NCBI GenBank assembly: GCA_010015805.1
Contig: ML978129.1
Location: 1,116,001-1,180,000, forward strand
Origin: Rhizodiscina lignyota
Taxonomy: Eukaryota > Ascomycota > Dothideomycetes > Aulographales > Rhizodiscinaceae
Length of the DNA: 64,000 nucleotides
Reading direction: 5' to 3'
The notes beneath the pieces were generated by a model, which saw only the letters and a list, made by a program, of their open reading frames with translations, ran no database searches and was not told the origin of the DNA. Shown piece by piece: positions 1 through 64,000 of the stretch. Numbering within the stretch: the stretch's first letter is position 1; each line of letters begins with the position of its first letter. The position numbers were made by a program, and so were the translations under genes.

Positions 1-196
1 CGCTTATAACCTTGTAAAGCTTGTTGAAGCCGCCTTCGCTGTACAACTCAACCTGACATTCCGACTCAGGCAGCGCAAGTGTGCGCCGGCAGATTGCTCG
101 AATTGTCGAAATATCAGTTTCTTCTGACCAATTCGGCTCGTAATGCAAAAGTCCCTCTTCCCACACAAGGCCGCGCTGAGGTATGATTGTCGCCAT
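1..196 (-). CDS. Phosphotransferase (APH)-family protein, N-terminal part only
   Basis: The gene starts at an ATG on the minus strand (complement of 194-196) and runs off the left edge, so only about 65 residues are visible. They are open throughout and end with EGGFNKLYKV. A GG-F-N-K-x-Y-K/R-V stretch is the nucleotide-binding glycine-rich element at the start of the fungal aminoglycoside-phosphotransferase-like kinase fold (the AIM9/choline-kinase-like group). The bulk of the domain, including the catalytic HGD and DxD motifs, lies outside the window, so substrate and activity cannot be judged. It is divergent from the small gene starting at 583. Confidence 0.6.
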   Translation of the reverse strand, partial: MATIIPQRGLVWEEGLLHYEPNWSEETDISTIRAICRRTLALPESECQVELYSEGGFNKLYKVIS

Positions 197-582
197 TTGA
201 ATTTGGATGTCGGTGGAAGTGGAAGTGTGCGCAGGATATAGTGTCTGGGCGGATGTGGTTGTTTGTCGTACCCTGATTCAAGAGCAAAGCGCTAGAACCG
301 TGCAACGTTGACAAGGAGAGGGAGGCACGGTCATCGGCGGCCTGGCGCTGCAAAGATCGTGTGCGACAGACTGATCAGGTTGTACTGGGTGAGCCAAGAT
401 CTATGATAATTATAGAGCTAGAGGGAGGAGTATTTGAAGGGCCAGTATGTCCGCAGAAGGTCATTATTGCGCTTCATCGTGGATACCAACTCTCAAGCAT
501 TGTCGACTCCGACTAAGACCTAATATCAAATATACAGCATTGAAGTCGTAGTATTCGAGAGCCTCAACTGACGCTCGACATC
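197..582. other. Divergent intergenic region
   Basis: This stretch lies between the minus-strand phosphotransferase-like gene and the plus-strand small gene at 583. It should hold both promoters. I see no distinctive motif; short open frames here lack any protein-like signal. Confidence 0.5.
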
Positions 583-977
583 ATGGGCAGGAAACTGTTG
601 AAGCTCCTACGGGAGTTCATCGACGAGATCCCCGATGACAAGTTACTTGGCCTCAGGATATATCCAGGCAATATCTACAAGAACCAGACGTTTCGCTTCG
701 ATCTTGTCAATGTTAGTCAAATAGACATCGCCAGGCGTTCTGTCACTGGCCGTGAAGCTCATGCTGAACATGTTGTTAGATTATCTCTACCGTTCCGGCC
801 ATCTACAATGTGCATATCCAGCTCAACAGCGGAGCTAAGATCCCAACGACAATGCATGCAGATGAGTTGGAGAAGAGCAACCCACTGTCGCAACTGTACA
901 TCCCGGGTGACTTCTCTTTTACACCGGACATGATTCGCCTGATGCTGTACGCCACTAAGCTGCCATCACCTTTGTAG
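583..977 (+). CDS. Small hypothetical protein, two exons
   Basis: I do not recognise this 108-residue protein. Exon 1 is 583-711 (43 codons, MGRKLLKLLR start). A 68-nt intron runs 712-779 with a GTTAGT donor, a GCTGAAC branch-like site and a TTAG acceptor. Exon 2 is 780-977, ending in TAG. Splicing is in phase and gives a sensible protein (IISTVPAIYNVHIQLNSGAK follows the junction), while reading through the intron gives a compositionally poor tail. There is no signal peptide or membrane segment. The mix of short hydrophobic strands and polar turns suggests a small globular or beta-rich fold. The start is the first ATG after a stop-rich leader. Confidence 0.5.
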
Positions 978-1311
978 TACGCGGGTGTCGTGGGCAGAGA
1001 TCCCGGTTAGCAGAAAGCAATTGCTAGATTGTCAGCAGACGAGGGGTGGAGGAGGAATCATGAACATTTAAGGTTGTTGATCGATAACGATTGGATGACC
1101 CTGTAAGATGAATGTTGGATCGATTTCAGATAAGCTTTGGGCCATCTGTCGGAGCGAATATACGGCATTGACAGGCTTGGAACTTTTAATACAAGAATGA
1201 TGGAATGTAGGAGACAACTTGATTTTGATTCCTAGAAGAAAGCTCTTTTACCTAAGCTCGCCGGTATCCGAATTTGCCAGTGAAATGCATGTGATCACAA
1301 AGTGCACAGCT
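978..1311. other. 3' intergenic region
   Basis: Convergent tails of the small gene (plus) and the eS8 gene (minus). No gene-like signal seen. Confidence 0.4.
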
Positions 1312-2042
1312 CTACCTCCTGATAGCACGCTGGTAGAAGGCAAGCTCTTCGCCCTCCAGGACATAACCATCGCAACGGCCGCTCTGTCCAGGCCTCGACG
1401 AGACCACCGCATATAGACGACCTGCCTCGAACTGTCTCTCAAGCGCGTTCTCAACCTTGCCGTGAGCCGTCATTCTCGCCGCCTGCTTCTTCTCGACGCT
1501 CTTGCTCTTCTTCGTCTCCTCAGTCGTCTCACCGGCCTTCTGCTGCCTCTTCCTGCCCAGGTTTGCGCCGTAGTGTGCCTCGTACCACTGCCTGAAGGGT
1601 GCCGCGTCGATCTGGACCACAGCGCTTCTCGTCAAGGTGTTTGTGCGCACGAGTTCGTTGTTGGAAGGATGGAAGACGACACCGATGACACGCGTCTTGC
1701 GGGAGACGCTCTCAGATCCCCATGAGAAGTTGCCGGAGTCGAGGCGAAGGGCACGGAACTTGCGGTTGCCGCCACGGGTGCGGACAAGATGGATGCGCTT
1801 TGCGCCGATACGAGTGTTGGCCGGCTGGCGACCTTTCTCGAAAGCTCTGTATCATGCCATGTCAGAACACGGCAAGGGCAGAAGCGATCGGGTTACGAGA
1901 TATGAGTGGGTGCATACCTCTTCTTGCGATAGTGAGCTCGCTTAGCACCAGAGGCGGACCTCTTATGGCGCGAGTCACGAGAGATACTGTTAAATGTTAG
2001 TTAGATGCCATTGCAAATGATGGTGGACTATACTTACCCCAT
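1312..2042 (-). CDS. RPS8: 40S ribosomal protein eS8
   Basis: Structural protein of the small ribosomal subunit. Exons on the minus strand are 2038-2042 (5 nt), 1918-1986 and 1312-1846, giving 202 residues, the usual length for fungal eS8. The N-terminus MGISRDSRHKRSASGAKRAH and the segment NTLTRSAVVQIDAAPFRQWY match the family's basic start and its central VxIDxxPFRQWYExHY core. The lysine-rich insert and the C-terminal GR.YAVVSSRPGQSGRCDGY signature are also present. Both introns (51 and 71 nt) have GTAAGT or GTATGC donors. The first exon holds only ATGGG, so the glycine codon is split. Intronless reading of the main exon would miss the first 25 residues. Expected to be constitutive and growth-regulated with other ribosomal protein genes. 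Confidence 0.95.
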
Positions 2043-4092
2043 GATTGCGGTTCAGAAGCAGACTGCTGTTAATGCCAATTTCGTTAGCCGACGCCCAAAG
2101 GAGCCTAAACGCGACGGAGTCTGCAGCAGGAAATTCTTCGATGGAAATATGCTGGAATTTGAGTTTCTAACCTTGCGGTACAGTCGACTTCGAGGCAATC
2201 GATGGAGGTTGTGAAGCGGGTAAGTTGTTTGAGGTTGAGCCGTTGTGGGTTGTAGTTGTTAATTTTCAGTGCGGTTGCTCGCTTGTGGAAGCGCTTTTCC
2301 AATTGCGGGCTAGCCACGGAATTTGCCGCGATAATGCCATTACATAAGCCTTCTGGGTCTGCATGTGGTCCTCTTCGAAGTCTTCACCAAGTTGAGATTT
2401 GACGGAAATTTGCGATGAAGATAATAAGGTATCAATACCCAAAGAGAATGTTAGATGACTATTCACGTAATAGTCTACAATACTATTAGCGTCTGTCAAC
2501 GCGAGCGAAACGGCTCACCTGGACGCTAGATCTTCTACCTGTATCTTCACGCATTGTCGTCTGTGAGTTCATTGGAGGCATAGTTAGTTACTGTAAGATT
2601 GAGTGCGAAAACTATAAGGTTTGACGTTCACGTTGTCATAGCCCACTGTTTCTCACGGCTACTTAAACCCGTTGAACCTGTTTCCAGTTATGTATGCTTC
2701 AAATCACCCACCATTATGACCGTCATCAGACCAAGTTCTTGCACTCCCCAATACTTGGCAAACATTCAATGATTTGCATAAGAGGTGTAAGCCGCCCATT
2801 GCCTACTCTACTCCAGCAGGCGGATGGCCAGCAGTCCGCTTCGGAAACTTTAAATGATTTCTCTACTCTCACTACTTGTCCTCCCAATACACTGTATCAG
2901 GAAGGAAGACACAATCTAGTATTCTACAATGGCACCTCAGAAGGAGGTAAGAGCAAACTATATTTGGATCTCGCAAAGAAATGACACATCACGCTCTGGA
3001 ATGGTAACTACCACTGACCCTCCTGGGGTGGATTCAAGTACGGGGGAGATCCGAGACTGCTCAGCAAGCTGTGAGAGGTGCTCGGCTCGGACAGAAGGCC
3101 AATACCTTTACTGATTTCCGGCTGCTAGGAATCGACATGCATGTGGGACGGGCGAGGGAGCTTTGAGGGGCTGTTTGGCTTGGTGGGCTTATTCATGAGA
3201 CGCAAGGTTGCGAAGCGGCTCGAGAGCCTCAACACCGAAAACGGGAAGAGGTAGAGTCAAATCGAGTTTGAGGTTAGGAATTGGACTATGGAGTATAGGA
3301 GATGTTGCAAGCGCAATGCACCTCCAGCCATGCCTTCCTTTGGTTTTCGAACAGACGTTCACGCTGTAATACACAGCCTGCCACTCGTCAACTATCCAGA
3401 CTGGCCGGCTCTCTCGACAATGTTCAGTAGATCCCTTGCCATGAATGGCAGCTGTGAATGCAAAATGCTACATCATCTGCCAGATCCAAGCGTTGGTCGC
3501 AAGCGCATTCTCGATCATGTATGGAAAAAGAGCGAGCGATGCTGGGCTGTGCCGCAGTCCTGGCGGCTCGCAAGTGTTCTGCGAGAGGGCTCGGCTGGTG
3601 TACCGATTGCTGGGGGCCCTGACTATTTTTGGCCCCGCCGGGACAAGACGACCCCTCCAATCACGCCCCGCTGGTCAAATTTGAAATTCCCCTCCAAGGG
3701 CATTGTTTACATGCGACATTTCGTTTCCACGCGCAGTCTCAAGCATTGCCTGCCCCAATGGCTTGCATCTGCGTCAGCATTAAGCAGAAGGATTCTTGAG
3801 CGCTTCCCATTGTGTTTTGCCTTTTATCGTTGCGAGGCTGCACGTCCATCTGTGAAAGCCACAGCTATGGCGATCTCTCGTCTGTGCTAGACTGCTAGTC
3901 CAGGCTTCAGCCTCCTCCTTGCCAAGGAGAGCGGGAGGAGTTCTGTGGTATTTGTACTACTTCGCTCGCTGCTTTCTTCGGGGAGCAAGGAACTATCACT
4001 CATTCCACCTCCAAAACCTCCGCACCGACGCGTCGGTACCACAGTCGCTCCCCCGTGTCCACACCTCAGCTCAACAACAAATATCCACCGCC
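2043..4092. other. 2-kb region without a convincing gene
   Basis: The left end should carry the eS8 promoter and the right end the promoter and leader of the four-helix protein at 4093 (pyrimidine-rich from about 3900). Several open frames exist, including one of 200 codons at 3288-3890, but they are rich in Trp, Cys, Arg and Pro with no recognisable motif. An ATG at 2929 followed by MAPQKE and a GTAAGA donor could begin a small spliced gene, but I could not find a convincing second exon. Confidence 0.4.
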
Positions 4093-4952
4093 ATGGCCAA
4101 GCACGACTCTCCATGGCTCAAGCGCGTGCTCATTCCTTTCTGGGTGCTCCGTCTCCTCTTCATGCTCGTCCTCATTGGCCTCTATGGCTTTGCTCTTGCT
4201 GCTGTGAGCGCTCTCAATGATGGAGACTTCGACTCTCACCTCAATGTAGATGTAGACAATGGAGATTTCGAAACCGCGAAGCGTGTGGCCATCGGGTAAG
4301 TCGAGAAGAACCATAAGTTGAATATATCGATCCTAACGTATTCGACAGTATCCTTGCCGCCTTTCTCTTCCTCCTTGTCGTTTGTTTTCTTCTCGACATC
4401 ATCGCCATCGTCATGTTCGGGCGTAACAGCCTTCGACCCAAGACGTTCTTGATCTTCAATGTCTTGCAAACGCTCCTCTGGACCATCATGCTCGTTCTCG
4501 CCATCATTGGAGCTGCTCGCGTCTCGGGCGATGGCGGCTTCATTCTCACCTTGATCATCTTGTACGTCCCCAACCCTCACTTTCAACTAGAAAATGCACG
4601 AGGATCTCAGCGCTAACAGCATTGTAGCCTCTTGTACCTGGGGTTGCTCATCTATGCGTCTGTGGTCTACCATCGCGACCGCAAGGGACGCAAGTACGGC
4701 TACCGTCAGACTAAAAACCCTGGCCAGCTTGAGTCTCAAAGCTTCATCAACAACCAAGCTCCTTACAACGCCCCACACGTCGAACCCTACAGAGGTGTGG
4801 ATAATCACTCCTCTGGCGAATACTACAACTCTGCACCCCAGCAGCCGCCTACCTTCTACAACCCCAGCACGAGCCCTGCTCCGCACCAATATCAATCATA
4901 CAAAGGTGGTGATGACACAGCGTACGAGATGCCTGACAGGCCGATGCATTAG
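4093..4952 (+). CDS. Four-helix MARVEL-like membrane protein
   Basis: A 246-residue membrane protein in three exons: 4093-4295, 4349-4561 and 4628-4952. The introns are 53 and 66 nt, both with clear donors (GTAAGT, GTACGT) and in-phase junctions. Hydrophobic segments lie near residues 10-37 (FWVLRLLFMLVLIGLYGFAL), 67-92, 104-128 and 131-150, giving a four-helix bundle as in fungal MARVEL-domain or Nce102-like proteins. The long cytosolic tail is rich in Pro, Tyr, Asn and Gln (QQPPTFYNPSTSPAPHQYQ) and ends MPDRPMH. The start MAKHDSPWLKR follows a pyrimidine-rich leader and sits in a CCGCCATGG context. A plasma-membrane or eisosome-associated role is inference from the topology; the family assignment is not proven. 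Confidence 0.8.
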
Positions 4953-6103
4953 GGGATGCAGGACTAACTGTATATTTTAATTTTCTTTCGGACAAGCCAG
5001 CAATACTTTGGCTTTAGGTTATCGGCGTTCAAGACCGGCACGGCTTCTACGAATATTGAAGACTCTTGTGTATACATATATACCCATTGCACGAACTGCA
5101 AGTTACGACATCTCGACCAAACTTACTTTCATGACATTGTTCCAATGTTGAGCTGTCTCGAGTAGTAAGCTTAATTAGCAATGTCTATTGCTTAAAGTCA
5201 TACGAGGGTAGAGATTGGGTTGGAATGACTTCTTCTGTATTCAAACGCACAATTGGTCAAATATTTGAGCGGAGGAGACGTCTCTCTGGGCTCGGTGAGA
5301 GTACGAAAGTAGTACAAGCAAATACATTGCTTCCATGCAGCCACAGTGACCGCATCCGAAGCGCAGCCATGTGTTGCCCACATGGCATCCACATTCTCCG
5401 ATACAACATTAGAAATTCTGTGAAATAGCTGCTCGTCGCATCTACTTAATTCCGAGCATGGAAAGAGCGTGTCCTTCGCGGATCTGCTCTGCCGAGCAGA
5501 TGTCTATCCAACAGTGTCACAGCCTCCAACTCTTTTCCTCCGATTAGATAACGGATCGCTAACCGCCCGAACTTCCCTCGTGTTCGCCAATAGACGCTAA
5601 CGCAAGTCACCGAGCCTCTTCCACACCGTACTGTGCAAAACCCTCCATTCGTGAAGAGTCGTGCATACGACCCTGGCCAAACAATGCGACTATACCGCTT
5701 ATGGACGTCGTAATGTGCGAACATCTATTCGCCTGCCGGTGCTACTGCGCCTCCCAGCCTCCACCAACTTCTTCGAGGGCGACTCGACCACCAGAAGCTC
5801 TCATCCAACCGCTCGCATGGTCAGTCGACCACTCCGTCTTGTAGGAGCGAACCCTTCCATGCGGGGTCCATGAGTTTTCCATAGACGCGGCGGTGGACAG
5901 AGTCATGCAGGTGTTCGGATTGCAGAAGAACCGTGGGCACTGCCGCCAGGTTGACTGCAGCGATTTGCATCCTCGTCACGACGAGTGAGATATAATGTGG
6001 TCAATGCAGCTGGCGCTTTTATTTTCTTTCTCGTCATTCTCGTTGAGTGAGCGTTTCAGTCCGTCGTTTCAAGAAGTTGTTAGTTGTCGCTGGCGGTCTC
6101 ACC
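4953..6103. other. Intergenic region between two membrane-protein genes
   Basis: This holds the 3' end of the four-helix gene and the promoter of the gene at 6104. I see only short, unconvincing open frames on both strands. Confidence 0.4.
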
Positions 6104-7312
6104 ATGGCACGATTTTCAAATTTGTCACTTGTCAACCTATCGTCTCTGCTCTGGATAGTCTCACACATCTCCCTAGCAGTCGCGCTACCACAGTCTCATG
6201 CCTCATTAGCTAGTGCTGTCTCAAGCCCATCTATTTCTTCTGTACAGACGCACGAAAGCACCGCTCCAACGAAGTCGACAGCGCCCACGAATAGCTCTCA
6301 ACCCCGACATGCACATGGCCCCCAAATCACCAACCCCGGGATTCTAGCCGCCATCATTGTACCACTTCTCGTTGTTCTCATCATCGGAGTCTCGCTGTAC
6401 ACATTTTGTCGTGCGCGAGGCCGCGCCCGTGACTATGAAGCGAAAGAGATAGTCACTCCAACCACATCGACCCACAAGGACCGGAATGCCTTTTACGACC
6501 TTGGGCGAAACAGCTGTGGAGCGGGTTACGACTCGGTGTCCCCGCTCAATCCTGTCTACAGTGATCTGGACAGTCCGCGCTCGAGCACTTTCCGTGAGGC
6601 GTGGCGACACGGCCATAATAGACATGTCAGCATCGACAGTGATGCATGCGAGTCGCTGAACATGATTGGAGCCTTACCAGGGAGTCCAAGGAGCGACGGC
6701 AGAGCAAGCTCTTGGAGCGGAAGGTATACTCCAGTCCCTGGTAGTGGCCGAACTACACCAATCCATGGCCGCCCTCGATCAAAAACACCGGGATCAGTGT
6801 CGAACATTAGCCTCCCCATCAGCAATACGGGCGATAGTTCCGATTTGGCGCCTATGGCCTGGAGTGCGGACAGGATCGTCAGTGACGGCTCCGACCGTGC
6901 TACGCCAACACCAACAACCCCTCGAATGATACATTCACCAACAGTCTCATTCCACGACCCACACAGCCAAGATATCGCGTCCCTATCTCCGTATTATGAC
7001 CCTGATGTGGCGTCTCGGCGCATGACTATTCCCCTTTTCCTAGCGACTCCACCGAGCCCGGAGAGCAGCAATTTTGCGAGCATCGGTGAAGCAATTGCAA
7101 CCGATGGTACAAAACGAACATATGACCTGCCAGTGGTGGAAGAGTCAGAACATGATGGCTCGCACCAGAGCAGTCGGCCACAGACAATGATGTCCGTGAC
7201 GACAATTCGCTCCAGTGTAGACACGATCAGAGCGGAATGGCGAGAGCAGTTACAGCAGAACATACGAGCCAGTCCAGAGCCAGATCCAATTCCTGGGCGA
7301 AACGAAGAATGA
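6104..7312 (+). CDS. Single-pass Ser/Thr-rich membrane protein, sensor-like
   Basis: A 402-residue intronless protein. The ATG at 6104 (CACCATGGC context) is chosen because it begins a hydrophobic signal-peptide-like stretch ending near residue 27 (LAVALPQ). A Ser/Thr/Pro-rich ectodomain of about 50 residues follows, then a strong membrane segment around residues 79-102 (ILAAIIVPLLVVLIIGVSLY), then a basic stop-transfer CRARGRAR. The cytosolic tail of about 300 residues is disordered, rich in Ser/Pro and Thr/Pro sites (for example TPVPGSGRTTPIHG), and could be heavily phosphorylated. This layout resembles fungal cell-surface sensors of the Wsc/Mid2 type, but no WSC or other Cys-rich domain is present. 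Function is unknown. Confidence 0.75.
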   Translation: MARFSNLSLVNLSSLLWIVSHISLAVALPQSHASLASAVSSPSISSVQTHESTAPTKSTAPTNSSQPRHAHGPQITNPGILAAIIVPLLVVLIIGVSLYTFCRARGRARDYEAKEIVTPTTSTHKDRNAFYDLGRNSCGAGYDSVSPLNPVYSDLDSPRSSTFREAWRHGHNRHVSIDSDACESLNMIGALPGSPRSDGRASSWSGRYTPVPGSGRTTPIHGRPRSKTPGSVSNISLPISNTGDSSDLAPMAWSADRIVSDGSDRATPTPTTPRMIHSPTVSFHDPHSQDIASLSPYYDPDVASRRMTIPLFLATPPSPESSNFASIGEAIATDGTKRTYDLPVVEESEHDGSHQSSRPQTMMSVTTIRSSVDTIRAEWREQLQQNIRASPEPDPIPGRNEE

Positions 7313-7586
7313 TAACAGAAGTGTAAGATGCTGATTTTCTCATATTTCAAGCAGCATTGAAGGCGTTGGCGGCACACTGTGGTTCGAGGATTACCCATGT
7401 ACAATTCAGTATTAATATAGACTGTGTCCAAATGGTTTCTTTTGCCTTTTCCTTTCCCTTCCTTACTTAGCCCACTTCCATTTAGATGGCAATGTGTTGT
7501 TCCGCAAACTCCTCGACATTTCGCTCAATCAGTAACATGACTCCAGCAATGCCTCTGATTAAAGGGCTTGCCCTTCATCCTTTGTT

Positions 7587-8426
7587 TCATAGATACCCCA
7601 GCCTCATGAACACCAGCGACCAGGAAAGCAGCACCATAAATGTGGCCATTATCAGCGGAAGCGTTACGCTCGACACGATGCAGCCCGACTGCTCTGGTGC
7701 CATAGTCGTGGTGACTGCTTCACATATAATCGTGCCGAGAGACAACGTAGTGCAGGACACTCCCGTTGCAGTTACTGGCGTCTTCAACGCTTCTGTGGCG
7801 GTTGGAGTGGCTGTAGTCGATGACTGAGCTGTCGCGAGGGCTGGGAAGAGCAGGAACATCCCCACAACTGCGACGACTAACGCTACCGGTGCTCCCTTCG
7901 CTCTTCGCGAACTCCCTGAGGTGGAGGTAGAGGTGGAGGCAGAAGCGTTCTGCGTCGGCACAACAGAGACGAGACTGGTTGTGGTAGTACCGCCGCTACC
8001 GCCGCCGCCGCTGCTACTGGGCGTAGCGCTGCTGGAGAGACTGGACATAGGCAAAGTGACCGGAGGGCTGGGGCTGGGCAAGCCTGAGGTCAGCACCCAG
8101 GTGACGGTGTCGCACGCGATAGAACCTCCTGAAAGACTGCTGCAGGGTTCACCGGTTGTCGATATTGACGTCACGAATGCATTCGCGATTTGAGAGGAGG
8201 TACAATTCGACGACCGAGCTGCCGCGAGCGCGGGAAACAGCAGAACCATTGTAACAGCTGTGAGGATCGATGCCATTGGAGCGTTCCGTGCCGCAAAAGA
8301 ACTCCCGGATACGGAGGTGGATGCAGAAGGTTGCTGCTTCGGCACAACGCAGACAAGATTCATTGCGGCGATACCGCTGCTGTCAATACTGGTTGTCGGG
8401 CCGCACAAGACGCTGGATAAAGGCAC
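7587..8426 (-). CDS. Repetitive Ser/Thr-rich GPI-like protein, probably decayed
   Basis: An open frame of 279 codons; the first true ATG is at 8363. It is built of repeated modules: a Cys pair motif (CSSLSGGSIACDTVT, then CTTLSLGTIICEAVT), a Ser/Thr-rich linker containing SLVSVVPTQNASAST or NLVCVVPKQQPSAST, and a hydrophobic segment (GAPVALVVAVVGMFLLFPAL and NAPMASILTAVTMVLLFPAL). Each hydrophobic piece looks like a GPI-attachment tail, so the protein reads as a small GPI-type secreted protein duplicated in tandem. A third Cys motif lies just upstream in the same frame (about 8470-8520, CSILP, stop, GTLACETVT) and is separated by a TGA. No signal peptide is visible at the usable start. A pseudogene or a fast-evolving surface protein are both possible. 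Confidence 0.45.
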   Translation of the reverse strand: MPLSSVLCGPTTSIDSSGIAAMNLVCVVPKQQPSASTSVSGSSFAARNAPMASILTAVTMVLLFPALAAARSSNCTSSQIANAFVTSISTTGEPCSSLSGGSIACDTVTWVLTSGLPSPSPPVTLPMSSLSSSATPSSSGGGGSGGTTTTSLVSVVPTQNASASTSTSTSGSSRRAKGAPVALVVAVVGMFLLFPALATAQSSTTATPTATEALKTPVTATGVSCTTLSLGTIICEAVTTTMAPEQSGCIVSSVTLPLIMATFMVLLSWSLVFMRLGYL

Positions 8427-9005
8427 AGTTCCCGAGAAGCTGGATAGAGAGGGCAGGACTGCGGTAACCGTTTCGCATGCGAGGGTTCCTCATGGAAGAA
8501 TGCTGCAGGACGCCCCACTCGTAGTTGTCGGCTCTGGAACTGCAAGAGAAGGGTATGGTAGGGACATTGTTAAGCTTTAAGAGTTTAACAGCGTGCTTGT
8601 GGTTAAGGTTTAAATCTGCCAGATTGAGTAAAGACCTTGATCTAAGAGTAGAGAGTAGTAACAAGTCTATCACGAGTAAAGAGCTTAGTGTGAGCATATC
8701 ATGAGGGCCAGCATTACTGGCAAACTTTATGCATCAGGTGCGTGATCTGTCTTCAAGCACATGACAATCAGACAATTGGCTAACCGTGACAGATAAGCGC
8801 CCCGTCACGTATCTCTAGCGCTATTTTGTTTGAAGCGGTGAAAGTGAGGAAGATTATGTTACATAGTTTTCACTGTCATTGACGAAGTACAGTAAAAGGG
8901 GAATCGAGGCGCCCTGTGCCACGTTGGCGAACAATCAGCACCATTGAAGAGCAATGAGTATATGTGAAGCACCGAGATCCTCCTCATTGCTCTCAATCTC
9001 CTCCG
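8427..9005. other. Region upstream of the repetitive gene
   Basis: Contains the third, interrupted copy of the Cys motif (about 8470-8520) and then no recognisable coding signal. Confidence 0.35.
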
Positions 9006-9254
9006 CTATGGATTCCCTTTGCCGCCAGTAGCCGTTGAACGCATGGATTGCAACTCCGCCGCACTGTCATGGGAATCTTTCGTCGGCAGCGGCCCCAAGA
9101 TCCTGTCTCTCTCCTCTCGTGCTCTCATGGCCTTGGCCTTGTGGTAGAGATACCGGCACATCCACCGAAGCATATCAGTCAGTCCGCGACAGAACATTCC
9201 AAGAGCACCTCCGGCCGCTGCACCGCGTACATTGTTCTCGGAGAGTAAGCCCAT
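9006..9254 (-). CDS. Possible small membrane protein or exon
   Basis: An open frame of 82 codons starting MGLLSENNVRGAAAGG. A moderately hydrophobic Ala/Gly-rich and aromatic segment (GALGMFCRGLTDMLRWMCRY) is followed by a basic helix and a polar tail, as in a single-pass protein. Another protein-like minus frame lies just upstream (9317-9556, with MRLLISVVLIAVLSE), which may be a leader exon, but I could not place an intron joining them in phase. I do not recognise the protein. Either a small taxon-specific gene or chance. Confidence 0.25.
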   Translation of the reverse strand: MGLLSENNVRGAAAGGALGMFCRGLTDMLRWMCRYLYHKAKAMRAREERDRILGPLPTKDSHDSAAELQSMRSTATGGKGNP

Positions 9255-9822
9255 TTGCCATGCCCAGTAGTGCTCGCTGCAGAAGAGGAGTCGAGCATCT
9301 GAGGGCGAGGCCTAGACTACGCCTTGATGGGTAGTGGGGTTCGACGTGTTGGTGTTGAGGGGTGACGCTGGCACGAGGACATAATCGTAGACTCTGATAG
9401 TACAGCAATGAGTACAACAGAGATCAGAAGACGCATATACTCTTTCCATGTACTGTATGCAATTGAACGCCGTGATTTGCCACTGCCTACTAAGAGCACT
9501 GCCGAAGCAGCAGCGGAAGGGGCATCAGAAAGAAAATCACGATATTTCGAGCACAATACGAAGGAGTATATGTTCGGAATTAGCTGGAATAATATCAGTT
9601 AAATGACTCCCACAGCTCCAACACGATTCCAACATAAGCTTGATCCACTTGAAGAGGCGTGACTCTGCTTCCAGAATTCGTCGCCGCCGCACACTCGTCG
9701 CATCGCCAAACTAAGAGTGCCTCATACCTCTAACGCAGTGAGGAACAAAGAGTTGCAGAATCCAGAATACCAATGAATGCTAGAAGGCCCGCAGTGCCAA
9801 CCTGCCGTCGTCTGTGCCCTCT
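9255..9822. other. Region with fragmentary open frames
   Basis: Only the hydrophobic minus-strand frame at 9317-9556 stands out; it has no ATG before the internal Met at about 9438. Nothing else seen. Confidence 0.3.
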
Positions 9823-10408
9823 TTATGAGATAAGAGATACACCAATCCCAGGGGAAGAAGATCCAGAGTGAGCAGTGAAATTTGTGCACAAAGAAAGGCC
9901 ACCATTTAGGGCAAGACAGGTGCTCAAATCCGTCGCTGTCGCTTTCGCTGTGTCTCCAGCAGCAGGCTGTTTTTGGCCGGGGAGGTCGACAATGTTCGGA
10001 GATTTCGCCGCTGGAGACGCAATGGTCATTTTAGAACCATATTCCTTTGTGGAGCCGCCGAAAGAAGAGAATAAGAAAGAGAATAATAGCAATAACTCCA
10101 ACGGCTATTCCAACATCGCATCCGATATTGCACAACATGGTGAGAGACTCGAGACCGCTAGTATTAGGATGAGTGTCAGGCGAACTCGCCGATCGCTTCG
10201 ATACGGTATTTTGGTGACCGTGTCCTTGTTCAAGTACAACTTGTTTTGGACAAAATAATGAACAATGTGAGATGCTGGATTTGCTGAATCGAAAGATCAA
10301 GGAGCCATAAAAGGCGCGGACTATAAATATGTGAGATATTGGGGAGAGCACTGGACTTGTGCCGAGATGACGTATAATGCCGGCTGTGGCAGATAAGCGC
10401 CTGTGCAA
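9823..10408 (-). pseudogene. Single-pass membrane protein split over two frames
   Basis: Two overlapping minus-strand frames look like parts of one protein. The upstream frame (10031-10408) ends in a good membrane helix (GIAVGVIAIILFLILFF) and stops shortly after. The downstream frame (from about 10090 to 9823) continues with a soluble, protein-like tail (TKEYGSKMTIASPAAKSPNI and beyond) ending GIGVSLIS. The frames differ by one base within the helix-coding T/C-rich stretch at about 10050-10085, and I find no intron that would join them. A host membrane-protein gene with a frameshift is the simplest reading; independent small ORFs cannot be excluded. Confidence 0.3.
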
Positions 10409-10604
10409 CTGCTACGCATCATGAGGCCCTCGATATAGTATTGCCAAGCTGCTCTGTGCTTTGGCATTCCCAGCTCCTGCTGCCGTCGCTGGCACACGGC
10501 TTTAGCATTGATCGTGCCCGATGATTTAAAGCAGTGAGAAGAGAGAAGATATCAAGAATGGACTCGGATTCCAGAACTCTCCGAAACACTGCTTGGAATA
10601 GGGC

Positions 10605-11420
10605 TTAGTCTTTCCAAACCCTCAGAATCTGTAGCTTTTCCCATCCTGCCTGCTGCCCACTGGACCTGATTGTTTCAGCATTAAAGCCATGCTGTAGTTT
10701 GATTTGATCTTTGACTTGAAGAGGCTTGTTCTGTGCACAAAGAAGAATATACGCTACACCCCTGGTTGGATGGAGTATGCGTGGTAAGTCGTCCACTAAT
10801 CTTGTCGTGACCTCCATTCCGTCAAGTCCTCCAGCGTAGGATAAAGAAAGGAGGTGAGAGTCTCTTTCGAAGGACTCCATTGCAGGCTTTTTGATATATT
10901 CATTGTACACATCGTGTTCTGATAGGTCTGGAGCAGCTTCTGTTGGAACATACGGCGGATTGAAGATAAGTATGTCAATGCACCCATCGCGGAATGTACT
11001 TGACAGATCAGCGTTTACCACATCGCCAAGGCAGCCTGACGTTGTGGGGAATGCTCTCGATGCCACATCGACAGTTTTTATCGCGCCATGACAAGCAAAG
11101 GTATTGATATCAGTGCCGAAGCTGAGAATATCAGTCCGACCAAGGATCTCTCCAGAATGAGCAGTGAGAAAAGCTAGAACAACTCCAGAGCCAATGCCAA
11201 CTTCAAGTACAGTAGGACTATTCGAGGCGGCTGTGGAAGTTGATTCTCTATGAGACGACACGCTGAACCGGGATCTCAGGAAGTCTTTTTCTGTTGATGA
11301 GGAAAGTGCGTCGAGGAATAGATACGAATCTTCTGCGGGTTCATAAACATTATCAAAGGATATGTGCGACGTCGATGGAGTTGGTAATGGTTGTGACACC
11401 TGGTGCGATGCCCCAGCCAT
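10605..11420 (-). CDS. MTQ2: eRF1 glutamine methyltransferase catalytic subunit (HemK-like)
   Basis: Predicted S-adenosylmethionine-dependent enzyme that methylates the glutamine of the GGQ motif of release factor eRF1, working with Trm112. The 271-residue intronless protein begins MAGASHQVSQ and has YEPAEDSYLFLDAL near residue 26, the SAM-binding motif VLEVGIGSGVVLAF near residue 70, and the diagnostic NPPY motif (IFNPPYVPTEA) near residue 155, which binds the glutamine side chain. Yeast and human homologues are 215-220 residues; the excess is a Ser-rich insert before motif I. It is divergent from the SDH assembly factor gene with 228 bp between the ATGs. Confidence 0.9.
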   Translation of the reverse strand: MAGASHQVSQPLPTPSTSHISFDNVYEPAEDSYLFLDALSSSTEKDFLRSRFSVSSHRESTSTAASNSPTVLEVGIGSGVVLAFLTAHSGEILGRTDILSFGTDINTFACHGAIKTVDVASRAFPTTSGCLGDVVNADLSSTFRDGCIDILIFNPPYVPTEAAPDLSEHDVYNEYIKKPAMESFERDSHLLSLSYAGGLDGMEVTTRLVDDLPRILHPTRGVAYILLCAQNKPLQVKDQIKLQHGFNAETIRSSGQQAGWEKLQILRVWKD

Positions 11421-11648
11421 CTCATGTGGAGGAGTGCTGAGGGATGCTCCTGAGGAAAGAGATGAGTCGTGTGGACGAGCGGTTGAAGGACCAAAGAAAT
11501 GGAGGTCGGTAAAACTTGCCCCTTTTTGCGGGCTGTCTCGACCTCGGCTGGCCTTGTAGCTCTGACGTTAGCAACGAAAGCTTTTCTGAAGCTCTTCTGC
11601 TGGTAACAATATCGCCCAGGGAAGCCCATTGGTGACCAAACATACAAG

Positions 11649-12198
11649 ATGAGGGTCTTTCATAGACTGCGAATGGCTTCAGAAGTCCTTCCGTCCTCTA
11701 CGAACCCACTACGAACTGCACCTGTAGCTTTATTGCCTCCGATTCCGCTCTACCGACGAATCCTCCGCGCTCATCGACGCAAACTGCCTGGTGATATGCG
11801 GCTGTTAGGAGACAACTATGTCAAGAGCGAGTTTAGGGCCCATAGGAATGTTGATAATCCCGTTCACATTGTAAGTCCGATCAGAGTCGACAGTGAGGAG
11901 TGCTAAACGAGGATCTCACAACGTACAGATTGGATTTCTCACAGAGTGGCAAATGTACGCACAGCAGCTTGAGGGTGACACGTGGAGAGAAGAGAGGCTC
12001 GATAAGAGTAAGGTGGACAAGATGAGTGGTAAGTAGCGTGATTTCCGTGGATGGGTTTCCGCGGCAGCAGGTTCTTTCCCCTTCCGCTAACGTGTTCCCC
12101 AAGACCAACAACTCGGCCAGTTGTACGAACTGATGCAAGCCATTCGCAAACAAGAGCTCGCCGATAACGACCCCGAATTCGAAGATAACGAGAAGTGA
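11649..12198 (+). CDS. SDH7: Succinate dehydrogenase assembly factor 3 (ACN9/LYR family)
   Basis: Mitochondrial LYR-family chaperone that protects the iron-sulfur subunit of succinate dehydrogenase during assembly. Exons are 11649-11870, 11929-12028 and 12104-12198, all in phase, giving 138 residues. The central motif [20 protein letters not shown] carries the LYR signature, followed by [19 protein letters not shown], and exon 2 adds [19 protein letters not shown]; these match the family closely. The N-terminal 30 residues ([14 protein letters not shown]) are basic and hydroxylated, fitting a mitochondrial presequence. An alternative start is the second in-frame ATG, eight codons later. Neighbour MTQ2 shares the promoter region. 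Confidence 0.92.
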
Positions 12199-12463
12199 GT
12201 GCTCAGCTGTTCAGCCAAATTGTCTCGCGAATGGAGAAACACCTACGAATGCGCAGATAACACGCTGTGACGAAGGCGTCCAAGCATCAGCAACACCTTC
12301 ACTGGCGCATGCAAATGAGACTAGTGATGGGAAGGGCGATGAACTGCGTTATCAATTGATCCTCTACACATGCGACACTATTCTTGTCCTTGCGTGTCGA
12401 ATACCGAGCTCTCCCCAGTCAATATTGCCCTCCCTCGACTTACGACGGAAGTCTTCAGCAAGG

Positions 12464-12793
12464 ATGTGCAAAGTCACTCTGTACAAAAATGTCGAATGCC
12501 GCCATAAATACCTCGTCCTCGATATTCCCTGCGCGAAAGGCCGCAACCTGCTCACCTGTCCGATGTTCAAACATCGCAGCATTACCTATATCCCAAGACT
12601 ACCGCCATTCGAAAGATACATTGCACCAAGAGGGAGTTGTCCTTGGTGCGACTTGAAGGGCGATTACGATATGCGGAAGATACGCGTCGTTAAGCGGCAG
12701 TTGAGAGGCTACAGGATCGGAGCAGGACCAAGTCCAAGAGCCGTGGGGCTAGATGTATTTGTGCCGAAGGCATTGTTCTGCTGTGTGATGTGA
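12464..12793 (+). CDS. Small Cys-rich hypothetical protein
   Basis: A 109-residue protein starting MCKVTLYKNVECRHKY. The frame extends upstream to an ATG at 12356, but the extension looks non-coding, so the ATG at 12464 is preferred. Cysteines occur as C-x(8)-C-R-H-K-Y near the start, CAKGRNLLTCP, and a CPWC pair near residue 67, a pattern typical of small fungal proteins that may bind zinc. The C-terminal part is basic. No signal peptide or membrane helix. I do not recognise a function. Confidence 0.5.
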   Translation: MCKVTLYKNVECRHKYLVLDIPCAKGRNLLTCPMFKHRSITYIPRLPPFERYIAPRGSCPWCDLKGDYDMRKIRVVKRQLRGYRIGAGPSPRAVGLDVFVPKALFCCVM

Positions 12794-13169
12794 TGGGCAG
12801 AGGAATGTGATGATCGCTAGATGATGTGCTTTAGAGAATATTGTGATCGAAGATTGTGGCACAGGTCTGTGAATTCTACTTCAAGATAGTGACTAGCAGC
12901 CACATCTGAAATCGTCTAAAATCCCGTGGCGCCCCTAGCTTTTGTTATTTTGCAGGACGGTCATATACACTTGTATTGTGACAAGATTCAGGCTACATTA
13001 ATGAACTGTGTCAAGCTATAATTTTACACCTTTAGATATCCTCGAGGGTGACAAGGCTGGCCGTCGCCGAGCAGGCTGTAACGCAAAAGGACTAACTTAA
13101 AGTTTATATGCTTTATTAGAAACGAATGCTATACATAGCTGCTCAGTGCCTTGAAAATTGCTCCCTCGT
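12794..13169. other. Convergent 3' region
   Basis: Between the small Cys-rich gene (plus) and the alcohol dehydrogenase gene (minus). No gene seen. Confidence 0.4.
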
Positions 13170-14505
13170 CTATGGATTCATCTCTACCAGCACTTTCACG
13201 AGTTTATCCTTCTCCTTTATCAGCCTTTCAAAACCTCCCTCTATGACATCCTGCAGCTTGACTTTTAGGCTGATCATTGCTTCAGGCTTGATTCTTCCAT
13301 CCTCCAAGCAGTCCAATACTTCCTGGAAATCGCCTTCCACATACGTAGCGATGCCCATATAGTTTCTCTCACGGAAAACCAAATCATTCGGCTGTATGCT
13401 CACTGGACGCTCCCACACCGCGACATTGACGATCGTACCTCGCGCTCTCGTTGCGAGGATGGCCTGCTGCAAGGCCGGGGCCACTCCTGCGCAATCAAAG
13501 GCAACGTGAACCAGTCCGCACAGCTCCTTGCATCTCGCAACAATGTCCTCCTGCGTAGGATCGAGAACGTAATCCGCGCCAAACTGCTTTGCGTACTCCT
13601 TCCTTCGCGGAGAGATCTCAGACACGATGACCGTGCATTTGCTGCGTGCCTTGAGAGCCTGAGTAATTACGAGACCGATCGGTCCACCACCGAGAACGAG
13701 TACCCAGTCACCCTCCTTGAAAGGGGAAATCTTCACGGCGTGCCATGCAACCGCCAAGGGCTCGACGAGCGCACCGAGCTCAAGAGAGACATTTTCCGGA
13801 AGCAGGAAGCACTTGGCTTCGTCGACAACAATATAGTCTGCCAGGCCACCGGTAGAAGCTATTGGGTATTAGCATAATGGGCATAATTGAGATACGAAGC
13901 AGTTACCGCAACTGTAGCCTATGAATCCATTTATTTGGCAGCAATTGACCGCTCCCTCTTTACAAGCTACACAGGTTCCGTCGTAAAGGATGGGCTGGAC
14001 GCAGACGCGGTCTCCAGGTTTCCACTTCTGCACATTTTGGCCAACTTCCTCGATGATACCAGAGAATTCGTGACCGGCAGCAATTGGTAGCTGCTCGCCG
14101 GTGAGAGGATGCGGTGCTGTCGGACAGAGAACAGGGCCGCCGAGCCACTCATGAAGATCTAATAAAGGCATATGAGCGTCGATCATACTATACTAAGGGG
14201 CTAGTTTCCGGCGAGCGAACGAGACCTGCAACGGCATCCCTTTTCCGTAGCAAAGAGAGTGGCTCCGCAGACCGTTTGCTTTCTGGAAACTAGCTCCATC
14301 GTAGAATTGAACAGGTCAAATTTTTCCGACTCACCACTACCACAGATGCCGCAATAGGCCAGTCTGAGCTGCTTTGATGTTAACTGCCACCGCAATGGAC
14401 CTTACGCTTTCCGGTGCGTACCTTCACATCGTTTTCCCCAACCGGAGGAATCGCAATGTCATCAAGCCGAATATCACGATTCCCGTGAAATCTTAATGAC
14501 TTCAT
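13170..14505 (-). CDS. Zinc-dependent alcohol dehydrogenase, butanediol/sorbitol type
   Basis: Medium-chain dehydrogenase of 352 residues oxidising a secondary alcohol or polyol with NAD(P). Exons are 14422-14505, 14335-14368 (34 nt), 13907-14158 and 13170-13858; all junctions close in frame. Visible landmarks are YCGICGSDLHE (catalytic zinc Cys), GHEFSGIIEEVG (catalytic His-Glu), a structural-zinc-like CVACKEGAVNCC cluster, ALVEPLAVAWHAV, the Rossmann motif VLGGGPIGLV, and VFDCAG-type motif (VAFDCAG). The closest family I know is the 2,3-butanediol dehydrogenase (BDH1)-like group, in which the structural site binds zinc through several cysteines. Substrate is not determined. It lies at the edge of the metabolic block and is upstream-separated by 1.7 kb from the permease gene. 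Confidence 0.88.
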
Positions 14506-16223
14506 CGTAGGGCCCATCTTGAAGTGGCGAAGGCGTAAAAGAAGCCGAATTTAAGTAGTTGATTGAAGGGAGATGTTTGACACATACAAAAATATTGATG
14601 AAGCTGAAAGCTAGAAGACAAGTCAGGAATCAGAAAAGATATAACGTCAATGGGATCTTCTACAGCCCATACCACCTGCCCATACAAGATCCCGTCACTT
14701 ATATATAATTTGGAGACCCCGCAATCATGCCCGAGAGCCTCGTGCCCCTCATTTAGGGAACGCGGATAGCTGCAGAGGGTGACACGGCCCCACAAGTTTT
14801 TCAGATGGACTGATTCCCGAGCCCCTGGTTAGATGTCCATATTGAGAGTCGAGGGCGAGCTGATGTATTTGAATGGCTCGATTCAAAATGAACAGGGAGG
14901 AGTAGAGCTGTGAATGTGCTGTGCATTGGACAGAGCATGAGTCAACATGAAAAACATTGATATGATGAGAGGATCAGGCAATTTGCTGAGCATCATCCTG
15001 GCGAGAAGACTCGCTGCACGTCTACATCTCCATTCGATTGATCGTTAAGTTCGTTTGACGAGGGTGTTAGTGCTGTACTAATCGGCGCATCTTCTCAGCA
15101 ATGATAAAGTGAAGACTGGTATGTCACGACATGAGTGGCAATAACCAGAACAACGTAACATCTCTGTCTTTCTGTTAGGGAACGTTGAAGGACGTAGCTG
15201 ACGTACGCTGAATGTCTTGCTGTGTTAGGGATAGCTTTACAAAGTCAGTTGGCGTTGTTTGGACTCTTGACTCGTTTAGGACAATGCTGAACTCAACATG
15301 ACTAGTTGCGGACATTAAAAACACCTTGCGGCCGCCGCTGTCGTGTCCGTTGTGGTCGGAAGGATTGACTGCTTTATATACTCCTACTTGTATCGTTTGT
15401 TGGTGTAAGATCGGGAAGGGCGGTGTGCCCGCCATCCAAGAACTTGTGAATCCGCTCCACTTACAATATCACTCTTTGCTAAATTAAATTCGATCATCCC
15501 TATTTCAATATCTGAAAAGAATCTAGCTCAGATTAGAACAAACATTTAATCTTACCCTTGATGGGGACGTCTGGTCACGTGATCAATTCTTGGTTGAAAT
15601 TTTCTTTAAAGCCTCACATTGGCACTGCTCCAATATATTTCAGAAATCAGACTTCCGCAAATTCCATCTTCTTTGGCATGTCAACCGTCTCTCTGCGTTA
15701 CGGTCGTTCGCTGGTTTGCTTCCGGTTACTCCCCAGTCCAATAGATGCACGATTGCCGACTTCCAGATTCTTGGTGCCCTCTTGCTAATTCTGGACGGCT
15801 TTGAGCGCAGTCTCGTGAGCCTGAATTTGCGTTACGCCACATTAACCTGTCCATCATCCGCCCCCTATCACTCTAGCGTATCTCTAGACCTTCGGAGAGC
15901 TTTAGTAGGCCAAGGCGCATACAAGGTTGCGACCCAACACAAGGTAGGCAAGAGAGGTTTACTCCCCGCAAACCAGGTTCTGTCCACTTAGACACCAAAA
16001 TTTTTTGTAATTTCTAACGTTTATGCTGATCATCTCTTATCTGTTTGATTTACCCTATCGTAGCTATCTACTCCTTGGAGCCATATGCCTACAAACTCTC
16101 GGCTGCACTCTTCCGCCATTGGTCGAGACATGAAGATGCGAATTACTTTAAAATGTCGTGATAAACCATGTCTGGAATTCTCGTCTTCAGGCAAACACTA
16201 CGCACTCTTCGACGTGCTCCAAG
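14506..16223. other. 1.7-kb divergent intergenic region
   Basis: Lies between the alcohol dehydrogenase start (minus) and the permease start (plus), so it should contain both promoters. Small frames such as 15175-15435 on the minus strand show no motif. I find no copy of the TCGTACGA palindrome seen in the 21.4-21.7 kb promoter. Confidence 0.4.
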
Positions 16224-18118
16224 ATGGATCCAGAAAAGTCGGGTGCCCTCGTTGACGGCGACAAGATCAATCCGGGGATTACAACGCATGCTCAAGAGCT
16301 GGGTATCGATGTCGGGAAGATTCAGGACGTGAAAGGTGCCGATCAAGTGCTTGAATTCGCCAATGCTGAGGCTGTGGATATCCCCGAAGATGTTAACAGA
16401 CGTATATTGAGCAAGATTGACTGGGTAAGTCACTACCACTTGCGCTTGAGAATTACCGATCTGATTGATTTCGTATAGCACGTTATGCCGTGGCTATGTG
16501 GGCTTTATGTCTTGCAATATATTGACAAGGGAGTTCTTTCATATGCCGGTGTCATGGGTTTACAAAAGGAAACGCACATCAACTCCGCACAATACGCCTG
16601 GGTTGGCAGCGTCTACTACGTGTATGTTATTTTCGAGTCAGTTCTTACATTCGCAACCATCTGTCTGATGCCAGTTCTTGCAGAGGATACATCGTCGCCG
16701 CTCCGATTCACAACCGTCTAATGCAGCGATTCCCTCCGGCGAAGCACATCGCCGTATGTATGACAATCTGGGGAGCTGTTCTCGCCTGTATGGCAGCATG
16801 CAACAATTATGCTGGCTTAATGGTTCAGCGCTGCTTTCTCGGATCACTGGAAGCTGCCGTAAATTGCGGGTTCATGCTGGTTACTGGTACGCCTTTTTGA
16901 GTCTCGGGTCGTTACAGTATTGACCATGATACAGGACAGTGGTACCGACAGTACGAGCATGCCACAAGGGTCGGTGTATGGAGCGCAATGGTTGGTATAG
17001 CGAGTATAGTTGGAGGCGCGGTATGTATCTTGTGGTGCAAACTTTCAACCTGCTGCACCTGCTAACTTTGTCTAAGATTGCCTATGGATGCGCAGCGGGC
17101 TTCGAGGCACATCCGAACTCCACCGCACTGACTAGCTGGAGGATCTTAGCGCTCTGCACTGGCCTGGTCTCGACATTATATGGCGCAGCGATGTGGTACT
17201 TCCTGCCAGCGTCTTGCGTGACCGCAAAGTGGCTCAATCATGAGGAGAAAGTGCTTGCTGTTGAAAGATTGCGAGGCAATCACTCTGGCGTTGGAACAAA
17301 GGTGTACAAACGCTACCAGGCCGTCGAAGCCTGGCTTGATTACAGGGTATGTTCCATCCAGTGCTGCGGCCGAGAATCCTCCTAACGACTTTCAGACCTG
17401 GATCTATGTGCTCTATGTCCTGTCATCGCAGATACCATCCGGTGGATTGGTGCTGCTCTCGTCGATCCTTATTCAATCTCTCGGTTTCGACACCAAGACA
17501 ACGCTTTTACTTTCCATGCCAGGCGGGCTTGTGAATATCCTCGGCAATTTCGGCTTCGGTTGGCTCGCCGATGTAACGAAGCTACGATCTCTGGCTTGCA
17601 TTCTTGCATCTCTGCTTGCCATGTTTGGAGTCGCCCTGTTTACCGGTCTTGCAAATGTTACACCGCTCTACGACCGATATGGCCAGCTTGTTGCATACTA
17701 CCTTATGTACGGGCTGTGCAGTACTGGGTGGTTTATCATTATCTCGATGATGTCCAGCAACGTAGTCGGGTTCACGAAGAAAACTACGAATAATGTAAGG
17801 AGTCCTGCACATGGAGATATAAGTGATGTACTGATACACAAGTTTTAGGGTATCGTCTTTACAGCACAAGGAGTCGCATACTTCGTCGGACCGCAAGTGT
17901 TCAGAGATGGCCCACACTATCAGAAGGCAAAGTATGCGACAATCGGGTTGTGGGTCTTCAGTATTTTCCTTCTTGCCTTAAACTGGTCCCTCAATTCGAA
18001 GGAGAATAAGAAGCGCGATCAGATGGTTCGGGAACAAGGCATTGATGTGCACAGAGCCGGTGTGGAATTCTTGGACCTGACGGACAAGGAGAACAAACTG
18101 TTTAGATATGTCTTGTGA
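16224..18118 (+). CDS. MFS permease of the anion:cation symporter (Dal5/allantoate) family
   Basis: A 523-residue transporter in seven exons: 16224-16424, 16479-16621, 16684-16886, 16935-17020, 17077-17346, 17396-17794 and 17849-18118. All six introns (49-62 nt) close in frame. The first helix region HVMPWLCGLYVLQYIDKGVL with the D-K-G/D-x-x-x-L pattern, WVGSVYYVGYIVAAP, GQWYRQYEHATRVGVW and the cytosolic QAVEAWLDYRTW are typical of fungal Dal5, Seo1 and Tna1 relatives that import small carboxylates, vitamins or allantoate by proton symport. About twelve membrane segments are present. A soluble N-terminus of 67 residues and C-terminus fit the family. Substrate is unknown; the neighbouring FMN oxidase makes a hydroxy acid plausible, as inference only. 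Confidence 0.9.
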
Positions 18119-18185
18119 GACGTGATCGAAGACACGCAGAAATGAGATGAGATAGAGAGTCGATGTGTAGTATACATTGTGCCGC

Positions 18186-19264
18186 TCAGCTCTGCGCTCG
18201 ACGTTTCAATTCCCACTCGGTCGCTTCTTTCATAACCTGCTCCGTCCTTGCAGTAGGGTTAAAGCCAAGTACATCTCTTGCTTTAGAAATGTCGTACGTA
18301 TAAGTAGACGTGCAGAAGTTGACTACATGGCGATTCAACTCTGGAATCTTGCCACTAAAGAATATGAATGCGTTAGCAAATTCAGCCGCCATTGCCATCG
18401 CGTTGGCGGCCCAGCTAGGAATAATCCTGACGTCTCTGAGTTCGGTCTTATCGCCTGCGGTTCGCCAAATGATCCTCGACAGGTCCCAGAAGGGCATCGG
18501 ATTACCATCTGTGATGTTGAAGGCTTCGCCGTCTACTCTCCCAGGAGCTTTCGCTGGTCAAGGAGAGCATGCATTGCTAGCAGATGCGCATGAGCAGCAT
18601 TCTCGGCGCTGACTGTATCGAGGAGGTTTCTGTTATCGCCAAGTTGGATGTTTGTCTTGCCTTGATCGAGTGCATCGAGTTGTGCTGGCACCAGCGCATG
18701 TTCTTTCAGGCCGATGACCATACATAAGCGAAGCGACGCTGTCTTAAGATTACCTGAGTTTGCAACCAGAACGATCTTCTCAGCTTCTGCTTTGGACCGC
18801 CAGTACGGGAGTGCCTCTTTCGACTTGGGGTTCCAGTATGGTCGATAGTCCTCCTTGACGTTGATGTGCTCTTTGCCCTGAATGACATTGACCGTAGAAC
18901 TGAAAACGAAAGCTTCTGTGGAAGAGCAGTCTCTGGCAGAATTGATCAGATTGCGTGTGCCGACGATGTTGGAATCTTCGAAGTCGTCTTGCTTCAAGGC
19001 GACATCCATTGGTCGTGGAGAAGCGATATGGATGATGACTCGAGGGTTGATTTCCTCTACAATGCGCTTCACGAGAACAGCATCGGTGATATCGCAAGCT
19101 TTGTAGTCGACGTTATCGAAGATGTTAGTCGTTGGATTGCGCGAAACGACGGTTATGGGCCCACATGAAAGGTCGTCGAGAAGTGCTTGAACAACATGGA
19201 AACCGAGGAAACCGCAACCTCCTGTAACAAGCACTGGACCTGTGGTATCGCTGGACGAAGACAT
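18186..19264 (-). CDS. 3beta-HSD/sterol-decarboxylase-like NAD(P)-dependent reductase, frameshifted
   Basis: Member of the extended short-chain dehydrogenases related to Erg26 and 3beta-hydroxysteroid dehydrogenase. The ATG at 19264 starts MSSSSDTTG. Then come the Rossmann motif VTGGCGFLGFHVVQ, IIHIASP, the catalytic Tyr-x-x-x-Lys as PYWRSKAEAEK, and VSAENAAHAHLLAMHALLD. At about 18533-18556 the frame changes: the first frame stops, while the next one continues with KAPGRVDGEAFNITDGNPMP, FWDLSRIIW and an ending in RRAQS, which is the family's C-terminal half. No intron fits. One missing base in the GACCAG context would explain it. The two halves together are about 360 residues, a normal family length. 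Either a recent pseudogene or a sequence error. Confidence 0.7.
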
Positions 19265-19820
19265 AGCGACCAGCAAGAGTGGTGTAACAGGATCTAGGGG
19301 TACGACAGGAAACGAAAGATGGAATGAGAAGCCAACTTACCAAAGTATAGATATGAATATTGTGAGGTTAGCATCTCACACGATCAAACCAATTGGGCCA
19401 ACAGAAACTAGCAGCCACTCAAACGAGAAATCAGTTCCCCTTCATTAACTATAGCTGGGAGAATCTGGCGGGTCGGGAGTCAGCTTCATCCGAAGTGTCT
19501 CCCTTTTTGGGCAAGCCACAGAGGAGTGGAGATATCTATGTAGTCAAAGGCAGCTTCCGAAGTACCTGAGTGAAGTCGGACATCATGGCGGCCTTCAATA
19601 AGCGAGCGCCGGATTCATGTGAGTTAAGAGGTATCTCTCAAGTCGAAAGATGCCATGGAGTGATGCTTAAAATAGAAGTCAGAGTTCTCTCCCACACCCC
19701 TGCACCTCGTCCCAAAGAATACGTGCTTCTCGAACAGTTTTAATTGTTGATTAAAAAGTTATCCACGGTAAGTATATCTTGATAACCTGAGCAAACTCAA
19801 TACCCTCTTTTGCCCACTCA
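19265..19820. other. Upstream region of the reductase gene
   Basis: A minus-strand GTAAGT donor at about 19335-19340 suggests a 5' leader intron for the reductase. The rest is the 3' flank of the FMN oxidase gene. No other coding signal. Confidence 0.35.
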
Positions 19821-21297
19821 TTATGTTACTTGCGCATCTGTCGGCATAATCGCCGTACGTGGTAGCGAGTCAATCGCATCCCTATCAATATCCTTCAGGT
19901 TCGCATAACCAGCCACGTTCATCAAGATATCGAATTCTGCGAGCAAGCCTTTCATGACGTGCCTGACGCCGATCTCGCCTGCGATGGAAAGGCCCCAAAC
20001 CCACAGACGGCCAATGAACACGAATTTGGCTCCAATCGCCAGCGCTTTGAACACATCCGCTGCGGTACGTATCCCGGAGTCGTATGTGACCTATTGATTC
20101 GTTAGTCATAAGGAGCACACGTCAGTTCTCTTTTACTTACAACGATGCGGTCTCCCACGGCGTCCACGATCTTCTCTAAGGCGTCCAGACTTGCTATTGC
20201 GCCATCAACTTGACGCCCGGCATGGTTGCTGACCACAATTCCATCACATCCTATCTCCACTGCGCGTCTAGCATCCGCAACGCTCTGAATGCCTTTCAGG
20301 AGGAAGGGTCTTCCACCAGAGATGCGCTTCCATTCTTTAATAAGCCACTTTGTCTTTTCCCAGGTATGAGCATGACCGTGCCTAAACCAGTGTCAATCAC
20401 CTTATCCCATTTGACCAAGTTCGGGGCAAGACGAACCATATGTTCTCGTCCATCCATTTCTGTCCAGCTCTCTCCGGCTCCTTCTCCGGGTCAATATTGG
20501 CCTCTTTGAGCCGCTTCAGAAAGACTGAATCATTCAGTCCGATTCCGCCAACCCCGTGCGAATGGTAAAAGGCATAATTTCCCATGTGAACATCGTGATG
20601 ACGCCAGCCCAATTGCCATGTGTCAGTGGTCAACATGCATGCGGTGAACCCTGCGTTGTGGGCTCTCTCTAGCATCGACAAGGCCTGTTCATCATCCGGG
20701 CTCTGGTAAAGCTGGAAAAACCGACAGCCATCTTGATTGACAGCACCAACTTCTTCGATGCTGTAGCTTCCGGCAGAAGATAACGAATATGCTAGATTAA
20801 GCTCGTGTGCAACCTTTGCTACCGATGTCTCTCCAGTTGGATGATAGATGCGATTTATGCCAATCGGTGCGAAGCCGATGGGCGCTGCTAGGCGATGGCC
20901 GAACAGTTCTGTTGCAGTGTCTCGCACATTGGTATCGACTAGCATGCGAGGTATGATCTGATGACGGTAAAACGCCATTCGATTGGCATAATGTGTCCAA
21001 TTGATGCCGGCGTTACAAGAAGAATATAGCCTAGGTAGTGATTAGTAGTATACAAATCAGATGGGATGAAAACTTACCATCCCTGCTCTGTAAGTCTGTG
21101 TTTTGCTAATTCCTTAACCTTATCAGGCTCTTTACAGACTGTCTCAGCAACTGTTCCTCAATGTGGGAATTAATTCTGTTACCCGTGTCGAAGGGCTGGA
21201 AAACCCCATCGTTCGGAGCCCAAAACATTTCCCTCTGCATCAAAGCCCATTGAGGCGTGGTACGAATTGAGATATTGGGATTGTTTGGATCACTCAT
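19821..21297 (-). CDS. FMN-dependent alpha-hydroxyacid dehydrogenase/oxidase
   Basis: Flavoenzyme of the glycolate oxidase / lactate 2-monooxygenase family, about 426 residues, oxidising an L-2-hydroxy acid to the 2-oxo acid. Exons on the minus strand: 21183-21297, then a second exon ending at 21078 (start 21138 or 21150), 20437-21030, 20141-20381 and 19821-20090. Landmarks are NAGINWTHYANRMAFYRHQI, PIGFAPIGINRIYHPTGE, RFFQLYQSPD, the FMN/substrate loop LLKGIQSVADARRAVEIGCD, the catalytic His in VVSNHAGRQVDG, and YDSGIRTAADVFKALAIGA. The family usually has SNHGGRQ; here it is SNHAGRQ. The third intron has an unusual GTTCGT donor. The gene is divergent from a Zn2Cys6 regulator, which may control it. 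Confidence 0.88.
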
Positions 21298-21748
21298 GTT
21301 GGAAAAGGATCGAAATATGATGAAGGCTCGAAGAATGAAACCGCATGTTGTAATTCTAGAAGAAGAATATATACATGCCTTTGTTGCCGCCACATGGCTC
21401 TAGATTTCTACGCACAATAGCTACAGTTGATTTTCCGGATGTTATGCTCGTACGAAGAGTTGAAAAGGAGAACGATTGCGGGTCGTGCGAGCTTGCTGAT
21501 TAAGTTCGTACGAGCCGAAATCCCGCAGACGCCAAGAAAAGATTTGCAGGGGGTTTGACGTCACATTTGGCATTTTGGACAGACCCCCCTGACAAATGCC
21601 TCTGGGGACTCCACAGATCTTCGTCCTCGTACGAACTTCAAGATAATCTCTCGCCGTCTGTCCAATCCACCTCCTTGCTGCCAGGCTTTTTATCCAGATG
21701 CCCGCTTAAGCTCGCAGATCGTACGAGTTGGGAAGTCAACATACCACT
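21298..21748. promoter_or_regulatory. Divergent promoter with four TCGTACGA palindromes
   Basis: The 451 bp between the FMN oxidase (minus) and the Zn2Cys6 regulator (plus) contain the perfect 8-bp palindrome TCGTACGA at 21448-21455, 21506-21513, 21627-21634 and 21719-21726, plus a one-mismatch copy TCGTGCGA at 21483-21490. Such spacing and copy number are far from random for an 8-mer. The last copy lies 22 bp before the regulator's ATG. A simple reading is an operator bound by the adjacent regulator, controlling both genes; binding is inferred, not shown. Confidence 0.6.
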
Positions 21749-24372
21749 ATGGCATCGCAGCGAAGGAAGCGCCCTATTCGGAGTTGCATGTCGTGCCGTG
21801 AGCGCCGAGTGAGATGTGACCAAGTACGTGTAAACCATCGCATAATCGAATTCTGAGCTGAGTCTATTACCCCAGACGCACCCTGTTTGCACCAATTGCG
21901 CTAAAGTAGGCCGTTCTTGCCTGTATTCAAGTGCTTCGGAGGTTGTGATTCTGGAAGATGCAAGCATCTCTCCTCGGAGTAAGGCAGCTCGATTACAAGC
22001 AAATCCAAACCGCAAACCTCAGGAGATGGGACACCTCCATCGCGCGCCTGGTGGGAGAACACGGTACGTGGGCCCCTCTTTTTGGGGCATATCTGAGAAA
22101 GACGTGGGCAAAAACCATTCATCTCGACTTTGGACTGGAACTGACCACTCGCAGGGACCAGAGCTCGCCGATTTCCTTGAAGATCAAGCAGAGGATAGCC
22201 CTGATCCTCTGAACCTTTGTCAAGGCTGCAGTAACATGCGCTATTGGGAGCGACCCGAAGCCTCTATCTTGAGAACTTTGCAACATGAAGTTCTTCAACT
22301 CGAAACAGTCCAAACACTTGGACAATTGATCGACGTATTACCATCACAGGAGATTTGTGAACAGCTATGGTCCACTTTCATGGCCACAGTCTACCCCCTC
22401 ATTCCGATCTTGCACCTGCCTTCTTTCTATGGTCATCTTGACCAGTTCTGGCAATCGGTTCACAGATACCAACAGCATGGTGCTCCCGATGGATTTCTGG
22501 CAGAATGTCCCTCATTCCTTCCGTTAATATTGTCGACTCTATTCTGTGGCTCTCTCCACGTTTGTCAAGACCGAAATTGTTCTGGCACACAGGCTCTTCA
22601 AACAAGAGAGGGGGAAGCTTATCGTCTATCCAAAAGTCTCTACAGAGCGACAATGCAAAGCTTAAGCATGGTCGGGTTCCCCGGCGGAAATACCACAGTG
22701 TTTGCACTGGCAGCCTTCGTCATCTTGCACGTTCCGTTGATCAGGGAAGAAACTGAACGCTCGACGGCGTTCATCAGCACTGCCTTTCGTGTGGGACAGA
22801 AAATTGGCCTCCATCGCGATCCACAATGCCTCGATATTACTGGTGTTGAAGCTGAACTGAGACGACGCTTGTTTTGGCACATCTTACATAAAGACGCTCG
22901 TACAGCCCCACTTTCAAACTGAGAAAGACAATTGGCTAACAATCATTATCGCAGTGAGCTCCACCGCATCTGGATTACCACAGATGATGTCGAACCAGAG
23001 ACAACATGACACTGCGATGCCGTCAGAGTATCAAGATAAAGATGTGGAAGATATGTCGGATTCCACAGTGTTATCTTCCAACTCACCTACCTCAACGAAA
23101 TCGGCACACTCTAATCCACATCCCCCTCCCAGGACTACTCCTTTAGGGTGCGTGGACTTCAGGGCGCTGAATGACACTGAGGTAGACTGTCGTCAGATGG
23201 TGTGTGTGGGTCGATTCCTGATCACGAACGCAATCAGGGAAATCCTTCAACGCCAGCTCGATTTTACCCCGTGGTCGGTTCAAGACGTACAGCATTTCCA
23301 GGGAGAGATTGAGCGTATGATTATTCAGGTCAGAGGACGAATCGACAAACTACAGACGTCAACAGAGGAACCGTACGATGACGGTGCCACCTCTTTGCAA
23401 CTCAATAACACTACCGCAAACGCGACCGTGCAAAAAGCTAGCGTCACGTCATGGGGTTTAGAGCCGAATTCATGCAACACTAAATTCCTGGCCTGGTCAG
23501 CGAAATTATTGGATCTAATGATTGAGAAGGCATATTGCGTCCTATACCAACCATTGCAGAAGTATGCAGATCGAGCACTATGGCTGCAATTCCGCGAAAT
23601 GTAAAACCCAAGTATCATCATTGCGAAAGTGATCACTGCTAACCAGAGTAGAGCTATATCCCACTTTCACGCTTATATTGAAAAGTATGTTGTGCTATGC
23701 ACAGAGCCGGCTTTTGGTCCCTTTCAGTGGATATATCCGGGGAATTACCAGCCTCTCCAGGCAGTGTCCGTCTTGCTTGCCGACCTCGCAGAGAACCCCA
23801 AATCCAACGAAGCTTCAACGTCGCGCTACTTGATCGACAGCGTCTTCTCCTTATTAGAACATGAAGGGGGAGTGGTGGCCGAGCACGACGGGCATTTGCA
23901 TCCACGTGGTTTGCCAAAAGCTGGGAAGGCGGCTTGGAAAATGCTTTGGCAGCTCCGCAGGCGTGCATTAAGACGCATGGGAGTCGATCCGTCTGTTTTG
24001 TGGGCTAGTAAGTATCTCTCTACACGTATGCTGGGCAGGTTCTCATTTGATGTCTTAGGTGCACGAAAGCATGGTCACGAAGTTAGACAATCTAATGCCA
24101 GTGAAGGTAACTAAATTCCCTCCAAACTCTTCTTAGTTAAGCTGATGTTAATGGATTTTTCGCTGTGAACAGGGTCTGATGCTGCAGAAGAAAATATGAC
24201 GAGTGGTCAATCGTTGAGCTCTTTAGATCCACTTCCATTAGAAATGGACGGTATTTCCAGTCTGCTGTCTGCGGAAGGGGCTCTAGATATTGGTATTGAC
24301 TATGAGCTCGCTTTTAGCTCAGAGTTTGCCGGAGAAGCCGATCCGTTTCAAGGATACCAGTGGGGCTTTTAG
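21749..24372 (+). CDS. Zn2Cys6 transcription factor with fungal MHR domain
   Basis: DNA-binding regulator of about 783 residues. Exons: 21749-21823, 21876-22899, 22955-23600, 23649-24007, 24059-24106 and 24173-24372, all in phase. The binuclear zinc cluster is split by intron 1: CMSCRERRVRCDQ in exon 1 and THPVCTNCAKVGRSC in exon 2 (C-x2-C-x6-C ... C-x2-C-x6-C). After it come GGRTRYVGPSFWG, the middle homology region (LWSTFMATVYPLIPILHLPS, ELRRRLFWHILHKDALSSTA) and a Ser/Asn-rich segment. The C-terminus (SLSSLDPLPLEMDGISSLLS and on) is acidic and hydrophobic, like an activation domain. Reading straight through introns 2 and 3 gives stops; the splice sites (branch GCTAAC in both) remove them. 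A local pathway regulator is likely given the divergent oxidase and palindromic promoter. Confidence 0.9.
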
Positions 24373-24483
24373 GAGTAGGGTGTTTGATCGAATGATGGGA
24401 ATCACTTTCACGAGTTTCCCATGATTATGATCTCCTGGCAAAACAGCAGCATGATCTATTTAATTCACTCGGTATCGGACAGC

Positions 24484-25305
24484 TTACTTCCGACACAAAA
24501 TCAGTCCATCTAAGACGCCCATCCACGAATCCTGCCTCATTGCCCATTCCTTCCAAGCGGTTCTCATCAGATCATACTCCTCTTCCGTCGCACAGCCTGC
24601 CTCGAACGCCGCCTTCGGTATCCCCTCTTCAGAACTCTCCGCCCAGATTCGCACCTCCTTCCTCGTCGTCACCGCCCAGTTCGTGGCCGTATGTTCAATC
24701 TTCTCCAAGTCAAACCCAGCCTCGTGCGCCCAAACATGTGTTCGCTTCCCGCCCCAGGAATTTGTACCAGTGGCATCCGCCAACTTTTCGTACATATTGT
24801 ACACTAATTTCAAATCATCTGAGAAAGGATAGAGGAACAGCGACGCCATGTCCCTGCTCGCCAGTACACCACCAGGCTTAAGGACTCGCCGCATCTCCCG
24901 TAGTGCTTTGACCGGATCGGTCACATGGAGCAGGACTTGGTGCGCGTGGACTGCGTCGAACGATTCATCTTCAAGCTCATGGAGATCCATCGCGTTCATC
25001 TTTCTCACTTCCATGTTTGAAATGCTCCCTGCACTTCTAGCCTCTTCAGCATATTTGACCATGCTGTCCGACGCATCGATTCCCAACACGGAACCCTTGG
25101 GCACAAGGTTCGCAAAGTCGATAGTTATTGAACCATAGCCACAGCCGACATCTAGGATACGCATATTAGGTTTGATGTGTGGGACCAGATGTGCAGCATG
25201 AACTGCCGCCGACCTGGTATCGAAGAAGCCCTTCATGTTGTCGGACATCTGTGTTTTTTGAGGACCCTCGGGCTGGGGCTCTGTTTGCTGGGTTTTAATT
25301 GCCAT
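24484..25305 (-). CDS. Class I SAM-dependent methyltransferase (UbiE/COQ5-like)
   Basis: A 273-residue intronless protein. Motif I ILDVGCGYGSITIDFA near residue 49, GIDASDSMVKYAEEA, FDAVHAHQVLLHVTDP and MRRVLKPGGVLASRD are the classical motifs of the Methyltransf_11/UbiE fold. The C-terminal third (RTHVWAHEAGFDLEKIEHTA, then GCATEEEYDLMRTAWKEW) matches the small fungal methyltransferases annotated as UbiE-like. No targeting signal is visible, so a role in ubiquinone synthesis is unlikely; a small-molecule or secondary-metabolite substrate is more plausible. It is convergent with the Zn2Cys6 regulator at 21749 and closes the metabolic block. Confidence 0.85.
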   Translation of the reverse strand: MAIKTQQTEPQPEGPQKTQMSDNMKGFFDTRSAAVHAAHLVPHIKPNMRILDVGCGYGSITIDFANLVPKGSVLGIDASDSMVKYAEEARSAGSISNMEVRKMNAMDLHELEDESFDAVHAHQVLLHVTDPVKALREMRRVLKPGGVLASRDMASLFLYPFSDDLKLVYNMYEKLADATGTNSWGGKRTHVWAHEAGFDLEKIEHTATNWAVTTRKEVRIWAESSEEGIPKAAFEAGCATEEEYDLMRTAWKEWAMRQDSWMGVLDGLILCRK

Positions 25306-25917
25306 AGTGGGTATTATGGAACGGGCGATTAACGAAGAGAGGCGTGACAGAGGCTACTTGAAATGGAAGAGGTTGGAAAACTGCGAAAAGCCTCCTGGTT
25401 TGGTGAACCGACTGTGAGGTAGGAAGTGAAAGAGACCATTTAACCGACTGTAAATACTAGGAAATTTGGCATATATAATATATTGCTAACCTACAAATCT
25501 GCTGCGCTGTTCGCGAGGATTTTCCGTCTTTGAGCGATGCTCGAATGCTCCGAGACCAAGCTCGGTGCTTACATGTACGGTAGCAGTAAGACGGCCACAT
25601 ATATGGCCATTTGACCTTGCATCGTGGCAATTTTCCGATTGGATAGTTCGTTTGAATAGTGAGGTCTAGTCCAATGTTTGTAAAACGCGAGTATCTGATT
25701 TTTGCTTCGGAATGAATGGTAGTTCACAGAGGTTTAGCAGTACAGTATTCCGTGAATGGATAGTTTGCATCACAAAAGGCACAAAATCCCGAGTCCAATA
25801 TTCCCTCGAACACCTTATCGTGATGTTCGCCTTCAAAGCACAAGCAGATACATTCCTCAATACATATCATATGACAGGCGCGAGTTTGATTCTTCTTTGG
25901 GCGCAGAAGTGAACGTC
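25306..25917. other. Upstream region of the methyltransferase gene
   Basis: Should contain the methyltransferase promoter; an AT-rich stretch lies around 25460-25500. No coding signal. Confidence 0.4.
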
Positions 25918-26760
25918 TCATCTCCAAAACCACCCACTTGAGCCCTTGGCGGTTTCTGCTATTGGAGCGGCATTGTTCTCTGCTGTAACCAGAACAGGCT
26001 TCGCGGCTGTCGGCTGCAGAGCCGAATACTGTTCCTTCCTCCTCGTCGTAGTCATCGCTTTAGCGTCATTCCACCTGTCTTCCATCTTCTGCCTCACCCC
26101 GTCTCTATTCCAGCCCTGCTTATCACCCATCATATGCTCGAAACGTGGCTTAAACCACCATATAACCCCGATAAAGACGCCAGCGAGGACGACGTTCGCT
26201 GCGAGCGACTCGCGGCCCTCGAATCTGTCAATCTTCTCCAGAAGCTCTTTCCGTTCGTTCTTCCATGCTTTCCGATTCGTGTCTTGTTTGTGTTCCAATA
26301 GTCTGAGCGATTCGCGTAGTGTGTCCCGTTCAGCTGCGTGAGAGGCCATGAGCGCACGGCCGACATCGAGCGCAGCCGCATCGGTGGAAGATGTCCCAGA
26401 CGGGGAACTAGAGGGTTTCGAGAAGTTGCTACTCAATTGATTGTTGGCTAATACACTAGGTATGACTTTCGGAATCGCATCGTTCTTCACTTGAGCTTGC
26501 TGCTGCTCTACAGTATAAGGCTTGCGTGTATCTGGGGGAGGAGGAGGCTTTCGCTTGAAAGGGTCGACTTCGCTCGACCGAAGAAGCTCGAGGTTCGGCG
26601 AATGGTCTACCCGTGATAGGCCGGAGGCTTTATTGAAATGCTGCGTCTCCCTAGAGTTTGCGAGAGCTTGAAGAGCGAAGAGGGGACTCAAGGCTCTGGA
26701 AGGGGGACTGGGGTGGAAGTGTCTACATTGTGGTTTCATTATACGGTTAATAGAAGGCAT
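25918..26760 (-). CDS. Mitochondrial-type protein with coiled coil and one membrane segment
   Basis: A 280-residue intronless protein I cannot name. The N-terminus (MKPQCRHFHPSPPSRALSPL) is basic and free of acidic residues, as in mitochondrial presequences. A Pro/Lys-rich linker (PFKRKPPPPPDTRKP) follows, then a charged helix with coiled-coil character (about residues 140-185, LRESLRLLEHKQDTNRKAWK), a single membrane segment (AANVVLAGVFIGVIWWF, about residues 192-208) and a basic tail (RQKMEDRWNDAKAMTTTRRK). This is the layout of small inner-membrane organising or assembly factors. The start could be the first Met or the eighth residue. A mitochondrial location is inference. Confidence 0.65.
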   Translation of the reverse strand: MPSINRIMKPQCRHFHPSPPSRALSPLFALQALANSRETQHFNKASGLSRVDHSPNLELLRSSEVDPFKRKPPPPPDTRKPYTVEQQQAQVKNDAIPKVIPSVLANNQLSSNFSKPSSSPSGTSSTDAAALDVGRALMASHAAERDTLRESLRLLEHKQDTNRKAWKNERKELLEKIDRFEGRESLAANVVLAGVFIGVIWWFKPRFEHMMGDKQGWNRDGVRQKMEDRWNDAKAMTTTRRKEQYSALQPTAAKPVLVTAENNAAPIAETAKGSSGWFWR

Positions 26761-27608
26761 GGTTGCACTATTACAGTTGGAAACGGGTATAAAGGAGAGA
26801 AACTGAAGGAGAATGGAATGGAAGGCACGAAATAGAGGACTCGGAATGGTAATACAGATATCGTTGACGCAGGGCCGGGTATCATCCTACCCCACACGCT
26901 CACGTGCATCGTCTTATCCATCTGGAACCTTGAAACTTGTAAGCATTCATTTTTGAAACTTAGGGCCCTAAGAGTTTTCGTAACGTCGATTGAAATGCCA
27001 TGCTCATGTAGCATGGCGAGAAGTCGATGGATATTGAAACTTGGAAAGGAGGAATAGAATGACGCTTTTCCCGATTCGGATTGTGGCGTTTTGACCCCTT
27101 CCTTGCGAAATGCGAGCATTGCAAATTTGCGACGACTCGTCCTTAGCATCGCTGTCCAATGATGCATTCTATAGCCTCACTGGAAATAGTGCGCAGACTG
27201 CAGGATATCAACGACCAGGCAGTTGATCGACTTTGCGTTTGACTTTTGGCCCCCAAAGCTTAGCTGCAGGCGGCGATTTGTCCCGTGTCGCGGCTCAACT
27301 TCAGGACTCGAGCAGTCCAGTAAGAAACGGAGTTTGTACAGTTTGCTGCGACAGGAATGTGCATGAAAGCATCCATCATGCTATTTAAAAGAGCCGGCAG
27401 CCTAGTCAGAGCATTTGCTCAAGCTCTGACCGCAGCACGAATGGAGGCAGGCCACTCATTGCAAGCGATGTGGTTGAAGTGGCATCCACTCGCAGCCCAT
27501 TGATAAAGCAGCAGCCTTCCGACGGGAGTTGACCTTTCTTCGCGCTAGCTGACATTTACGAAGCAGGCGACTCAAGGGTATACTCCCTCCGAAAAAAATT
27601 TGAAAAAA
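26761..27608. other. Divergent intergenic region
   Basis: Shared upstream region of the mitochondrial-type gene (minus) and the multipass gene (plus). A TATA-like TATTTAAAAG lies at 27380-27389 on the plus strand. No coding signal. Confidence 0.4.
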
Positions 27609-29153
27609 ATGGGGAACGCAGTCTCCATTGCGAAGCATCCGTATGAGGAGATCGAGCTCGGCGACAAAAGTCTCCCCCAATTTGACAAGGCGTCTGGGAC
27701 GAGGACTGCTTGCATCATCGGACTCGTCTTCAGTGCTTGTGTTGGTATCGCATGTATCGTCGTAGGAGCTGTGGTCGCGAAAGGCAGCGACCGTCTCATA
27801 CATATTACTCCCGTCGCGCACGTGTTGATTCCGTTCCTCATCAACTTTGGCTTCGTCCTACCTGTCACAGAGAGCCTGAGTTACGTCCATATGGTCTGCC
27901 TACGATGGAATCTCCTGCATGAGAGCCGCCTGGAGTTCAACGCCAATCTTCGGCTTCTGACGTTTTCGAAGACGAACCCTGCAAACGGATTGCTGGCCAA
28001 TATACTGTTCTCCCTGGCAATCGCATTCTGTTATGCAGCCTCGTCAATGATATTCGTCCAAAATACGTACGAGTTCCATAAGACCGCCGGTAGTACCAAA
28101 TTCTACGAAGCGTCCAGCGTCACAAGCTTTACAAAAGTGCCGCCGATTGCCCTTGGCGTTGCCATATTGGTCCTATGTGTTTTGTCAACTTGGAGTTTAT
28201 TAACTTCGAAAATACTCACATGGAGCTCCAATCCCCTCAATACACTGGCAGCGGCAATATCAAAGGGTGCAATAATCCACAGAGACGGCCGTGCTATGAT
28301 GTCTGTACACCACCGGAAACAAACATCTGCACCAGTGCGTCCTTCCCCTCTTCAGCGGCCGCCGATTGCTGCCAACTCCATGGTTCCGAAGATTCTCTTT
28401 GGTACAATCGGGGTGCTATTTGCCTTGATTGCCTGGATGGGCATTATGATTGGCGTCGGGTATCACAATAAAAACGGGATGAGCTGGAATATCATTCCCA
28501 CGGCTACCATCAATGGAGCTAATTCGCTGGATAATCTTGCGAACCAGACCATGACAGTCTATCTCCAATGGTTTACCACAGAGAACCCTGGAATCGGCCC
28601 GAACATCATCCATGAGCCAATGATGGCTGGCGTCCTTGTTTTCACAGTAGCCATTCAATCCATCCTCACCATTGGCTTACACACTGCTGAGCTCCAAATC
28701 ACCCTACTTCGCGACGAAGATGTCTGGCGAGAAATGACGTCCAAAGGCGGTTCGGTTCGCTTGGACAAGTACAACTCTTACTTCCAGCCACTTCTTTCCT
28801 GGCAGAACGTTGTGCTACTGATATTCAAACCTGCAATACACTGGATGTTCGGATCAGCAATGGGCGTGGACTATGCAGCTGGTATTTTGATGAGAGTGCC
28901 GCACGTTACCTACCTCGCGATTCTCTGGGTCCTGTTCCTGTTGTTTATGCTTCAAGTCAGTTACACCAAGCCGAAGGGGCCTCTGCCTGCTAGCTACGGT
29001 CATTTGCAGACCATGGCGAATATCATTGACGAATGGGCCCCGAGGATGTACTGGGGCGACAAAGGAGAGTTGCCAGAATCAGGGGAACTGAGACATGCGG
29101 GAACAAAGAACACGCCGCTTCCAATGGTCGAAAGGGATTCTTTATATCAATAG
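27609..29153 (+). CDS. Multipass membrane protein with N-myristoylation motif
   Basis: A 514-residue intronless protein. The start is the ATG at 27609; the frame upstream has no ATG. Its first residues MGNAVSIAK fit the N-myristoyl-transferase consensus (Gly at 2, Ser at 6). Hydrophobic helices lie near residues 35-60 (TACIIGLVFSACVGIACIVV), 73-95, 130-155, 187-205, 264-290, 340-360, 400-420 and 425-450. A soluble loop with basic and Pro-rich character separates the halves. The protein resembles fungal uncharacterised transmembrane proteins and I do not recognise a named domain. An acyl anchor on an integral membrane protein would be unusual. Confidence 0.8.
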   Translation: MGNAVSIAKHPYEEIELGDKSLPQFDKASGTRTACIIGLVFSACVGIACIVVGAVVAKGSDRLIHITPVAHVLIPFLINFGFVLPVTESLSYVHMVCLRWNLLHESRLEFNANLRLLTFSKTNPANGLLANILFSLAIAFCYAASSMIFVQNTYEFHKTAGSTKFYEASSVTSFTKVPPIALGVAILVLCVLSTWSLLTSKILTWSSNPLNTLAAAISKGAIIHRDGRAMMSVHHRKQTSAPVRPSPLQRPPIAANSMVPKILFGTIGVLFALIAWMGIMIGVGYHNKNGMSWNIIPTATINGANSLDNLANQTMTVYLQWFTTENPGIGPNIIHEPMMAGVLVFTVAIQSILTIGLHTAELQITLLRDEDVWREMTSKGGSVRLDKYNSYFQPLLSWQNVVLLIFKPAIHWMFGSAMGVDYAAGILMRVPHVTYLAILWVLFLLFMLQVSYTKPKGPLPASYGHLQTMANIIDEWAPRMYWGDKGELPESGELRHAGTKNTPLPMVERDSLYQ

Positions 29154-29252
29154 AAACCTGTATGCTTTCCTCAAAATATTCCCAAACGCCTCGATAAGGA
29201 CCCGCAGCATCAGATGCCGCCTCTACCCCATCTCATGCTTCTTCTTTGAACT

Positions 29253-30325
29253 TCACCACAGCCCACCAATGCTGCCTCGACGCCTCGGTCTGTATCCACC
29301 ACCCGTAGGCATACCAGGCGGTCCGCCGAACGTCTCGCTCTCCGGTGCAGGCTCATTATGGGAAGGTGGTTGATTTCCATAACGTTCGACTTGCATGCCG
29401 AGACCTCTCCCTCGGGGATCTGGGTACCTCATCAAATCGGTACCGTGTCCAACACCACCGCGCCCCAATGGAGGAAATGGAGTCCTCATGACCATTTGAC
29501 CCATTCCTCCTCTACCGGACCCATTACCAACACGCTCCGATTGGGAAGAGGGAGCCCTCATAGCCATTTGGCCCATTCCTTCCATATCGGAGCCACCACC
29601 AACACGTTCGGGAGGGGGGAAGGGGTTTCTCATGACCATCTGGCCCATTCCTCCTGTGGCGCCATTTGCATGACTTTCTGGTGGTCGTTCCATGAGAGCT
29701 TGACCTGGAATGTAGGGTCTTCTGGGGTGGTTGATTCCGCCCAACCCCTCATGTTGGCCGTGAGCTGTTGGGGTCTGACCACTCATGGCTTGTATGCGGG
29801 CAATGTCCGATGCAGTTCCCCACAGCCGCTGATCATGAATTGCTCGGTCAACGTCTCTGATCATATGATGATCGCAATGAGCGACAATCCAGGCTGCTAG
29901 CTGTGGATCACGGCATTGAACTAATTCCACCGCTTCTCTTGGATCCGCCATATCAACATGGAACTGAGACCTGCTCACTCTCAGGTATATTCTCTGAGCG
30001 TAGAGATGAAGACCGTGTTTCGTGACGCAAACCTCGGCGGGATCGGCATGCCCGGAGCAGCCAAGTGGGTTTCCACAGTAGTGAGGTCTTGTTGGATCGT
30101 GCGAGGACATCTATGTGCGAGGTCAGTAAGTATTAGCTATACACAACATCATGGACTTGTACTGACAATGGCATAACAGGCATTGCAATAGCCTTGTGCA
30201 CGAAGATGTGCACACTCGGCTCTTCCGAATTCGTGTTCGTTTATTTGGAGTTCTCTGCCAGGCTGTGCTGGGTCGGCTATGACGTACATCGCCGGCTCCG
30301 CATAATGATTCCTATAACGATTCAT
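29253..30325 (-). CDS. Cys/His-module protein A with Gly-Met repeats (tandem paralogue)
   Basis: A 338-residue protein from two exons, 30167-30325 and 29253-30110, joined by a 56-nt phase-0 intron with branch TACTGAC. Exon 1 ends with CAHLRAQGYCNACYAI and exon 2 begins MSSHDPTRPHYCGNPLGC and continues SGHADPAEVC. Together they give C-x-H-x6-C-x2-C ... C-x5-C-x2-H-x5-C, which looks like a zinc-binding module that I cannot assign to a family. The C-terminal half is Gly, Met, Pro and Arg rich with three 24-residue repeats around GGMGQMVMR (72-nt DNA period) and ends in RPRRRGSIGGLW. The neighbour at 30911-31612 is a paralogue with the same intron position and phase. No signal peptide; function unknown. 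Confidence 0.75.
29487..29660 (-). repeat. 72-bp intragenic repeat, three copies
   Basis: Within gene A the block CAT(G/A)(A/G)CCAT(T/C)TG(A/G)CCCATTCCT (plus-strand view) recurs at 29487, 29559 and 29631, exactly 72 bp apart. Each copy encodes a GMGQMVMR/GMGQMAMR-centred unit of 24 residues. Confidence 0.75.
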
Positions 30326-30910
30326 GGCTGGTGTCGTCAAGCGGCAGGTCACGAACGTTGATAAGTTGATTGAGGAAGGAAGCTCTCTGTGAGAAGTGGT
30401 GGTTTATATACCCACAGAAAGGCGCTAGTATAGCGAACACCTCTGACACACAAAGCAGTGTTGCAGCTCAAGCAAACGATGTAGTTGACGGAAGTGTCGA
30501 AGTCACGGCTCAAGCTTTAAAGAGAATAGAAACAAAGGTACGACAGGTACGACAGGTACGACAGGTACGACAGGTACGACAGGTACGATGGCATGGCTTT
30601 TACACGTCCCATGACGACCTTTCTCTTATGCTCTTCACCGGCGCTTGCCTCCCTTCATCATTAGCGCATGATATCTGCCACTTTGAATAGCCGCCTGACA
30701 TATGGCAGGCGGCGCACTTTCGTGCACTACACACTTACGGTCATCAATGCGACAGACTGACGTATATTGGTTCATTAGCCTACTATCACAAGCAAGACAG
30801 CCTGGGAATGAGGCTACAAGATCTCTCAACGACAGGTCCAATGCTGCCGGACTCTGCATCCGTCGTGAAATGATATGCTGGAAACAGCCGCCCAATGACA
30901 ATCATGGCCA
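30326..30910. other. Upstream region of paralogue A
   Basis: Contains the 9-bp tandem repeat described separately. No other coding signal. Confidence 0.4.
30538..30591 (+). repeat. 9-bp tandem repeat GTACGACAG
   Basis: Five perfect copies of GTACGACAG at 30538-30582, followed by a degenerate sixth (GTACGATGG). It lies about 210 bp upstream of the ATG of paralogue A. Being a multiple of three, it is open in some frames, but no gene surrounds it. Confidence 0.9.
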
Positions 30911-31612
30911 CTATCTGGCCCATAAGGGCCCATTCCCCGAGTTCTTTTCGTCATATCGGCCTCCGCGACCTCTGCAAGCGCCACGTTGATTCCTCTGCTG
31001 TCTACCCCTGTGAGGGCCGGCGGGAAATACATCCAGTAGTCCTCCACGCCCAGGCGGTGGAAAAGTCAGTCGACCCCCAAAGACATTCAAGCCGCGAGCC
31101 GCGTTTGCTACCATCACAGAATTGACCTGGTTATGCATCGCTGTATCCACATTCTGAGCGACGTACTCGGCTTCCTTCGGATCCGAAATCTCCATCACCC
31201 AAGAGAGACGCGTGTGTCCTACGATGAGGGACCTTTGCAAGGCTCTGTCGCATACGAGAGAAAGTCTTTTTGAGCTGATGCAAACTCCGTGCTGATGTAC
31301 GTGACCGATGCATCCCCAAGGATTCCCACAGTTGTAAAGTCCACCTCGGGCTTCTGGAACAGGCTACGCGGAGCTTAAGCTGTGTCGATCTTACACTGGC
31401 TGAAGAATCGGACTTACCAGTTGGAAGCAGAGATCGCAAACTCCATATTGCCCCAGATGAACACAGCGAAAGAGCTCTAGGATCTCTTCCCTGGGTACGT
31501 GGACCGTTCCACCCGTAGATCTGGAGATTATCGTGAACACGTCCGCCATCGTCTGCCGATGTGCGTCGATATCTCGCTTTTGAGCTAGGCGATGCTGAAA
31601 AGGTGGGAGCAT
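30911..31612 (-). CDS. Cys/His-module protein B (tandem paralogue, RGG-rich tail)
   Basis: A 215-residue protein from exons 31418-31612 and 30911-31363 with a 54-nt phase-0 intron (GTAAGT donor, CGTAG acceptor). Exon 1 ends FRCVHLGQYGVCDLCFQL and exon 2 opens PVPEARGGLYNCGNPWGC followed by IGHVHQHGVCISS. These line up with paralogue A residue for residue at every Cys and His of the module. The shared downstream motif is ISDPKEAEYV here and MADPREAVELV in A. The tail is short and rich in Arg-Gly (GRGGLLDVF, CRGRGGRYDEK) and lacks the Gly-Met repeats. Two other acceptor AGs lie just after the chosen one but break the frame. Same strand and order as paralogue A, consistent with tandem duplication. 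Confidence 0.7.
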
Positions 31613-32145
31613 GAGTTCTGCTCCAGTTCTCGACGCAATTTATATGTGAAAGCAAATGCCCGACAAGAGCGTTGATGCCCAGGCGCTTACTTGTGAGACC
31701 TTGAAAGGCTCACGCGATCTATCACTGTGGAGCGTTACGGAACAATAATCTTGAACTCCCCCTTCTCTCGCCGTTCCAGAACTCCGTGCGACAGATGCAG
31801 CAAGCCACAATCGCGAGCTCCGATCTGCAAAGCCATATACCGAATATACGGAAGTCGGCTCTTAACCTCTATGGGTCTTTATCTTTCAGGACATGCTCAG
31901 GAGAAATATGCCTGTTTTGTAGTAGCACTTTAAATCGCTCGCTTTGCAAAATATCAGTTGTGAGTTTTATATTCGTTGCCCTACTCCGTACTTAGTGTAT
32001 GAAAATCATATCTTGAGAATCACCCTTGTGCTTGATCCCCCGGAGTGAAGTGAGAGGAGCCATGACCCAAACGTCGTATCCAGATGCTGACCAGGGAAAC
32101 GCCCAGGTTTCCTAATAGGTCAGAGTATGCTTAAATCCTCGCGCA
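31613..32145. other. Intergenic region between paralogue B and the GM-rich gene
   Basis: Promoter of paralogue B on the minus strand and the 3' flank of the GM-rich gene. No coding signal seen. Confidence 0.4.
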
Positions 32146-32958
32146 TTAGAACACCATCAGCCAACTCATTTCCTCAGGGTCTATTCCAGCAGCCATCAAT
32201 GCCTGCGCCATCCTGTTTCTTACCATGTCTTCCGTCATGGGCTGACCTTGGCACATCATCTCGACCCTCTGAATGATCTCTTCCGCCCTGGCAATGAGCT
32301 CCGCCCCTCTTGTCCGATTCTGTTCCGCGATCCTACGACGCTCACGCGCAGTTTCCAGTTCCTGTTCACGTGCCCCCATCCCCATGTCGCGATGACCATA
32401 TCCCGAGCCAGGCCGGCCGCCCAAGCCCATCGACGGCCTGCCGAATGGATCGTCCATGCCCATCGTGTTGCGTGGCATGCCGCCCATGTCCATACCACCC
32501 ATTGGACCACCACGTCCGCCGCGCCCCTGGCCCTGGCCTTGGCCTCGACCTCCCATTCCCCTTGGCCCGGCTCCCATACCTCCACGAGCCATCGGGTCTC
32601 CGTAAGGATCCATACCGGCCATGCCATGCTCAGCACGAGAATCCATGCCCGGCATGCCGGACATACCACGAGGATCGTGACCCATTGCCATGCCGCCGAA
32701 CGGGTCACCGCCCATCCCACCGCCCATCCCACCACCCATTCCACCACGGCCTCGTCCGGCCATCCCGCCCCGGCCTCGCATTCCGGGATGCCCCGTATTC
32801 GGAGGGCGGAAAGGACCACCTGGCTGTTGTCCGGACATTCGAGGATCGAAATCCTCTTCCATGTATGGGCCCTCTTGCTCCTCGGGTGAGACTATGCCCA
32901 CGCCGGGGATGTAGATCTCACCGGTACGTCGATTCCGCAGTGGGCGATCTCCGAACAT
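32146..32958 (-). CDS. Gly-Met/RGG-rich low-complexity protein
   Basis: A 270-residue intronless protein starting MFGDRPLRNRRTGEIYIPGV. Residues about 45-200 are almost only Gly, Met, Arg, Asp and Pro, with RGRGGMAGRGRGGMGG-like and repeated GMGG and GMGGD units, several RGG boxes and GQGQGQGRGGRGG. Such sequences are typical of RNA-binding or condensate-forming proteins and are arginine-methylation targets in other eukaryotes. The last 65 residues form a charged, predicted helical region (REQELETARERRRIAEQNRT, then MAQALMAAGIDPEEMSWLMVF). No RRM or KH motif is visible. The Met content is unusual for an RGG protein. The antisense strand is also open over much of its length because of the repetitive codons. 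Confidence 0.75.
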   Translation of the reverse strand: MFGDRPLRNRRTGEIYIPGVGIVSPEEQEGPYMEEDFDPRMSGQQPGGPFRPPNTGHPGMRGRGGMAGRGRGGMGGGMGGGMGGDPFGGMAMGHDPRGMSGMPGMDSRAEHGMAGMDPYGDPMARGGMGAGPRGMGGRGQGQGQGRGGRGGPMGGMDMGGMPRNTMGMDDPFGRPSMGLGGRPGSGYGHRDMGMGAREQELETARERRRIAEQNRTRGAELIARAEEIIQRVEMMCQGQPMTEDMVRNRMAQALMAAGIDPEEMSWLMVF

Positions 32959-34369
32959 GCTGACTGATACGATGAATGATTTGGGTATCGAACTTGGTTG
33001 TTAAATGACTTGAGGCGGACCGTCAACCTTTAGACAGGAAACCAGAGACTTGCAGCTTGAGTGTGAATAGTGAAGCTTGTGTTTGAAAAGACGGAGTGTC
33101 CTGAGGGCGCAATTTTTGGTGATGTTGTAGTAGAAGAGGAGGAAAAGGCAGAGCGAGGAGAGCAAGGGCGAAGTACTTATAGAGGAGCCGACGTTCCTGG
33201 CGAGTGAATTCGGCAGGGTGTTGGAACCTGAAAGAGGCTAGCTTGCGTCAGGAGGTGTATGATGCTTATACGAAAGTTCTAGCGTCATGGGAGAAGCGCT
33301 GGTACGACACTCAACGCCACTCTTACGTGCTGTGAAGTATTCCGGAGTCGAGGCTATGTGCAACACTCGATACCCGTAGCGCTGGCTTCACTGTCTCGCG
33401 TATACACATGTGACTGTACTCATTAAGGACTTGAGGACCTACCGGTAATGATATACAGAGTTTTCTGGTTTGGCAATAATTACTCGGCGAGCCACTCTGA
33501 CGAGTCCTCGAGGCTCTCCTGCTCATTGCATATGACATATGGAAGACGAAGACGGAGACGGAGATCTAGTGTAATGATTTTGCTACACCTGGGACTTGAC
33601 CGATGCATCAATTGGAATAGGGGTTCCGTATCAGGAAATATAGTTCGTCGTACTGTCGCGAATTTGACAAGAGCGTCGAGTTCCAACTGATATGTGAGGC
33701 ATCTGTGTGGAATGGACCTAAAGGTAAGCAAACATAAAGAGCTTGAAGGTGGGTATTTCACAGGCCATTGACTTCTTCTATATCATATATGCATACTAGC
33801 CCTTTTATTCAATGAGAGTGCCACTCACTGATATTCTCTGATCTCTGGAAAGATGGAGATGAAGTTTAGGCTAGAGTATCTAACTGTATTTGTACTAGCG
33901 CCAACCAACGCCATGCTTCCCGGCGGCAGCAGGCTGGTTCAACTCCCCCTGATCTCATTGTTTGTTAAATCTGTAGCAAATTTCACTCCGTTCATTGTTA
34001 CTAGACCCAAATTGATCCATATGTAAAAGAAAGCTTCTCGAGAAGTCAATTTTGACCTTTTTTCTACTACTAACTCCATTCATGTTTGTCAGAACACTGT
34101 CGTCACCCATCACACCAACCTCCACGGCCAAACTTTCCAAATCCCTTGCTGCCACAACCTCTCGTTGTACCTGATGATCCGCTGCAGGGAGCTCGGTCAA
34201 AATTCGTACTGCGGTGGAGGATCGAAGTCATTCTCAAAACCTGTGCCTTACACGGACGACCGTTCGCTCGGCGGAGTCTGTTTCGTGGTTTGTGAATGGA
34301 TAGTTCCCTTAAACACGGCCTCGTTATTAACCCCCCTTCCAGCTGCGCCTGGCTGAGGACCTTGAGGAC
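32959..34369. other. 1.4-kb region without a clear gene
   Basis: The left end is the promoter and leader of the GM-rich gene. A minus-strand open frame at 33955-34200 (about 80 codons) could be an exon or remnant, but has no recognisable motif. A tract of GAAGACGGAGACGGAGA lies near 33544. Confidence 0.35.
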
Positions 34370-34600
34370 TTATATGCCGACTATACCCCCGCGATGTGGA
34401 GCAGCCATACCACCTCGACTTGGACCGCCCCTACCACCGCGACCTCTGACAGCAGGGTAACCAGGATCCCGCACGGCCATCGTTCCCATACCGTTAGTCA
34501 GTGAGTTGAGGGCATTTTGTGACGCCGTGCATCGGACCGCAAACCTCGCTGGTTTTGAAAGGAAAAATCATATGGCGATTGTGTTTGTCGTGAATGCTAG
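34370..34600 (-). pseudogene. Decayed third copy of the Cys/His-module family
   Basis: The minus strand ends with an RGG tail (GYPAVRGRGGRGGPSRGG, then MAAPHRGGIVGI and a TAA at 34370-34372), similar in kind to the tails of paralogues A and B. Upstream, at about 34530-34565, the DNA resembles paralogue A around its EVCVTKHG codons: the plus-strand text GCAAACCTCG(G/C)(C/T)GG is shared. In this copy that stretch reads EVCGPMHG in a different frame from the RGG tail. No complete exon 1 or CGNP-x-GC motif can be found. It is best read as a degenerate host-gene duplicate. Confidence 0.4.
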
Positions 34601-34658
34601 GAGTATTGTTATAGCTGACTGCTCGGAAGAGAGCTGCTCCAATGGTTTCGAGAAGTAA

Positions 34659-35141
34659 GCAAACTTTTATGGACATAAGACTATTGTCCGAATTCTCCTG
34701 GGAGACATGCGTATCGACGTTAACTGTGCAACTAAATATGCCCCAACACCATTACAGGCCGCCATGTCCGCAGGACATCACCACATTGTCAGACTCCTTC
34801 TTGAGCATCCATCAATCGACGTAAATTATATCGGAACAGATCACATAGGAGCAACGCCCTTGGCCCTTGCCACAATATGCAGGAACACTGACCTTGTACG
34901 CACTCTCATTAGCCAGGATGACGTTCAAATCAATCAGATAAGCGGCTATGAAGAATCGACCGCACTATTTTTTGCTGTCGCAGATGGCCACACAAGCATC
35001 GTTGAAGAACTATTGAGACATCCAAAGATTGAGGTCAATATCAAGGATGGCATAGGACGTACACCCTTGACGATGGCAGCGTCGTGCGGCACTCCTGAGA
35101 TTGTCAACCTTCTACTGCAGCATGACGATGTGACGATTTGA
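34659..35141 (+). pseudogene. Truncated ankyrin-repeat gene
   Basis: An open frame of 160 codons made of about four ankyrin repeats: YGHKTIVRILLGDMRIDVN, TPLQAAMSAGHHHIVRLLLE, TPLALATICRNTDLVRTLIS, ALFFAVADGHTSIVEELLRH and TPLTMAASCGTPEIVNLLLQ. A TAA directly precedes the first repeat, and the first in-frame ATG (34707) falls inside a repeat, so the N-terminal part of the protein is missing. The repeats resemble those of the Zn2Cys6-ankyrin gene at 36920 in their spacing and D/I-x-V-N ends. It may be a 5'-truncated duplicate of that gene, or a gene with an unrecognised leading exon. Confidence 0.5.
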
Positions 35142-35558
35142 GGTGGATGCAAGGCCTCCGACTTGAAGATTCGAGAAAGTGATAATCCACGCACACTGAA
35201 AGCTGACTTGAAGGTGATGATACAAAAATAGCACGTGTGTAAGTACAGTGCGAACAGGCTCTGATATGGTGAAGCTACAGAGATATCACGACCACGGTGA
35301 CTACTCCAGCTTTGTAAAACGTGGCCATGAAACTAACATCCTTACAAACATAGTGGGTTGCTTCGAAGAAGGCCCAGCCGGCATGGATCAACTTCGGTTT
35401 TGCCGCCACCGCCAACCGCCGCGTTCGCGCTTAACGTTGCCTGTAGACGTAATGGATGTTGAAAATCTCTGCTAAGTAACTGTCGGCCAGACCACCGCAA
35501 CTTGGCCTGTGCGAATTTGTTGCCGTCCACCCTTCATTTGCATCAGGCTATCTTTCCG
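35142..35558. other. Intergenic region
   Basis: Between the ankyrin fragment and the small membrane-protein gene. No coding signal seen. Confidence 0.4.
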
Positions 35559-36006
35559 TCAGCCCCTCGCCAAATTGCATGAAGCCGACTCGGAATCAGC
35601 ACGGCCTGTAGTATCTATTTCGGCAATATTGTAAATGGGCGTAGCAGCTTCCTTCTCCAAATACGTCTTATGCGAAAATGAGGGGGAATGCTTGGTGAAG
35701 CTATCGAAGGTCGGAACGGATTGAGATCGTGGTATGAAGGCGAGCTCCGCTGTCCGTGAATGTCTCACTTGATGAGAGTATCGGACATATAGCGCGTCGA
35801 AGTCCACGTCGTGGGAGCCTTTAACTGCAATCTAAGTTGAATGTACAGCAGGAGCATCGGGACAAATGCAACATACTATTGTGGCGATTATTAAGGCGGC
35901 GTGCCTCCAGCCAGGCAAGGAAGGTCAACCAGGAACCGACTACTTGGATAATGAGAGTAGGTATACCAAGAAAAAGAGCAATCAGCGCATCAGATGATAG
36001 AGACAT
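35559..36006 (-). CDS. Small single-pass membrane protein
   Basis: A 131-residue protein from exons 35877-36006 and 35559-35824, with a 52-nt intron (GTATGT donor, TTGCAG acceptor) in phase. The N-terminus MSLSSDALIALFLGIPTLII continues QVVGSWLTFLAWLEARR, one long hydrophobic helix with almost no luminal part. Such MSLSSDA(L/I)IALFxGIPTxxI starts are common in small fungal membrane proteins of unknown role. The remainder is soluble with several His, Ser and Thr residues. It stands alone between two ankyrin genes. Function unknown. Confidence 0.6.
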
Positions 36007-36919
36007 GATGACGATGATGGCATTCGAGAAGAGCTTTGACGGAAAGAGGCGTGGAAGACCACACCTTGCCACGTATTGTGAAAGATCTCTGATACAAATA
36101 CATTCATGCTGGGTTTGAGGCTGGATCCAAGGCCCGCTTTTCAAGTTAAGAGAGCTCTGCTCAATCTTAGTTCCGGCGTACCTCTTCAGAGTGCGCTTAG
36201 TGCGCGCGTTCGTCATTGGTGAAGGGGCAGGTCCGCAAAACAATGCAGCAATAGACGACGCGCGGGAGAGTGCAGGTTTACACGCTGCACATCACTCTAC
36301 CGCAGCAGACCGACATTTGGACATTTCTGTGTCAGCCTTGCAGGGGAAATACATGATCGCCTGCGTTCCTCCACGCCGACAGCTCGAAGCAAGACGGTTG
36401 GGATGGTTAAAGTTTGGGTCGGAGGCCGGAGATGGCGCCGGCGGGTAGCGTTACGCGCACCGTTGTGGGTGCTGTGCTCGAATTATCCCAGCCACGACTA
36501 ACCTCTTCTTGCAATGGCGGGCGGCATTTGTCTGCTGCAGCCAACCGACACGAACTTTAGGTAGCCAGTCGATCTTTCTTTCGTCTTCGGGTTCCTCCTC
36601 CGCCCTCCCGCCTCTCGGGAGCAGGGTTAATAGGCCCTTTGAGGCAGAATGCGTCTTCGGACCGTTTGCCCACATACTTCTGCGGATGTGCGCTATTGGG
36701 TGGAGAGCTTTGGTCGGCACTGGAATTCGTGCATATCGGGCAACGTCCACTCCTCTTCTGCCCCTATCGAAAGCCATTGTGGCAGCAATGTTAGTCTTCG
36801 CATATTTGTCGAGGACGACATCTGGGCTCTCTCAGTGGAAGATGACACCTTTGATTTCATTTCCAGAGGAAGTCTGCTTTCACTCAAATTTCGAAGGTCA
36901 GGCTCGAGCTTGATATGAA
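36007..36919. other. Upstream region of the Zn2Cys6-ankyrin gene
   Basis: Holds the divergent promoters. A plus-strand open frame at 36649-36918 (89 codons, MRLRTVCPHTSADVRYW start) ends one base before the regulator's ATG and looks moderately protein-like; it may be an upstream reading frame. A short ATGAAATGA frame also precedes the start. Confidence 0.35.
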
Positions 36920-38994
36920 ATGAAGGAAACGGTATTGTCTGGGAGAAAGAAGCGAACACTCAATTACGACAAGTGCACGTATTGCAGAAAGGCTAAGAAA
37001 AGGGTTAGTGTATCGAAATGTTCTCTAACTCGGTTCCAGCCCGCGCTTCGCAGCCCTGTCTTTCAGTTCGTTGTGCTAAATATCATTCAATTCAATATAT
37101 AACCGATTGCGTACAGAAGGCTAGCACCGTTCCTCTGTGCGCCATGTCCATTAAACAAGAGTTACCGAGCTCAAGTTCTTTCTGTCACTTATTATCTGCG
37201 TTGAAAAGGAAACACTTTGATTTCTAAGGCTTTCCTTGAATCCCTACTCACTTGCTGGATTCCATACACTTGTCTTAGCTCTGCTGTCAGAACTGTTACT
37301 TGTGTGGATTGATGGCTATCAAGTACTGACACAGAGCAGTGCGAGCCAGTCACTCGTAAATGGCCAGGAGAGAAATGCAATCGCTGCCAAATCGAGGGGC
37401 TTCCATGTTCCGAAAATGAAGCACGAAAAGCTGGCGGGCGAACTTCAGCGCTATCCCCACCTGTTCCGTGAGTACATTAGAACTACACCATAACCATTGT
37501 AGACCTATTATCCCAGTTGTCCACTAATCCCATCGTAGCGACGATATCGAAACGATCCAGCATGCAACCATCGACTCAGATGCATGGTTCGATGGGCCAA
37601 TGCGGCAATTGCAAGATTTGTAAGCCATACTATAATCCCGTATCCTTCCAGTACCTAACCTTTCCGGTAGGCTTCTCAAGTCTGAAAGATCTGATTGGGA
37701 GCGACCTGGGCAGGTGAAACGACTGCTTACCTGCTTTGCTGCCCTGCACGACCTTAATGGACGAAGTTTAATCCACATATCCGCAATACACGGAGATCCG
37801 GAACTGTTCAAGCTTCTTGTTACGGGTACGAATGTCGATATCAATGCCAGAACCCCCTTTGGAGAGACTGCTTTGGGTCTGGCTGCACTCTATGGCCACC
37901 ACGCACTGGTCCAACTACTGGCTGATCGAGCAGACACCGATATGAACCTGGGCATTACAACTGGCGGGACAAATACAGCACCACTGACTATTGCAGTGAA
38001 TAGGCGCTACGAAGGAGTTGTAACAGTTTTCGCAAAGGATTTGCGGGTTAACGCTAATATCCGCGATACTTCCGGGAAAACACCGTTATGCCAGGCAATT
38101 CACCAAGGAGATGAGAACATCGCGATAATCCTTCTTCATCATGAAATGATCTTGGCCGATGATATCAGCGTAGACGAGCGGGCCCATGAACTACCTCTCC
38201 GACTCGCGGCGAGGCGAGGACTCCATCATGTTGTAAATGCCCTTATAGCTCGTCACGATGTGGATGTCAACAAAAAGAGTGGCTTGGAGAAGTCGAGTGC
38301 CCTCCACGCTGCTGCAACAGTCGGACAAAACCGAATAATTGAGATGCTATTGAAGCATCCCGACATTGATGTCAATTCTGTTGATATGCGCGACCAAACG
38401 CCATTGGCAGCTGCAATCAAGAATGGAGACTTAGATACCATCCAGATCCTACTCGATCAGCGCAAATGTAAAGCGACTGTGACAATGGAGAGCATGGGCA
38501 TGCATGTATTGAACAGGGAGGTGCGCCGAGTTCGCTGCGAGGATCACACGAGGATTTTTGTGAGCACCAATATCCAATTCATTAAGGATTTCTGGATCGG
38601 AGCATGTCTGAATAAACTGGAGAGGATCGAAGTGGCATTCTATTACTATTTACAGCCCACGGTGAGATCAGAATATTCTCATGGGCGGGTTTCTCAGTCG
38701 GTTAGCTTGGTCTTGAACTGGCATACAGACCTAATGAGCATTCTGCTGCAGCATCTCACTACCAGGGAACTAAACATGAAAGACAGCGACTCAACGACTC
38801 TGCTTATGAGAGCAGCATCATGCGGGAATGAGAATGTAGTCAGGATGCTGATGGAGCGAATCGATCTCGACGTGAACGTGGAAGATGCAACGGGAAACAC
38901 GGCCCTTCACATCGCGGAGCATAGTGGACGCGAGGCAATAGTCAAGCTGCTTAAGGAGAATAGCCATGTAGCATCAAGAGTATTCGGTTATTGA
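36920..38994 (+). CDS. Zn2Cys6 zinc cluster fused to ankyrin repeats
   Basis: A predicted 538-residue protein. Exons: 36920-37003, 37340-37467, 37539-37619 and 37671-38994, all in phase. The zinc cluster is assembled by splicing: KCTYCRKAKKR at the end of exon 1 and CEPVTRKWPGEKCNRCQIEG, then LPC, in exon 2. Cysteines at 19, 22, 29, 41, 44 and 51 fit C-x2-C-x6-C-x11-C-x2-C-x6-C exactly. Intron 1 is 336 nt, long for this window, with an ideal CTGAC branch and CAG acceptor. From about residue 125 the protein is a series of ankyrin repeats (for example TPFGETALGLAALYGHHALV, SALHAAATVGQNRIIEMLLK, TALHIAEHSGREAIVKLLKE), interrupted by a non-repeat stretch near residues 355-420. No fungal MHR domain is present. 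A sequence-specific DNA-binding protein with a protein-interaction platform is the natural reading. Confidence 0.75.
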
Positions 38995-39197
38995 GGCACT
39001 TGAACAGTTTGTTCGTGTGCATTTGTCTCCCATCGATTCCGACTGTCTTCTGGGGACTTCCTGCAGTTGCAGCCTTGCGTATAAGAGACTGCTTTGGGTG
39101 CATTTCTCGAAGTGCCTGTCAATAGTGGAGGGAGGGCACAGTGCAATGCAGCTGTGAGATCAACTGTGCGATGTCCATACTTTACGGGGATGCGCAT

Positions 39198-40823
39198 TCA
39201 CCCGCCTTTTCTGGCAAACCTTGCAAGTGCCGGTCCGTATTCTTCTCGCTGTCTCTTCATTTTGTCGTTCTCTCTGTGATTCTGCTCTTTCAAAGCTGCT
39301 TCGAGCCTCAATCTCCTCTCATCAATGACGTTCTTCTGTCCCCTCTTCCTCAGATATCTCCTTAAGGCACTATTCTTGCCCCTTCCTCTGTTCTTCAATT
39401 TCTCCACCACGTCTTCTGGCTTTGCATCTAGGTCCCGATCGTTCTGTCTCTGTGCTTCAGAGCGCTGATCCAAATTCCCGACAAAGTCGGGATTGAGCGA
39501 GATCATCTCCGGCTGTATCTTATTCAGCAGCATCTTGACCTCGCCCTCTTGCCTCTGCTTCTTATTCTCATACGGGTTGGCCTCCAACGCATCGAAATTC
39601 GGCTCTCCAGCTCCGGGAACAATAATACTACTGAATCCTGCGTCATGCCCCACGCCCAACACGTCTTCAAACGGACACCACCTCACACGTTCGATGCGCT
39701 TGCCCTCACCTCCCCATGCCATGTACGGGCTTTGCACCTTGACCTGCTCGTCGACGTCCTCTATCGCCTTGTCGAACAGCCCCTTCCATATCGAGACTTG
39801 GGTCCCCCATCCGACTGCTGTGAGGTTGCGATCGCTGATCGCGATGGATTGGCCGGGTTGCCGGGTGAAGTACTTGTTGACTTCTTTGAAGGTGCGGATG
39901 TCCCATACGCTCATTTTGAGGTCTTGGCCTGTCGAGACCATATACCTGCCTTCGCGGTCCATGGCGAGACTTCGCACAGGGCCACGGTGGGTGAGCAGTT
40001 TGACGAGGGGTGTGGAAGAGTTGGGTGACCAGAGTGTGACTTGGCCGTTCGAGTGGCCAATATGAACTATCGCATTGTGTGGATTTTGTCCGAACGCTGT
40101 CGGTGGACCGAGTTTCGTGGGCGCCTCGAATATCTGCTGGCCAGTAGAGGTGTCGGTGTATCGGAGCCATCCTGGGTTCCCAACCGTCGCAAGCAGGAAG
40201 TGGTATGGCAGAAACTCCATTCCCGTCACCTCGACGAGTTTCGACAGCTTGTGTATCTCCACACCATTGTGATCATAGATGTAGACATGCTGCTTCTGCG
40301 CTACCGCAAAATGAAGGCTATTGTGTAACCACTTTGCATCGCGCACTGTCTCGCCGAGTTGCGTCTCACAACCCAGCTTCCCATCGCGCCAATCCACCGT
40401 CGCGATATGCCCTTTCCTCCCAGCCAGCAGTAGATCCCTTCCATTGCGTGTGTATTCAGCAACGTATGGCCCCAGCTCATTTAATTTCAACTCGAACCCC
40501 TTCTTCGCCGTCTCAACGCCGACGCTCTCCGCAATCTCATCCTGGCGGACCTTATACGTGCGCTCGAGCTCGCCTTCAGGTTCGAGGAATCCGGATGTGT
40601 TCTCGAGAAGGATTTCAGCATCCTTGGCAGCGAGTGCGGCATTCTGGTAGCGATGCTCGAGGCGCTTGAGATTTGCGCGCAGCTTCTTGTCCTTGATGGA
40701 TTTCGTGCGGATTTTGTCGCCGCGGCCGTAGGCTTTTTGAGCTTCGACGATGCGCTTCTTCTCGGCGGCTGCTTCGGGGTCGAGGGTGGCAGTGGGCGCT
40801 CGAGAGCGCTTTGAAACCTCCAT
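39198..40823 (-). CDS. UTP7: U3 snoRNP / SSU processome WD-repeat protein
   Basis: Nucleolar WD40 protein needed for early cleavage of pre-18S rRNA. A 541-residue intronless protein starting MEVSKRSRAPTATLDPEAAA. After a charged N-terminus (GDKIRTKSIKDKKLRANLKR) come WD units (ELGPYVAEYTRNGRDLLLAG, NAIVHIGHSNGQVTLWSPNS, VSTGQDLKMSVWDIRTFKEV) and the BING4 C-terminal domain (QVKVQSPYMAWGGEGKRIER, DVLGVGHDAGFSSIIVPGAG, EPNFDALEANPYENKKQRQE). The lysine-rich tail (RGRGKNSALRRYLRKRGQKN) also fits. Length matches yeast Utp7 (554). Its start is 262 bp from the start of TSR1, another 40S biogenesis gene, on the other strand. Confidence 0.95.
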   Translation of the reverse strand: MEVSKRSRAPTATLDPEAAAEKKRIVEAQKAYGRGDKIRTKSIKDKKLRANLKRLEHRYQNAALAAKDAEILLENTSGFLEPEGELERTYKVRQDEIAESVGVETAKKGFELKLNELGPYVAEYTRNGRDLLLAGRKGHIATVDWRDGKLGCETQLGETVRDAKWLHNSLHFAVAQKQHVYIYDHNGVEIHKLSKLVEVTGMEFLPYHFLLATVGNPGWLRYTDTSTGQQIFEAPTKLGPPTAFGQNPHNAIVHIGHSNGQVTLWSPNSSTPLVKLLTHRGPVRSLAMDREGRYMVSTGQDLKMSVWDIRTFKEVNKYFTRQPGQSIAISDRNLTAVGWGTQVSIWKGLFDKAIEDVDEQVKVQSPYMAWGGEGKRIERVRWCPFEDVLGVGHDAGFSSIIVPGAGEPNFDALEANPYENKKQRQEGEVKMLLNKIQPEMISLNPDFVGNLDQRSEAQRQNDRDLDAKPEDVVEKLKNRGRGKNSALRRYLRKRGQKNVIDERRLRLEAALKEQNHRENDKMKRQREEYGPALARFARKGG

Positions 40824-41085
40824 AGTTTTCTCGGACGTAGTTATTATCGAATTGAAGCCATGATGTGAGACTGAGAACGTATGGACTGGCTGTTGAAGAT
40901 TCGAAAATTTGGGGCGCGAGATGCGATCTAGATCTAATCTTATCTAAGGCCAGGGTACGATATCCTTGTCGAAATTTTAGCCATTTAATCATTGCCCCAC
41001 GAACCTCAGAATATCTACACAAGACGGACAATATTTCAAACTGGCTTCTACACTTCCGTACCGCTTTAAGGCTGGTGGTAGCGGC
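40824..41085. promoter_or_regulatory. Bidirectional UTP7/TSR1 promoter
   Basis: Only 262 bp separate the two ATGs. Two elements TCGAAA(A)TTT occur at 40901-40910 and 40969-40978. Their AAAATTT core resembles the yeast rRNA-processing element RRPE, which controls ribosome biogenesis genes, but the match is partial. Confidence 0.4.
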
Positions 41086-43641
41086 ATGGCTCCTGCCGCG
41101 GAGCATCATCACCATCGCAGCACAACCAAAGCTGCCCAAAAGCCGTTCAAAGCGAGACATGCCACCAAGAGCGCTCTCAAGGAGCGATCAAAAGGTACAG
41201 TTCAATGCATAGTACAGGATTAGCATTAGTGGCTCACCATAAATATAGGAAAGATAGACGGCCTTGAGAAAGGCATACGCCGAACGCCTCACCAACACGT
41301 CATGTCGAAACTAAATCGCCGCAACCAAGCGAAGCAGAAGCGATTGACGCACAATCTGGAGCATGCAAAAGCAACAAGCGTATTTTCAGGTCGAGATGCC
41401 GCGCCAAGGATGGTTGCAGTTATTCCACTTTGCGATGACATCGATATACAAGATGCGGTGCGGAGTTTTAATAAAAGCGTGGAAATTCCGGAAGATGTAC
41501 CCGCAGATGGCTTTGTGCGCATCAACGTGGACAGGTTCAAGCAAAAGATAACATTCCTCCAAATTCGAAGAGATATGCTTGCGGCACTAGATGCATGCAG
41601 AGTCGCGGACTTTGTGGTCTTCGTGATGTCAGCCGAGCAAGAGGTGGATTCTTATGGGGAGCTGCTATTGAAGAGTATCGAGAGCCAGGGCGTATCCAGT
41701 GCCTTTGCAACAGTACAGGTGGGTGAATCGTAGCCATTAGTATATGCATTGACTAACTTGTTGTAGCATCTGGACAAAATTGAACCGGCCAAGAAACGAC
41801 CACAAGTCGCAGCATCACTCAAGTCCTTCATCACTCATTTCTTCCCAACGATTGAAAAAGTTACCTCGCTAGACTCTCGGCAGGAGAGTCTTAACCTTGT
41901 TCGATCCCTCTGCACATCTACACCAAAAGGTATAAGATGGCGCGAAGACAGGAGTTGGATGATGGTTGAAGACGTACAATGGCCCTCTGCAAAACAGCCG
42001 GATACTGGTGACGCTGCTAAGGGCGAGGTCATATTGACGGGAGTAGTGCGAGGAAAAAGTCTCAAAGCAGACAGACTTGTGCAAGTCGGCGACTGGGGAG
42101 ATTACCAAATTGAGAAGATCACAGCGGCGCCACTTGAGACAAAAAAGAAGGGCAAAGACGACAACATGATGGTGGATGAGCAGTCAAACGATATCCTAGA
42201 ACAGCCGTCGGCTGATCAGGATGATATGGTGGAGCTGGCGCCTGAAGAGGTGGTCATGCAGGACACAGCAGACATGGCTGTATCCGTCGCGACGACGTCT
42301 CGAAAGGGTGTGCTACTCGACGACCATCACTACTTCTCCGATGAGGAGGAATACGAAGCGCCAAAACCGAAACGGCTGCCAAGAGGAACTTCGGAATACC
42401 AGTCTGCTTGGTATCTAGACGATGTCTCAGACTCAGGCTCCGACCTAACAGATGTCGAAGATGCAGACGAGGACGTCAGTATGGGAGGCGGTCCTGTCGA
42501 GCCGGCAGATGGCATTGAAGGTCTTGCTGGACCAGAAGCAATGACTGAAGGAGGGCCATCGGAGTATCCTCAGTCTGAGATGTTCCTCGATCCATCGCCT
42601 GATGATGAGGCTGAAGAACTTGCAGCCTACCGTGCGTCACGAAAAAATGAGGCAAAAGAAGATCTTGAGTTCCCTGATGAAATTGAGCTTCATCCTCAAG
42701 TACTTGCGCGTGATCGTCTCGCGCGATACCGCGGGCTTAAGAGCGCCAAAACCTCGCCTTGGGATACAGCCGAGGATGCGCCTTTCGAGCCAGCAGAATG
42801 GCGGAGACTATTGACAATATCGGATTATGGGCTTGCAAAGAGGAAAGTGCTGAGAGAGTCAACCGATGGAGGAGTTAAACCCGGCACACGAGTACACGTC
42901 CATCTGCGTGATGTTCCGATCTCGTTGCAAACATCACACCAGTCCGGCAATGTGCTCGCAATGTTCCAGCTCCTCCGACACGAGCACAAACGTGTCGCCG
43001 CAAACTTCAGCATCACTCTCTCCTCTGACCTCGAAGCTCCTATCAAGTCCAAGGAGCAGCTCATCATGCAGTGCGGTCCGCGCAGGTTCGTCATCAATCC
43101 GCTCTTCAGCCAGGCAGGCAACACTCCGAACAACGTGCACAAGTTCGAGCGATGGCTGCATCCAGGGCGCTCAGCGATCGCATCTGCTATTACCCCTCTG
43201 ACATGGGGCGCTGTTCCTGTCCTTTACTTCAAGCAGACCTCCGATTCTCTTGAATTTGTCGGAACTGGAACGTCTCTGCCCCCCTCGCCTGCTCGCGTCA
43301 TCGCAAAGCGCATAATCTTGACAGGCCATCCATACAAGATTCACAAACGCCTCGTAACGATACGCTACATGTTCTTCAATTCCGAGGATGTGCATTACTT
43401 CAAGAGCTTGCCGCTGTGGACGAAAAGGGGTAGGAGCGGGTTTGTCAGGGAGAGTCTGGGCACGCATGGGTACTTCAAGGCTGTGTTTGATGGCAAGATC
43501 AACCCCATGGATGCCATTGGCGTTAGTTTGTGGAAGAGATGTTGGCCGAGGAGTGCGAGGCTATGGAGTGGGGTTGTAGACACTGAATCTCATGAGGCAG
43601 ACGGGGATCACGGCTTTGCCGGAATGATCACAGGCGTCTAG
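41086..43641 (+). CDS. TSR1: Ribosome maturation factor for 40S subunits
   Basis: GTPase-like but catalytically inactive factor that binds pre-40S particles and blocks premature initiation-factor binding. Exons: 41086-41194, 41249-41718 and 41767-43641, in phase, giving 817 residues (yeast Tsr1 is 788). Landmarks: a His-rich start (MAPAAEHHHHRSTTKAAQKP), MSKLNRRNQAKQKR, the degenerate GTPase domain (ACRVADFVVFVMSAEQEVDS), the AARP2CN region (DWGDYQIEKITAAPLETKKK), an acidic insert (YFSDEEEYEAPK, DSGSDLTDVEDADEDVS) and the C-terminal RIBIOP domain (GTRVHVHLRDVPISLQTSHQ, FKAVFDGKINPMDAIGVSLW, KRCWPR). The P-loop is missing, as in the family. Divergent from UTP7. Confidence 0.95.
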
Positions 43642-43988
43642 TGTCTGTCCTTTGAGATAATTTAGAAGTTTGGCTGGACCATTTGGGTGGAAGCTGCGAT
43701 TCTACGAGAGCGGCGCTCACAGTTAAAGAGATTGCATATTCCTGAGACATTGCAGAGCCCATGTTAGGGGAGAATATCATGAACGCTTATTCGCCATCGT
43801 ATCAAAAGTCTCTATGTTTCGCAAAAGCAAAACGCACTGTACGTCTTGAGTGTCCAGATCGAGAGCCGAACGAGCACGCTCAGGTCTCTCGTCTACGAGC
43901 ATGGGTGTTGAGGAAAAGGAACATGGCTGAAACCGTCCATTACCGCAGAAAATATACGCCAGCCAAAAGGCAAAGCCAAGTCAATCTT
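43642..43988. other. Convergent 3' region of TSR1 and SEC14
   Basis: 3' flanks of both genes; no coding signal seen. Confidence 0.4.
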
Positions 43989-45348
43989 TTACGCAGCTGC
44001 CGGAGCAGTCTCTCCCTCCTTCGCTCCTTCAGCCGCGGGAGCAGCTTCACCTTTAGACTCCTCACCCTCAACGCCCTCACCAAGTTGGTTCTCCGGCTTG
44101 TTCTCCACCGCGTCATCATCCTTACCCTTCTTCGCCCACTTCGGCGTCTTCGCCCACTGTGGATCCTGCCATGGTCCCGCGTCGCTCAGCATGCACCCGC
44201 CGTCGCACTCGCAGTCGCCGCCAAACTGCTTCGGCAGGTTCTCCTTCGGCACCTGTGTCAGCAGCTCCTTCTCATACCCGGAGCCCAGTACGTGAATCTT
44301 CGCGACGGTGACGGGGTCGAGGAAGCGCTTGACGACGCTGAACACGCCGGCGAAGCCCCAGGGAGCGTTGATGATGTACAATTTACCAAGGCGTTCAGGG
44401 TAGTAGTTCTGCGAAATGGCCGACGCCTGCTGCAGGTAGCCGTACACGGAGGGAGCGGAGCTGATACCGACGCCCTTGAGGTCCATGATTGTGCATGAGG
44501 TCTCGAGGAGTTGGCCGGCCTTACGGGAGCATGCGGGCAGACGTGGGTCGGCCATCTTCTCGTACTCGACGACGAGGTTCTGTAGCATGCGCTCGCCGGT
44601 GGTGATTTGGTACATCTTCTTGAGGTCGATCTTGCCGAGTTGCTCGACGTAGAGAGGGCGTCCGTCCTGGTATCATGTTCCATTAGACGGATGGTATTTG
44701 AGAAGTGAAAATAAGTCGATTTGGAGTTTATACCTTGTCAGTCTTGTGGTAATATTGCGGGTAGTACTCAAAGACCTTCGCCTTCTCGGGATAATCGAAC
44801 GTTCGCGTCAGTTCGTCCACGCCAACTCCGCCAAAATCTTTCCTCCAATTCTCGCAGTCAACGAACCTGCACAAATACCACCCACGTCAGCAATCCCAAG
44901 TTCCTATAGCAGTGCAGTAGATGCTCAAGGGCATTGCGAATGGATGAAAAACTGTGGAAGGGGGACGTACATCTTCTTCGAGTGCTCCACGTTGAACTTT
45001 CGCGCGCGCAGGAATCGCAGCTACAATCAAGTAGTAAGCCCCTAGCTCGAAGGACCGTATTGCAACTGTCCAGGCTGGTGATGGAACTGAATCCGCTTCG
45101 CATACCATCGTCAAAGTATCCAACCTCTCCGTATACCCCGCCTGCTCCAGCATCGTGCGCAATTGAAACACTATTCCTCCATCAGCACTTCCCACCTCCT
45201 AAACTTGCAATGCGTGAATCGTACCTTGCGCATCCTGCTGCTCAGTTGTGTGCCCTGGATGACCAGGCTTGGCCTCTGGCGCGGTGGTAGGAAAGTCGTA
45301 GTCGTCGTACTTCGGGTCGAGCTTCATCTCAGGGTTGTTCTGCGCCAT
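43989..45348 (-). CDS. SEC14: Sec14-type phosphatidylinositol/phosphatidylcholine transfer protein
   Basis: Lipid-exchange protein that couples phosphatidylcholine metabolism to PI4P signalling at the Golgi. Exons on the minus strand: 45225-45348, 45106-45170, 44971-45020, 44734-44866 and 43989-44666, closing to 349 residues. CRAL-TRIO N-terminal helices are split over small exons ([20 protein letters not shown], then [17 protein letters not shown]). The lipid-binding fold follows: [60 protein letters not shown]-like ([20 protein letters not shown]), [14 protein letters not shown] and [19 protein letters not shown]. The C-terminal 70 residues are Lys/Glu/Ala-rich and absent from yeast Sec14 (304 residues) but usual in filamentous ascomycetes. 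Confidence 0.95.
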
Positions 45349-45910
45349 TTTGGAGGCTGGTGTAGTTCAACGACCGCAGAGGAGTGGAGGGTAGAGGTCT
45401 GATGTGAGCTGTAGGTCAGTGGGAGAGCTGTTCAGGCGAAATTAAAAGTTTTGGGGGGTGCTCTTACGGAGAGAGGGGATTCTGCTATCTCGAGGAAATT
45501 CGAGGACAGGATAAGTGCTCTAATAGAAAGGGGAGATGGAAAGGTGGATGTGAGCAAAAGATTTTAGGGATGGATCAAAGGTGAAGTGCTGTAGGTCATT
45601 GTGATGGTCTCAAAGTGGCAGTCTAGGTGAATGCTTGGCGGGATGACGTCCATTCAGGGTTCAGCGAACGAGACGGCGCCTGGGGTCAAATCATCGACGT
45701 GCCCCCACACACGTTCTCACGACCGAGATTCCTCACTTTCTTTGAGCTACCTAAGGTAGGAGGGTCCAGAACAAGTCATGATTCCGCATTTCCCTGGTAT
45801 TTACAGCATTATGCAATGGGGCCATACAATCTTCAATCATACAGCATGCCCGTCACTTCGTGAGGGTTCCACGTGCCCTTTGGATTGGCACCATCTGGAC
45901 TCCTTTGTCC
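45349..45910. other. Upstream region of SEC14
   Basis: Promoter and leader of SEC14 on the minus strand and 3' flank of the DUF2434 gene. Nothing distinctive. Confidence 0.4.
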
Positions 45911-47516
45911 TTATATATCCAGCATGCTCCTTATCCTTTGTGGCTGCGCTTGCTCCGAAGTCAGCGTCCGCCCCGTCAAGCCTGTCGCTCCACTAACGCC
46001 CGTGTTGGTCGTCATAACACTGACGCCATCACTCTCTCTCCTTGGAATCTCCAGCCTAGCCGTCAATGGAGTCTGCGACTCCGTCGGCGTGATCTCATCC
46101 CTAAACGGGTCTTCCGGCGGCCTGCTCCTCGACCTGTCCCTGAGCCCACTCATGTTGCCCAACTCGACGCCCGCGTTGTCCGCGCGTGCACTAGGCCTGC
46201 CCTGGTCCACCTCCGTTGTCAACGCTCGCAGGCGCTCCTCGGGCGTCATGTTGAAGTCCGATTTGCCCCACTGCCACCAGTGCGGCTTCTTCGTTAAGCC
46301 TAGCTCAGCGTCTATGGAGCGACCTCTCTCGGCGCGCTGTGCAATGATCCTCTTGTCCTCATTCTCCTCGAGCAAGCCGGCGACGTTGAAGATGATGATG
46401 ATAAGTAGCGCCGGTGCATAGCCCAGTCCGTACGGCCAGCCTGATTCGACATCGTACTTGAAGAGGCTGATGTTCCACCTCCATGACATGGCAATGCCGT
46501 ACGCAACCTTGATACCAAGGACAATGATGGTGAGGAATAGTTTTGTCGGGCAGTGGACGCAGAAAGTGTTGAAGGAACCGAAGAAACCGGTTCCCCTTGG
46601 CTTATAATGCTTTAGAGAATGGTGGAGAGAGAAGCAAATGACGACAAAAGCAACCGCGGCCAGTACTGAGCCAGCTTTGAATCGTACATCGGTTGCTGCA
46701 GGTGCCGCGATAGTCGCTTGCTGCCACGCATCATGCTGCTTCTCGATAGGACTCCAGGACCGGGGAATGGTCATGAAGAAGTTCTACACTCATGTCAGTA
46801 TCCGGTGTTCGGGTGAATGGAAAGAAGTCAAGTGAACGTACTAGCCAAGCAAAGAGATAAAAAACGAGCGGAAGATAGAACTCGGTCTTCGACCTCCTAT
46901 CATCGTCTCGCATAGTGAATGGATCAGCATCGAAAATCTGCCTCTCCTGCCACGATCCCCAGTGTCTGACAGCTTCCCACACCATGGCCAAACTCCCTGG
47001 CATCATCAGGCAGAAGAAGAAACTCTGCAAAACCACCGCAATATCCTGGAGATAATCCCTATCGACATCAATCCCCGTAATCGTGCTGATGAGGGCGCAT
47101 GCTGCCACAAACAACATCCAATACCACTGCCACCGTCTCCCGATGACTCTGAACCGCTTGTCCTCGCGCAAAAACAGCTGCCCGTGCTTCTTGAGGTTGA
47201 TCAAAGTGAACATGACGCTGACGGCGAAGAGCGCCGCAAAGGCTACGCCGGTAGCGCCGCGCGTTGAAATGTGCTTAATCGGTGCGTAGCAGGACGTTGC
47301 ATTGACGAAGGAGCCGTTCGAGAGCATCAAGGGCTGGTACATGTCGAAGATGAGGTAGCATTTCGAATTGTTCGAGAGTGTATTGTTGCTGTAGAGAGTA
47401 TAATTGAAGTGATTCAGTGCGGTGGTATTGAAATGTACGCCATTGATGACGGTGTCCGTTGAGTTGTCGCCATTGTCCGGGAATTTGACAATATCGCGAA
47501 GGTCGATGAGAGGCAT
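45911..47516 (-). CDS. DUF2434 fungal multipass membrane protein
   Basis: A 515-residue protein from exons 46842-47516 and 45911-46783 with a 58-nt phase-0 intron. The start MPLIDLRDIVKFPDNGDNST and the segments IGRRWQWYWMLFVAACALIS, WEAVRHWGSWQERQIFDADP and DDRRSKTEFYLPLVFYLFAW, then NFFMTIPRSWSP, are signatures of the fungal-specific DUF2434 family. The N-terminal ectodomain has several N-glycosylation sequons (NDS-type: NTT, NYT, NNT, NNS, NGS, NAT). About seven membrane segments follow, then a cytosolic tail of about 150 residues rich in Arg, Ser and Pro (RDRSRSRPPEDPFRDE). The family has no established function; a receptor or surface role is speculative. Confidence 0.9.
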
Positions 47517-48740
47517 GATGGGCGAAGGCGGAGGAGCGTCGGAGGTGGTGAGGATGTAATCGCCCTCACAAAAGAGGGCTTTGAGGAATAAAAGAGCCCA
47601 ATCTCTCCTAGGGGAACTATCGGATGACTGATGAGAGCAGCGCAGAGACTTTGCAAATACTGTCGAAGCTTCTGCGCGATTTTGCTCGCATCGATCCCGC
47701 GATTGCGGGTCGGTGGGTGTCGTTGATGACGATTCAACTGGCTGGCTTCCACTGACGGCGCTCGCAACTGTAAGACGGCCGGAGGAGAGTGTGAAGAGAG
47801 GAATAGGGTGAGAGAAGGAGAAGTATCAACAGAATAACAATGCAGGGTGAGGACACAAGGGTTTGGAAGAAGCACAGCACTGCGCAGCTCGGCGGAAGCC
47901 TGCGGGATGGTTATCAAGCGGGCCGGCGCGCCATTGGACAAAAAGCTCTCACTGCTCCACCAAGGAATGCCTTGCTATAATAAAGTTAAATCTACATGCT
48001 GTTTTGAGCATGCGAAAAGCCCCGACTAGCAGGGCTGTTTACGAATGTAGATAATTAAAGATGGTCTGGAGTGTGTTACTGCTTTTCCCTGCCTTGCTTC
48101 TGGCACATACGCAGGTAGGTTGAGTTTGTGGTAAACATGGCATCTACGCGAGATGTGACTCCGATTGCTTGACGGTACGACTCTGGAAGATGCTTTCGAA
48201 CGAGATTTCCAAACGGATCACTATAATTGCGAGTTCATGTATTTGGATCCCGTGCTATTACGCCTCCAAACGTCCCTCTTCTCAACGCTGGTCGAGATCA
48301 CAACAAAAGAAGAGCACACATTTGAAGTAGCCATCTCAACCCTCGTTCGCAGAGGGGAGTTCAGCACGTCCATTTGAAGTATCGACTCCATGCCTAACCC
48401 TAGTATCTGCGGACGTCCCGTCGAAAACGTGAATCCCGAAGAAACAATTGGTACAATTGACACACGAAGCGGCAAGAGAAGAAGTGTGGCGGCGCGGAGA
48501 AGAAAAGCAGCCATAGTCCAAGTTCCACAGAATCATGAAAGGCACCGCCAAGAGGTTTTTGCTTGTCCCATCCGCCAGAATGCATCTTCCGTTACAAGGC
48601 ACATGAATCGCCGTTTGACCGAAAATCAAAATCGAGAAAAAGAGAGAAACAAGCCTAGGAACTAACGCCGTCGCAGTAAGCAGGGTTCCAACATAAAACG
48701 CCAAATCAAAAGTGAAGGGGGTTACCAACTCCGCCTGCTC
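47517..48740. other. Intergenic region between DUF2434 and CCR4 genes
   Basis: Contains the DUF2434 promoter. On the plus strand, an ATG at 48061 begins a signal-peptide-like stretch (MVWSVLLLFPALLLAHTQ) followed by a GTAGGT donor, and a protein-like frame lies at 48165-48377, but no junction joins them in phase. I leave it unannotated. Confidence 0.35.
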
Positions 48741-50919
48741 CTACAACCTTCTGTCCCTCTGCGGACCAAAATCCGCCTCGATGACTTTCTTGTCCTTCCT
48801 TGGCTTGACCGCAAACTCCGCCAGTAACGCCAAGTGGTCCGACGGGAAGTGCCAGTTTGGAAAGCCTGGTACTCTTGCCAAATACTCTCGATCAACATTG
48901 CCTAGTAGGCCCGTAACTTGCAAGCTGTTGGTGCTGTACCAGATATAGTCAATAACATCCGTGTATCCGGGCGTGTAGTTCGTAAAGTCGAGTTCACCGA
49001 TGTGATTGTACGACGACCGCAAGGCGAAGGGGTGAGTGATGCCATCGCGAGTGAAATTTCCATAGTTGCGGTTTGCTAGATCGGTATGATTGGAAGCCAT
49101 GCTACCATGGCCGACGAGGTTGTAAACTCCAGAGTCAGGGACGGAGTTGAAGTCACCGCAAATGATGAGCGGAATCTCTGTACCGTCATCATATTGCAAG
49201 CTTGGACCAGGCTTGACTTCCTCGTCGGCATCCGCACCGGCACTGCCTTCGCTGTCGCCATTCGCGTATTTGAAGATTTGCTTGTCCTCGCAAGGCGGCC
49301 ACTTCGCGTACTTGTCGGCCATCTTTGTGATTTCTTCCATCAGAATACCGACTTGGACGACCTTGACATCCGTGTAAGCTGGATCCCAGAAGACGTGTGT
49401 ATTGGCCACAATGATTCGCGCGCCTGTGAGACGGTTCTCGAGGAAAGCGATTGTGCCGATATGGTCTCGAGGCATGACACGATTGTAGACGTCATGTCCA
49501 CTCTTCATGTCTGACCTGTTAATGGCAATTGCCATAAAATCGACGATTTGCTTGTCCAGCAATATATATCTGCCACACTCGTGAGAAGTTCCGCATAGCA
49601 AAGTTGGTTATATGGATTTGTACTTACTTGCTATGCTTGTAGAAGGTAGCACACCCATCTACCCATTTTGCGTCCTTTTCCGGCATGTTCTTTGCTCTTG
49701 ACTTTGGCCAAAAGACGCCTTTGTAGTCATTGTAGGCCAAGTTCGGCCGGAAGTACTCGTTGAAGTTTTCTTGGTCGACCTCTTGCATACAGAATATGTC
49801 CGGACTGCGGCCTTGGACTTCTTCTAATATCATCTCTCGTCTCCGTTCCCATGCGAGCGCAGCTGATGGTGTATATCCGTATTGCGATTGAGTGCAGAAC
49901 TTGTCGCAGAGCGTGTTCCAACTGAGGACCTTCAGCTGTTGCTCTTCCGGTACGGGTTCGTCTGTGACCTGTATCCACGGGCGGTCCATTGGAGACTCGC
50001 CGGCTGCTAAGGTTAGCGAAGCAAAAATGCATCAAGATTATAACTCACGTTGAGAATCCTCGCGCAGGTATCTTATGAGCTCGCTCGTGCCCTGGTTCAT
50101 GACGATTTCCTTCAGGTCCTCCCTCAGAGGGTTCCCTTCAATGCCAAACATCTCTAACTGATAGAGAGAGCCCATTTCGATGGGCAGGTCACTGATGTGG
50201 TTGTCGAACGCAAATAGCTCCCGCATTCCGACCAGCATACCGATCTCTGAAGGTAGCTCGCGTATCTCATTGAGTGATATATCGAGTGTGACAAGGTGTC
50301 GGAGTCGTCCAATTGCGGGAGGAAGGTATGTGAGCTTGTTGCTGTTGAGATATAGCTTCGTCAAGAAAGTGTAGCTGAAAAGCGTGGGCGAGAGGCTGCG
50401 GAGACTCTGTACGCCACAGTCGAGCGCAGTCCAGACTTGATCCGAATCCTTTGGTGCCACAGGTCTGCTCCGGTTGTGCTCCTCCTTGACCTCCTCTTTC
50501 TGAGCACCGTTTGTAGCGCTTGCCAGCACATTCTTATTCACACTTGGGTGGTTGCGCGCGTGAGGATGCGACATGGTCATTTCACGCGCCTGTTGTGCGA
50601 GCTGTAGCTGTAATGTCCAGTGTTCACTCGGTGCCTTTTGAAGCGCGCTTTGTAAGCTGTTTGGAGTGCCGTTTGGTAGATGTGCCGGTGCGAAGTGTGG
50701 TGTTGTATTGGCCATGCCGCCACCTGAGAGATTGTGCTGGTGGTGGCCGTAGTTCCCAGCGTGGCCTCCATGGTCCTGGTGTTGAGGGTGCTGCACATGG
50801 TGCTGCTGTTGATTTTGATGATGTGCATACGGCTTGTTCATGCCCATGCCCATGTACCCACGGTGGCCGGTGCCACCGTTGAGCATGCCATGCTGCTGCG
50901 CATGCTGCTGATTGTACAT
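48741..50919 (-). CDS. CCR4: CCR4-NOT deadenylase subunit
   Basis: Catalytic mRNA deadenylase of the CCR4-NOT complex. Exons: 50049-50919, 49628-50006 and 48741-49569, closing to 692 residues. The N-terminus is Gln/His/Gly-rich (HHQNQQQHHVQHPQHQDHGG). Leucine-rich repeats follow (LTKLYLNSNKLTYLPPAIGR, LVTLDISLNEIRELPSEIGM) and bind the NOT1/CAF1 scaffold. The exonuclease-endonuclease-phosphatase domain has LKVLSWNTLCDKFCTQSQYG, the catalytic Glu in IFCMQEVDQENF, IIVANTHVFWDPAYTDVK, IICGDFNSVPDSGVYNL and the final SDHLALLAEF catalytic Asp-His. All key residues are present. Introns are 42 and 58 nt. Confidence 0.95.
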
Positions 50920-52268
50920 AATGAGCGTGTGTTCACCAGAGCGGCATGAAGCCGCGCTCCTCCACTCTCAGCTTGTTCGATCGAGAAGGGAAAGATGCCT
51001 CAGGAAGGCCGAGACAAGTGTTCGGTGGGGTTATCGAAGTCAAACTTGATATTGGTGGCGCAATCATCTGTTACGGTGGCCAAGAGGCCCGGATGAGGTC
51101 GAAGGACCGGAGTGAAGAGGTTGAAGAAAGGCGGTGGGAGGGGCCAAGTTGCGTGTTTCGGAGTCAGGCCCGTTTGTTCGTTTGTTGTGGTTTTGCTGTT
51201 GCTGGTCGACGTGACGAAGCGACTGCGGAGCACGAGCACGGTGTCGGACGTCACGCGTTTGCGAGGCTGGCAAGCAGGACAGCGCGATGTGGAGAGGGGT
51301 ATGTTCTGCTTGCTGATCAGGTCTGGGAAGAGCTGCAGGCGATGAATGGCTTGAGGGCAGCGTTTGCTCGCGGGCTGATGGTTGTGCGCTTCCCACTCGA
51401 TGCGTGCGTGATGGCGGAAGCGCCAAGCCAAGCGTCACGTGCGGAGGGCGCCAGGGACCAGCGGCGGAGTGGCAGGGTGGGCGTGGGCTAACAGGCCAGC
51501 AGCGCGCGAGCATGGCGATTTCGAGCTTTGCCATTCTGCTGCACAGCGCACCACTCTGTCTGCCGTAGCTTCACTCCAGCGTCGCCCGTAGCTCTCTGCC
51601 CTCAATTGACATGCCGCCCATTCACTCGCCGCGCTCTGCCCTCCGCCACGCCTCTGCCGCCGAGCAGCAGCGAGCATCCGCCTCCCTCGCAGGCATGGAG
51701 TCTGTCTACGCTCTCACTAGAGCTGCATGCGCGCCGGGTGCCTGGTTCACCCTTTCGCCCTCGCCTCACGCTCATGTCAGGAGCGGTGTTGGGAGGGCCT
51801 CTTGGCCGCGCCGCTGCGGAGTCTGATACTGGCCCTTCCGCACTGCTCTAAGCACTCAATTCAGCGCTCTGCTGGCGCCCTCGAGTTTCAGTATCCCTGA
51901 CTAGGCCAGGTCCTAGGATCGCTCCTTTCCGCAAGGGCCACTGGCCAGCAAATATTCCGGGCCTGTGAGCGCTGCATCCACGCCCGGACAGGGCTTTATC
52001 TGCCTGGCCAGCAGGAAAAAGAACTGCTCCTGTTGCCTCTCCGGCGGGTGAAAAGGCCTTTATTAAGCGGCGCACTCTGCTCGCATGTTCGCTCCTCACG
52101 CCTTTGCTGTCGCCGCGCGGCTCATGTCGCCTGCAGCGCAGCTTTATCCACTCTGATTGCTTTTTGTCTTCGCTTCCGCATTGTCGCGGAGCTGGTGCCG
52201 AGGCTTTCTAATACAATATCACGACAACAAACCACAACAACTCACGCCGCAACGAAACAATTGCGCAG
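50920..52268. other. 1.35-kb divergent intergenic region
   Basis: GC-rich region between CCR4 (minus) and the methyltransferase gene (plus). Open frames here are long only because of low stop-codon frequency. No gene motif seen. Confidence 0.4.
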
Positions 52269-53495
52269 ATGCTCGCGACTTCCTCCACCTACATACTAGC
52301 CACCGATCCACATCCATCACAGATGGACCAAGCCCGTGGGACAACCGCCTCCAGCGGCTCGTCGTCCCAATCTCTTGATGCAGGTTTCTCCGCATCCAAC
52401 CCTTTCATGCTCCTTCACGGCAGAAGATACCTTCGCGAACTGCCATATCCCCTCCCTTGCGATCTCGTCGAACTCCAAAGACAGAATCTATACACACACC
52501 TTGCGACTGCAGTATTTGGCACCCCCTTGTGCTGTCCACAACTCATCCAACGGCCTCCGCGCAAAGTCTTGGAGCTAGCTTGTGGTGCGGGATACTGGTC
52601 CTCATTATGCCACGACCTTTTCACAGGCCTAGGAAAACCCGATGTAGAGTTTGTGGGGCTGGATATCGTCTCTGTCGCGCCGAACATGCGGAAGCACGGC
52701 ATGAACTGGAGATTCGTGCAACACGACATGCGCGACGTGCCGCTGCCGTTCATGGACGATGAGTTTGACCTCGTAATGATGAAGGACCTCAGTATTGTTG
52801 TGCCGGTGGGAATCCCGTCGGAGCGTCTACTGGACGAAGCGCTGCGCATACTGAGACCAGGCGGCGTGCTCGAATGGTGGGAATGCGACTACAGCATCAG
52901 ATCATTATTACCACATCCACGTCCACCCGTCACATCGAGGAGTAAGAGACCACAAGATCTGGAGCAGGCCGTAGTAACTGGAACATTCGTAATCACACCT
53001 GCCACACCATTCGCGGCGAGAGTAACGAATAAGTATCTCCAGGATTATAATGGCTGGATACAAACGACGCTCGACAAGCGACAGCTCGCGCCCACACCGT
53101 GTTCCAGAATGGGGCCGACGCTCCTTCAAGAACCCGATGCCCTCTCCGACGTTGACTGGCGACGCGTAGCCATCCCTCTCGGTACCGCAAATCCACCTCC
53201 ATCCGCTGATGGTATCGATGACGGATCAATAGCTGTTCTCGAAACAGCAAACGGACAAAGACCACTTGACGCCGCGCCCTTGACGGAGGACCAGCTGGCC
53301 TTTCGGCACACGGCGCTGCAGATCATCGTACAACTGATCGAGAGCCTCGAGCCGCTACTGAAAGAAGCGAGCGGGAAGTCGGGCGAGGAGTGGGGCCGCT
53401 GGTGGACGTGGATGATGGCCGATTTGCTGGATAACTCTGGTGCGTCCAATGGAGAGTGCTTGGAGATTGGCTCGTGGTGGGCAAAAAAAGTTTGA
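52269..53495 (+). CDS. UMTA/LaeA-like SAM-dependent methyltransferase
   Basis: A 408-residue intronless class I methyltransferase. Landmarks: HGRRYLRELPYPLPCDLVEL, RKVLELACGAGYWSSLCHDL (motif I), EFVGLDIVSVAPNMRKHGMN, FDLVMMKDLSIVVP, and ALRILRPGGVLEWWECDYSI. The HGRRY...PLPCDL entry and the Glu-Trp-Trp motif are typical of fungal UMTA/LaeA-related regulators of secondary metabolism, although this protein is clearly not LaeA itself. An alternative start is the second Met (MDQARGTTAS at 52323), which drops a short poorly supported extension. A C-terminal helical region (QLIESLEPLLKEASGKSGEE) ends WWAKKV. Substrate unknown. Confidence 0.8.
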   Translation: MLATSSTYILATDPHPSQMDQARGTTASSGSSSQSLDAGFSASNPFMLLHGRRYLRELPYPLPCDLVELQRQNLYTHLATAVFGTPLCCPQLIQRPPRKVLELACGAGYWSSLCHDLFTGLGKPDVEFVGLDIVSVAPNMRKHGMNWRFVQHDMRDVPLPFMDDEFDLVMMKDLSIVVPVGIPSERLLDEALRILRPGGVLEWWECDYSIRSLLPHPRPPVTSRSKRPQDLEQAVVTGTFVITPATPFAARVTNKYLQDYNGWIQTTLDKRQLAPTPCSRMGPTLLQEPDALSDVDWRRVAIPLGTANPPPSADGIDDGSIAVLETANGQRPLDAAPLTEDQLAFRHTALQIIVQLIESLEPLLKEASGKSGEEWGRWWTWMMADLLDNSGASNGECLEIGSWWAKKV

Positions 53496-53776
53496 GCTGC
53501 TTTGCAGACCCCTGGTGATGATATACGCATGTGCATAGGAAATGTCATGCATGGCCGATTTGGTTGGCCATTTTTGTGGTTGAGATACCTTCTTGAGCGG
53601 TTGGGTACCTTTTTGATTGATTGGCGGAAGATACCAGAGGAGCTGTTACGGACTTTCAGCTCTCATAGCGTTGCTTCAGAGTTCGATATCTCTTTAAGTA
53701 ATATCTAGTGAACGATTTAGCACCAAACTTGCAAAAGGCGCACGGTATACGCCTTTCTAATTCTGCCGAAGAAGCC

Positions 53777-54106
53777 TTACAGTGCCTCGATCTCTGCGAA
53801 CATGTCAATACAGCAATGTTACAGTCCATTGAAGATCAAGAGAGGAATACCTTTCTTTACAAACTCCGCCCTCTTGATGCCTTGACGAATGGCTTCTTCG
53901 TCTTTCAAACCAGCCTGGCTGGAGAAGGCTTTGTGCAGTCGGGGGCGGAAGTAATCATATCCCAGGGGATACTCTCGTCCCAAGTACAAGAGCTCTGGTT
54001 CCTCCGTAGTCAGCAATACGTTCCACGCGTTGAATTGGGATCTCTCCCAATATTGCTGACCCTTGTATATACGGATGACTTCGTGCCTGAGCGGGTTGTT
54101 GGCCAT
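53777..54106 (-). CDS. Small LYR-motif protein (LYRM5/ETFRF1-like)
   Basis: A 68-residue protein from exons 54061-54106, 53851-53994 and 53777-53793. The first intron (66 nt, branch GCTGAC) interrupts the LYR motif: [15 protein letters not shown] joins [20 protein letters not shown], then [19 protein letters not shown]. The second intron adds only five codons, EIEAL, before the stop. LYRM5-type proteins bind the mitochondrial acyl-carrier protein and regulate electron-transfer flavoprotein. Homologues usually continue with a YLKRYR-type tail that is absent here, so the last exon may be mis-placed or truncated. It is divergent from a thioesterase gene, 317 bp away. Confidence 0.7.
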
Positions 54107-54423
54107 TGCGTCTGGGAGTGCCAAATTCAATGTTGTGGTGAAAGAGGGCTGGGGATGCACGAGGGAGTAATATGATACTGGAAGCTCAATGACTCGAAAT
54201 TCTCATGTATCACGGCTTGTATAGTGAAGGTTGAGGTGCAGGGAGGTGGCTTGGGTTTGATGATGTCGATGCATCGGGGAGCTGGAGACCATTTCGCCTC
54301 GGTAAATGTTTCCTAACGTAGTCGCACCTCCTGTGCTCCCCATTGAACATCTAGCTCCCATCTCACGTGTATACATACATACAGTAACGGGCTTCATATA
54401 CCGTGAAACATTTCAATTGCAAA
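54107..54423. other. Divergent promoter between LYR-motif and thioesterase genes
   Basis: Short shared upstream region. No distinctive element beyond a weak TATA-like stretch on the plus strand near 54370. Confidence 0.35.
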
Positions 54424-55595
54424 ATGCGACCTCCTCGGTGGCGTATTACTGCCGTCGCAAATGGCTTCCATGGAGCCTTCTCGCATTCTGCGGGGCCGAT
54501 GTCATATCGTCCTCTATCTACAACTTCCCCGTTCTACTCCAGGTCTCACTCTCACTCACACGAGCCTGCAACAGCACACTTGAGCCCGCGATGGCTCTCG
54601 GACTTGAAGTCGCGGATAGGACGATGTCTTCAATTTGGTTGTTCGTCAGAGCAAGTCCACGAGGCGGGCTTGATATTGAAAGAGCTCACGACGAGTTGGA
54701 GGGAATTGGTCGCTGGGAGTGAGGGATTCCTGACGGATGAGAGCAGGAGAGAGACGTTTAGGCAAAATGTTGTTTGGGGAGAGCAGGTATGTTCATACAT
54801 TTCATTGGTGGACTCCATATCTACAGATACAAGATTGCGATGGGCAGCGAGAGCGTTGTGACATGAACCATTTTACATTATTGATATGTCATCGTGTACC
54901 ATTCCAACGTGGAGATGTAGATTACTGACTGCGCCTCATCATTTTGTCGTGCAGGACGCAATGGTAAGACCTTTCTTCCCACAACGGCTCGCTACTCATT
55001 GCTAAACAAAACCCAAGGGACACGTTAACAATGTCATGTACGTCCGCTATGCAGAGTCGGCTCGCATCCTGTGGTTCCAAAACTTTGCAAATCGAATAGA
55101 CCGAGCGAACCGGAAGCAATGGGAAGATCTATGGTCCCCACGAAGCTACGGATTGATCCTCAAGTCAATCAAGGTGGACTACAAATTTGTGAGTGTTGGT
55201 TTCCTCCAATTAAAAATAGCCATCCGAAGAAAGATAACTGACGAGACTCCAAGCCGATGGAATTCCCGGACAAGATCACAGTATTTCACAAGCTGCGCTC
55301 TTCTCCGGATGCGACTACAGAAAGCTTCATTCTTGATGTAATCATTCTTTCCGAGCTTCATAGACGGCCGGCTGCGAGGTGCTTTGAAGATTTGCTCGTG
55401 TATGATTACAAGAATGGGAAGAAGGTAGCTTTGCCTCCATTCATTGTCGAAAATTTCAAAGAAACGTTCCGATTGCAAGAAGAAGCGAAAGAGAAGAACG
55501 GGAAGAGAGTCAGAGAGCTCATAGAAAGGGTTGGACGATTAGAGAAGGGAAGCTGGGATAGAGCAGATGCAAAGGAGGATATGGGTAGTGCATGA
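54424..55595 (+). CDS. Hot-dog fold acyl-CoA thioesterase with a 9-nt micro-exon
   Basis: A 294-residue protein. Exons: 54424-54786, 54955-54963 (9 nt), 55018-55188 and 55254-55595, all phase 0. The join gives WGEQ-DAM-GHVNNVMYVRYAESARI, the conserved 4HBT motif (D-x-M-G-H-V-N-N) of hot-dog thioesterases; the micro-exon supplies Asp-Ala-Met. Then follow SYGLILKSIKVDYKFPMEFP, DKITVFHKLRSSPDATTESF and LDVIILSELHRRPAARCFED, family-typical strands. The N-terminus MRPPRWRITAVANGFHGAFS is basic and lacks acidic residues, as in mitochondrial presequences. Charged helix at the C-terminus (RLQEEAKEKNGKRVRELIER). Acyl-CoA hydrolysis in mitochondria is the likely role, inferred. Confidence 0.82.
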
Positions 55596-57130
55596 TGTTG
55601 CACTAATGTCGGGCGCTGTCATCTCCTGATTCGTTGGGAATGCAGAGTTGAGAGCACCAAAGCTGTATCTTCCTGCAGCTCGTCACACGATTGCATCCAT
55701 AACGGACAGATTTGTGCTACTTTGCGTTGCTCTAATTGGTGGAGGCCAAATAGATGGAAGACGCTCAAAACGAGGGCCCCTCGGTACTTAATGATCCGGC
55801 GATGTTCGGTATATCCGAGAGCTCATCAAAGATAGCGGCGTATTCATGATAGAGATAGACCAATAGTCCTCACCGCTGGAATGGCAGGAGGTGTGGTGTC
55901 GAAACATTCATCTGTACTGGAACACGGCAGTCAGAATCTAGATCGCACAGCCACATGGATGAAGCCCGACGAGCCTGGTATGCAAGCCTTCCGCTTCTGA
56001 CCGCTGCAGTGCTGGAAGTAGAAAGTATCCGGGGTAAGGGCATATCGAAATAGTCGATGACGGTCGTATTGCGCTGACAGCCGGCCTCAGCTGGGGGCGA
56101 ATTAGAGTTTGAGGGTTTGGAATGCATCGTGCATCAGCGCCCGCTCGAGCGCACGACGCTGCATCCGAGCGCGCCGACGAGCGCCGCAGCACGCTTTTGG
56201 CTTTACGGCGTGAAGAAAGTTTGGCAAACGTGCCCCGTTATTCCCGTCGGGCATGCTAGCCGCAAGGACTAAGAAGAAAAATCGGATGGGCCATGTGCCA
56301 GCCGATCCGCAACACAGACAAGAAAACGTTGACCGGCGGTGTCGCCAGGCGCTGGAATGCTGCTTGATAAGAGCAGGCGGACAGGCCTATCCATGCGTCC
56401 GTCAAATGAAACAGAGGGCAGGCGGGGTATCGGCATGCTGGCAGCATCAGGGCACAGCTACACGCAGAGTGGAGATGCTTTTGCTCGTCTTGTCATTCCT
56501 TGCCCTGCTGCCAGCTTACCCTCTGATCTGCAGCTGCTTCTAGGCAATTAGTGCTTGTTTCGGCCAGCTGCTAACGGCAATGCTGCTAGGCACAGCTGCA
56601 AGAAGCGCCGTTGATCTTCCCATGATCCTTCCCGGACGAGCGAATATGCTCCGAGTGGTGCAATGGCGTGCTGAGCCTGCTGAGGTTTGGAGAGAAAAGC
56701 GCTGTGCTGAGCGCGCCTCCCGACGGGGCAGTGAGCAGCGATGCTATACCAGCATGGCAGAACACGGCGGTGGGAAGTGCGTGTCTGGCCCCGTCATGCC
56801 TCTGGCCGCGAGCAGCGTTTCGGCAGCTCGTGAGGGAGCGACGTGCGGTGGAATGGGCGGGTGCTTAGGGAGCAGGAGGCAGGAGACGGCAGTAAATAGG
56901 ATTATAGAGTTGCAGGCGGAGCGGGCCCCTGTCAGCCTTAATATTGCGGTGCGATAATATCGAGTGCAGGGGCGCGCAAGCCATTTCGATCTGGCAGACT
57001 GGCACTTTCCGCCGGCTGTGTGGCTTGGCGCTGCTGGCCCAGGAAACCTCTATCCTGACGCTCCACCACTTCCACTCGCCCATGTTTCCACTTATCCACG
57101 CCCGCTGCCCTCGAAGTCGCGCGGCTTGGT
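55596..57130. other. 1.5-kb GC-rich region upstream of the AcrB-like gene
   Basis: Contains the 3' end of the thioesterase gene and the leader of the AcrB-like gene. Many open frames on both strands appear composition-driven (Ala, Arg, Gly, Cys). No gene motif seen. Confidence 0.4.
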
Positions 57131-60100
57131 ATGCCATCGAAGGGTATCAAGCATCCGCGCAACACTCAAGGCCTCGTCAACCCCGGAAGGATCGCCAAAC
57201 GCAAGTCCAGTAACAGCATCCACGACGCCCAGCACCACCAGGCAAATGGAAGTGCGGACCGCGAGCCTCCTCCACCTCTCCCGCCGACAGTAAATGGCAC
57301 GCCCGCCGAACCAGCCGCTGCTGCTGTGCCGGGAGGGGAGAACCAACACGCTGTCGAGAAGCCCGTCCAGGAGTTGGAGGCGTGCCTAGCCAACCCTCAA
57401 ACTCACCACTTCCCGCCGGCACCTCTCGCCATGGACGCCAGCAAGCTCTCCACCGGCAACAGGGCCGCCACCGCGATGAGGCAGCTCACTCTCGCCGCGA
57501 CAACCATCCTGAAGTCGTGTCCACAGCGCGATGTCATAGCCATGCTGATCCTCCTCCTCCAACTCTCCCCTCCCGTCCTGTTCGCAGTCGACTTCCTCTA
57601 TGCGATCATGACTTCCTACTTCCCCCGTCCCTCGAGTTCCGCTCTCATCCTCCCGACCTTCCAAGGCTTGTTCGAAGGAGCCGGCGGCGCGCCCTCCATG
57701 GCGACCGTCATACTGATCGACGTCATATTTTTCGGGCTATGGGTCTTCATGCCGATGCAGGTCAAGAACTACGGGTTGGACGTTGCTCAGGCAGTCATTG
57801 CATTGTCTTTCAGTGGAGCTGGGTCCAACAGTCCTCCCATGAGCATTGGCATATGTCTTGGGACGATAACGTTGTTTCGGACGCTTGCCCACCGCCCGAC
57901 TCGAAGGACTCTCCTCACTGCCATAAGCAACGTCTTGTGGATGATGCTGAACAAAACGTCAGATCATATGAGGGAGCCTCCCGATCCCGGCGGAGGGACG
58001 AGACCTATATTCGCAAGAGATTCTCCTTCTTTACCTCGCACAATTATTGGAGTTCATATTTTAGCACAAGGTGCTTTGAGATTTATTCGTCGGAGGTTAT
58101 GGGCGTCAAGAGAAAGCGCTCTTACTATTCCAACTGCGAAAAAGGTGGACCCGGAGGCGGCGCTTTCGAGTCAGATTCCGCGGAGCAATTCCATCAACTC
58201 GGACAAGAACTCAGATGGCTCCACTGGGTCTCCTACTGACGGCAGACCGCCTGGTCCACCACCCGTGGCAGCTGAAGTTAGAGAAACGTATGCAGGCAAG
58301 AAAAAACGCAAGCAAGCTACGTTTGTTCGCAGCCAGCAGCCTTTCTGGGCTGCATTGGCGCACACCAAGGTCACGGTTTCGAACCAGATGGAACAGACCC
58401 ATCTGTCGCTAGATCAGAGCGAGGCGCATGCAACAGACCTGCATCATATTGGCAACGCAAATTTTCGTACAGAATCGGATCGTGTTTGGATTACTGGATT
58501 AGGACCTACCGACATTTCCTTTGGTATCGCGCTGTCGGAGGCAGACAGGCAAGAAGAGGACGGCAGCAGACAAAATGGCAAGTACAATGCCCAGCCGTTT
58601 TATGTTCGTGTCAACGGAGCAAAGTGGAGTTCGATGAGGATTACCGAGAGGGAGCCGGCTGTCCGGGAGGATGGGGAGCAGGTACGTGTGTGGCATGGCG
58701 AAATCTTCGGACTGACTGCACTTTGCAATTACCATTGTCAATTTGTGCGGTCGTCCAATGATTCCGAGATCTATTCCGCCAGCCTCATCACGCAACCTGC
58801 TCCTTACACTGAGCAAGGTAAGAGCTATTGACGATAGACCTATATTCGATGCAACTGGAGACACAGCCTAACTGAGAACAGCGCCGGCGCCACAAGCTCA
58901 TCAAGCACTTCGCCCTTCTTCGCCAACTACCACCTTGAAGAATTCCATCGCCGCCGCCGAGTTGAAGTTGGCCGAGCAACGCAACAAGCTTAAGCGTCTC
59001 CGCAAGGAACACAAATCTTCCACGACTGGGCTCAAGAGAGAGGTAGACAATCTATCCAACAAACTCGCTTCAGCTGGTAGCAATGATGACAAAAATGTTA
59101 AACGAAGCTCACAGCTGCGCCAAGCCATTCAGCAAGCCGATCAAGCGACGACAGCTGCTGAGGCTGAAGCGAAGGAGTTGGGCGAGATTCCGGAAGACGA
59201 GCTTGATGCCCACCGCGAGAAGAAGAGTTTATGGCAGAAGGAACTTGACAAGTTGAACGCTCGTCGCGCTGAATTAGACCAGGCAAAAGGTGATAGCGCA
59301 AGAGAAATTTCAAACGTCGTTAGTGAGATCAACAGTGCGACGCAGAAGCACGAGCGCTTGGACCTCCGCAAACAGAAACTCAACGAGCAGCACGACCGAC
59401 TTATTTCCGCCAGAGCTCAGGATGCCGACCAGAAGCAGAAAAGGGACGCTTACCGACAAGCACAAGCGATGGATCGCGCGACTACAGAGAACAGGTATCT
59501 GACTACCATCGATCAATTCCAACGCATTGCTGAAGATTACCGCACCAAGACTGTGCAGACAATATCTCAGTCACAGCATCTTGAAGCGTTAATTCTTCAG
59601 CAGGCGCAGTACCAAGGGCAAGCGGCGATAGGCCAGTCGGCCCAATTTTCCACGCCTACGACACCTGAAGGTCCTCTGCCCGGCACGAGTGGTATCGGCA
59701 ATCCCAGTAATCGCAACAGCTTCCCGCCTTTCAACTTCCAGTTCCCAGCCTATGACGCTCTCCCTCAAGATCCTATGTCTGTCACCTCTGCTCCCGGTAG
59801 CGGCGCCATGTACGCCTCTGCGCACCGCGGCCGTTCAAGCTCGATGCTATCAGGCGTCTCTGGCTTCACCGACAACATGGATGAAGAGCCGTACATGCAG
59901 CCAGTTGGCCCGATATCTGTCGGCCCCATGCCTGGCAGCTTTGTCTACGCTAACGGTCACGGGCCCTTCAACAACAGCAACGGGAACGTGAACGGCCATC
60001 CAGCGTACGCTTACGCGCTGAACGGGCGCAAGGGCAGCGGCGACGTCTCCAGCAGCAGCGGCAGCGGCTCGTCCTCGGGCTCGCAGCGCGATCCGATGAG

Positions 60101-60173
60101 TCCGCCGCCGAAGATGCTGAGTCCGGTTGGTACGAAGCCATTGAGTCCTGGGCAGCGTGGGATGACCTATTAG
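57131..60173 (+). CDS. acrB: Ubiquitination network signalling protein, AcrB-like
   Basis: A 992-residue protein from exons 57131-58817 and 58882-60173 (64-nt intron, branch CTAACTG, phase 1). The N-terminus (MPSKGIKHPRNTQGLVNPGR) is basic, followed by a Pro-rich linker. Hydrophobic stretches near residues 130-165 (DVIAMLILLLQLSPPVLFAV) and 190-225 (VILIDVIFFGLWVFMPMQVK) give likely membrane insertions. A long coiled coil occupies about residues 580-750 (NSIAAAELKLAEQRNKLKRL, RKEHKSSTTGLKREVDNLSN). The tail is Ser/Gly/Asn-rich and disordered. This architecture matches Aspergillus nidulans AcrB, implicated with CreB/CreD-type ubiquitin control of carbon repression. Assignment is from overall pattern. 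Confidence 0.8.
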
Positions 60174-61101
60174 GTCCCTTCTTTCATCATTCACGTCCGT
60201 AGATGTAGGAAACGAGTAGTCAATTGATGGATTTTGCATATTACGAGTGTGCTCAAATTCTTTCGTGTTCCAAATTCTACTACTGAGCTAGGTAGGTTCG
60301 ATGGCCTCATGTTTCCTCCGCTGACACGGTGTCAAGAGACGAGTGTGCATCTTGAAGGCGAGTCTACTTCCCATTTGCCGCCACTCGAGTGGCAGCAATT
60401 CGCCAGCTCTTCTCCATGCAAAACTAACCCCAGATGGCTGATGGGTTCTCGAGATGGACCCCTCCATCATGGCGCTGGCTAGGCTCGAGGGCTCGAGTAC
60501 CATGCAGTGCGTGCCAGCTTCAACAAGCGGTCTGCAAGACAGGGGATATTTGCTCTGCATAAGATGTCACAGTGGTCACCGGATAGGTTCATGCTAGAAG
60601 ATGCGGGTGCACAAACACTTGGCGGAATACCTGTTACGTAGAAAATTCGCGCCATCGCGACAACGATTTGGGAAGAATTGCGCAAGATATGCATATCCGG
60701 CATACCGATGCAGTTTCCGGGCAGGTCGAGGAGGGGAAGATCGGCGGTGTATATACGCATCTGGGAGCCTTGTGTTCGACGATCACCGAAGGCTCCGTCG
60801 TAATGGGATGGACTCGGCACTTGGTGAGAAATTAGAAGCCGTGAGAGAAAGCGCTGTAAACAGTTTGAATTCGGCATGCTACATATCAATTTTTGGATAC
60901 CTCTTATTCGAGGAAGATCTGTCTATTGCTGCACCGAGCTTGCCAAATTCATGCGCCGTACCATGAGCATCAACGCTAAATGACCACGTCGACGCAGTCA
61001 CCTTGCATGCTCTGCTATTCCCACTTGATGGTAGATCCATCTTCATCCTGACTCAATTCATTTTGCCCCTGCAAACACAGAAAGACTTTTTTGTGCAAGT
61101 A
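60174..61101. other. Convergent intergenic region
   Basis: 3' flanks of the AcrB-like gene (plus) and the F-box-like gene (minus). Frames at 60479-60889 and 60601-60966 show no motif; a decayed gene is possible but unsupported. Confidence 0.35.
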
Positions 61102-62266
61102 TTATAAGAGAGTAAACACTGTGATTCCGAGACCCGCACGAGGAATCCTCTTGCAATCATAATGCATGCTTTGCCATTCCCACTTAACTCTCTTGGGTTC
61201 AAGATCTTCATTCATAAACGGTACGCCGGCATCTAGATCATCAGATTCAGACCAGTCATGCTCTGCGAGAACTTTGTTGAATTCAAAGGCATCGAACCAT
61301 AGCCGGCCCGCACCAGATCGCTCACACGCTGCCTTGAGCTCTTGTATTTCCGCACGAGTAGACTCCAAGCCTCCCGGAAGAAGCAGTTTGAGGCACAGGA
61401 GAGGTTTGTGCAGGATTGTGTTGTATAGCAGCATCTGAGCGGGAGTGCTAGTGTAACGGCGTCGGAGCATTAGTGGATGTTCATCGGGTGGCGTTCTGCG
61501 ATTGTAGCCCTCTACAGTATGTTGAATGGCATCAATGCGGAAGGGGCTCCATGGATAGATGTATAACTGCCATTGACGCTCAATCCGATGACTCATAGTA
61601 TACTCATCCAAACGTTCGGGAACGTAATTAGGTAACTGTTCGACTATTGCCTGTGGCAATTTGCAGCTCCTGTTGCCTTCCAGAGGAAGGCAAAAATAGT
61701 ATGAAATTTATTCGGGTTTCCATTGTGAGCTGCTTCGGGGCTGCTGAGACTTCCAGTGCCGCGTCGATGTTGTGATGGAAGAGCTCACAGTAAATCCAAT
61801 GATTCAAGAACATGGTCTCGAAGTCCGTAAAACCTAGATCGCTCCAGCTCTCCCGTGAAGGACCATTAACGGCTGCAGCAAATTGGCATACCATTTCATC
61901 GGCCATACGACACATAGGATACAAGAGCTCGTACTTTGCAGAATTCAACACTCTTGCATCCTGCAGACTCATCCGGCCCTCCATGGTGCAGAGTTCGAAC
62001 ACGCCAACAATTCCTCCCTTTATCGCTTTCCGTAATGCCAATTCATTGTCGGTGTTGGTCACGGCCCAGTCCGCCAAGGATCGCGCAGAGCCAGCAATTA
62101 GAAGATCATGGCGGTACCAAAAATCCGGGCGAAGTTTCGCTTTGCTGCTCGCACAGGTTTTGTAGAATGCGCGAGATGTTCGGAGAAGAGAGTACAGATC
62201 CTTGAGGGAGTAGAGGTAGTCTGGAAGAAGAGTAATGATATCCACGGGAAGTTCGTCGAGCCTCAT
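61102..62266 (-). CDS. F-box-like hypothetical protein, split over two frames
   Basis: The start MRLDELPVDIITLLPDYLYS then LKDLYSLLRTSRAFYKTCAS resembles a degenerate F-box (LP-x(5,6)-L-x-L-x-DL-x-x-LL-x-x-R-x-F). The first frame runs 62266-61628 and the second continues to 61102 with NYVPERLDEYTMSHRIERQW and a Trp/Arg-rich end. The switch must lie between about 61650 and 61708, near an A5 run (61692-61696), and I see no intron with proper sites. The combined protein would be about 390 residues. The C-terminal half has patterns such as LWFDAFEFNKVLAEHDWSES with no named domain. Either a frameshifted gene or a sequencing error. Function unknown; a substrate adaptor is a weak guess. Confidence 0.55.
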
Positions 62267-63565
62267 GATGGGTAGTATGAGTTATTTTTTCACGAGTTCG
62301 TCTTGCTTTGCGCTGGGGATGAAGAGTATGTGAAGCAGAGTAGAGTTGAAGTAGAGTAGAGCTAAAGTAGCGTAAAGTAGCGTAAAGCAGAAACACAGTG
62401 AAGTGGAGATGGAGTAGAACAAACATTGCGACTCAGTGGCCTTGCAGACCATACAGGGTCGGTATCAATCGCACCCGACTTATAGTCCGCTTCATTCAGC
62501 GGTTCGTGCGAAGAGGCTGGTGGAGAAACCTGGCAATCGAAGGCCTCAAGGACTGATCTCAGGCTCAAAGAGATCGGAGGAAGTGAATGAATTGGACTAG
62601 CAACGACACGACGGTTTCATACGAGTGACAGTTGCTAGTTGTTGGAAGTAGTTGTGGTCAGTTGGTGGCCAATTGTCGGAGCACACAAGTAGATTGATCA
62701 AGGAAAGAAGTCTACGAGGAGAAAGAAAAGCTGAAATACGCTGTGCGGTGCTGACGTCGGTGGCGCCGCACCTAACACCTCCCAACACAAACAACACTGA
62801 AGCGCTGCAGGTCTCTACGGTCGGCTGCCAAAGACGAAATCTGGTGATAATTCCAGAGTCGTTTGGGAATCTTGCGTAGGTAGTGGTTTATTCTGAGAAT
62901 AGCTAGCGTATTTTGAAAACAGTTAAATTATAGGACTACTCCACAAATGCATTAGCTTCTTCTATTCATAGCCTTCGCCGAACTGCATCGTTTCTACCGT
63001 TGATTCAAGCAATCCCCCTGACCATATTCATGTATCGAGATGCCAAACAGTGGGTGTAGTGGCAGCATGAACCAAAAGATCGCAACTTTGTGTGCTTGCA
63101 ATGAGCCCGGCGGAGATGCGACCGCGTTTTGAGAAGGGAGGATTCTGGGACCCACAATCTGCTATCTCCTATCTTCACTGGAATCCTTCCGCAAGAGTTT
63201 TCTAACTCAGTATTTCTCTAGAGCCGCAGCGATCACTGTACCTTGACTCGGTAGAGAAGCCTTATCTCTGCTTCCTTGCCGGCGTTCGGCATCAGACTCC
63301 GAGACGTATCAAGAATCACCGAAGTCTCGCTTGCGACCTTGGATTGCGACTCAGAACTCAAGCAATACTTTCGGGATTATACGATTCTCAGTAATAAGGC
63401 CAAGCTTTCATCGCCGAACAAGCTTCGCATACAAGCTTCCTAGACCTCTCGCAGTATCAATCGGAGTTCTATTAAAATAGTCACTCCACGGCGTGATGGC
63501 AAGTATTCGGATGAAGGTTTCAATAGAGATTTCTTTCAAATTCCTCGTCATACTTGTCAGTTGCA
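62267..63565. other. 1.3-kb region upstream of the transporter gene
   Basis: A short imperfect tandem repeat lies at about 62336-62395 (units like GTAGAGTA and TAAAGTAGCG). The right part should hold the transporter promoter. No coding signal seen. Confidence 0.4.
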
Positions 63566-63988
63566 ATGGGCAATCCTGCATTTGAACTCCTCACTCCTGG
63601 AGCAGGGTATGGCATCGTCATTGGTCTCGGAGTTGGATTCGCTTTTGTGATGGTGGCTTTGACTCTCGTTCAGAATCGATATGGAACCCATAATACGTTC
63701 AAGTCGACGGAAGAATTCAATGCAGCATCCAGATCTATCAAACCAGGAATGATCGCAGGTACGCCTTTCTCAGAGCCCCTTAAACTGTTCTAAGGCTAAG
63801 CGATACAGCGGGCATCGTCTCGAGCTGGACTCACGCATCGACACTTTTGACGTCTTGCACGTTGGCCTTCTCTTATGGAGTGTCCGGTGGCCTATGGTAC
63901 GGAGCGTTTGGGACGTTTCAGACACTCCTTTTCGCTGTGACCGCATTCAAGATTAAAGAACAGTCCAATAACGCCCATACATTTCCAG
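63566..63988 (+). CDS. DUR3: Urea active transporter-like protein (sodium/solute symporter), N-terminal part
   Basis: The gene starts at the ATG at 63566 and runs off the right edge. Exon 1 is 63566-63758, intron 63759-63808 (50 nt), exon 2 63809-63988 followed by a GTACGA donor. The visible 124 residues start MGNPAFELLTPGAGYGIVIG. Exon 1 ends SIKPGMIAA and exon 2 reads GIVSSWTHASTLLTSCTLAF, SYGVSGGLWYGAFGTFQTLL, then KIKEQSNNAHTFPG, closely following the second and third helices of fungal Dur3 proteins. These import urea and polyamines in nitrogen-limited cells. The transporter fold (about 15 helices) lies mostly outside the window, so identity among Dur3 paralogues is uncertain. Confidence 0.8.
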
Positions 63989-64000
63989 GTACGAATTGGC

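Follow-up and report, generated by a model that had tools for sequence, protein, structure and literature searches.

The window, a 64,000-nucleotide stretch of contig ML978129.1 of Rhizodiscina lignyota, belongs to a genome of 33.4 Mb that is divided among 29 contigs. Its introns of the GT...AG type are short and its open frames are closely packed on both strands, features that suggest a filamentous fungus. Two predicted genes, here called A and B, are arranged head to tail on its minus strand, with 585 nt between the ATG of A (30325) and the end of the stop codon of B (30911). The exons and introns listed here are predictions from splice models made by inspection and with a script.

30325-29253, minus: gene A, 338 aa, two predicted exons
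30167-30325, minus: gene A exon 1, 53 aa, ending in C-x-H-x6-C-x2-C (30214-30176) and three further residues
30111-30166, minus: gene A intron, phase 0, 56 nt, donor GTCAGT, branch-like CTGAC, acceptor ATAG
29253-30110, minus: gene A exon 2 with stop codon, C-x5-C-x2-H-x6-C at 30077-30027
29948-29931, minus: gene A ADPREA
29852-29829, minus: gene A VDxAxHxQ
from 29786, minus: gene A tail, rich in Gly, Pro, Arg and Met
29441-29656, minus: three in-frame 72-nt (24-codon) repeats in the gene A tail, GMGQM(V/A)MR
31612-30911, minus: gene B, 215 aa from the outer ATG, 194 aa from the inner ATG at 31549
31418-31612, minus: gene B exon 1 from the first ATG, C-x-H-x6-C-x2-C at 31465-31427 and three further residues
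31364-31417, minus: gene B intron, phase 0, 54 nt, donor GTAAGT, acceptor GTAG
30911-31363, minus: gene B exon 2 with stop codon, C-x5-C-x2-H-x6-C at 31330-31280
31186-31169, minus: gene B SDPKEA
31150-31127, minus: gene B VDxAxHxQ
from 31087, minus: gene B tail, rich in Arg and Gly

The predicted intron of gene A is 56 nt long, which is no multiple of three, and splicing is therefore required for an in-frame module; that of gene B contains an in-frame TAA and an in-frame TAG. A TATA-like TATATAAA stands about 85 nt 5' of the gene A start codon. In gene B the corresponding TATAAAT (at about 31644) is about 95 nt from the inner ATG and just 32 nt or so from the outer one, and because of this short distance the inner ATG (MADVF) appears to be the likelier start. 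The interval between the two genes carries a perfect 9-bp tandem repeat at 30536-30588 (AGGTACGAC, 5.9 copies). Elsewhere in the neighbourhood, on the plus strand, are an ankyrin-repeat ORF at 37636-38994 (Pfam Ank_2, E 1.4e-44) and a second open frame at 34659-35141 that looks ankyrin-like by eye.

Joined across the junction, the two halves give the same module in both genes, C-x-H-x6-C-x2-C-x3 on the exon 1 side of the phase-0 intron and x11-C-x5-C-x2-H-x6-C on the exon 2 side. The earlier note had described a common Cys/His pattern split by an identical phase-0 intron, and both parts of that description are borne out: the eight residues agree in every spacing, and in the modelled genes the intron interrupts the x14 linker at one and the same residue, three residues past the last exon 1 Cys of the module. 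Over the 44 residues, all eight candidate ligands are identical between A and B, as against 8 of the 36 other positions (counted by hand on the alignments), a measure of ligand conservation that amounts to one comparison of two sequences. All six module Cys are common to the pair, and the Cys outside it (Cys119 and Cys132 in A, Cys103 and Cys195 in B) have no shared counterpart. The linker is 14 residues long in both copies, with zero identical residues. In six-frame translations of the window, C-x5-C-x2-H-x6-C occurs twice, in A and in B (mean over 20 shuffles, 0.2), and C-x-H-x6-C-x2-C three times, in A, in B and at 42926 on the plus strand (shuffle mean, 0.35), so the first half by itself is a weak pattern.

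The relationship of the two genes extends further. A single BLASTP comparison of A with B gave 47 bits (E=1e-11) over an aligned stretch that is 30% identical. Their Smith-Waterman score of 117 was reached by none of 2000 shuffles (maximum 62), nor by any of 2000 in which the Cys/His positions were held fixed (maximum 109), and this second result shows, by a narrow margin, that the similarity goes beyond the Cys/His skeleton. On these sequence comparisons A and B are tandem paralogues, as had been proposed.

The N-termini ahead of the module have no detectable similarity, their score being reached by 4566 of 5000 shuffles. Downstream, the (S/A)DP(K/R)EA motif noted earlier is indeed present in both, as ADPREA in A and SDPKEA in B, and the score of the segment that ends there was reached by 14 of 5000 shuffles. 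Further on, both proteins carry VDxAxHxQ, a motif absent from the earlier note (segment score reached by 5 of 5000 shuffles), with about 20 additional residues between the two motifs in A as compared with B. The tails had been set apart as Gly-Met repeats versus RGG. The A tail (177 residues; 22% Gly, 14% Pro, 10% Arg, 8% Met) does contain three repeats that B lacks, two of them 71% and 69% identical to the reference copy, but the B tail (58 residues; 22% Gly, 17% Arg) is likewise Gly/Arg-rich, and each has two RGG. The contrast between the tails is one of degree, not of kind. No signal peptide was evident by eye in either protein.

Upstream of B, a minus-strand ORF of 270 aa (32146-32958) is rich in Gly, Met and Arg and lacks the Cys/His module. 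It has no Pfam match and, among the matches listed in a genome search, found its own place only. The tail of A aligns with it at E 1.9e-4 (filters off), an alignment that we take to reflect shared composition.

Protein queries against the 33.4 Mb genome returned, among the matches listed, A and B and no further copy. In this search the exon 2 pieces of A and B find each other at E 3.2e-4 and 4.3e-4, and a third copy as diverged as these would therefore probably be detectable, though the search scores its best candidates alone (two for each exon 2 query). Within the window, a module profile built from A and B recovered the four exon frames of the two genes, the next-best place lying at E 0.13. 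A short minus-strand stretch at 34370-34548 is weakly like gene A and has a Gly-rich, tail-like frame: its Gly-rich part (34507-34403 and neighbouring pieces) matches A by tblastn at E 0.02 (no filters or composition adjustment), and there is a 24-nt match to A at 34525-34548 (79%). It is perhaps a relic copy, and the profiles do not support this; a third copy near 34.5 kb was set aside, as the tail-repeat profile gave no listing there up to E 10 and the module profile none up to about E 9.6. Among 29 pattern stretches in the viral_contigs collection and 150 in genome_contigs, no relative was confirmed, and these collections, described as viral and prokaryote sequence, have little bearing on fungi.

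Searches of family libraries gave no credible match common to A and B in Pfam, NCBIfam, PHROGs or the PDB sequences, in agreement with the earlier note, to which no named family with this pattern was known. A two-sequence A/B profile against PDB likewise found no match up to E 10. In Pfam, A gave sub-threshold matches to DUF4653 (E 0.12) and Zn_ribbon_bTOP1 (PF21372; E 0.22 to 0.79), and B had none up to E 10 with HMMER filters on; Zn_ribbon_bTOP1 was dismissed, as A reaches 10 to 11.8 bits against a Pfam cut-off of 27. NCBIfam matched A alone to signal peptidase I (E 0.13), and PHROGs linked A and B to one unknown family each (E 0.15 and 0.19), which they do not share. In PDB, A matched five GH45-like endoglucanase sequences (E 0.0063 to 0.0078) and B alone a sterol 14-alpha demethylase (E 0.39). 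These were rejected because each involves one paralogue, and because the endoglucanase V alignment drops the common pattern, omitting the C-x-H and C-x5-C-x2-H residues. In neither protein does Pfam report an RRM, a KH or another known RNA-binding domain. Cys/His-rich families without a name are not uncommon in fungi, and "unrecognised" here means unmatched in the libraries searched by sequence, as distinct from a new fold. In open-licence PMC full text, queries that included literal motif strings returned no paper on the module, the one item listed being a broad review of how genes originate (PMC12193501).

The coding signal of both genes is weak. Codon preference log-odds are -0.011 for A and -0.044 for B, compared with 0.044 to 0.161 for ten reference ORFs, a gap that is overstated in that the same ten ORFs trained the score. 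Of 3000 random 450-nt frames, 11% scored as high as A or higher and 18% as high as B or higher (22% and 15%, respectively, for the module parts), and each gene has a wrong frame that outscores the true one (frame +1 in A, at 0.017; one reverse frame in B, at -0.010). Such values are compatible with fast-evolving accessory genes and do not in themselves establish coding. AlphaFold models had mean pLDDT values too low for a confident structure, 38.3 for an input of part of B through its intron plus parts of the A exons and 44.5 for the exon 2 parts alone.

Could the pair instead be decaying or non-functional, an old duplication whose expression has been lost? The weak codon preference and the strong divergence outside the module would suit this idea, but the frames are open, the splice sites are clean, and the eight residues are kept in both genes although the aligned stretch is so diverged. 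Moreover, differences between A and B are most frequent at third codon positions (29, 26 and 35 at positions 1, 2 and 3 over 60 codons), a modest excess, and we regard decay as very improbable. A different question is how the ligands are shared out. Two independent zinc sites might follow one another, one per exon, so that the intron would separate two small fingers instead of splitting a single domain. Each exon alone supplies four of the eight common residues, and the intron does sit in the 14-residue linker, but C-x-H and C-x5-C would be unusual as pairs in one small site, and a free linker needs no such match as the equal length seen here in the face of zero identity. The kept length of x14 is a weak argument, yet it is the one that favours a cross-brace over sequential sites, which we consider unlikely.

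Alternatively, the module may have a known zinc fold (treble-clef, or like that of UBP, AN1 or the B-box) from which it has diverged too far for profiles made from two sequences to detect. Read in order, its ligands (C,H,C,C,C,C,H,C) resemble those of the type 2 B-box (zf-B_box, PF00643), in which the last may be C or H and which likewise packs eight ligands into a short module; the 'CxHL...CG...GH' stretch recalls zf-UBP (PF02148), with its C-x-H-L start and CG...GH; and C-x5-C-x2-H followed by a late Cys recalls the end of zf-AN1 (PF01428; C-x4/5-C-x2-H). The sub-threshold Zn_ribbon_bTOP1 score, in A only, points the same way. The spacings, however, are unlike those of any of the three families. 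The B-box runs C-x2-H-x7-9-C-x2-C-x4-C-x2-C-..., and C-x-H-x6-C-x2-C-x14-C-x5-C-x2-H-x6-C departs from it in most linkers, with x14 and x5 in place of short B-box linkers, so membership by spacing was rejected. From zf-UBP it differs in ligand number and spacing, and from zf-AN1 in its first half, in the x14 linker and in lacking the second His. The earlier note had named a known zinc-finger match as the result that would tell against it, and zf-UBP, zf-AN1 and zf-B_box are all absent from the Pfam results for A and B. Searched against the genome, the three models gave, among the matches listed, 7 places for zf-UBP (4 over the cut-off), 6 for zf-AN1 (2 over) and 2 weak ones elsewhere for zf-B_box (none over), with none at A or B. 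Together with the empty Pfam result for B, this leaves a known fold as a doubtful explanation.

The most likely reading is that A and B are locally duplicated, fast-evolving genes that encode a compact, putative di-zinc module and a disordered RG-rich tail. We postulate that one ancestral gene was duplicated in tandem long ago and that the copies have strongly diverged since. Each would encode a compact 44-residue Cys/His module whose eight candidate ligands would suffice for two zinc ions; that they bind two is plausible, given the conservation of the ligands and general knowledge of such modules. The most likely arrangement is a putative cross-brace, in which the C and H of exon 1 would pair with the two Cys at the start of the exon 2 half, and the two Cys of exon 1 with the final H and C, so that interleaved ligands would lock together the two exon-encoded halves. 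Next would come a short segment, probably a helix (DP(K/R)EA ... VDxAxHxQ), and then a probably disordered Gly/Arg-rich tail, in a protein that is probably intracellular. Gly/Arg-rich C-terminal tails with RGG are also found in a kind of RNA-binding protein that A and B resemble in this respect, but from which they differ in that Pfam reports no known RNA-binding domain in them. Because of these RG-rich tails it is tempting to speculate that the proteins are RNA- or protein-binding adaptors, in which the zinc module would make the specific contact and the tail a general contact with nucleic acid or condensates. Taken as a whole, an account of ancient tandem duplicates encoding an intracellular protein with an eight-ligand putative zinc module, a helical segment and an RG-rich tail seems to us about evenly balanced between right and wrong. 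The bolder proposal, a di-zinc fold not yet described, about 44 residues long, that spans an exon junction, is confined to a fungal lineage and is coupled to rapidly changing RG-rich tails, is possible and rather unlikely.

At present, A and B represent one further uncharacterised family. If a new zinc module proves true, the catalogue of metal-binding folds would gain one small family, and A and B would offer a clear example of duplicates that hold on to metal ligands, an intron position and two short motifs as their tails drift apart. Of practical value is the module pattern itself, which is precise enough for searching other fungal genomes.
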